From Halanaerobiaceae bacterium (GTDB taxonomy: Bacteria; Bacillota; Halanaerobiia; Halanaerobiales; Halarsenatibacteraceae), in NCBI GenBank assembly GCA_003553225.1, contig PWDW01000178.1, forward strand, positions 1-39,355: a stretch of DNA of 39,355 bases, given 5' to 3'. The notes under the pieces are model-generated. The model was not told the DNA's origin. It saw nothing but the letters and a program-made list of their open reading frames with translations, and made no database searches. Below, piece by piece: positions 1 through 39,355 of this stretch (position 1 is the stretch's first letter; each line of letters opens with the position of its first letter). The position numbers were made by a program, and so were the translations under genes.

Positions 1-172
1 ATATTTGAGTGGCTATCCTGAATGGCTGTAATGAAATATTACTAAAAAATTAATTATTTTTCATCTCTTTTTTTATTTAAATATAATAAAAAAATAAACA
101 AACAGCAGAGTTATAAAAATTTGCACACACCTGTGATGAAAAGAATAAAGCAAAAAAGAAGTAGCGGCCATC

Positions 173-201
173 TTGACATAAGGGGACAAAAGAGATAAAA
201 T
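173..201 (+). promoter_or_regulatory. Predicted sigma-A promoter of rny
   Basis: A perfect -35 box TTGACA at 173-178 is separated by 17 nt from a TAAAAT -10 box at 196-201. This would start transcription near 208, giving a leader of about 55 nt before the RNase Y start. The first 172 bases are AT-rich. They hold no convincing gene, although a short open stretch ending in TAA at 29-31 could be the tail of an upstream gene. Confidence 0.7.
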
Positions 202-262
202 ATATACAGATACGCATGTAATAAAATACAGCAAAAATCCAAAAATTAATTGATGATAGGGG

Positions 263-1807
263 GTGAATATTATTAATGGAGGTGTGTTGTATGCGTTAAT
301 CACCTTGCCTATTGGAATATTAATAGGCTTTTTGATTCGTAAATATATAGCTGAAGCTCGTATTGAATCTGCTGAAGAAGAAGCCCGAAAAATAAGGAAC
401 TCGGCCCGTAGAGAGGCTGAATCCGAAAAAAAAGAAATTATACTGGAAGCTAAAGAAGAAGCCCATGCTATAAAAGAAAAGGCCAATGAAGAGTGTCAGG
501 AAAGAAGGAATGAGCTGCAGCAGCTGGAAAATCGGCTGATGAATAAGGAAGAAAACCTGGAAAAGAAAAATGAAAATCTGGAAAAACGGGAAGAAAAACT
601 TGCCGGCCAGGAAGAAAAAATCAAGCAGGCTCAAGAAAGAATTGAATCTCTCAAAAAAGAGCAGGAGGAAAAGCTGGAGAAAATATCCAATTTTTCCGAG
701 GAAGAAGCAAAAGAGTATCTGCTGAATAAAATGGAAGATGAACTTGATCATGAGTTTGCCAAAATGATAAAAGAGAAAAAATCAAGAGCGAAAGAAGAAG
801 CCGAGAAAAAAGCCAGGAAAATAATATCCCTTGCAATACAGCGCTGTGCCGCTGATCATGTGGCTGAAAACACGGTTACTGTAGTCCAGCTTCCCAATGA
901 TGAAATGAAAGGTCGCATAATAGGTCGTGAAGGTCGGAACATCCGTGCCCTGGAGAGTTTAACGGGTATTGATCTAATTATTGATGATACACCTGAGGCA
1001 GTTGTAATTTCTGGATTTGATCCAATGCGGCGTGAAGTCGCCAGAATTGCCCTGGAGAAATTAATAAAAGATGGCAGGATTCATCCGGCTAGAATTGAAG
1101 AAATGGTGGAAAAAGCTGAAGATGAGCTTGACTCTCATATCCAGGAAGTTGGAGAACAGGCGACATTTGATACCGGGGTTCATGGACTTGATAGTCAGCT
1201 GGTTGAATATCTGGGTCGTTTAAAATTCCGGACAAGTTATGGACAAAATGTACTTCAGCATTCTCTGGAAGTTTCATATCTGGCCGGTATTATGGCCGAA
1301 GAACTGGGAGCCGATGTTAGTCTGGCTCAAAGAGGAGGACTTCTTCATGATATAGGTAAAGCAATTGATCATGAAGTAGATGGTCCTCACTCCAGAATTG
1401 GTGTTGATGTGGCCCGCAAACATGGTGAGAATGAAAGAGTTCAGCATGCAATTGAAGCTCATCACGGTGATGTTGAATTTGAGTCTATTGAAGCTGTACT
1501 GGTATCGGCGGCTGATGCTATTTCAGCAGCCCGTCCTGGAGCCAGAAAAGAAACTCTAGAAGCTTATATCAAAAGGTTAGAAGAGCTGGAAGAAATCGGA
1601 AATAATTTTTCCGGTGTAAAAAAAGCATATGCCATTCAGGCCGGTCGAGAAATAAGAGTAATGGTAGAATCAGACCAGGTTGACGATGTTAAGGCCAGTA
1701 AACTGTCCAGAGATTTGAAAAAAGAAATCGAAAAAAATCTGGATTATCCCGGACAGATAAAAGTAGTGGTTATTCGCGAAGTAAGGGAAGTAGAATATGC
1801 TAAGTAA
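263..1807 (+). CDS. rny: Ribonuclease Y (membrane-anchored endoribonuclease)
   Basis: RNase Y starts bulk mRNA decay and processing in Firmicutes, at the inner face of the membrane. The 514-residue product has the full family layout: an N-terminal membrane segment (about residues 8-26), a long Glu/Lys-rich coiled coil (about 30-185), a KH RNA-binding domain with [12 protein letters not shown] at 217-228, and an HD metal-dependent hydrolase domain with the HD pair at 362-363 (context [12 protein letters not shown]). Length matches the usual ~520 residues. The GTG start at 263 has a G-rich stretch almost touching it. A GGAGG at 278-282 lies inside the frame and could instead serve TTG at 287, which would shorten the N terminus by eight residues. 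The gene is monocistronic, with its own promoter and terminator. Confidence 0.95.
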
Positions 1808-1825
1808 TTAGTTGTAATGAAAACT

Positions 1826-1852
1826 CCCCCCCATTTTTTATGGGGGGTTCTT
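1826..1852 (+). terminator. Rho-independent terminator after rny
   Basis: A run of seven C (1826-1832) pairs with six G (1842-1847) across an AT-rich loop, followed by TTCTTATT. It begins 19 nt after the rny stop codon. The stem is strong but the U tract is imperfect. Confidence 0.8.
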
Positions 1853-1923
1853 ATTATATTCTTATTTTAACTGTTTTAACAGATAATAATTTATATAGCG
1901 GTAAGTTTGGGAGATTATTACTG

Positions 1924-1952
1924 TTGACCACCTTTAGCTATTATGCTATAAT
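1924..1952 (+). promoter_or_regulatory. Predicted promoter of the exbB-exbD-tonB operon
   Basis: TTGACC at 1924-1929, a 17-nt spacer, and a perfect TATAAT at 1947-1952. The predicted start of transcription is near 1958-1960, exactly where the first copy of the 14-bp repeat begins. Confidence 0.65.
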
Positions 1953-1957
1953 TATTC

Positions 1958-1986
1958 ATAAGTATATACAGAATAAGTATATACAG
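1958..1986 (+). repeat. 14-bp direct repeat with internal palindromes, operator candidate
   Basis: ATAAGTATATACAG occurs at 1958-1971 and again at 1973-1986, a 15-bp period. Each copy contains the perfect 8-bp palindrome GTATATAC (1962-1969 and 1977-1984). Its position at the predicted transcription start is typical of a repressor operator. The binding protein is unknown. Confidence 0.55.
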
Positions 1987-2236
1987 GAAATATTACTTAG
2001 AGAGACAGTTTTTTTGTCATTATATTTTATCTTATATTTTTATTTTATAATATTATATTTCTTTTATATAATTTTTAAACAGGTTGTAACTGAAAGTCTT
2101 TAAACATTTGCATGATGTTTGGGAATATTATGAAAAGGATGAAATTATTCCTTGAATACATAAATCCCTTTTCTCTTTATACTTATTTAATTCAATATAA
2201 AATATTTCAAAACCTATTGAAAGGAGATGATTTAGT

Positions 2237-2896
2237 TTGCCCAATTTTTTGGTAAGAATCTGGAGTTTTTTATCACTGGCCGGTCCCATGGCAATACCTC
2301 TGTTGATAGCTTCTGTTTGTAGTTTGGCCGTAATTATTGAAAAAACTGTTTTTTTCATGCGTCATAAAGATGATGGGGTAAAACTGATTAAAAAAATAGA
2401 AATGATGGTTGATGAGGATGACATTTTAAGTGCTTTAAATGAACTCAAGGGTAAAAAAGGTCCTAATGCAAAATTGATGTCCACAGCCCTGGCCCATCAC
2501 AGTGAAAATCCTGAGAGAATAAGGGAAGTTCTGCAGGCAGTAGGAGAAGATGAAATAAAAAAGATGGAAAAACATCTCTCAGTGCTGGATGTTATTGCGA
2601 TGATTGCTCCCCTTCTTGGTCTGCTGGGAACCGTTCTCGGTATTATTGACAGTTTTAATATTTTAGGTGCTTCTGTAGGTACAGCTGCTCCGGCCCAGAT
2701 AAGTTCCGGGATAGCAGCAGCCCTGATAAGTACTGCCGTGGGTCTTATAATAGCAATTCCCACCGCTATTTTTTATTCTTACTTCAGTAATATTGTGGAA
2801 AGAAAAGCACATGAAATGAATCTAAGCATGGTTGATATTATAGAAGTAGTAAGCTCTGAAGATAGAGGTGAGAGCAATGTTCAAACCTTCACCTAA
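2237..2896 (+). CDS. exbB: MotA/TolQ/ExbB-family proton channel protein
   Basis: ExbB/TolQ proteins form the pentameric inner-membrane channel that, with ExbD, turns ion flow into motion of TonB or TolA. The 219-residue product has a first membrane segment at about 14-36, a cytoplasmic loop, and two further segments at about 116-142 and 157-185. The family motif is APLLGLLGTVLGII (about 124-137), and the third segment is Ala/Gly-rich (ISSGIAAALISTAVG). The start is TTG at 2237, chosen because AAAGGAGATG lies just upstream. The stop codon overlaps exbD by 20 nt, indicating translational coupling. ExbB is preferred over TolQ because a TonB-like gene follows and no tolB or pal is nearby, but the two families are hard to separate by eye. 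Confidence 0.88.
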   Translation: MPNFLVRIWSFLSLAGPMAIPLLIASVCSLAVIIEKTVFFMRHKDDGVKLIKKIEMMVDEDDILSALNELKGKKGPNAKLMSTALAHHSENPERIREVLQAVGEDEIKKMEKHLSVLDVIAMIAPLLGLLGTVLGIIDSFNILGASVGTAAPAQISSGIAAALISTAVGLIIAIPTAIFYSYFSNIVERKAHEMNLSMVDIIEVVSSEDRGESNVQTFT

Positions 2897-3290
2897 AAAG
2901 AAGACTTCTATAGATATTATACCAATGATTGATGTTATATTTTTTCTGCTGGTCTTTTTTATGCTTTTTACTTCTTTTAGAACAAACCCCTATGGCATGG
3001 AGATGCAGCTGCCGAGAGCAGTTACCGCAACTGAGGAAACTGAAGAACATTTAGTGATAAATATTACTGAAGATGGTGATTTTTATCTGCAGGATCAGCA
3101 GTTAAGTCTGCCCCGTATTCAGGAGCTGGTGTCTGAGGAAGTTGCTGAAGATGAGACTCTGACAGTTATTATTAATGCTGATCGAGCGTCAAGGTATGAA
3201 TTTATTGTTCAGGTTATGGATGTTCTCCGGCAAACGGGAGTATATAATATATTTCTTGCTGCAGAAAGAGAGCAGCCGGAAGACCTTTAA
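2877..3290 (+). CDS. exbD: ExbD/TolR-family biopolymer transport protein
   Basis: ExbD is the single-pass partner of ExbB in the energy-transducing complex. The 137-residue product has a short basic cytoplasmic N terminus (KPSPKKK), the family signature IDIIPMIDVIFFLLVFFM with the conserved ion-carrying Asp at about residue 19, and a periplasmic domain of about 100 residues. ATG 2877 is chosen over an in-frame GTG at 2868 because AGAGG sits 8 nt upstream and because ExbD proteins normally start close to their membrane segment. It overlaps the end of exbB. Confidence 0.9.
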   Translation: MFKPSPKKKTSIDIIPMIDVIFFLLVFFMLFTSFRTNPYGMEMQLPRAVTATEETEEHLVINITEDGDFYLQDQQLSLPRIQELVSEEVAEDETLTVIINADRASRYEFIVQVMDVLRQTGVYNIFLAAEREQPEDL

Positions 3291-3323
3291 AAATGATAAT
3301 AACCTGTGGGTGGTGTGATGTAA

Positions 3324-4274
3324 ATGAGAAAGAAAAGGAATCATGATCGATTTTATCTTTATCTGGTTATCTCTCTGGTAGTACACCTCACTCTTTTTTA
3401 TTTTTTCCCGGTCTGGGAAATTACCGGAGCGGCAGAAGGTGAAGGAGAGGGCTGGGAAAATATAGGTCCTGTTCACTTTGTTGAGCTGGAAACTGAGGTT
3501 CAGGAAGAAATGTTAACTGAAACAGCACCAGAACCAGAAGAAGAACCACAGATTGAAGAAGATACTGCTGGAGATGAAGATATTGAAGAACCGGTGATTG
3601 AAGATACTGAAGAAGCTGAAGCTGAACCTGAGGAACCTGAAGATCCTGAAACAACTGATCCGGAAGAGCCGGAAATTGTCGAAGATCAGGAAACTGATCC
3701 AGCTGAAGAGGCTGAATCCGAGGTTGTTGAAACCGAACAGGATGCGGCGGAAACGCAGACAGAAGAAATTTTTACCGCTGAAGACAGTGAACAGGAAATA
3801 GCCCTGGAAGAAGAAGCTGTAGAAGAAGATGAGCAGGCTCCAGAAATTGAAGAAGAGCAGATAGATGCTGAGGAGGAGTTATCTGAAGAAGAAATTCCGG
3901 ATGAAGAAGGAACTGAAATTGAGGCTGATCAGGAGACTGAAATTGCCGGAGAAGACGAGGTGGAGGTTATACCTGAATCCGGTGATCTGGTGAGTGGTTC
4001 TCCTATTTCATATCCCAAAGATGCCGTCTCCCGGGGAGAAACCGGTGAGGTAATTTTAAGAGCGGAAGTTAATGATCAGGGTACACTTGAAGAATTAACT
4101 GTTATAAATTCTTCGGGAAGTGAGCAGATGGATCAGGTGGCCAGATTAACGATCGAAAATGAGTGGAGCTTTGATTCCTATCAGAGTGGATATAGTATTG
4201 ATATATTTATTATATTTGAAGACCCCTTTACAGAAAGCATTAATGTTAACCTTGATGATCCGAATTTTAGATAA
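3324..4274 (+). CDS. tonB: TonB-family energy transducer with a polyacidic linker
   Basis: TonB spans the periplasm and passes energy from ExbBD to outer-membrane proteins. The 316-residue product has an N-terminal membrane anchor (about 10-30), a very long Glu/Pro/Asp-rich linker (about 50-225), and a C-terminal TonB domain beginning ISYPKDAVSRGETGEVILRA (about 228-247), followed by the usual SSG and aromatic core. Between Arg10 and Lys232 I find no Lys or Arg, whereas classic TonB linkers alternate Pro-Glu and Pro-Lys. A GGGTGGTG ribosome binding site precedes the ATG. It follows exbD by 33 nt in the same operon. Energising an outer-membrane receptor is inferred; none is encoded in the window. 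Confidence 0.82.
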   Translation: MRKKRNHDRFYLYLVISLVVHLTLFYFFPVWEITGAAEGEGEGWENIGPVHFVELETEVQEEMLTETAPEPEEEPQIEEDTAGDEDIEEPVIEDTEEAEAEPEEPEDPETTDPEEPEIVEDQETDPAEEAESEVVETEQDAAETQTEEIFTAEDSEQEIALEEEAVEEDEQAPEIEEEQIDAEEELSEEEIPDEEGTEIEADQETEIAGEDEVEVIPESGDLVSGSPISYPKDAVSRGETGEVILRAEVNDQGTLEELTVINSSGSEQMDQVARLTIENEWSFDSYQSGYSIDIFIIFEDPFTESINVNLDDPNFR

Positions 4275-4315
4275 GAGTTAATAGATATTATTTGATTTCA
4301 GAGGAGGTGTATGGT

Positions 4316-6325
4316 TTGTTCTTAAGAAAGAAATATTTAGATGCAATTATATTATTTGTATTTCTTTTTGCTATTTTTATAAATATTAATATACAGGCTG
4401 AAACAGATCATATAGTACGGGAAGATCAGTATGGTAATCTGCGCCTGGAAAATGATTATATTGCTATTGTTGTTAATCAGGATCAAAACAGTCAGGGCCG
4501 ATTTGCAGTAGAAACAACAGGCGGGGCTCCCTTAAAAGATGAAGATGAAAACATGCCCTTAATTTACGGTAGACCCCAGCCCTGGCCTTCATATACAACA
4601 ATACGCATTGATGGCGAGAATTATGTGTTTGGTGGTTCAACTGAAAGGAGAGCAGGCCGGGATGGAATATACGGTGAAGTAATTACTCCTCCCCGGGTAG
4701 TAGACAATGAAAAAATCATTACCAGAACTGATTTTGAGGGAATAATAGTTGAACAGGTACTTAGTTTTGAAAAAGGTGTTACCACCGGTCTGGAGGATTC
4801 AGTTAGAATTGAATATAATATAGAGAATAACAGATCTACTGAACATAATGTTGGGATTCGGATTATGCTGGACACCATGCTGGGAGAAAACGATGGAGCA
4901 CCTTTTCGGGTCAGAGAAGAAATAATTGATACTGATACAACAATTACTACAGCAGATCTTCCACAGTACTGGCAGGCATTTGATAGTATTGCCTCTCCGA
5001 CCGTGATTTCTCAGGGGACTTTTGAGAAACCGGAACTGACACTTCCGGATGAAGTGTATTTTTCGGATTGGGGCAGCCTGGCAGATGGTGTATGGGATTT
5101 TAATTTTAATCCCGGTCAGGAATTCTGGCGGGCCGGTGAATACGAAATTGACAGTGCAATGGCCATGTACTGGAATCCGCAAACTTTAGCGCCGGGAGAA
5201 GAAGTTAGTTATGCTACGGAATATGGACTGGGAGGAGTAGAAGTTGTTCCCGGATTAATATCACTGGCTGATTCTTCACCTGCTGAAGCGGTATTTGATC
5301 GGCCGGAATATACTTTTCCTATAATTATATATATTGAAAATGATTCAGATATAGTTCTTCAAGATGTGACTCTGGATCTCAGTTTGCCAGACAGTTTTTA
5401 TGCTGAAGATTTATCCCGGCAGCTGGGAGATTTTGAACCGGGAGAAGTTAATCAGGTTGTCTGGGATGTTGGAGCAGCCATTTCTATAGATGAGCTACCT
5501 GGAGAAATGGAGTTTAATGTTGTGGCAGATGCTGCTAATACTGATCCCAATGAACTTTCAAGGGCTGTAAATATTATTGGCCCCCCGGAAATACAATCTC
5601 ATATAGAATCTGAAGCACTGCAGGCAGATCATGGTATTATTGAACCTAACCCCTTTCGGTTAAATCTTGAGCTGTATAACACAGGGGGCTCTACTTTTGA
5701 AAATATGTCTTTAAATGTTGATCTTCCACCAGGTATACAGATCAGCGGTAAAGATAGAACCAGTAAATATGTCGGTGAACTTAGACCTGAAGAACAGGTT
5801 GATGTTTCCTGGAGGCTTGAGGTTATAGCTGGTCTGTTTGGGGAAAACATACCAATTTCTATTAATTTAAAGGGACATGATGATTATACACAATATGAAA
5901 TTTATGAAATAGATATACCTGAAATATCACCTACTGTATATTTTGAACAGAAACGGGCCCCGGAGAGTTCCAGCAGTTATCAGGTTATCGATATTATGGC
6001 CCGTAATATTGAAAATGTTGAAGAAATTGATCTAAATCTAAGTTATGATCCGGATAATATGAAAGCCATAAGGGTACTTCCCGGCTCCATTTTTGTTCAG
6101 GGTAGAGGGCTTGTATTGTGGGATGAAGTCAACCTTTACACTCCAGGTTCAATGAGAATTATACAAACCCTACCCCAGATGGAAAACCTATCAACCTATG
6201 CTGTTCTGGCCAGTATAATTTTCAGGGTTGAAAAAGAGGAAGAAATTTCTCTTAACTGGAGAGAAAGCATATTTATAGATGATTCTGGAGATGAACTAAA
6301 GGTCAATCTGCTGGACCTTAATTAA
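4316..6325 (+). CDS. Secreted beta-rich protein of unknown function, cohesin-like C-terminal domain
   Basis: I do not recognise a named family. The 669-residue product has a clear signal peptide (basic FLRKKY, then a hydrophobic core, ending near Gln-Ala at about 28). Residues from about 32 to 310 form a beta-sandwich-like region with several Trp-rich stretches (RPQPWPSYTTIRI, DWGSLADGVWDFNF). About 315-545 holds two repeats resembling NEW3/CARDB-type extracellular domains (IYIENDSDIVLQDVTLDLSL; later NLELYNTGGSTFENMSLNV). About 550-669 resembles a cohesin-like domain (LSYDPDNMKAIRVLPG). TTG 4316 is chosen because GAGGAGGTG lies 6-7 nt upstream; a longer frame from 4292 would include that site. 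It is probably in the exbB-exbD-tonB operon (about 40 nt after tonB), so a periplasmic or surface role linked to TonB is likely but unproven. Confidence 0.75.
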   Translation: MFLRKKYLDAIILFVFLFAIFININIQAETDHIVREDQYGNLRLENDYIAIVVNQDQNSQGRFAVETTGGAPLKDEDENMPLIYGRPQPWPSYTTIRIDGENYVFGGSTERRAGRDGIYGEVITPPRVVDNEKIITRTDFEGIIVEQVLSFEKGVTTGLEDSVRIEYNIENNRSTEHNVGIRIMLDTMLGENDGAPFRVREEIIDTDTTITTADLPQYWQAFDSIASPTVISQGTFEKPELTLPDEVYFSDWGSLADGVWDFNFNPGQEFWRAGEYEIDSAMAMYWNPQTLAPGEEVSYATEYGLGGVEVVPGLISLADSSPAEAVFDRPEYTFPIIIYIENDSDIVLQDVTLDLSLPDSFYAEDLSRQLGDFEPGEVNQVVWDVGAAISIDELPGEMEFNVVADAANTDPNELSRAVNIIGPPEIQSHIESEALQADHGIIEPNPFRLNLELYNTGGSTFENMSLNVDLPPGIQISGKDRTSKYVGELRPEEQVDVSWRLEVIAGLFGENIPISINLKGHDDYTQYEIYEIDIPEISPTVYFEQKRAPESSSSYQVIDIMARNIENVEEIDLNLSYDPDNMKAIRVLPGSIFVQGRGLVLWDEVNLYTPGSMRIIQTLPQMENLSTYAVLASIIFRVEKEEEISLNWRESIFIDDSGDELKVNLLDLN

Positions 6326-6373
6326 TATTTAATATAATGTCATTACTGAATTTATTAAGGAGGAACTTAAGAA

Positions 6374-7423
6374 ATGAAGAATATTTCCCTGGTATCGATT
6401 TTTGTTCTGGTCTTAGTTTTGACTTTTTCATTTAGTATTTCTGCTACTGTAACTATTTCTGCGGTGGAAATTGATGAACTTCCAGCAGAGCACTGGACTC
6501 AGCAGATGATTGAAGAGCTAATTGAAGAAGGGATAATCAAGTTAACTGATAATGGTCAATTTGCAGCAGAAGAAACAGTCACTCAGGCCCAGATGTTTGA
6601 AGTAATCGATAAAGTAATCAAACATCTGGAAAGAGAAGAGCCCCATCTTACTACTGAGGAAATACGGGAATTATCAATTGATCTTAGAGAAGATGTTTCT
6701 GAAATGGATGTTCGTCAGTCAGAAATTCTGGAACTTCTAGAACACCTGGCCCAGGAAAATGTGATCATCAAAGAGGAGCTGGGTCGTTATGAAGATATGA
6801 CTGAAGACTTCTCGGGACAAATTGATGACTTTAGAGAAAAAATCGATTCTTTTTCATTTCAGATCGATGATGTTGAAGATACAGCATTTGAGTTTGCGGA
6901 TGATATAGAGGGTCTTCAGCAAAGACAGTCCGAGCTTGTTGATCTTTTAAATGAGATAGAAGAGGTTCAGGAAGATTTGATGGTAAGGTTTGATGAATCT
7001 GAAAACTTCTTTGGACAGGAAATAGAGGATTTAAATGTCAGAATAAGTGACTTTGAAAATTTAACAGAAGAGTTAAATAATGAAATAGACTATATAAGCG
7101 AAAACATGGAACAGCTGAGAACTGATGTATCAGAGATGGAAGATTATGTTTCTGAAGAAAGACTGCAGAAGGTCGAAAATATTAGAGATGAATTTACACA
7201 TAGGCTGGATCATCTGGAAGAACAATATACTTCGGATATTCAGGAGATGAGTTCGGTTCAGGCTTCTCTTAATGAAGAAGTTGATCAATTAAGAGAAGAG
7301 CTAAGAAGTGAAAGGGCAGTTCAGGAAGAAGATTTACAGGAATTAAGAGCCCAAAATGAAAGATTGCGGATGTATATAATAGGAATTGGAGCTGTGACAA
7401 TTTTATCTTTAATCCTGGGTTAA
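6374..7423 (+). CDS. SLH domain, coiled-coil and C-terminal membrane anchor protein (Omp-alpha-like tether candidate)
   Basis: The 349-residue product has a signal peptide (about 1-25) and one SLH-like domain (about 34-86; HWTQQMIEELIEEGIIKLTDNG then VTQAQMFEVIDKVIKHLE in outline). A heptad-rich, acidic coiled coil follows at about 92-332, with a hydrophobic C-terminal segment MYIIGIGAVTILSLILG (333-349). This order matches the Thermotoga Omp-alpha spacer, in which the SLH end binds the cell wall and the C-terminal segment sits in the outer membrane about 50 nm away. The resemblance is in architecture, recalled from knowledge; no alignment was run. AAGGAGG precedes the ATG. It lies 48 nt after the secreted beta protein. 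An alternative is an SLH protein anchored in the inner membrane. Confidence 0.8.
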   Translation: MKNISLVSIFVLVLVLTFSFSISATVTISAVEIDELPAEHWTQQMIEELIEEGIIKLTDNGQFAAEETVTQAQMFEVIDKVIKHLEREEPHLTTEEIRELSIDLREDVSEMDVRQSEILELLEHLAQENVIIKEELGRYEDMTEDFSGQIDDFREKIDSFSFQIDDVEDTAFEFADDIEGLQQRQSELVDLLNEIEEVQEDLMVRFDESENFFGQEIEDLNVRISDFENLTEELNNEIDYISENMEQLRTDVSEMEDYVSEERLQKVENIRDEFTHRLDHLEEQYTSDIQEMSSVQASLNEEVDQLREELRSERAVQEEDLQELRAQNERLRMYIIGIGAVTILSLILG

Positions 7424-7544
7424 TCAATATTAATTAATATGTTTTATAGTGTTTTATAGTAAATTTCTTTTTTTAGCCAATTTTTCGGCCAAAACAGGAA
7501 ATTATTTAACCACATTTAACCACTGTAATTAAAAGGAGAATATG

Positions 7545-8129
7545 ATGAAATCGTATTTTTTAAAAAATATTAGTGTGGGCCTGGTATTAATCTTATTTAT
7601 AAGTGTTCTCCTTCCTGTAATTTATAATCCGGCCCAAAACAGTTCTCAGGTCAGAGCTATTGGTCAGGAGGAGCTGTTTTTGGGTCTTGGTGTTGCTGTC
7701 TTTATTTATGCTACTTATAGTTTATCGGAAAGAACTTCTTTTGAAGTTTCGGATCCAGTTATTGATTTTGATGATGAGCAAAAAGATCTTTTGGTGCGCA
7801 TAATTAGTGCAGAAGCCCGGGGAGAATCTATGGAAGGTCAGATTGCAGTGGGAGCGGTTGTTTTAAATAGAATGGAATCTCCTGACTTTCCTGATAACCT
7901 GCAGGATGTTATTTATCAAAAGGACCAATTTAGTCCGGTTGAAGATGGATCCTTATACTTGACTCCTCATGTACGTGCAAAAGAGGCGGCTCAAAAAGCA
8001 CTGGCCGGTGAAGACCCTACCGGAGGTGCACTTTATTTTTATAATCCCGATAAAGCAAAAAATGGGGAGTGGTTTGAACAAAACACTACTCCCCTTAAAA
8101 AAATTGGTAATCACGTTTTTTCCAGATAA
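7545..8129 (+). CDS. SleB-family cell wall hydrolase (Hydrolase_2)
   Basis: The product has a signal peptide or N-terminal anchor (about 8-27) and a second hydrophobic stretch near 43-57. A C-terminal Hydrolase_2 domain spans about 82-194. Recognisable blocks are IISAEARGESMEGQIAVGAV, containing the catalytic-type Glu, then VLNRMESPDFP, KDQFSPV, GGALYFYNP and the closing IGNHVFSR. Related proteins (SleB, CwlJ) cleave peptidoglycan in germinating spores, but many non-sporulating bacteria carry this domain for envelope remodelling. Two adjacent ATGs compete; 7545 is preferred because AAGGAG then has 6 nt spacing rather than 3. It converges on the topoisomerase gene with only 22 nt between the stops. 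Confidence 0.85.
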   Translation: MKSYFLKNISVGLVLILFISVLLPVIYNPAQNSSQVRAIGQEELFLGLGVAVFIYATYSLSERTSFEVSDPVIDFDDEQKDLLVRIISAEARGESMEGQIAVGAVVLNRMESPDFPDNLQDVIYQKDQFSPVEDGSLYLTPHVRAKEAAQKALAGEDPTGGALYFYNPDKAKNGEWFEQNTTPLKKIGNHVFSR

Positions 8130-8151
8130 TTTTTTTTAATTATTTTTATGT

Positions 8152-10572
8152 TTATGACTGTGAAGTTAATTTTTTGTTTTCAGAAGGTAAAAGCAGGGAG
8201 TTGATTATTTTTTCATCTTTCTGCAGCTTAAGTACTTCATACATATAACCAGGACGCTGTGTCTCAGAAATTTGTTCCATATTAATGATTTCCTTTCTTT
8301 TTTGATTGGTAAATAACAGGATTTTGTCCTCCCGGCCGGTGGTCAGGATTGTATTTATTTTATAGTTATCTGATTTAGTTGCTTTAAGTCCTTTTCCATC
8401 TCGCTTTTGAGGACTAAATTCTTTCAAAATTGATTTATTGGCTTTTCCACATTCGGAGATTGTTACTACATATTCCTTATCATTTACAAGACTTAAACTA
8501 ACAGCCTGATCACCCTCTTCTAATTTAATGCCCCGGCTTCCAATTGTATTTCTTCCGGTTTCACTTACTTCCTTTTCATTGAATCTAATGGTTTTTCCTT
8601 TTCTGGTACCCAGCAGCAGTTCCTGTTTTCCGTCAGTCTCTTTTATTCCAGCCACTTTATCATTTTTTCGTAATTTAAGGGCCTTAATGCTGGAATAATT
8701 TGTTTTATATTCATCTCCCCGTGTTTTTTTCACAAGACCAGAACTGGTCAAAAAGGTGATATAATTATTTTTTACCTGTTTGTTTAGACAGGTAAAATAT
8801 ATTATATTTTCATGAAGTGGTATCTGCAGGAATTCTTTAAGTTCATTACCCGTAGAAAGACCATGATGTTCAGGAAGATCATGAATGGGTAGAGAATAAA
8901 CCTGTCCTCTTTGATTAAAAAAGAGCAGAGAATCAAGTGATTTTCCGGAACGGATATAAGTAAGGTGGTCATTTTTTGCTGCCCGCAGATTATCCGGAGT
9001 ATCAGTTCTTTTGATCTTTTTATCGGCTGATAAAGAGATAACTGCTGTTTTTTCTTTTATTAGATCCTGTTTTTTTATTTCTGCTTTTTTTGCACTTCCA
9101 GCTATTTCTGTTTTTCTGTTTTCGGCAAATTTTTGTTTGATTTCTAATAATTCTTTTTTAAGCACTTTATTTAATTCAGATTCATTCTGCAGTATCTTCT
9201 GGTATTTATTTATTTTTTCGGACAGATTTTTTATTTCTGTTTTAATTTTGTCAATTTCCATACTGACCAGTCTCCGGAGGCGCATGTCCAGAATCGCCTG
9301 GGCCTGTTTTTCGGAAATATCCAGCTTTTTTTGCAGCTCCTTTTTGGCTTCAGCTGTTGATTTTGAATTCCTAATAATTGAAATAACAAGATCCAGACTT
9401 TCAATTGCTTTAATAAGTCCCTGCTGAATATTATATTTTTGTTGGGCCTGCTGTAAGTCATTTTTTGTTCTGCGGGTGATTATAGTTTTACGAAAATCCA
9501 GAAAATGTTCAAGTATTGTTTTGATATCCATAACTTCCGGTTTTTGTTCTGTTAAAGCCAGAAGATTTATGCGATAGTTTTTCTGTAGAGATGAAAATTT
9601 GAAAAGTCGGTTGAGGACTATCTTTCTATCTGCTCCTGATTTCAAAGAAATAACTATTCTTAAACCTTCCCGGTCAGATTCATCACGGATATTACTAACC
9701 TTTTTTATTTTTTCTTTTTGAACAAGTCCGGCAATCTCTTCTATCAATTTTGCTTTATTAACCTGGTAGGGAAGCTCGGTGATTATTATCTGTTTTTTGT
9801 TTTTGTTTGTTTCTGTTTTTGTTTTGGCTCTTATAACTATGCTGCCCTTACCTGTTTTATAGGCTTTCTTGATACCCTTTTTTCCCATTATCTTTGCTCC
9901 GGTGGGAAAATCAGGTCCCAAAATAAAGTTTTCAAATAAATATTCGATCTCACATTCCGGGTTTTCAAGAATATAGATCAGGGCCTCAATTACTTCACTT
10001 AAATTATGAGGTGGAATACTGGTGCTCATTCCAACAGCGATTCCACTGGACCCATTGACCAGCAGGTTGGGAATTTGGGTGGGCAAAACCAGAGGCTCCT
10101 GAAGAGAACCATCAAAATTGTCCTCAAAATCAACGGTGTTTTTGTTAATATCAGCCAGCATTTGTTCTGCAAATTCAGTCAATCGAGCTTCTGTATAGCG
10201 CATTGCCGCCGGACTGTCTCCATCAATGGAGCCAAAATTTCCGTGACCATCAATTAACAGGTGACGCTGATTAAAACTCTGAGCCATGCGCACCATGGCG
10301 TCATATACAGCTCTGTCTCCATGAGGATGATATTTACCCAGGACTTCACCAACAATTCGGGCTGATTTCTTATGACTTTTATCATGGGTAAGTCCCAGTT
10401 CATGTGAAGCATAGAGAATTCTCCGGTGAACCGGTTTTAGACCATCTCTTACATCCGGCAGAGCTCTACCGACAATCACGCTTAAAGAATAATTCAGGTA
10501 AGCATCTTTCATTTTATCTTCAATTGCAATTTCAGAAATATCATCAGCAGTTTCAGATATATTATCCGACAT
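8152..10572 (-). CDS. Type IIA DNA topoisomerase subunit A (GyrA/ParC family)
   Basis: This subunit cuts and rejoins both DNA strands. The 806-residue product has the winged-helix breakage domain with the active-site Tyr at about 126 ([11 protein letters not shown]). A coiled-coil arm and a C-terminal beta-pinwheel with repeated blades (about 500-790) follow. The GyrA box needed for DNA wrapping by gyrase (QRRGGKG) is degenerate here: QKRDGKG. That, plus the separate location from any dnaA region, leaves the GyrA versus ParC choice open. The quinolone-contact position equivalent to E. coli Ser83 is Arg ([10 protein letters not shown]), while the second contact Asp is kept. AAGGAG precedes the ATG. 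The gene is transcribed divergently from the GyrB-like gene, and the two products probably form one enzyme. Confidence 0.93.
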
Positions 10573-10622
10573 ATTAATAATCCACTCCTTTGATGTACTT
10601 GATTCTTTGTTATACAGGTGAT

Positions 10623-10652
10623 ATTATAACATTAATAATTGAAAACATGCAA
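10623..10652 (-). promoter_or_regulatory. Predicted promoter of the GyrA/ParC-like gene
   Basis: Read on the - strand, TTGCAT (10652-10647) is followed after 18 nt by a perfect TATAAT (10628-10623). Transcription would start near 10616, about 44 nt before the ATG. Confidence 0.65.
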
Positions 10653-10712
10653 CTTTACGGCAGTTATCAGGGTTATTATGTAGAGAAATAAAAAAAATAT
10701 TTTGTGTAATAT

Positions 10713-10746
10713 TTGACAAAAAAACCATTATTGAAATTTTTATATA
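10713..10746 (+). promoter_or_regulatory. Possible promoter of the GyrB-like gene
   Basis: A perfect TTGACA occurs at 10713-10718, but the best -10 sequences (TTTATA or TATATA, 10739-10746) lie 20-22 nt away. A start there would leave almost no leader before the ribosome binding site AAAGGGG. Non-optimal spacing can make a promoter sensitive to supercoiling, which would suit a topoisomerase gene, but this is weak evidence. Confidence 0.3.
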
Positions 10747-10747
10747 G

Positions 10748-12667
<1,920 letters not shown>

Positions 12668-12673
12668 TATTAT

Positions 12674-12702
12674 TTGCTTAAAATTAAACATTATGCTAAT
12701 AT
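12674..12702 (+). promoter_or_regulatory. Predicted promoter of the rubredoxin gene
   Basis: TTGCTT at 12674-12679, a 17-nt spacer and TAATAT at 12697-12702, right after the GyrB-like stop codon. The matches are fair rather than perfect. Confidence 0.45.
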
Positions 12703-12774
12703 TATATATAAAGATTTTATATCTAAGCTGGATAAAAAAATCTATAATTTACTAAAAAATCAGGGGGGAAAACA

Positions 12775-12936
12775 ATGCAGAAGTATAAGTGTACAGCCTG
12801 TACTTATGTTTATGATCCAGAAGAAGGAGATCCCGACAATGGAGTAGAACCGGGTACTCCTTTTGAAGAAATTCCACAGGATTGGCTCTGTCCGGAATGT
12901 GGAGTACCCAAAGAGTTATTTGTTCCTCTGGATTAA
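12775..12936 (+). CDS. Rubredoxin
   Basis: A 53-residue one-iron electron carrier of the cytoplasm. Four Cys ligands are in place: Cys6 and Cys9 ([10 protein letters not shown]) and Cys39 and Cys42 ([10 protein letters not shown]). The usual aromatic and Asp-Pro-Glu-Glu-Gly-Asp segments also appear. Length is typical. CAGGGGGG precedes the ATG by a few bases. The gene is monocistronic, with a candidate promoter upstream and a clear terminator downstream. In strict anaerobes rubredoxin commonly passes electrons to rubrerythrin or superoxide reductase for oxygen detoxification. No such partner lies next to it, so its partner cannot be inferred here. Confidence 0.96.
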
Positions 12937-12960
12937 GTAATATTTTATTTGAGAACAGCA

Positions 12961-12987
12961 ATCCGGGCTCTGCCCGGATTTTTTTAT
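12961..12987 (+). terminator. Rho-independent terminator after rubredoxin
   Basis: A perfect 8-bp stem, ATCCGGGC (12961-12968) with GCCCGGAT (12972-12979), a 3-nt loop, and a run of T. Confidence 0.92.
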
Positions 12988-13197
12988 TTTATAGACCTTT
13001 ATATTTAACAATCTATATAGTATAATTACTTACAGATTATGAGTAAAATGATATATATAATAAGGTCACCAGCAAATGAATTTTATTAATTAATTTTGTA
13101 AATTAAATTTAAAATCAGTTAGATATAAGCTGATTCAGTATATTATTTATATTATTTAATATAGATTTAAATATGTGCTCCCCAGGAGAGGGTAAAA

Positions 13198-14562
13198 ATG
13201 AACAAACAGCGAGAAAAATTTTATAAGATAATAACTTATGGCTGCCAGATGAATGAAAGAGATTCGGAGAAAATTGCTGGTATGCTGGAAAATATTGGTT
13301 ACAATAAAACTGAGAATTTAGATGATGCTGATATAATTTTCTTTAATACCTGTACTGTGCGTAAAAAAGCAGAACAAAAGGTTTTTGGTAAAGTTGGTTC
13401 TCTGAAAAAATTGAAAGAGAAAAATGAAGATATAATTATCGGGGTCGGGGGCTGTATGATGCAGATTGAAGAAACTGCTGAAAAATTATATCAGAAACTG
13501 CCCCATGTGGATTTAATTTTAGGGACTCATAATTTACACCGCTTACCTGTATTAGTCAAAAAGATTGCCCGAAATAGAGATCGTATTATAGAAATCTGGG
13601 ATCAGCAGGAAGGTTTGATTCCAGATGTCCCTTCTCGCCGTAGTGGAGATTATAAAGCCTGGGTATCGATTATAAGAGGGTGTAACAACTTCTGTTCTTA
13701 CTGTATAGTACCCTATGTAAGGGGCAGAGAAAAAAGCAGGCCTGATGAGGAGATAATACAGGAAATAAAGGAACTTGCAGGTCAGGGTGTGAAAGAAGTA
13801 ACCCTGCTGGGTCAAAATGTTAATTCCTACGGGCATGACCTTGACCAAAATATTAATTTTTCCCAGCTTCTTAAAAAAATAGACAAGATGACAGATCTAA
13901 AGAGAATAAGATTTATGACCTCTCATCCCCGTGACTTTTCTGTTGATTTAATTAAAACCATAAAAAATTCTGACAGCATCTGTGAGCATCTTCATCTTCC
14001 GCTGCAGGCGGGCAGTACTCCCATTTTAAAAAAAATGAATCGGGGGTATACCGCAGAACAATACCGCAGTATAATCACCTCTATTCGGGACGAAATACCT
14101 CAGGCTGCTATAACTACCGATATCATAGTTGGATTTCCCGGTGAAAAAGAAAAACATTTTCAGGAAACACTTAACCTGGTTCAGGATATTAAATTTGATA
14201 TGGCTTTTACTTTTAGTTATTCCCGTCGTGAAGGGACTCCGGCTGCTGATATGAAGCAGCAGGTTCCAGAAGATGTGAAAGACAGAAGACTGCAGGAATT
14301 AATGAAAGTTCAAAATGAGATCAGTCTTTATAAAAATCAGGAACTTGTGGGTAAAGAAGTGTCAGTACTGGTGGAAGGACCCAGTAAAAATAATCCTGAT
14401 AAATACAGCGGCCGTACCAGAACCAGAAAGCAGGTTATTGTGCCTGCAGATGAAAATCTGGCCGGAAAAATTGTCAGGGCCAAAATACAAAAAGCAAACA
14501 GCTGGACTCTTTATGGTGAGCTTTCTTCAACACAGCAGGATGTATATTCTTCAACCGGATAA
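13198..14562 (+). CDS. miaB: tRNA-2-methylthio-N6-dimethylallyladenosine synthase
   Basis: MiaB adds a methylthio group to i6A37 of tRNAs reading UNN codons. The 454-residue product has the UPF0004 domain with three cluster-binding Cys (16, 52, 86). The radical-SAM domain carries CxxxCxxC at 162-169 (GCNNFCSYC), and a C-terminal TRAM domain spans about 380-445. Two 4Fe-4S clusters are therefore expected. AGGAGAGGG precedes the ATG. The roughly 210 bases upstream are very AT-rich, with a TATAAT at 13021-13026 but no good -35 box. miaA, which makes its substrate i6A, lies about 4.7 kb downstream in the same direction. Confidence 0.96.
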   Translation: MNKQREKFYKIITYGCQMNERDSEKIAGMLENIGYNKTENLDDADIIFFNTCTVRKKAEQKVFGKVGSLKKLKEKNEDIIIGVGGCMMQIEETAEKLYQKLPHVDLILGTHNLHRLPVLVKKIARNRDRIIEIWDQQEGLIPDVPSRRSGDYKAWVSIIRGCNNFCSYCIVPYVRGREKSRPDEEIIQEIKELAGQGVKEVTLLGQNVNSYGHDLDQNINFSQLLKKIDKMTDLKRIRFMTSHPRDFSVDLIKTIKNSDSICEHLHLPLQAGSTPILKKMNRGYTAEQYRSIITSIRDEIPQAAITTDIIVGFPGEKEKHFQETLNLVQDIKFDMAFTFSYSRREGTPAADMKQQVPEDVKDRRLQELMKVQNEISLYKNQELVGKEVSVLVEGPSKNNPDKYSGRTRTRKQVIVPADENLAGKIVRAKIQKANSWTLYGELSSTQQDVYSSTG

Positions 14563-14659
14563 AAGCAAGGAAATATAATACAGCATTTTTTAATTTTATT
14601 TTAAAAAATAATGGTTTTCTTTCATAACCACATCAAAAACTATTAAGAGGTGGATGTGT

Positions 14660-17344
14660 GTGTCAGAATTGACCCCCATGATGCAGCAGTATCAGGATAT
14701 CAAAAATAGATATGAGGAATGTATTGTTTTTTTTCGTATGGGAGATTTTTATGAAATGTTCAATGGTGATGCTGAAACCGCAGCCCGGGTACTGGATATT
14801 GCCCTAACTTCAAGAAATAAAGGTGGGGGAGAAGAAACTCCAATGGCAGGTGTTCCCGCTAAGTCGGCTGAATCCTATATTGCTGAACTTATTGAAAATG
14901 ATTTTAAGGTTGCGATTGCTGAACAGCTGGAAGACCCCGATGAAACCAGTGGTCTTGTGGAAAGAGATGTTATAAGAATTATTACTCCCGGTACAGTTAT
15001 TGAAAATGAACTTCTGGAAGATAAGGAAAATAATTATCTGGCAGCAGCAGTATCTCATAACAAAAAAATAGGGTTTTCCTATATTGATATTTCAACAGGA
15101 GAGTTTTTTGTTACCGAGTTTCCGGAAGCTCAAAAAGAAAAAGTATGGGATGAGATTGATCGGGTTCAGCCCCGGGAACTTATATGTGGTCTGGAATTTC
15201 GCGGGTCTGACAATTACCAGATTTTACAGAGGCAGTGTGGTTTTGTTGAAAATAATATAGCTGATCTTTCAATTCAGGAAGCCCGAGAAAGTCTTTTAGA
15301 GCACTTCGAAACTCAGTCACTCTCGGGTTTTGGCTGTGATGATATGCAGGCCGGTATAGTAGCCGCCGGACAAATAATTGATTTTCTCAAAGAAACTCAA
15401 AAAAGGGTTTTGATTCATATAAACCGTATTGCACCTTACAGTTTACAGGAATATATGATGCTTGATTCAGCTACAAGACGCAATCTGGAATTGACCTCAA
15501 CTATCAGAGAGAACAAGCTAGAAGGTAGTTTGTTAAGTATCATCGATTCTACTGTTACCTCCATGGGCGGCAGATTAATAAAAAAATGGATAAATCAGCC
15601 TTTAATAGAAAAAAAAGAAATTGATACCCGCCTGGAAGCGGTTGGTGAATTAAAAAATAATTTTGAAATCTTACAGAATCTTAGAGATGATCTGGATGGT
15701 ATATATGATCTGGAAAGAATACTGGGTAAGATTACCTATGAGTCAGCAACCGCCCGTGATCTGGCTTTTTTAAGGCAATCTTTGTCTAGACTGCCTGGCC
15801 TAAAAAAAGATATTGAAAATTTAAACTGTCAGCTATTTGCTGAAATAAAAACCAATTTTGATCCTCTTTCTGATCTAAAGGAACTTCTGGCTAAATCCAT
15901 TGCAAAAGACCCCCCGGTGAGTGTAAAGGAAGGGGGCTTAATCAAAAAGGGCTACAGTGAGGAGCTTGATGAACTTCGTCAGGCCCGAAGCAAAGGTAAG
16001 GAATGGATAACCAATCTGCAAAAACAGGAGAGAGAGAGAACAGGTATTGATTCTTTGAAGGTGGGTTTTAATAAAGTTTTTGGCTATTATATAGAGGTTA
16101 CAAAAGCCAATATGGATAAAGTTCCTGATGATTATGAAAGAAAGCAAACATTAACCAATAGTGAACGATATATTATTCCGGAATTAAAAGAAAAAGAGGC
16201 TCAGGTTCTGGGAGCTGAAGAAAAAATAAATGAACTGGAATATGATCTTTTTGTTGAAATAAGGGACCAGATTGGGGAAAATATCAAACGAATCAAAAAT
16301 ACGGCTCAAATAATCAGCAGGATTGATGTCCTGTTATGTCTGGCTTCAGCAGCAGTAGAAAATAATTATGTTTGTCCCAGTATTACAGAACAGGATAAAA
16401 TCAAAATAAAAGAAGGGCGCCACCCGGTAGTTGAGGAAATGCAGGATGAAGTTTTTGTCCCCAATAATACCAGTCTGGACCGGGATGAAAATCGCTTTTT
16501 GATTATAACCGGTCCCAATATGTCCGGGAAATCAACCTATATGCGTCAGGTAGCCTTAATTGTCCTTTTGGCCCAAATAGGGAGTTTTGTACCCGCTCAG
16601 CAGGCGGAAATAGGAATTGTAGATCGTATTTTCACCCGGGTAGGAGCCAGTGACGATCTTACTACCGGTCAGAGTACTTTCATGATTGAAATGAATGAAG
16701 TGGCCAATATTGTTAATAATGCCACCCAGGACAGTCTGATTATTCTGGATGAAGTGGGCCGGGGTACCAGTACTTATGATGGAGTGAGTATTGCCTGGGC
16801 GGTTAGTGAATATATTAATAATACCGATAATATAGGGGCCAGATGCCTGTTTGCCACCCATTATCATGAACTGACCGACCTGGAAGAAGAATACCGGGGT
16901 ATTAAAAATTACAATGTTCTGGTAGAGGAAGATGAAAAAGGAGTTCATTTTTTATATAAAATTGTTCCGGGTAGTGCGGATGAAAGTTATGGAATTGAGG
17001 TAGCCCGGCTGGCCGGTTTACCGGATGAAATAATTATCAAAGCCAATAGCATTTTAAACTTTTTGGAAAATAAAGGAAGTAAACCACGGGTGGAAGAAAT
17101 TAATAAGCAGGATAAAAAGCAGGATGAAGAGATAACTGCCCAAAAGGGCTCAAGTAGTGTACACCCCAAAAAAGCAGACGGGAATAATGTCAGTAAAGGT
17201 CAGATGGCTTTATTTAATCCTGTCGATCCCATAATAGAAGAAATAAAAAATAAAGATATCGTTGAAATGACTCCTCTGGAAGCATTAAACTTTCTGCATG
17301 ATATGCAGAAGAAAATTAAAAAGAAAGGACAGGATCATGACTGA
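14660..17344 (+). CDS. mutS: DNA mismatch repair protein MutS
   Basis: MutS recognises mispaired bases and recruits MutL. The product (about 894 residues) has the mismatch-binding Phe-x-Glu motif near the N terminus (FRMGDFYEMF). Connector, lever and clamp domains follow, then the ABC-type ATPase with Walker A GPNMSGKST (about 617-625) and the Walker B/signature region DEVGRGTSTYDG. A C-terminal helix-turn-helix (VARLAGLPDEII) and a Lys-rich tail complete it. Two starts are possible: ATG 14654, which almost touches the GAGG site, and GTG 14660, which has about 9 nt spacing; 14660 is preferred. The last 8 nt overlap mutL. The 90-nt gap after miaB shows no terminator, so co-transcription with miaB is possible. 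Confidence 0.96.
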   Translation: MSELTPMMQQYQDIKNRYEECIVFFRMGDFYEMFNGDAETAARVLDIALTSRNKGGGEETPMAGVPAKSAESYIAELIENDFKVAIAEQLEDPDETSGLVERDVIRIITPGTVIENELLEDKENNYLAAAVSHNKKIGFSYIDISTGEFFVTEFPEAQKEKVWDEIDRVQPRELICGLEFRGSDNYQILQRQCGFVENNIADLSIQEARESLLEHFETQSLSGFGCDDMQAGIVAAGQIIDFLKETQKRVLIHINRIAPYSLQEYMMLDSATRRNLELTSTIRENKLEGSLLSIIDSTVTSMGGRLIKKWINQPLIEKKEIDTRLEAVGELKNNFEILQNLRDDLDGIYDLERILGKITYESATARDLAFLRQSLSRLPGLKKDIENLNCQLFAEIKTNFDPLSDLKELLAKSIAKDPPVSVKEGGLIKKGYSEELDELRQARSKGKEWITNLQKQERERTGIDSLKVGFNKVFGYYIEVTKANMDKVPDDYERKQTLTNSERYIIPELKEKEAQVLGAEEKINELEYDLFVEIRDQIGENIKRIKNTAQIISRIDVLLCLASAAVENNYVCPSITEQDKIKIKEGRHPVVEEMQDEVFVPNNTSLDRDENRFLIITGPNMSGKSTYMRQVALIVLLAQIGSFVPAQQAEIGIVDRIFTRVGASDDLTTGQSTFMIEMNEVANIVNNATQDSLIILDEVGRGTSTYDGVSIAWAVSEYINNTDNIGARCLFATHYHELTDLEEEYRGIKNYNVLVEEDEKGVHFLYKIVPGSADESYGIEVARLAGLPDEIIIKANSILNFLENKGSKPRVEEINKQDKKQDEEITAQKGSSSVHPKKADGNNVSKGQMALFNPVDPIIEEIKNKDIVEMTPLEALNFLHDMQKKIKKKGQDHD

Positions 17345-19259
17345 TAAGATAAAGCAGCTTTCATCACAGGTGGCCAATCAAATATCAGCAGGTGAGGTAA
17401 TTGAAAGACCAGCCTCTGTGGTTAAGGAGCTGGTAGAAAATTCTCTTGATGCGGATAGTACCCGGATTTATGTGGAAGTCAAAGATGGTGGAAAAAAAAT
17501 GATCCGGGTTCAGGATAATGGTAGTGGTATAAAAGGTGAAGATCTGGAACTTGCATTTTCCCGTTATGCAACCAGTAAAATAGATAATATAAATGATTTA
17601 TATTCACTGCGGTCTCTTGGTTTTCGGGGGGAAGCCCTGTCCAGTATTGCTTCAGTGTCTGAGGTTAAAGCTGTAAGCAGACATAAAGATTCTCCCGGAG
17701 GTTATAAACTGGTGATAAAAGGAAGTAAGATTAAAGAAAAAAGTCCAGCTCCCTCTAAGATCGGAACTGAAATAACGGTTTCTGATTTATTTTATAATAC
17801 CCCGGCTCGTTTTAAATATATGAAAACAACGACCACTGAATTTGGTCATATAAGTAAAATTATTACCGGGGAAGCACTTGCTTTTCCGGAAGTAAAATTT
17901 ACTTTAGAACATGATAATAATACAGTTCTTCAGACTCCCGGAAGCGGAAAATTAAAGGATGTAATCAGATCTATTTATGGCAGAGAGCTGACCGATAATT
18001 TACATGAAATCGATTTTGCCGATGAATATATAACGGTTCGTGGTTTTATTGCTCATCCGGATTACAATCGTTCTTCTCGTATTTATGAAAAGTTTTTTGT
18101 TAACAGAAGAGTTGCCGCCAATAATATGCTCAGCAGTGCAGTAGAAAAAGCATATGGTGGACTGCTGGCTAGAAATAAATATCCAATTGTATTTTTAAAT
18201 ATTTCTTTAAATCCAATTCTGGTTGATGTAAATGTTCATCCGGCAAAAAAAGAAGTTAAATTCAGCCGGAGTAAGGTTATTAAAAATGTGATTAAAAAAG
18301 GAATAGAAAAAAAGCTAAAAAAAATTGTCTCTGCCCCCCAGATTAATATTCAAAACAGTTCTCTTGCTGATGATAACCAGGAAGACCGGCCAGAAAATAA
18401 AAAGGTTAAGCTTGATTTTGAGAATACAGAAAAAGCATCAGAATTCAACAAAAAAAACCAGGATCAAAATGATTTAGATGACCATGAAGATAGAAAATAT
18501 GGAATCAGAGAAGAAGATGATCTCTACTATGGAACCGATATTAAAGAAAATAGAGGGTCCGGTTCAGGAGGTCAATCTTCTGACATTACTGCCGCAGAAA
18601 GTGAATATTCCTCAAAAGACCAAAAAACGATGATTTCTTCAGGTATCTTTCCGATAACTGATTCTGATAAACAAAAAAAACCGCAGTTCAGAAAAGTTCT
18701 GGGTCAGATTGAAGATACATACATTATTATTGAAGCTGTTTCCGGTATTTATATTATTGATCAGCATGCTGCTGAAGAAAGAATTATTTTTGAAAAATTA
18801 AATAAAAAATATAATAACGGTAATATTAGTACTCAGCCTCTTCTGGTACCTGTAAATATGGAATTAACTCCTGAAGAAATCGAAATTCTTAATAAATATG
18901 ACAGTGAACTAAAGGAACTCGGATTTAAATTTGAAGATTTTGGTACTCAGAGTATTATTGTTCGTGAAGTTCCGGTCATTATTAAAAAAAGATCTGACCA
19001 GGAAGTAGTCAAGGAATTAATTGATTATCTGCTGGAACATGGGCAAACAATGTCTCCGGCTGAAATGATATCTGAAATAATCACCTATATGTCCTGCAGA
19101 ACTGCCATTAAAGCTGGAGAAAAAATAAAGCCAGTTGAACAGAAAAGAATCACAGAACAGCTGTTTGCGGCAGAAAATCCATATCGTTGTCCTCACGGTC
19201 GACCTGCTGTTTTGCTGCTTGATGATGATAAACTGGCCCGGGAGTTTGAAAGAAAATGA
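17337..19259 (+). CDS. mutL: DNA mismatch repair endonuclease MutL
   Basis: MutL couples MutS recognition to strand incision. The 640-residue product has the GHKL ATPase (ISAGEVIERPASVVKELVEN, DNGSGI, LGFRGEALSSIA), a transducer domain, and a low-complexity charged linker (about 340-445). Its C-terminal domain carries the endonuclease motif DQHAAEERIIFE (about 475-486), which fits DQHA-x2-E-x4-E, plus the supporting MSCRTAIKAGE and CPHGRPAVL motifs. It is therefore expected to nick DNA itself, as in bacteria lacking MutH and Dam-directed repair. ATG 17337 overlaps the mutS stop, and a GGACAGG site precedes it. Its end overlaps miaA by 4 nt. Confidence 0.95.
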   Translation: MTDKIKQLSSQVANQISAGEVIERPASVVKELVENSLDADSTRIYVEVKDGGKKMIRVQDNGSGIKGEDLELAFSRYATSKIDNINDLYSLRSLGFRGEALSSIASVSEVKAVSRHKDSPGGYKLVIKGSKIKEKSPAPSKIGTEITVSDLFYNTPARFKYMKTTTTEFGHISKIITGEALAFPEVKFTLEHDNNTVLQTPGSGKLKDVIRSIYGRELTDNLHEIDFADEYITVRGFIAHPDYNRSSRIYEKFFVNRRVAANNMLSSAVEKAYGGLLARNKYPIVFLNISLNPILVDVNVHPAKKEVKFSRSKVIKNVIKKGIEKKLKKIVSAPQINIQNSSLADDNQEDRPENKKVKLDFENTEKASEFNKKNQDQNDLDDHEDRKYGIREEDDLYYGTDIKENRGSGSGGQSSDITAAESEYSSKDQKTMISSGIFPITDSDKQKKPQFRKVLGQIEDTYIIIEAVSGIYIIDQHAAEERIIFEKLNKKYNNGNISTQPLLVPVNMELTPEEIEILNKYDSELKELGFKFEDFGTQSIIVREVPVIIKKRSDQEVVKELIDYLLEHGQTMSPAEMISEIITYMSCRTAIKAGEKIKPVEQKRITEQLFAAENPYRCPHGRPAVLLLDDDKLAREFERK

Positions 19260-20218
19260 ATTCCGAAAAAGATTTTTTTCTGGCTGTAATTCTGGGTCCA
19301 ACAGCGGTAGGTAAAACCGAATTATCTCTCAGGATAGCTGATAGTCTCAAGGCGGAAATTATTTCTGCTGATTCTATGCAGGTTTATAGAGAAATGGATA
19401 TTGGTACTGCCAAAGCTGGTTCTTCTGTTCGCCGGGAAATACCACATCATATGCTGGATATCATATCACCAGAAGAAGAGTTTTCCGTAGCTGAATATCA
19501 AAAACAGGTGGATAAACTGATTCCGGAAATTTATTCCCGGGAACATCTGCCTTTGATGGTTGGGGGGACCGGTCTTTATATCCGGGCGGTTACTGAGGGT
19601 TTTATGCTTCCTGATATGGATAAAGATAAAAAACTTCGTGAAAAACTTAAACAAAAAGCCTCTCAAAATGGTAACAAAGCCGTTCATCAGAAACTGGCTG
19701 AAATAGATCCTGAGCTGGCGGAAAAACTGCACCCCAATGATCTAAGACGGGTAATAAGAGGAATTGAAATTTATAGACAGACCGGTAGGACCAAAACTTA
19801 TTTTCGGAAAAAACAGGAAGATAGACCCCCCCGCTATAAATACATCAAATTTGGCTTGACCCGGCCCCGGGAAGAGCTTTATAACAGGATAAACAAAAGG
19901 GTTGATAAAATGATGGAAAGTGGACTTGAAAAAGAAGTCCGTTTTTTATATGAAAATTACAGTTTAAGCAAAACTGCTCTTCAGGCTGTAGGCTATAAAG
20001 AACTTATAAAATATTTTACAGGTGACTGTGATAAAGAAGAAGCCATCCGATTGATAAAAAGGAATACCCGACATCTGGCCAAAAAACAGCTTACCTGGTT
20101 TAAACGTGATCCGGATATTATATGGTTTAATGTTTCCCAAAAAGATAGTTCAGCAATCAAAGATGAGATTATTGAAAAAATTAAAAAGAAGTCTTCATTA
20201 GATTTTTTAGAATATTAG
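19256..20218 (+). CDS. miaA: tRNA dimethylallyltransferase
   Basis: MiaA transfers a dimethylallyl group from DMAPP to N6 of A37, the step before MiaB. The 320-residue product has the P-loop GPTAVGKT (14-21), the signature DSMQVYREMDIGTAK (about 40-54), HHMLDI and the TGRTKTYF region. Its ATG overlaps the mutL stop (ATGA), the classic mutS-mutL-miaA arrangement. In many bacteria hfq follows miaA; the 184 nt after this gene hold no hfq-like frame. Confidence 0.96.
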   Translation: MNSEKDFFLAVILGPTAVGKTELSLRIADSLKAEIISADSMQVYREMDIGTAKAGSSVRREIPHHMLDIISPEEEFSVAEYQKQVDKLIPEIYSREHLPLMVGGTGLYIRAVTEGFMLPDMDKDKKLREKLKQKASQNGNKAVHQKLAEIDPELAEKLHPNDLRRVIRGIEIYRQTGRTKTYFRKKQEDRPPRYKYIKFGLTRPREELYNRINKRVDKMMESGLEKEVRFLYENYSLSKTALQAVGYKELIKYFTGDCDKEEAIRLIKRNTRHLAKKQLTWFKRDPDIIWFNVSQKDSSAIKDEIIEKIKKKSSLDFLEY

Positions 20219-20402
20219 TTTTTTAGTTTATGATCATTTTAAATGCTTTCTATATCTTTTCACCGATTTTATTTTTTTAGATATAAACTTATAACAGGGC
20301 AGTCATTAATTCAATTTTCAAAGAAAAATTTTAAGAATAGCAATTTTTCATCTGTAAAATAACATAAATTATATGATGGATGATAATGGGGGATAACTTT
20401 TT

Positions 20403-21503
20403 ATGTATAACAGAAAACTGAATAAATATGAAAAAGCAGCAGGACTTCTGATAATTTTATTTATTATATTCAATTTTATACCTACAGGATATAACCTTAT
20501 GGCTCCGGGAGTTGTAAGGGATTTATCCGGTGTTATTGCAGTAGATGATGGATATAATGGTCAGGAAGGCAGTTTTTATCTGACCACAGTTTCTTCACGT
20601 TCGGCATCAATATGGGATGTAATATATTTACAGTTGCTAAGTCCAGCAGGTAGACAGATTATCCCCCGGGAAGAACAGATTCCTCCCGATATGAATATTC
20701 AGGAGTTTAATGAACTGATGATGGAATTGATGGAAGAAAGTAAACAGCTAGCTCAGGCCCAGGCTTTTGATCAGCTGGGAATAGATTATGAGGTGGAAGC
20801 GGAAGGAGTAGAAGTGGTTGGTATTATTGAAGGCGGAACCGCAGAGGGGTTTTTAAAAAATGGTGATTTAATACTATCTATTAATGGGCAGGAAGTTATT
20901 TTTGCCGCTGATGCAGCAAGCACAATTAGAAACAGAGAAATAGGTGACTCGGTAGATATAAAGATATTAAGGGACCAAAAGGAAAAAGAGTTCACCCTGC
21001 AGACAGTTGAACTTGACAATAATCCGGGCCATCCATCCATTGGTATATATATTACCACCAGGGGGCTTGAGTATAATTTTTCCAGGGCTGTTAATTTTGA
21101 AACTAACAAAATCGGTGGCCCATCTGCCGGCCTGATGTTTGCTCTGGAAATATATAATCAGCTTACAATTGAGGACATAACATCCGGCCACAGGATAGCC
21201 GGAACCGGCAGTCTTTTAACTGACGGAACAGTGAGTGAAATATCCGGGATCAAACAGAAGGTACTGGCTGCAGAAAAAGAAGGTATTGATTTGTTTTTTG
21301 TGCCTATTCAAAATTATGAGGAAGCTAAAAGTGTGGCCCACAAAATGGAAATTGCTGCTGTGAAGAGTATTCAAGAAGCAATCAATTATTTGCGTGATTT
21401 AGAAAGTAATTATTTGTTTGATGAAATCCAGTCCTGCAGTTCTGTTTTCGGGAGATTTATACAGCAGGGCGTAAATATCAGTGGCCAGCAGATCATAACT
21501 TAA
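20403..21503 (+). CDS. PDZ and Lon-type (S16) serine protease, YlbL/SepM-like
   Basis: A membrane-anchored protease facing outward. The 366-residue product has an N-terminal membrane segment (about 12-30), a PDZ domain (about 125-200) and an S16 domain (about 225-332). The catalytic dyad is Ser241 (GGPSAGLMFAL) and Lys284 (SEISGIKQKVLAA), 43 residues apart as in Lon. Family members include SepM, which trims a competence peptide, and B. subtilis YlbL. The substrate here is unknown. A GGGGG site precedes the ATG. The domain ends near residue 335, and the last ~34 residues are encoded antisense to the 3' end of tmcAL. The preceding 184 nt hold no clear promoter. Confidence 0.9.
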   Translation: MYNRKLNKYEKAAGLLIILFIIFNFIPTGYNLMAPGVVRDLSGVIAVDDGYNGQEGSFYLTTVSSRSASIWDVIYLQLLSPAGRQIIPREEQIPPDMNIQEFNELMMELMEESKQLAQAQAFDQLGIDYEVEAEGVEVVGIIEGGTAEGFLKNGDLILSINGQEVIFAADAASTIRNREIGDSVDIKILRDQKEKEFTLQTVELDNNPGHPSIGIYITTRGLEYNFSRAVNFETNKIGGPSAGLMFALEIYNQLTIEDITSGHRIAGTGSLLTDGTVSEISGIKQKVLAAEKEGIDLFFVPIQNYEEAKSVAHKMEIAAVKSIQEAINYLRDLESNYLFDEIQSCSSVFGRFIQQGVNISGQQIIT

Positions 21504-22658
21504 CTGTTTTTTTAAGGGATTACGGCTGTTTAATTTAATGGACTTTAAATAATCGGCCGGCTGTGTTATAATTTCTCTGGACGATCTTTTGTCAATTTGT
21601 GAAAGTATCCGGGCCCCACATTCACTAAAACCCAGGATGCGGAGATAGGGGATCCCCCAGGAGGACATTTTATCAAAATCATTTTTGGTAAGTCCCAGCA
21701 AAATATGCAGCAAGTTTCTTTTAACCCTTGTTTTCGGGTAGACTCTGGTTGTGATTTTTTTAATTAATTCCTGATAATCTCCTGCCTGTCGGGCTGCATT
21801 GTGTATTCTGTTTTCCAATCCTTCCTTGACTTCGGCATATTGGGTTAGTTCAGAGGGAGTTTTTTTCCTTAATTCTGCCAAAATCATAGTTCCCAGTTTC
21901 TCCTTTTTTAATGGTATTTTGTTTTTTTTAAAATCGCAGCAAAGCTGTTCATAGGTTGTTTCTGGTACAAACTTTTTAATAGATTCAGGGTTTTGGCTCT
22001 GTCTAATTTTGTGTCTGATTGCTGTTGCCCCGGCCATTTCGTGAGTCATATCTCGGGAATAATAATTTTTGTGGGTTCTTTTTATAGTATGAGGTATAAG
22101 GTTCAGATTGTTTTTAAGCACTGCTTTTATATATTCAATACCCAGTATATTATTGGGCTCTGAGACAGCTTCTTTTAGTTCCCGGGAGGATATATCCCTG
22201 TTTTTAATATATTCCAACAGAGCCTGCTGACGGGCGGCCGGAAAGGAATAACCCTGTTTTAGATTTGACTGCAGTGTTTTTTTAAAACCAGCCGGTTCAC
22301 GATTAAATATTTTTGCCGCTTCCCTGAGAGGGTTGATATTTCCCGATTCACTTCCAAACACAAAAGAGGAGACCACACCTGTTGCAGCCAGGGTCTTAAC
22401 AGCACCTTCAGCAAAATATTCTGCACTTCGGATACCATAATTTAAGGGTAGTTCTATTACCAGATCAACTCCCTGTTTGAGGGCCATAGAGGTGCGGCTC
22501 CATTTATCTGTAAAAGCCGGTTCACCTCGCTGCATAAAACTGCCGTTCATCACACAGACAACCCCCTGAGCGGAAGTTATTTCTTTAGTTTTTTGCAGGT
22601 GATATAAATGTCCATTATGAAAGGGATTATATTCTGTAATTATACCGGTAATATTCAT
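21399..22658 (-). CDS. tmcAL: tRNA(Met) cytidine acetate ligase
   Basis: TmcAL (formerly YlbM) activates acetate with ATP and acetylates C34 of the elongator tRNA(Met). The 419-residue product has the nucleotidyltransferase HIGH-type motif near the N terminus (TEYNPFHNGHLYH, about 9-20). The MNGSFMQRGEPAFTDKWSR and ELPLNYGIRSAEYFA blocks follow, and it is close to the ~415 residues of the B. subtilis protein. GAGGAG precedes the ATG on the - strand. Its 3' end overlaps the converging protease gene by 105 bp, and it is divergent from pta. In B. subtilis ylbL, ylbM and ylbN-rpmF are neighbours; here pta-ackA sits between tmcAL and the ylbN (yceD) homologue. Confidence 0.92.
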   Translation of the reverse strand: MNITGIITEYNPFHNGHLYHLQKTKEITSAQGVVCVMNGSFMQRGEPAFTDKWSRTSMALKQGVDLVIELPLNYGIRSAEYFAEGAVKTLAATGVVSSFVFGSESGNINPLREAAKIFNREPAGFKKTLQSNLKQGYSFPAARQQALLEYIKNRDISSRELKEAVSEPNNILGIEYIKAVLKNNLNLIPHTIKRTHKNYYSRDMTHEMAGATAIRHKIRQSQNPESIKKFVPETTYEQLCCDFKKNKIPLKKEKLGTMILAELRKKTPSELTQYAEVKEGLENRIHNAARQAGDYQELIKKITTRVYPKTRVKRNLLHILLGLTKNDFDKMSSWGIPYLRILGFSECGARILSQIDKRSSREIITQPADYLKSIKLNSRNPLKKQLSYDLLATDIYALLYKSPENRTAGLDFIKQIITF

Positions 22659-22755
22659 GATTGGCTCCTCAATTTTTTTAGTTTGTGAAAAGGATTATTA
22701 TCTTTTTTGTTGTATATTTAATATGTGGAGTTATTAAAAATGTTCATAGTAAAGA

Positions 22756-22784
22756 TTGGTCATTATTTATACCTTAAAGATAAT
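22756..22784 (+). promoter_or_regulatory. Possible promoter of pta-ackA
   Basis: TTGGTC at 22756-22761, a 17-nt spacer and GATAAT at 22779-22784 in the intergenic region shared with tmcAL. The region is AT-rich and other -10-like sequences occur nearby. Confidence 0.4.
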
Positions 22785-22863
22785 TTATAATTAATTTATA
22801 ATTATAATATCAAAATAAGATAAATTGCACAAAAAAGATATAAATTTAAAAGGAGCTGTTAAA

Positions 22864-23859
22864 ATGAAAAAAATGGAACAGTTATTTACCAGAGCTCAGA
22901 ATAATCCTCAAAAAATAGTATTCCCTGAAAGCTGGGATGATAGAATTCTCAAAGCTGCTGAATGTGTCATCAGTGAGGGCTTTGCAGAGATTATTATTCT
23001 GGGTGAAGGGGATGAAATTGAAAACAGGGCCCGGCAGTTAGACCTTAATCTCACGGGAGCAAAAATAATCAATCCCCCGGAGTCTTCATTACTGGATGAA
23101 TTAACTGAAGTTTTTTATTCTCTGCGCAAACATAAGGGAATAAGCAGAGAAGAGGCCCGGGAACAGACAAAAAACCCTCTTTATTTTGGAACCCTTCTGG
23201 TACATACTGATCAGGCCCAGGGACTGGTAGCCGGGGCAGATAGTGCAACCGGTGATGTACTGAGACCCGCTTTTCAGATTGTAAAAACAGCCCCTGATGT
23301 TTCCATATCCTCGGGTTCATTTATTATGCAGCTTCCGGAAAATAATCCTCTGGGAAGAAAAGACCCCCTCATTTTTGCAGACTGTGCGGTTAATCCGGCG
23401 CCCGATGCTGAGCAGCTTTCCCAGATTGCAGTTTCTTCCGCTGAAACATGCCAAAAACTGCTTGAATTAGAACCTGTGGTCGCTTTTCTTTCTTTTTCTT
23501 CTAAAGGTAGTGCTCAACATGAAATGATCGATAAAGTTCGAGAAGCAGTGGAGATCACCAGACAAAAAAGATCTGACCTTGCTGTTGATGGTGAATTACA
23601 GGTAGATGCTGCCCTGGTTCCAGAAGTTGCCCAAAAAAAGGTTCCGGATAGTAATATTGCCGGTAAGGCCAATGTTTTAATATTTCCAGATCTGCAGTCC
23701 GGTAATATTGGTTATAAAATAACTGAAAGAATCGGAGGTGCAGATGCTCTGGGCCCTATCTTACAGGGACTGGCAAAACCGATCAATGACCTTTCTAGAG
23801 GTTGTTCAGTTGATGATATTGTTAACCTTACCGCTGTTACAGCTGTTCAGGCTCTGTGA
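22864..23859 (+). CDS. pta: Phosphate acetyltransferase
   Basis: Pta converts acetyl-CoA and phosphate to acetyl phosphate, the first half of the acetate/ATP pathway. The 331-residue product is the short form lacking the N-terminal regulatory domain of enteric Pta. Recognisable blocks include KIVFPESWDDRILKAAE at the start, GLVAGADSATGDVLRPAFQI in the middle and NVLIFPDLQSGNIGYKI near the C terminus. ATG 22864 is chosen because AAAAGGAG sits just upstream; a TTG at 22825 would put that site inside the gene. ackA follows after 54 nt. Confidence 0.96.
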   Translation: MKKMEQLFTRAQNNPQKIVFPESWDDRILKAAECVISEGFAEIIILGEGDEIENRARQLDLNLTGAKIINPPESSLLDELTEVFYSLRKHKGISREEAREQTKNPLYFGTLLVHTDQAQGLVAGADSATGDVLRPAFQIVKTAPDVSISSGSFIMQLPENNPLGRKDPLIFADCAVNPAPDAEQLSQIAVSSAETCQKLLELEPVVAFLSFSSKGSAQHEMIDKVREAVEITRQKRSDLAVDGELQVDAALVPEVAQKKVPDSNIAGKANVLIFPDLQSGNIGYKITERIGGADALGPILQGLAKPINDLSRGCSVDDIVNLTAVTAVQAL

Positions 23860-23913
23860 TGTTCATTTTATAATAAAAATATGATATATTTTTAATTTCA
23901 GGGAGTGAAATTG

Positions 23914-25131
23914 ATGAAAATCTTGGTATTAAATAGTGGGAGTTCTTCTATTAAATTTAAAGTTTTTAAATTGAATTCCCAAAAAGAGCAGGTTCTGGCC
24001 AGTGGTACAGTAGATAGAATTGGGATTAAGGGTTCAAAAATAGAATATGAAAATTTTCGCGATCAGGAGATTGTGCTTGATCTGGATGTACCCCGTCATG
24101 AACGGGGAATTGAGCTTGTACTTGAGACTTTACAGGATGATGAAGTTGGGATCATTTATTCACTGGATGAAATCAATGCTGTGGGCCACAGAGTGGTACA
24201 TGGAGGTGAAAAATTTGCTCAATCAACCCTGATTAATGATGAAGTTATTCGCCAGATTGAGGAGGTTTCTCACCTGGCACCACTTCATAATCCCCATAAT
24301 CTTAATGGAATATGTGTCTGTGAAGAAATTATGTCCGACAAACCACAGGTCGCAGTTTTTGATACCGCTTTTCATCAGACCATGCACCGGGAAGCCTATA
24401 TGTATGCAGTCCCCTATAAATATTATACCAGACATGGTATTAGAAGGTATGGTTTTCACGGTACCTCCCATAAATATGTTTCTACCCGTGCAGCCGAAGA
24501 AACAGGAAAACAGCTCAACTCTCTTAAAATTATAACCTGTCATCTGGGCAATGGGGCCAGTGTGGCGGCCGTTGATGAAGGGGAATCAATAGAAACCAGT
24601 ATGGGACTTACACCCCTGGAGGGCCTAATTATGGGAACCCGCTGTGGTGATCTGGATCCTGGCTTGATTACCTTTTTGATGGAAAAAGAGGATCTTTCCA
24701 TAAAAGAAGTTAATGATATCATGAACAAAGAGAGCGGTCTTTTAGGTCTTTCCGGAATCAGCAGTGATTCTCGTGATGTTCGAAAAGCGGCGGCCGATGG
24801 TCATAAAAGGGCCCGGATAGCCCTTGATCTTTTCAATTATAAAGTTGTTAAGTATATTGGAGCTTATACTGCAGTCATGGGTGGTCTGGATGTTATCGTC
24901 TTTACCGCGGGGATAGGGGAAAATGCCTGTGACCTAAGGGCTGATATAATTAATGATCTGGATTTTTTAAATATTGAACTTAATGAACAAGCCAATCAGG
25001 TTAGGCAGACAGCAAAGAAAATTACAACCGATGATTCACAGGTAGATGTTTATGTTATTCCCACCAATGAGGAGCTTGTTATAGCCCGGGATACGGCTGC
25101 TATAATTGAGAAAAATGAAATTCAGGTCTGA
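23914..25131 (+). CDS. ackA: Acetate kinase
   Basis: AckA makes acetate and ATP from acetyl phosphate. The 405-residue product shows the ASKHA fold motifs: LVLNSGSSSIKFKVF at the N terminus, HRVVHGGEKF, FDTAFHQTMHREAYMYAVP, RRYGFHGTSHKYV (catalytic His), TCHLGNGASVAA, LIMGTRCGDLDP (catalytic Arg) and FTAGIGENA. ATG 23914 is preferred over GTG 23905 because GGGAG then has 8 nt spacing and the protein begins in the standard way. It forms an operon with pta, typical of fermentative metabolism. Confidence 0.97.
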   Translation: MKILVLNSGSSSIKFKVFKLNSQKEQVLASGTVDRIGIKGSKIEYENFRDQEIVLDLDVPRHERGIELVLETLQDDEVGIIYSLDEINAVGHRVVHGGEKFAQSTLINDEVIRQIEEVSHLAPLHNPHNLNGICVCEEIMSDKPQVAVFDTAFHQTMHREAYMYAVPYKYYTRHGIRRYGFHGTSHKYVSTRAAEETGKQLNSLKIITCHLGNGASVAAVDEGESIETSMGLTPLEGLIMGTRCGDLDPGLITFLMEKEDLSIKEVNDIMNKESGLLGLSGISSDSRDVRKAAADGHKRARIALDLFNYKVVKYIGAYTAVMGGLDVIVFTAGIGENACDLRADIINDLDFLNIELNEQANQVRQTAKKITTDDSQVDVYVIPTNEELVIARDTAAIIEKNEIQV

Positions 25132-25137
25132 TTATAT

Positions 25138-25167
25138 TTGACAAGTGCTTAAATTATTATGTATAAT
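25138..25167 (+). promoter_or_regulatory. Strong predicted promoter of yceD-rpmF
   Basis: A perfect TTGACA (25138-25143) and a perfect TATAAT (25162-25167) with an 18-nt spacer, starting 7 nt after the ackA stop. Transcription would begin near 25174. Confidence 0.85.
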
Positions 25168-25212
25168 GAATAAAGATGTATTATATTTGTTTCCTCACAG
25201 GGGTGAGAAAAA

Positions 25213-25689
25213 TTGGATATAGACCTTAGTAATTTAGAAAACCTGGGCAGTAAAAGGGAAATTGAGGCTGAGGTCGAATTTGATGATCTTGATTTTCAAC
25301 AAAGAAAGGTGCAGATTCCTGAATTGCTCAAACTCAATTTAGTTATTTATCGGGGTGATAAATCTTTTATTTTTAATGGACATATCCGGGGGAATTTTTC
25401 TTTACAGTGCAGCCGCTGTCTGGATGATTTTCTTCTAGAAATTAATGAGGAAGTTGATAAAGAAGTACTGCTCAAGGATATTAAAGATCTGCATCATTTT
25501 GATTTAAATGAACTTTTACGTCCTTATCTTTTTTTAGCAGTACCCATTAAGCCTCTATGTGATGAGGAATGTGAGGGCCTTTGTCCGGAATGTGGTCAAA
25601 ACTTAAATGAAGGTGACTGTGACTGTCAGGTTGAAGATTTAGATCCCAGGATGGCAAAATTAAAAGATCTTTATGATAAAAAAGATTAG
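25213..25689 (+). CDS. yceD: DUF177/YceD-family protein
   Basis: A 158-residue protein of the YceD/YlbN family, nearly always encoded just before rpmF and linked in some organisms to 23S rRNA processing or accumulation; the molecular role is not settled. It has paired Cys motifs (LQCSRCLDDF near 64-73; CDEECEGLCPECGQN and CDCQ near the C terminus), suggesting metal binding. The start is TTG with a CAGGGGTGAG site upstream. It has its own strong promoter and is followed after 55 nt by rpmF. Confidence 0.9.
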   Translation: MDIDLSNLENLGSKREIEAEVEFDDLDFQQRKVQIPELLKLNLVIYRGDKSFIFNGHIRGNFSLQCSRCLDDFLLEINEEVDKEVLLKDIKDLHHFDLNELLRPYLFLAVPIKPLCDEECEGLCPECGQNLNEGDCDCQVEDLDPRMAKLKDLYDKKD

Positions 25690-25744
25690 ATTTCTGGCAA
25701 AAAAATTTTTAAATGCGAAATTCGTTTAAGGAGGTGGATTGACA

Positions 25745-25912
25745 ATGGCTGTTCCCAAGAAAAGAACATCAAAAACAAGAAAACGCAAGCGTCGTACTCA
25801 CTGGAAACTGGATTCACCTGATATTATTGAATGCCCCAACTGTGAATCATTAATTTTACCCCACAGGATCTGTCCGGATTGTGGACATTACAAGGGTGAA
25901 AAAAGAAAATAA
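25745..25912 (+). CDS. rpmF: Large ribosomal subunit protein bL32
   Basis: A 55-residue basic ribosomal protein. The start [17 protein letters not shown] is diagnostic, and four zinc-ligand Cys are present (30, 33, 43 and 46; ECPNCE and ICPDCGHY), so this is the zinc-binding form. AAGGAGGTGG precedes the ATG. It is the last gene of the yceD-rpmF unit, with a terminator 26 nt after the stop. Confidence 0.98.
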
Positions 25913-25938
25913 CATTATATCATTACCAGAGATAGAAC

Positions 25939-25963
25939 AGGCTCCTTTAAGGGGCCTTTTTTT
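25939..25963 (+). terminator. Rho-independent terminator after rpmF
   Basis: AGGCTCC (25939-25945) pairs with GGGGCCT (25951-25957), including one G-T pair, across a TTTAA loop and followed by a T run. A similar AAGGGGCC sequence recurs a few bases later. Confidence 0.85.
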
Positions 25964-26019
25964 GTTAAAGGGGCCTTGTATAATTAAATGCATATTTTGT
26001 TGAAGGGATCTGTATTTAC

Positions 26020-26048
26020 TTGATTTATATTTTCTCCTGATATATAAT
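26020..26048 (+). promoter_or_regulatory. Predicted promoter of the fapR-plsX-fab operon
   Basis: TTGATT at 26020-26025, a 17-nt spacer and a perfect TATAAT at 26043-26048. The predicted start near 26055 lies immediately before the FapR operator candidate. Confidence 0.75.
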
Positions 26049-26060
26049 AAAAAAAATGAG

Positions 26061-26077
26061 TTATTACCTGCTCTTAA
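26061..26077 (+). promoter_or_regulatory. Candidate FapR operator
   Basis: TTATTACCTGCTCTTAA is a 17-bp sequence with ATTA...TAAT symmetry. It resembles the FapR operator of Bacillus as I remember it (a 17-bp imperfect palindrome built on TTAGTACCT and CTTAA). It lies just downstream of the predicted transcription start and 13 bp before fapR, as expected for autoregulation. The match is from memory, not a search. Confidence 0.6.
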
Positions 26078-26090
26078 TAGGTGGTCATAA

Positions 26091-26660
26091 ATGAGTAAAT
26101 ATACAAAAAGTGAGCGGCAGAAAAAGCTTAATGAAATTATTGACAAAAACCCCTTTTATACCGATAAAGAACTGGCCGCTAAATTTGAAGTTAGTGTTCA
26201 GACCATTCGTCTGGACCGGATGGAGCTTAATATTCCGGAGGTCAGAAAAAGAACCAGAAAACTGGCTCAGGATGCCTATGATAATCTGAGATCGGTTACT
26301 GAAGGTGAGGTTATTGGAGAGCTGATCAAGCTTGAACTAAATAATTATGCTGAATCATTTCTGAAAACAACTTCTGAAATGGCTTTACAGGAAACAGATA
26401 TAATACGGGGCCACCATATTTTTGCTCAGGCTAATTCACTGGCTGTGGCAGTTATTGATGCTGAGCTTGTTTTGACCGGAAGTGTGGATATGAAATTTTT
26501 AAAGCCGGTTAATATTGGAGACAGTATTCAGGCTCAGGCAGAAGTCAAAGACATTCAGAACAGAAAGTACGTAATTCAAGTAATTACTTTTCGCAAACAG
26601 GAAAAGATTTTCCAGGGAGCATTTACCATGTTTACCCATATGACTGGAGAGAAAAAATAA
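26091..26660 (+). CDS. fapR: Fatty acid biosynthesis transcriptional regulator FapR
   Basis: FapR represses lipid-synthesis genes and is released by malonyl-CoA. The 189-residue product has an N-terminal helix-turn-helix (about 8-50; FYTDKELAAKFEVSVQTIRLD) and a C-terminal hot-dog effector domain (about 75-185; IIRGHHIFAQANSLAVAVID). It is the first gene of the cluster and stops 1 nt before plsX. A candidate operator lies just upstream of its start, which suggests autoregulation and control of the genes after it. Confidence 0.94.
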   Translation: MSKYTKSERQKKLNEIIDKNPFYTDKELAAKFEVSVQTIRLDRMELNIPEVRKRTRKLAQDAYDNLRSVTEGEVIGELIKLELNNYAESFLKTTSEMALQETDIIRGHHIFAQANSLAVAVIDAELVLTGSVDMKFLKPVNIGDSIQAQAEVKDIQNRKYVIQVITFRKQEKIFQGAFTMFTHMTGEKK

Positions 26661-26661
26661 A

Positions 26662-27690
26662 ATGACAATAAAAATAGCTGTAGATGTCATGGGTGCCGAT
26701 AATCCTCCCTCTGTATTAATTGAGGGTGTGATAAATGCGGTAAATAAATTTAGTGATATTATGATTTTTCTGGTGGGCAAACAGGAAATTATTAATGAAA
26801 AACTTTCAGCTCTTGAATATCCGGAAAATAGCATTGAGGTTGTAAATTCCAGTCAAATAATAGAGATGAGTGAATCTCCTTCTAAGGCACTTCGGCAGAA
26901 GAAAGATTCTTCCATTTATATAGGTTCACAGCTGGTGGCCGAAGGAGAGGCTGAGGCTTTTGTCTCACCGGGAAATACGGGAGCTGTTATGGCGGCAGGA
27001 TTATTTAATATAGGCCGGATATCCGGTATTAAACGTCCCGCAATTGTCACCTTATTTCCATCAGAGGGGGGCCGGACCCTGGTGTTAGATTCAGGGGCCA
27101 ATACGGACAGTACTCCGGAAAATTTGCTTCAGTTTGCTTTAATGGGTCAGATTTATGCTCACCTAATTTTAAATAAGACAGAACCTCGAATTGGGCTGTT
27201 GAGTATAGGTGAAGAAAAATCCAAAGGAAATAAACTTACCAGTGAAACATATGATCTGCTGGAACAGGACCCCCGCATAAAAAAGTTTATAGGGAATATT
27301 GAAGGACGGGATGTTTTTTCGGATAAATGTGATATAGCTGTCTGTGATGGTTTTACAGGCAATATTGTTCTCAAAACAACTGAGGGAACTGCTTTTTTCC
27401 TTTTAGATATGTTTAAAAAGGCTTTTAAGAAAAATTTAATAACCAAATTTGCCGCTTTAATAATGAAATCACAGCTTAAGGAAATAAAAAACAAAGTTGA
27501 TTATCGTCAGTATGGTGGTGCTCCTCTTCTGGGAGTGAAAGGAGTAGTAATTATCAGTCATGGTTCATCTGATAAAACTGCCATTTATAATGCCGTACTG
27601 GCAGCCCGCAGGAATGTGAAAAATGATATTGTTCGGGAAATAAATGACATTATAAACAGGGAAGGTGAAGGGAATGAGCAAGGCGAGTAA
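26662..27690 (+). CDS. plsX: Phosphate acyltransferase PlsX
   Basis: PlsX makes acyl-phosphate from acyl-ACP for the PlsY step of phospholipid synthesis. The 342-residue product begins with the typical IAVDVMGADNPP. It also contains ESPSKALRQKKDSSI, FVSPGNTGAVMAAGLF and CDGFTGNIVLKTTEG. The start is 1 nt after the fapR stop, with GGAGAG upstream, so translation is probably coupled. Its end overlaps fabH by 17 nt. Confidence 0.96.
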   Translation: MTIKIAVDVMGADNPPSVLIEGVINAVNKFSDIMIFLVGKQEIINEKLSALEYPENSIEVVNSSQIIEMSESPSKALRQKKDSSIYIGSQLVAEGEAEAFVSPGNTGAVMAAGLFNIGRISGIKRPAIVTLFPSEGGRTLVLDSGANTDSTPENLLQFALMGQIYAHLILNKTEPRIGLLSIGEEKSKGNKLTSETYDLLEQDPRIKKFIGNIEGRDVFSDKCDIAVCDGFTGNIVLKTTEGTAFFLLDMFKKAFKKNLITKFAALIMKSQLKEIKNKVDYRQYGGAPLLGVKGVVIISHGSSDKTAIYNAVLAARRNVKNDIVREINDIINREGEGNEQGE

Positions 27691-28663
27691 GGCAGTTATC
27701 TCCGGACTGGGTAAATTTGTACCCTCCCGGAAACTTACCAATAAAGATTTTGAAAAAATGGTTGATACCAGTGATGAGTGGATTACCAGCCGCACCGGTA
27801 TTAAAGAAAGAAGAATTGCCGCAGATGATGAAACTACTTCTGATCTGGGGTATAAAGCTGCACTTGATGCTCTTGATGATTCAGGAATTACAGCTCAAAA
27901 GCTGGATTTAATTCTGGTAGCTACTGTAACTCCGGATAAAGTTTTTCCCGCTACCGCCTGTATTATACAGGACAAACTCGGAGCTGATAACATCCCGGCT
28001 TTTGATATTGAAGCCGGATGTTCGGGATTTGTTTATGCCGTTAATATTGCCAGTCAGTTTATTGAAAGCGGCAGTTATGAAAATATACTGGTTATAGGAG
28101 CTGAAACTCTCTCAAAAATTACTGATTATGAAGACCGAAGTACATGTGTTTTGTTTGGTGATGGAGCCGGAGCTGCTGTTCTGCAGCCGGCGGATGAAGG
28201 CGGATTACTTTCCTTTACAATGGGGGCAGATGGAAGTGGAAGCGATTATCTGCAGATACCGGCCGGTGGTTCTGCACGACCCACCAGTCAGAAAACGGTG
28301 GCCAACAGAGAGCATTATATAAAAATGGCCGGAAATGAAGTATTTAAATTTGCCGTGAAAACAATGGCCCGTGCTTCACGAAAGGTTGTTGAAGATGCCG
28401 GTAAAAAAACAGAAGACATTGATCTGTTTGTTCCTCATCAGGCAAATACCAGAATTATAGAGGCAGCGGCCAAAAGGTTAAATTTGAAATCAGATGAGGT
28501 ATTTGTCAATTTACCAAAATATGGTAATACATCCGGTGCTTCAGTTCCCCTGGCCCTTAAAGAAGCACAGGAAGAAGGTTTGCTTAATAAAGGAGATAAT
28601 ATTGTATTAGTTGCGTTTGGGGCCGGCTTAACCTGGTCTTCAGCACTTATTGAATGGGTTTAG
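27674..28663 (+). CDS. fabH: Beta-ketoacyl-ACP synthase III
   Basis: FabH condenses an acyl-CoA primer with malonyl-ACP to start fatty-acid synthesis. The 329-residue product has the Cys-His-Asn triad: Cys116 (DIEAGCSGFVYA), the His of VPHQANTRI (about 254) and the Asn of GNTSGASVPLAL (about 284). ATG 27674 is chosen over GTG 27665 because of the upstream GAAGG spacing. It overlaps the end of plsX. fabD begins 14 nt after its stop codon. Confidence 0.97.
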   Translation: MSKASKAVISGLGKFVPSRKLTNKDFEKMVDTSDEWITSRTGIKERRIAADDETTSDLGYKAALDALDDSGITAQKLDLILVATVTPDKVFPATACIIQDKLGADNIPAFDIEAGCSGFVYAVNIASQFIESGSYENILVIGAETLSKITDYEDRSTCVLFGDGAGAAVLQPADEGGLLSFTMGADGSGSDYLQIPAGGSARPTSQKTVANREHYIKMAGNEVFKFAVKTMARASRKVVEDAGKKTEDIDLFVPHQANTRIIEAAAKRLNLKSDEVFVNLPKYGNTSGASVPLALKEAQEEGLLNKGDNIVLVAFGAGLTWSSALIEWV

Positions 28664-28677
28664 GAGGTAAGAAGATA

Positions 28678-29607
28678 ATGAAAAATACTGTTTTTCTTTT
28701 TCCCGGTCAGGGTTCACAGAGGGTTGGAATGAGCAAAGACCTGCTGGACGAATACCGAACTATTTCTGAAAACTACTTTAATAAAGCGCAAAAAATACTT
28801 GGTTATGATATAAAAGATTTATGTTATAAGGGGCCCGAAGAAAAAATAAATAATACCCGGTATACACAGCCCGCTATTTTTACGGTTAGTGCAATTACCC
28901 TGGATATTCTAGCAGAAAATGGAATTCATCCTTCTTCAGCAGCCGGTCACAGCCTTGGAGAATATACGGCCCTGTTTTCGGCCGGTGTATTTGATTTTAC
29001 CACAGGGCTAAATATAGTTAAAGAAAGAGGCAGGTTAATGTCTGAAGTTGATGAGGTATCTGACCAAAATGGTTTTATGGCTGCTGTTATTGGTCTGGAT
29101 ATTGAAGAAATTCAGGATATTTGCAGTAGGGCAAAGGGAGTCCTGGAAATTGCAAATATTAATTCACCTCAGCAAATTATAATTTCAGGAACCAAAAAGG
29201 CCTTTGATTTAGCCCGGGAAGAATTTGAAAATCAGGGAGCTAAAAAGATAATTGAACTGGAGGTAAGTGGAGCTTTTCACAGTTCTTTAATGAAACCGGT
29301 CGAAAAAAAATTCAGATCTTTTCTTGAAGAATATGAATTTGACAGTCCGAAAATAACCGTTATCGGAAACATTAATGCCCGGCCACTGTCTACTCCAAAA
29401 GAAATAAAAAATGAACTTTATAATCAGCTGACGGGAACCGTAAACTGGGTTGAAAGTATGAACTACTTCATGAATAAGGAGCAGGATATGTTTGTGGAAT
29501 GTGGCCCCGGGCGGGTGCTCAGAGGATTAATGCGTTATATTGATCGTTCAGCAGATATTTATAGTATTAATTCTGTCAAAAATTTATCCAGATTAAAAAA
29601 GGAGTAA
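28678..29607 (+). CDS. fabD: Malonyl-CoA:ACP transacylase
   Basis: FabD loads malonate onto ACP. The 309-residue product has FPGQGSQ near the N terminus, the nucleophile Ser92 in AGHSLGEYTALF and the catalytic His of SGAFHSSLM (about 201). ATG 28678 is chosen because AGGAGG (28662-28667) is 10 nt upstream. A longer frame from 28654 would begin inside fabH and swallow that site. Confidence 0.97.
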   Translation: MKNTVFLFPGQGSQRVGMSKDLLDEYRTISENYFNKAQKILGYDIKDLCYKGPEEKINNTRYTQPAIFTVSAITLDILAENGIHPSSAAGHSLGEYTALFSAGVFDFTTGLNIVKERGRLMSEVDEVSDQNGFMAAVIGLDIEEIQDICSRAKGVLEIANINSPQQIIISGTKKAFDLAREEFENQGAKKIIELEVSGAFHSSLMKPVEKKFRSFLEEYEFDSPKITVIGNINARPLSTPKEIKNELYNQLTGTVNWVESMNYFMNKEQDMFVECGPGRVLRGLMRYIDRSADIYSINSVKNLSRLKKE

Positions 29608-29640
29608 TCAAAACATATATTAATGTGAGGGGGACAGGTG

Positions 29641-30390
29641 ATGGAATTAACGGGAAGAAATGCTGTTGTTACCGGCAGCTCAAGAGGTATTGGTGCTGAA
29701 ACTGCAGTAAAGCTGGCCCACAAGGGAGCAGATGTAGTTATTAATTATCCCTTTGCCGGGGAAAAAGAAAATGCAGAGCAAATAGCTCAAAAAATAAAAA
29801 AAACCGGACAAAAAACAGCAGTAATCAAAGCCGATGTTGCAGATTTTAAACAGGCGGAAAAGCTGATAAATTCTGCCAATGAAAAGATTGGTAAAATAGA
29901 TATTTTGATAAATAATGCCGGAATTACCCGGGATAATCTTCTTTTAAGGATGAAGGAAGAAGACTGGGATCAGGTAATAGAGGTCAATCTGAAAGGTGTT
30001 TTCAACTGTACTAAAGCGGCCGTTAAAACATTGATGAAAAGTGATCAGGGCCGAATTATTAACCTTTCTTCGGTAGTGGGAATTACCGGAAATGCCGGAC
30101 AGGCCAATTATTCAGCCTCTAAAGCCGGAGTTATTGGTTTTACTAAATCTATAGCCCGGGAACTTTCTTCCAGAGGGGTAACCGTAAATGCTGTGGCCCC
30201 TGGTTTTATTAAAAGTAAAATGACAGAAGAATTATCCGGAGATATAGTGGAAAAGATGAAAGATTCAATTCCTCTGGGGCAGCTGGGAGAGCCCCGGGAT
30301 GTTGCTGAAATGATAGTATTCCTTGCCTCAAAGAAAGCCAGGTATATCACGGGGCAGGTTATTAATATAGATGGTGGAATGGCAATCTGA
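29641..30390 (+). CDS. fabG: 3-oxoacyl-ACP reductase FabG
   Basis: FabG carries out the NADPH-dependent ketoreduction in each elongation cycle. The 249-residue short-chain dehydrogenase has the cofactor motif TGSSRGIG (11-18), NNAG (91-94), and the catalytic Ser144, Tyr157 and Lys161 (ANYSASKAG). It ends in the usual [16 protein letters not shown] 29641 is preferred to the adjacent GTG 29638, with GAGGGGG upstream. acpP follows after 14 nt. Confidence 0.97.
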
Positions 30391-30404
30391 AAGGAGGTGA
30401 AAAT

Positions 30405-30641
30405 ATGCCTGAAGATACTTTAAAGTTAGTGACTGATATTGTTGTAGAGGAGCTGGCAGTTGACCCCTCTGAAGTTACTCCTGATGCATCCTTTATTGAG
30501 GATCTGGGTGCTGATTCACTTGATGTGGTAGAACTGGTTATGGCTTTTGAAGAGGAATTTGATATGGAAATTCCTGATGAAGATGCTGAAGCGATTGCCA
30601 ATGTACAGGATGCTGTAGACTATATAAATGAAAATGTATAA
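30405..30641 (+). CDS. acpP: Acyl carrier protein
   Basis: A 78-residue acidic four-helix carrier that holds growing acyl chains on phosphopantetheine. The modified residue is Ser38 in the DSLD motif ([13 protein letters not shown]). AAAGGAGGTG precedes the ATG. It is followed by a hairpin terminator, which would raise acpP-ending transcript levels relative to fabF. Confidence 0.98.
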
Positions 30642-30663
30642 TAATTTATAATACTAATCAGCT

Positions 30664-30698
30664 GTGTCCCCCGTTTTCAAGGCGGGGGCACTTATTTT
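30664..30698 (+). terminator. Terminator between acpP and fabF
   Basis: GTG-T-CCCCCG (30664-30673) pairs with CGGGGGCAC (30683-30691) with one bulged T and a 9-nt loop, followed by TTATTTT. It is likely intrinsic, possibly partial because of the short U tract. Confidence 0.8.
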
Positions 30699-30720
30699 AA
30701 GCTATTATATTTTAACTTTT

Positions 30721-30764
30721 ACAGTATTTAATCAGATTTAATACAGTATTTGATAAGATTTAAC
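30721..30764 (+). repeat. Tandem 22-bp imperfect direct repeat upstream of fabF
   Basis: Two adjacent 22-bp copies (30721-30742 and 30743-30764) share 19 of 22 positions. Each begins ACAGTATTT and contains AGATTTAA. They end about 22 bp before the fabF start. TTTACA at 30718-30723 could be a -35 box, but no clean -10 box follows. The function is unknown; an operator is one possibility. Confidence 0.6.
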
Positions 30765-30786
30765 AAGGGAGGATTTAAGAAAAATT

Positions 30787-32025
30787 ATGACTAAACGAGT
30801 AGTTGTCACCGGTATGGGGCAGGTTTCTTCCCTGGGGCAAAGTGTTGCCGAGTTCTGGGAAAATATAACTGCTGGTTGTTCTGGTGTAAAAAAAATAACA
30901 AAATTTGATATTGAGGAATACCCCAGTAAGATAGGAGCCGAAATTACTGATTTTGATCCGGGTGAATATATTGACCGTAAAGATGCCCGGCGTATGGCTG
31001 TTTTTACCCAATATGGAATCACAGCTGGTATGATGGCTCTTGAAGATGCAGCTCTAGAAATTAATGATAATAATGCTGAAAAGGTAGGTATCATTGTGGG
31101 TTCTGGTATTGGTGGTATTGAGGTCCTGGAGGAACAGATTAAAAGACTGCATGAAAAAGGTCCCCGGAGGGTAAGTCCTTTTTTCATTCCCATGATGATC
31201 TCCAATATGGCCTCCGGACAGCTGGCGATTTATACCGGAGCTAAAGGTCCAAACAGCAACAGTGTTACCGCCTGTGCTTCAGGGACTACTGCTATTGGGG
31301 AGGCAGCTGAGGTTATAAAAAGAGGAGATGCTGAGGTCATGATCAGCGGAGGAGCAGAGGGCTCAATAACTCCATCAGCCATAGCTGGATTCAGCAATAT
31401 GAAGGCTTTATCCACCAATAATGAAGAACCTACCCGGGCCAGCCGCCCCTTTGATAAAAAAAGAGATGGTTTTGTGATCGGTGAGGGCAGTGGGATGCTG
31501 GTTCTGGAAAGTCTTGAATATGCCCAAAAGAGAGGAGCCTCTATATATGCTGAAATAACCGGTTATGGTTTGACCGGGGATGCTCATCATATAACACAGC
31601 CGGCACCTGAAGGAGAAGGAGCCAGCCGGGCAATGGATATGGCTCTAAAAAAAGCCGATAAACAAAAAGAGGATGTGGATTATATTAATGCCCATGGAAC
31701 TTCCACTCCTTTAAATGACAAAATGGAGACCACAGCCATAAAAAATCTTTTTGGAAAACAGGCAGCTGAAATCGCAGTCAGCTCCACTAAATCAATGACC
31801 GGTCATCTTCTGGGAGCTGCGGGAGGAATCGAAAGTATTATCTGTATCAAAACAATTCAAGAAGGCCTTATTCCACCTACTATTAATTATGAAAATCCGG
31901 ATCCTGAATGTGACCTTGATTATGTACCCAATAAAGCACGGAAGCAGGATAATGTGGAAGTGGTAATGAATAATTCCTTTGGATTTGGTGGTCAAAATGC
32001 CTGTCTGGTTATGGAAAAACATTAA
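30787..32025 (+). CDS. fabF: Beta-ketoacyl-ACP synthase II
   Basis: FabF performs the elongating condensation of acyl-ACP with malonyl-ACP. The 412-residue product has Cys163 ([15 protein letters not shown]), the His of [11 protein letters not shown] (about 303) and the His of [12 protein letters not shown] (about 340). It follows acpP but is separated from it by a terminator and a tandem repeat, so it probably has separate transcription. rnc follows after 17 nt. Confidence 0.97.
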
Positions 32026-32042
32026 AGGAGTTAGCTGAAATA

Positions 32043-32735
32043 ATGAAACTTGATATTGAACGGCTGGAAAAAAAATTTAATATAAATATCAATTCCCCGG
32101 AGCTTATTGCCAGAGCCTTTGTTCACAAATCTTATGCCAATGAAAATGAAGATACACCCGATGATAATGAGCGCCTGGAATTTCTGGGAGATGCTGTTCT
32201 TGATCTGGCCATCAGCAGCTATCTTTTCCAACACTTTCCGGGCAAAGATGAAGGTGAGCTGGCTAAAATGAGAGCCTATATAGTGAGTGAACCAACCTTA
32301 GCTCAGCGGGCTAAAAGCCTTAATCTGGGAGATTTCCTGCTGCTGGGAAAAGGGGAAGAAAAAACCGGGGGTCGAGCCCGAAAATCTATACTGGCAGACA
32401 CCATGGAGGCTTTTATTGGCGCTCTTTATCTGGACCAAAATTATGAAATAATCCAACAATTAATCCAGGAACTGTTCCAGAAGGAGCTTGCTGAAGTGTT
32501 AGATGGTGATTTTGATCGTGATTTCAAAACCCTGCTTCAGGAATATATCCAGCAGGAAAAAGACAGTCACCCGGAATACAGAGTTGTTTCTGAGCTGGGT
32601 CCGGACCACAATAAAACTTTTCTGATTGAGGTATATGTGGAGGGCAGATGTCTGGGTCAGGGTCAGGCAGACAGCAAAAAAGAAGCACAGCAGAAGGCAG
32701 CAGGTGCTGCTCTTAAAGAACTGAATTTTCTTTAA
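32043..32735 (+). CDS. rnc: Ribonuclease III
   Basis: RNase III cleaves double-stranded RNA in rRNA maturation and mRNA processing. The 230-residue product has the signature NERLEFLGDAVLDL (about 42-55, with the catalytic Asp at 50) and DTMEAFIGALYLD (about 119-131, with the catalytic Glu at 122). A double-stranded RNA-binding domain spans about 160-229. AAAGGAG precedes the ATG. Its place after acpP-fabF is the common Firmicute order. Confidence 0.97.
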   Translation: MKLDIERLEKKFNININSPELIARAFVHKSYANENEDTPDDNERLEFLGDAVLDLAISSYLFQHFPGKDEGELAKMRAYIVSEPTLAQRAKSLNLGDFLLLGKGEEKTGGRARKSILADTMEAFIGALYLDQNYEIIQQLIQELFQKELAEVLDGDFDRDFKTLLQEYIQQEKDSHPEYRVVSELGPDHNKTFLIEVYVEGRCLGQGQADSKKEAQQKAAGAALKELNFL

Positions 32736-32756
32736 AAAGATATATTATAATTATAT

Positions 32757-32785
32757 TTGCTATTTTTGAAATAATATCTTATACT
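32757..32785 (+). promoter_or_regulatory. Predicted promoter of the aroH-aroF-tyrA-aroA operon
   Basis: TTGCTA at 32757-32762, a 17-nt spacer and TATACT at 32780-32785. The start near 32792 leaves a short leader before aroH. No attenuator-like structure is seen here, in contrast to the trp leader. Confidence 0.55.
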
Positions 32786-32827
32786 TTATATACCTGTATT
32801 TTATAATTTAGGCTGGAGGTTGTATTG

Positions 32828-33184
32828 ATGAAGGGTATTAGAGGGGCCATTACAGTTGGGAAAAACAGCAGACAGCAGATTATTGATTCGGCACAAATTT
32901 TATTAAAAGAAATATTTCAGGCCAATAATGTCTCCCAAAAAGAAATAGTGAGCATTATTTTCACATGTACCGTAGACCTTGATAGGGCCTACCCGGCAGT
33001 CGGAGCAAGACAAATGGGGCTGGACTATATTCCCCTGATGTGTTATCAGGAAATGAAAGTTCAGGAGTCTCTGGCCAGATGTCTGAGGATTATGGTATAT
33101 ATTGAAAGAGACTGCAGCCACCGTGATATTGAGCATGTTTATCTGCGGAAAGCAAAAAAATTGAGGCCTGATCTTGTTGAATAA
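32828..33184 (+). CDS. aroH: Chorismate mutase, AroH class
   Basis: AroH rearranges chorismate to prephenate, committing carbon to Phe and Tyr. The 118-residue product is a monofunctional enzyme of the Bacillus AroH trimer type. It has the start MKGIRGAITV with the active-site Arg, IIFTCTVDLDRAYPAVGAR, PLMCYQEMKVQESLARCLRI (Glu, Cys and Arg of the active site) and a C-terminal HVYLRKAKKLRPDL. ATG 32828 is preferred over the adjacent TTG because GGAGG is then 8 nt upstream. Confidence 0.95.
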   Translation: MKGIRGAITVGKNSRQQIIDSAQILLKEIFQANNVSQKEIVSIIFTCTVDLDRAYPAVGARQMGLDYIPLMCYQEMKVQESLARCLRIMVYIERDCSHRDIEHVYLRKAKKLRPDLVE

Positions 33185-33229
33185 TCCAGAACAGGAAATG
33201 TCAAATCATCTATAACAAGGAGGCTAATT

Positions 33230-34258
33230 ATGATTGTTGTCATGAAAGACGGTTCAGATGATCAGGATATTAAAAAGATTACTGACCGTATAGAAGAAAT
33301 GGGATATACCCCTCATGTATCCCGGGGTGAAAAAAAGACAATTATTGGAATAATTGGTGATCTAAATAAAGATCTTAATCGTGAAGAAGTTGCTCAGTCT
33401 CTGGGTGCTTATTCTGAAATTGACCGTCTGGTTCCTATTCAGGAGCCTTACAAACTGGTGGGCAGATCGTTCAAAAAAGAAGATACGATTGTAGAAGTGG
33501 GAGATGTGAAAATAGGTGGTAAAAAGCTGGCCGTTATTGGGGGCCCCTGTTCTGTTGAAAGTGAAAAACAGATTGTTAATACTGCCCGGGCTGTCAAAAA
33601 AGCTGGAGGACAGATCCTGAGGGGTGGAGCTTTTAAACCACGCACCTCTCCTTATAGTTTTCAGGGTCTTCTGGAAAAAGGACTTAAATTACTTAAAACT
33701 GCTTCTGAGGAGACAGGACTGAAAATAATAACCGAAGTAATGGATCCCCGGGATGTAGAACTGGTGGCAGAATATGCTGATATACTGCAGATTGGAGCAA
33801 GAAACATGCAGAATTTTTATTTACTCAAAGAGATTGGTAAAACTGAGACCCCGGCTATGCTCAAGAGGGGTATGAATGCCACCTATAAAGAATTTTTAAT
33901 GGCTGCTGAATATATAATGGCCGAAGGAAATCATGATGTTATCCTGTGTGAAAGGGGAATTAGAACTTTTGAAGAATATACCCGTAATACACTGGATCTG
34001 CTCAGTATACCAATTACAGAAAAATTAAGTCATTTACCAATTATTATTGACCCCAGTCATGGTACCGGGGACTGGGAGCTGGTAAATCCTGCCGCCAGGG
34101 GTGCTGTAGCTATGGGTGCTGATGGTCTGATGATTGAAGTACATCCTGAACCTCAAAAAGCACTCAGTGATGGACAGCAGTCTTTGGATTTTGAAAAATT
34201 TAATCAATTAATGGAGGATATTAAAGTATTTGCTGATGCAGCCGGGCGGGAAATATAA
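33230..34258 (+). CDS. aroF: 3-deoxy-7-phosphoheptulonate synthase (DAHP synthase), type I-beta
   Basis: This enzyme makes DAHP from PEP and erythrose 4-phosphate, the entry to the shikimate pathway. The 342-residue product has an N-terminal ferredoxin-like regulatory domain (about 1-68) that in Thermotoga binds Tyr or Phe for feedback inhibition. The TIM-barrel catalytic domain follows, with GGPCSVES (104-111), [28 protein letters not shown] and [18 protein letters not shown] precedes the ATG. The stop codon overlaps the tyrA start by 1 nt. Confidence 0.96.
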
Positions 34259-35211
34259 TGACGGCCAAAGTAGGTATTATCGGTCTGGGCCTGATGGGGG
34301 GATCTCTGGGTCTGGCCCTGAAGAAATACCTGCCGGAGATAGAAAGACTTGGTAGAGATGTGGATGATGAAAATGAAAGTTATGCCCTATCAAGTGGTAT
34401 TATAGAGCAGAGATTAACCACAAGTAAAGTCCATCAGCTGGATTATATTTTTCTGGCAGTACCTGTAAAATCGACGGTTAAGGCTCTAAAATCTATTTCG
34501 CAAAACATAAACAAAAAGCATACTGTGGTAACCGATATGGGCAGCACCAAAGAGTATATCTGCAAAACAGTGGAAAAAGAGTTCCCGAATATAAAATTTG
34601 TGGGTGGTCATCCACTGGCCGGTGGTGAAAAAAGTGGTCCCCGGTTTGCCCGGGCTGATCTTTTTAAGAATAAAAATTATATAATTACAGCTGATATTCA
34701 AAAAAATCAGGAGGATAATAATTCTGCTGCTGGAAGTAAAAAGGAGTCAAAAGCAGAAGAAACTTCCTTGAATGAAATGTTTTTATCACCGGAGGTGAAT
34801 AAATTAACATCATTATTGACCTCTCTGGGCTGCAGTATCAGTTATTATACACCCAAAGAACATGACCACATGGTTGCCCTTACCAGTCACCTGCCTCATC
34901 TGGCTGCTTTTTCCTTGTTAGTTCAATACATAGAGCAGGAAAATTCATCTCCCCAGGGATCCTTAACTGATGGAGTGGGAACGGGATTTCTTGATTTTAC
35001 GAGGATTGGAGCCAGCAGTCCTGAAATGTGGCTGGATATATTTTTTACCAATCGGGAAAATATTATTAAAAAAATTGATGATTATATTAAAATTATGGAA
35101 AACTGTCAATCCTTTATCTCTGATAATAAACAGCAAAAAATAAGAGAAATTATGAATTTAGCCGGTAAAAAAAGAAGTGATATTGAAAAGGAGATTGCTG
35201 ATGAAAATTGA
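34258..35211 (+). CDS. tyrA: Prephenate dehydrogenase
   Basis: TyrA oxidises prephenate to 4-hydroxyphenylpyruvate using NAD. The 317-residue product has the Rossmann motif GLGLMGGSLGLALKK (9-23), VTDMGSTKEYI, GGHPLAGGEKSGP (116-128) and the helical domain with HDHMVALTSHLPHLAAF (202-218). It has no C-terminal ACT domain, so it is shorter than the B. subtilis protein. A hydrophilic, low-complexity stretch (about 147-175, rich in Lys, Glu, Asn and Ser) interrupts the catalytic domain. The start overlaps the end of aroF (TAATG), and the end overlaps aroA by 11 nt. Confidence 0.94.
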   Translation: MTAKVGIIGLGLMGGSLGLALKKYLPEIERLGRDVDDENESYALSSGIIEQRLTTSKVHQLDYIFLAVPVKSTVKALKSISQNINKKHTVVTDMGSTKEYICKTVEKEFPNIKFVGGHPLAGGEKSGPRFARADLFKNKNYIITADIQKNQEDNNSAAGSKKESKAEETSLNEMFLSPEVNKLTSLLTSLGCSISYYTPKEHDHMVALTSHLPHLAAFSLLVQYIEQENSSPQGSLTDGVGTGFLDFTRIGASSPEMWLDIFFTNRENIIKKIDDYIKIMENCQSFISDNKQQKIREIMNLAGKKRSDIEKEIADEN

Positions 35212-36490
35212 AATTAGCAGACAAAATAACCTTTCAGGAGAAATCAAGGTTCCCGGTGATAAATCTATTTCTCACAGGGCTGTAATTTTAAGTTCACTGG
35301 CCCGGGGGCAAAGCCGGATTAGAGGTTTTTTAGAAAGTGAAGACTGTCTGCACACGGTTGAAATATTCCGTCAGCTGGGTATTAAAATTAATAAACAAAA
35401 AAAAGGAGTTTATACTGTTTCCGGAAGTGGTCTTGATGGTCTTCAGGAACCGCAGTCGGTTCTGGACTGTGGAAATTCAGGTACCGGAATGAGGATTTTG
35501 ACCGGTCTGCTGTCAGCTCAATCCTTTTATTCTGTTCTCACCGGTGATAAATCACTCTGTCAGCGTCCCATGGAGCGAATAATTAGTCCTTTAGAGCAGA
35601 TGGGAGCTCAAATATGGTCCCGACGGGGAGGTATGGCCCCCCTGAGTGTTAGAGGACAAAAGCTGGCACCTCTGAATTATGAACTGCCTGTAGCCAGTGC
35701 TCAGGTTAAATCTTCTCTCATTATGGCCGGCCTGGCTTCCGGAGAACCGCTAACAATTACAGAACCTGGTTTTTCACGTGACCATACAGAAAGAATGCTG
35801 AAAAACTCCGGAGTCCCTCTGGATAAAGAAAAACTAACAATTTCTCTTCCCGGAGGCCGGTATAAATTAACCCCCCTGGATATTAAAATACCGGGGGATA
35901 TATCCTCAGCTGCTTTTTTTATTGCGGCTGCACTTATTACTGAAAACAGCAGTATCATTTTGAAAAATGTTGGGCTCAATCCCACCCGCAGTGGATTTCT
36001 GGAAGTGATTGACAAAATGGGGGGGAGTATTGATATTCTCAATAAAAGAAAAACTGCCGGTGAGCCTGTGGGTGATCTTCAGGTCAAAAGCAGTTCTTTA
36101 AGTGGAATTGAAATCAGAGGTGATATTATACCCCGTTTAATTGATGAAATTCCTGTTATTGCTGTTCTGGCTGCACGAGCCGAGGGGAGAACATTAATTC
36201 GGGATGCTGAGGAATTAAGAGTTAAAGAAACCGACCGGATTGAGGCTATGGTCAATGAACTGTCCAAAATGGGAGTTAGTATTGCTGAATATGAAGATGG
36301 AATGATTATTGAAGGCCCATCTGATCTACAAAAAGGAGATTTATTCCGCAGTTATGGTGATCATCGTGTAGCCATGTCTTTAGCGGTGGCCGGTCTCTGC
36401 CGGAAAAAGAAAATGACCATCACTAACTGTGAGTGTATTAATACGTCTTTTCCGGAATTTGAGGAAGTATTAGCTGAATTAATAAATTAA
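35201..36490 (+). CDS. aroA: 3-phosphoshikimate 1-carboxyvinyltransferase (EPSP synthase)
   Basis: AroA joins PEP to shikimate 3-phosphate. The 429-residue product has PGDKSISHRAVILSSLARG near the N terminus, LDCGNSGTGMRILTGLLS, DKSLCQRPMERII, PGDISSAAFFIAAAL, RVKETDRIEAM and SYGDHRVAMSLAVAGL. The segment LDCGNSGTGMR has the GNSGTGMR form rather than the GNAGTAMR of glyphosate-sensitive enteric enzymes, as in other class II-like EPSP synthases. ATG 35201 is chosen because AAGGAG is 7 nt upstream; a longer frame would start inside tyrA. No clear terminator follows. Confidence 0.96.
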   Translation: MKIEISRQNNLSGEIKVPGDKSISHRAVILSSLARGQSRIRGFLESEDCLHTVEIFRQLGIKINKQKKGVYTVSGSGLDGLQEPQSVLDCGNSGTGMRILTGLLSAQSFYSVLTGDKSLCQRPMERIISPLEQMGAQIWSRRGGMAPLSVRGQKLAPLNYELPVASAQVKSSLIMAGLASGEPLTITEPGFSRDHTERMLKNSGVPLDKEKLTISLPGGRYKLTPLDIKIPGDISSAAFFIAAALITENSSIILKNVGLNPTRSGFLEVIDKMGGSIDILNKRKTAGEPVGDLQVKSSSLSGIEIRGDIIPRLIDEIPVIAVLAARAEGRTLIRDAEELRVKETDRIEAMVNELSKMGVSIAEYEDGMIIEGPSDLQKGDLFRSYGDHRVAMSLAVAGLCRKKKMTITNCECINTSFPEFEEVLAELIN

Positions 36491-36709
36491 TTAGCTCTTT
36501 TTAAATATATTGTTGGTGCTCATTATCTACGACATAAAAGTAATTTCTTACAGTTATTTTTAACAGATTTTCCTTTAAAAAATAAAGAAAGAAAGTTTAG
36601 GAGAAATCCCGGGAGTTTAAATGCAGTGCTATTCGAACAGATATAAGATGTTTCTGGAGCACCGAAAACACCAAGGAAATTAATATGAGCCATTAAATTT
36701 TTATTTTTC
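36491..36709 (+). other. Intergenic region between aroA and the trp promoter
   Basis: About 220 bases without a confirmed gene. It contains a possible 20-codon frame at 36621-36683 preceded by a GGGAG site. It also holds a potential hairpin in which GTGCT (around 36629) pairs with AGCAC (around 36657), with GAACA/TGTT pairing inside. No terminator with a T run was found for the aro operon, so some read-through into the trp leader is possible. Confidence 0.4.
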
Positions 36710-36738
36710 TTGACAGTTTTTAATTTATATAGTATAAT
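36710..36738 (+). promoter_or_regulatory. Consensus promoter of the trp operon
   Basis: A perfect TTGACA (36710-36715), a 17-nt spacer and a perfect TATAAT (36733-36738). The predicted start near 36745 gives a leader of about 285 nt before trpE. Such a strong promoter fits control by attenuation rather than by initiation. Confidence 0.88.
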
Positions 36739-36758
36739 TCTTTAAAATAGAATTAAAA

Positions 36759-36819
36759 TAGATTAGAAGAGATGAGCCCAGTAGAGTAGAGTCTGGAGTT
36801 TAGATTGAGCAGAGCCGAG
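36759..36819 (+). promoter_or_regulatory. TRAP (MtrB) binding site: twelve NAG triplets in the trp leader
   Basis: NAG triplets start at 36759, 64, 69, 74, 79, 84, 89, 96 and at 36801, 07, 12, 17: eight GAG, three TAG, one CAG. Intervals are 5,5,5,5,5,5,7,5,6,5,5 nt. TRAP, an 11-subunit (sometimes 12) ring activated by tryptophan, binds 11 (G/U)AG triplets separated by 2-3 nt in Bacillus trp leaders. The array starts about 15 nt after the predicted transcription start and contains the 5' arm of the putative antiterminator (36788-36796). The TRAP gene is not in the window. Confidence 0.85.
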
Positions 36820-36834
36820 CAAATGTTTTCACCA

Positions 36835-36862
36835 CCGGACTTTTTTATAAGTCTGTTTTTTT
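36835..36862 (+). terminator. trp attenuator terminator 1
   Basis: CGGACTT (36836-36842) pairs with AAGTCTG (36849-36855) across a 6-nt loop and is followed by seven T. The 5' arm can instead pair with GAGTCTGG (36789-36796) inside the NAG array, so terminator and antiterminator are mutually exclusive. TRAP bound to the array would favour termination. Confidence 0.75.
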
Positions 36863-36965
36863 ATTATACCAGTAATTTTTAGGAATATATTGTTCCAGAA
36901 AGAACATGTGGTGAAAAACATTTATCTATTTGTTAAAAATAACAGACTCGAAATAATGATATCAG

Positions 36966-36997
36966 AACCGGGGCTCTCTTTGAGCCCCGGTTTTTTT
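36966..36997 (+). terminator. Strong terminator 2 directly upstream of trpE
   Basis: AACCGGGGCTC (36966-36976) and GAGCCCCGGTT (36982-36992) form a perfect 11-bp stem with a TCTTT loop and a run of T. It lies between the trp promoter and trpE, so it must be bypassed for trpE expression. GAGCCC at 36774-36779 in the NAG array is the exact complement of GGGCTC (36971-36976). Confidence 0.9.
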
Positions 36998-37028
36998 ATT
37001 GGCTCTCCTTCTGGAGGAGGAGATTAAT

Positions 37029-38558
37029 ATTAAAACATTTGCCGAGTTTAATGAACTGAGCAAACAGTATAATATGATTCCAATTAAAGAAGAGATTATT
37101 GCGGATACCAGGACCCCTGTTTCCCTGTATCAGCAGCTGGCAGAAGAAAATGATTACTCTTATCTTCTGGAAAGTGCCAGCAGTGGTAAAAGAGTGAATG
37201 TTGGTCGGTATTCTTTTATTGGGCTTAGACCGGAAAAAATAATTAAAAAAAGAAAAGAAAAAATAATTATTGCTGACAGCCGGGATAATATTATTGAGGA
37301 GGTACAGTCTAAATCATTAATTGAGTATCTTAATGAATTTTTAAATAAATATGATGTATATCAGATGGATGATTTACCTCCTTTTTCTGGAGGTCTGGTG
37401 GGTTATTTTGGTTATGAGATGGTGGCCGAATGGGAGAATTTATTTCATAGGGCAAAAGATCGCAGTTTGATGAAGAGCTCTGTTCCCTCTGCCCTGCTGG
37501 TTGTCTCCAGGCTGGTAGCCGCCTATGACCATTTAACAAAAAAAGTAAAAATTATAGATAATATTTTTCTGGAACCCAATTTAAACGATACTGAGAAAAA
37601 TGAGTTATTCCAAAATAGCAAAAAAAGAATTAAAAAGATTGTAAATCAAATAAGCACCCCCCGGCAGAATAATTATTTTTTCTCACAGGTCAGAAAAACC
37701 AGGACTGAACAGCTCTGTTCTAATACCCAAAAAGATGAGTTTGAAAACATGGTTCGGGAGGCCAAAAATTATATTAAACAGGGTGAAGTATTCCAGGTTG
37801 TGCTGTCTCAGAAGTTTTCTGTACCTACAGACCAGCTTCCATTTTCGGTATACCGGGCCCTCAGGGTCAGTAATCCTTCTCCCTATATGTTTTATTTAAA
37901 CTATCCTGAGATTAAATTGATTGGGTCTTCACCTGAGATTCTCGTACAGGTAAAAGAGGACCGGGTCATCACCCGTCCTCTGGCCGGTACAAGAAGGCGT
38001 GGGGATAATAATCAGGAAGATAAAATTTTAGAGGATGAACTTAAAAATGATGAAAAAGAAAAAGCTGAACATTTAATGCTGGTTGATCTGGGACGTAATG
38101 ATCTGGGAAAAGTATGTAAGTATGGAACCGTTCAGGTTCAGGAGCTGATGGGGATTGAATATTATTCCCGGGTTATGCATCTGGTATCTCAGGTAGAAGG
38201 CCAAAAAAAGGATGATTTCACCAGTCTTGATGTCCTGAAGGCTGTATTCCCGGCCGGCACTGTGTCCGGAGCACCAAAAATAAGAGCAATGGAATTGATT
38301 GATAACCTGGAAAAAGAATCACGGGGGGTATATGCCGGGGCTGTGGGTTATGTTGATTTTAGGGGTAATCTTGATACCTGTATTACCATCCGATCTTTTG
38401 AGTACAGGAAAGGAATACTTTCCACCCAGGTGGGAGCCGGAATGGTGGCTGATTCAACACCAGAACGGGAATATCAGGAGACCTTAAACAAGGCCCGGGC
38501 TCTTTTTGAAGCGCTGGAAATCACCAGAAAGGAGGCCCCCTATGGTCTTAATAATTGA
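37029..38558 (+). CDS. trpE: Anthranilate synthase component I, probable ATT start
   Basis: TrpE converts chorismate, with ammonia from TrpG, to anthranilate. The product (about 509 residues) has the N-terminal LLES motif linked to tryptophan feedback (YSYLLESA), then RYSFIGLRP. The chorismate-binding domain follows (PFSGGLVGYFGYE, SSPEILV, PLAGTRRRG, LMLVDLGRNDLGKV, FPAGTVSGAPKIRAMELI). GGAGGAGGAG (37013-37022) is spaced for ATT 37029, and homologous N termini begin about there. The only alternatives are TTG 36999, which sits in the terminator T run without a binding site, and ATG 37074, which has no good binding site and removes conserved residues. It overlaps trpG by 17 nt. Confidence 0.93.
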   Translation: MKTFAEFNELSKQYNMIPIKEEIIADTRTPVSLYQQLAEENDYSYLLESASSGKRVNVGRYSFIGLRPEKIIKKRKEKIIIADSRDNIIEEVQSKSLIEYLNEFLNKYDVYQMDDLPPFSGGLVGYFGYEMVAEWENLFHRAKDRSLMKSSVPSALLVVSRLVAAYDHLTKKVKIIDNIFLEPNLNDTEKNELFQNSKKRIKKIVNQISTPRQNNYFFSQVRKTRTEQLCSNTQKDEFENMVREAKNYIKQGEVFQVVLSQKFSVPTDQLPFSVYRALRVSNPSPYMFYLNYPEIKLIGSSPEILVQVKEDRVITRPLAGTRRRGDNNQEDKILEDELKNDEKEKAEHLMLVDLGRNDLGKVCKYGTVQVQELMGIEYYSRVMHLVSQVEGQKKDDFTSLDVLKAVFPAGTVSGAPKIRAMELIDNLEKESRGVYAGAVGYVDFRGNLDTCITIRSFEYRKGILSTQVGAGMVADSTPEREYQETLNKARALFEALEITRKEAPYGLNN

Positions 38559-39129
38559 TAATTATGATTCATTTACCTATAATCTGGTGCAATCTCTGGG
38601 TGAAATAGATAAACAGCTGTCCATTAGAGTTGTTCGCAATGATGAAATAAATATTGAAAAGATAAAAAAAATAAATCCCGGGCATATAATTATTTCTCCC
38701 GGTCCGGGCAGACCGGAGACAGCCGGAATATCACTGGAAATTATTGAAAAATTTTGTGGTGTATATCCGGTACTTGGGGTTTGTCTGGGACATCAATGTA
38801 TAGGACAGGCCCTGGGAGGAGAAATTATCCGTGCTGGTCAGGTATATCATGGAAAACCGGCCGATATTTTTTACAATGAAGATGAAAAGATATTATTCAA
38901 GGGGTTAAGCAATCCTTTCAGTGCTGCTCGTTATCACTCACTAATCATCAAAAAAAGCAGTATCCCGTCCAGCTTGAAAATTATAGCCCGAACTGCAAAA
39001 GGAGAGGTTATGGCCGTGGGTCACCGAGAATATCCGGTTTATGGTGTTCAGTTTCATCCGGAATCAATTTTAACCAAACCGGGCAAAAAACTGCTGGCCA
39101 ACTTTTTAAATATTGCTGATAAGCAATAA
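38542..39129 (+). CDS. trpG: Anthranilate synthase component II (glutamine amidotransferase)
   Basis: TrpG releases ammonia from glutamine for TrpE. The 195-residue class I amidotransferase has DNYDSFTYNLVQ at the N terminus, ISPGPGRPE, the nucleophile Cys81 (GVCLGHQCIGQALGG) and the His-Glu pair of VQFHPESI near residue 170. AAAGGAGG precedes the ATG, which lies inside the end of trpE. As in B. subtilis, such a protein may also serve folate synthesis as PabA; adjacency to trpE favours TrpG as the main role. Confidence 0.95.
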   Translation: MVLIIDNYDSFTYNLVQSLGEIDKQLSIRVVRNDEINIEKIKKINPGHIIISPGPGRPETAGISLEIIEKFCGVYPVLGVCLGHQCIGQALGGEIIRAGQVYHGKPADIFYNEDEKILFKGLSNPFSAARYHSLIIKKSSIPSSLKIIARTAKGEVMAVGHREYPVYGVQFHPESILTKPGKKLLANFLNIADKQ

Positions 39130-39355
39130 TTTTTCTGTTAAATATGAGATTGAGTTATCAGCAGTTAAGTTTTAATTTATGGCTGTACTGCAAAAAATCA
39201 ATTTTATGGGATCATCTCCACTTCCGTTGGTAAAAAATATTGATATATGTTGCTATTGCTTCATTCACGAAAAGGACTAATTCCCATCTTCTCTTTCGGT
39301 CAAGAAGAAACTAAATTTAACTCACTTCGTTCAAACAGAAATTTCGTTATTCGTC
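39130..39355 (+). other. Non-coding sequence after trpG, window edge
   Basis: The 226 bases after trpG hold no convincing frame, although trpD would be expected within a few bases in most trp operons. No clear hairpin terminator is seen. The last ~60 bases (CTCACTTCGTTC followed by TTTCGTTATTCGTC) differ in character from the rest and might be the edge of an inserted or repetitive element, which the window cuts off. Confidence 0.4.

Follow-up and report, generated by a model that had tools for sequence, protein, structure and literature searches.

A probable TRAP-controlled trpEG leader with predicted tandem terminators in a member of the Halanaerobiales

In Bacillus subtilis, the trp leader contains a G/UAG array that overlaps an antiterminator and is followed by an intrinsic terminator as well as by a TRAP-induced structure that hides the Shine-Dalgarno (SD) sequence (PMC4347634, PMC12288461). 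An array of NAG triplets lies upstream of trpE in the window, i.e. the whole stretch of 39,355 nt from a Halanaerobiaceae bacterium analysed here, and raises the question of whether this organism controls its trp genes by TRAP-dependent attenuation and, if so, by which structures in the leader.

The array comprises 12 triplets (8 GAG, 3 TAG and 1 CAG) in the order TAG TAG GAG GAG CAG GAG GAG GAG TAG GAG GAG GAG. The intervals are 5, 5, 5, 5, 5, 5, 7, 5, 6, 5 and 5 nt; thus, nine of 11 are exactly 5 nt and ten of 11 are 5 or 6 nt, as had been reported for triplets and spacing in a preliminary description. Scored as a chain, with G/TAG triplets at intervals of 5-6 nt favoured, the array reaches 14.4, and all other chains on both strands of the window score at most 6. 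Upstream of the array is a sigma-70-type promoter that matches the consensus at 12 of 12 positions. The distance from the -10 box to the first triplet is 20 nt; relative to the start site, which is expected near 36745, the array begins at about +15, in agreement with the earlier placement of about 15 nt after the promoter. A strict search of the organism's own genome for five KAG triplets returned 0 matches because the window array includes one CAG, while a relaxed array search of the same genome returned the window array and only two weak, chance-like sites, i.e. no second strong array.

The genes downstream of the array are trpE and trpG for tryptophan biosynthesis (Table 1). trpB and trpA are located on a different contig and are followed by cmk-like and plsC-like genes (trpB, cmk and plsC named by eye). 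At the expected start of trpE there is no ATG, GTG or TTG; instead, an AUU at 37029 follows a strong SD sequence, GGAGGAGGAG, at 37013-37022. This AUU may be either a genuine, weak start codon or the result of an assembly error. The trpE start is mostly ATG in relatives, with an apparent CTG in L050, L051 and L053, which are three genomes of a single genus.

Table 1. Features of the trp region in the window.
Feature	Position	Strand	Remarks
aroH, DAHP synthase gene, tyrA, aroA	32825-36490	+	Directly 5' of trp promoter and leader
Promoter	36710-36738	+	TTGACA 36710-36715, N17, TATAAT 36733-36738
Extra isolated TAG	36748-36750	+	From sequence; 11 nt 5' of first counted triplet; possibly unused
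NAG array	36759-36819	+	12 triplets
Antiterminator 2, 5' strand	36774-36779	+	Predicted; array GAGCCC; partner GGGCUC 36971-36976 in T2 5' arm
Antiterminator 1, 5' strand	36788-36796	+	Predicted; array segment AGAGUCUGG; pairs with 36835-36843, transcript end 36850
Long hairpin enclosing T1	36821-36923	+	Arms 36821-36835 and 36908-36923; inverted repeats I7 and I9 plus predicted folds
Terminator T1	36836-36862	+	Predicted; 7-bp stem, 6-nt loop, U7
Terminator T2	36964-37000	+	Predicted; 13-bp stem, dG about -22 kcal/mol, U-tract; much stronger than T1
SD-sequestering hairpin	37004-37023	+	Predicted; UCUCCUUCUGGAGGAGGAGA; 8 bp, covers whole SD
trpE, anthranilate synthase component I	37029-38558	+	Pfam and NCBIfam TIGR00564; probable AUU start; start inferred from SD and relatives
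trpG, anthranilate synthase component II	38542-39129	+	Contig ends after trpG

The genome contains a single mtrB gene (PF02081, E = 1.3e-36) at G000:C202:9593-9793, flanked by the C-terminal part of dnaE on one side and accD on the other (neighbours named by eye). The encoded TRAP can be aligned to solved TRAP structures over nearly its full length and keeps T25, T30, F32, E36, K37, D39, T49, T52, K56 and R58 (B. subtilis numbering). T25, T30, T49 and T52 are known as residues of the tryptophan pocket, and K37, K56 and R58 together with F32, E36 and D39 as RNA contacts. TRAP was found in 47 of the 59 genomes of the class Halanaerobiia. The preliminary description had pointed to TRAP attenuation outside the bacilli; this holds, but it is not a special trait of this organism, as 152 of the 299 genomes sampled from the phylum (about half) have TRAP, which, therefore, is far from restricted to bacilli. 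Among named genomes, the closest TRAP relatives are those of Halanaerobium and other Halanaerobiales. The supposition that the organism is a diderm Firmicute is supported by its placement in the Halanaerobiales, which are known as a diderm order (PMC5007114).

Among TRAP-bearing relatives, an array is present upstream of trpE at 39 of 39 loci, so that the 5-nt phase proposed as a mark of function does recur. At 35 of these loci the array is within 700 nt of trpE, with best scores of 8.6-17.3, and at the other four it is farther upstream. None of 13 loci of trpE-like paralogues has an array (maximum score 5.3). Similarly, NAG triplets extend over the SD sequence and start of trpP (PF17099) in all 28 TRAP-bearing genomes examined for this gene, while trpP of two TRAP-less genomes, both of one genus, has no array (scores 2.2 and 2.7). 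Members of families f10 and f11 of the class have mtrB shortly upstream of trpE, with the array in between, and in several Bacillota metagenome-assembled genomes outside the class the array is just after mtrB. Moreover, trpB has a leader with array and terminator in two genomes (G009 and G039) in which trpE was not found. That the arrays are TRAP sites is supported most strongly by these natural pairs of presence and absence. Together with mtrB, the trpE arrays of relatives support the earlier suggestion that TRAP attenuation probably operates in this organism.

Arrays at other positions were also observed. Seven loci (L034, L035, L062, L069, L071, L073 and L074) have two arrays before trpE, one at the attenuator position and one across or near the SD sequence or start of trpE, which suggests attenuation combined with direct blocking of ribosomes by a second ring. 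At L052, the only array at trpE overlaps the start. L066, L070 and L072 have arrays at the trpE/trpG junction, near the end of trpE, where TRAP may bind at the start of trpG as it does in B. subtilis. At L090 (G008), two successive arrays precede trpP, the first with ten triplets and the second with seven that overlap the start. In the complete Halanaerobium genome G022, TRAP is kept while trpE was not found; a start-overlapping array at its trpP (L147) may explain why TRAP is retained. Finally, a TRAP-like array of eight triplets (score 10.5) with a terminator is present on the reverse strand of L092 at about 1501-1694 (G030), and precedes two genes (named by eye), the first ferredoxin-like and the second aldehyde:ferredoxin oxidoreductase-like; we know of no such TRAP target in Bacillus. 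In B. subtilis, trpP (yhaG) and trpG have TRAP sites over the ribosome-binding site. The layout at trpP is the same in the 28 relatives, and several relatives have a further counterpart of these sites in a second array close to trpE or trpG; the B. subtilis trpP site has no counterpart in the genome family of the window, in which no TrpP gene was found.

Twelve triplets had raised the idea of a 12-subunit TRAP ring. This idea is unsupported, as the number of triplets is not conserved between relatives; the chains in their main arrays vary from about 8 to about 15 triplets and most often have 11. Moreover, a natural 12-subunit ring has already been described for TRAP of B. halodurans, and oligomer size is set by C-terminal residues (PMC3435397). 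The C terminus of TRAP in our genome, HGTMKSGKDM, has no clear match to the 11-mer or the 12-mer type. The TRAP family is common to both organisms; the natural 12-mer ring is the feature known from B. halodurans.

Between the array and trpE, two intrinsic terminators, T1 and T2, are predicted as well as a hairpin that would sequester the SD sequence (Table 1). Array segments are predicted to pair with the 5' arm of each terminator in transcripts that stop just beyond that arm; at T2, array bases next to GAGCCC take part as well. In the same long-range structure as antiterminator 2, the array sequence GAGUCUG at 36789-36795 is predicted to pair with CAGACUC at 36943-36949, and the long hairpin enclosing T1 would, in the folding model, bring the array near T2. 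The 5' arm of the SD hairpin is predicted to pair alternatively with the array at 36765-36778. Spacer randomization, in which spacers were redrawn from the pool of all spacers and every triplet was kept, gave arrays with a duplex to the T1 arm as strong as the real one in 30 of 1000 cases, i.e. the real duplex was stronger than 970. For the region 36924-36981, the real array was better than 985 of 1000 randomized arrays (15/1000), and for the arm of the SD hairpin the corresponding value was 48/1000. The transcript ending at 36981 folds at -60.5 kcal/mol compared to -51.6 +/- 3.6 kcal/mol for randomized versions, of which 2 of 200 were as low. Thus, at the level of sequence, predicted pairing and excess complementarity point to a putative antiterminator built from array bases and a terminator 5' arm, the formation of which would be mutually exclusive with TRAP binding.

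In relatives, nearly all leaders have terminators that separate the array from trpE. In 14 genera, array spacers are complementary to terminator 5' arms beyond randomized spacers (Fisher p = 3.3e-6; 7.2e-6 without the window), where the terminator nearest trpE was used at one hand-picked locus per genus and the p value is a guide, the genera being not fully independent. Most leaders of Halanaerobium have a T1 arm without excess complementarity to the array. TRAP is not known to read the spacer bases of the array; given their complementarity beyond chance, they appear to be selected to pair with terminators, as the attenuator model predicts.

In equilibrium folding, T2 forms with the array free or blocked (P = 1.00 in both), and the probability of T1 with a free array varies with the transcript end (0.25 vs 0.95). 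Equilibrium folding, therefore, fails to separate bound and free states for T2 and does not by itself reveal a switch, which must then operate kinetically. TRAP of B. subtilis gains the time for binding from pausing (PMC12288461). The computed accessibility of the SD sequence in the window changes from 0.58 to 0.50 only, and results for relatives are mixed. The predicted hairpin at 37004-37023 is nevertheless a plausible SD-hiding structure, and an equivalent exists in B. subtilis.

The genome has mtrB, and the trp region has the triplet array, a terminator before the first trp gene and trp genes downstream. In total, we consider it very likely that the window element is the TRAP-controlled leader of a trpEG operon, with attenuation by tandem terminators. 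We infer that TRAP binds the array, that binding depends on tryptophan, that both terminators are used and that translation is also controlled. When tryptophan is plentiful, tryptophan-bound TRAP would wrap the nascent array, which would then be unable to pair downstream, so that both T1 and T2 could form and end transcription ahead of trpE; in read-through transcripts, the released anti-SD arm would hide the SD sequence of trpE. When tryptophan is scarce, TRAP would remain unbound and array segments would pair first with the 5' arm of T1 and then with the 5' arm of T2 and the anti-SD arm, in a long-range structure for which the hairpin around T1 would serve as a bridge, allowing read-through and translation. 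More tentatively, a single array may serve three successive checkpoints, i.e. the adjacent T1, T2 by trpE that is countered by long-range pairing, and the trpE SD sequence, in an arrangement partly common to other genera of the Halanaerobiia and operating without anti-TRAP.

A search for anti-TRAP (rtpA, PF15777), which the preliminary description had recommended, recognized none. Matches in the organism's own genome were below the cut-off and in a 386-residue frame, as expected for DnaJ, and those in relatives were in frames of similar length except for one 78-residue frame in G040; the matches in frames of about 370-400 residues were rejected as DnaJ-like. rtpA is usually under the control of a Trp T-box. 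The genome has seven T-box leaders (G000:C11, C51, C248, C74, C48, C202 and C58; L100-L106), which precede argC, pheA, a symporter gene, ileS, thrS, ilvB and valS (named by eye), and none of the seven is at a trp or rtpA gene. A short leader frame at 36824-36883 (MFSPPDFFISLFFYYTSNF) is Phe-rich because of the U-tract of T1 and is probably meaningless.

NAG triplets are frequent in purine-rich DNA and weaker chains were seen in coding regions, so the array might be a purine-rich stretch that arose by chance. However, the maximum chain score in 40 simulated first-order Markov sequences of window length (39 kb) was 7.0, half that of the array, and the array position is kept across the class, with none at trpE paralogues or in TRAP-less genomes. 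The score relative to the simulations and the class-wide conservation exclude a chance origin, to which we give practically no credence. It is only slightly less improbable that the purine triplets are incidental and that a T-box or a Trp leader peptide regulates the leader. T-boxes are present in this genome and such trp attenuators are known elsewhere; however, an Rfam scan of the window gave no match, and thus no T-box (RF00230) in the leader, the T-boxes of the genome are all at other genes, the short leader frame has no Trp codon, and the arrays are conserved together with TRAP.

A third explanation accepts that TRAP binds the array and holds that control is mainly translational by SD sequestration, T1 and T2 being minor in tryptophan regulation. 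The 8-bp hairpin over the whole SD sequence, the complementarity of its arm to the array, the formation of T2 in both states at equilibrium and the start-overlapping array of L052 are in its favour. By contrast, nearly all relatives have strong terminators after the array and ahead of trpE, and the complementarity of their arms to the array exceeds chance. Moreover, the computed SD accessibility in the window hardly changes, and T2, if it were not regulated, would keep the operon shut off for most of the time. We regard predominantly translational control as unlikely, and favour attenuation by the tandem terminators.

Compared to the leader of B. subtilis trpEDCFBA, the layout of array, antiterminator, terminator and SD-hiding structure is alike, as predicted here from sequence alone. 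As in B. subtilis, there is a single mtrB gene and aro genes adjoin the trp operon; the aro-trp neighbourhood, which had been likened to the B. subtilis supraoperon, is real and similar in gene content but not in exact order. Unlike in B. subtilis, there are two predicted terminators instead of one, the stronger of which is about 145 nt after the array, beside trpE, and countered by predicted long-range pairing; the array has twelve triplets instead of eleven, trpG is inside the operon, mtrB is beside dnaE and accD, and no anti-TRAP was found. All ingredients are already known from Bacillus, and the tandem terminators are the most unusual feature of the leader. What is new is that a TRAP regulon is documented for the class, that tandem terminators are predicted together with a long-range antiterminator, and that both anti-TRAP and a Trp T-box appear to be missing. 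A literature search, in which subscription journals were poorly covered so that an earlier mention is possible, found no paper on TRAP in Halanaerobium or the class.

TRAP has been studied almost only in Bacillus, and the Halanaerobiia are a natural comparison set. The class offers near-universal TRAP, targets at trpE, trpB and trpP in varied layouts, genomes without both TRAP and its sites, and no recognized anti-TRAP. With this set, one can ask which elements of the mechanism in Bacillus are ancestral and by what means cells that lack anti-TRAP deal with the tryptophan signal.
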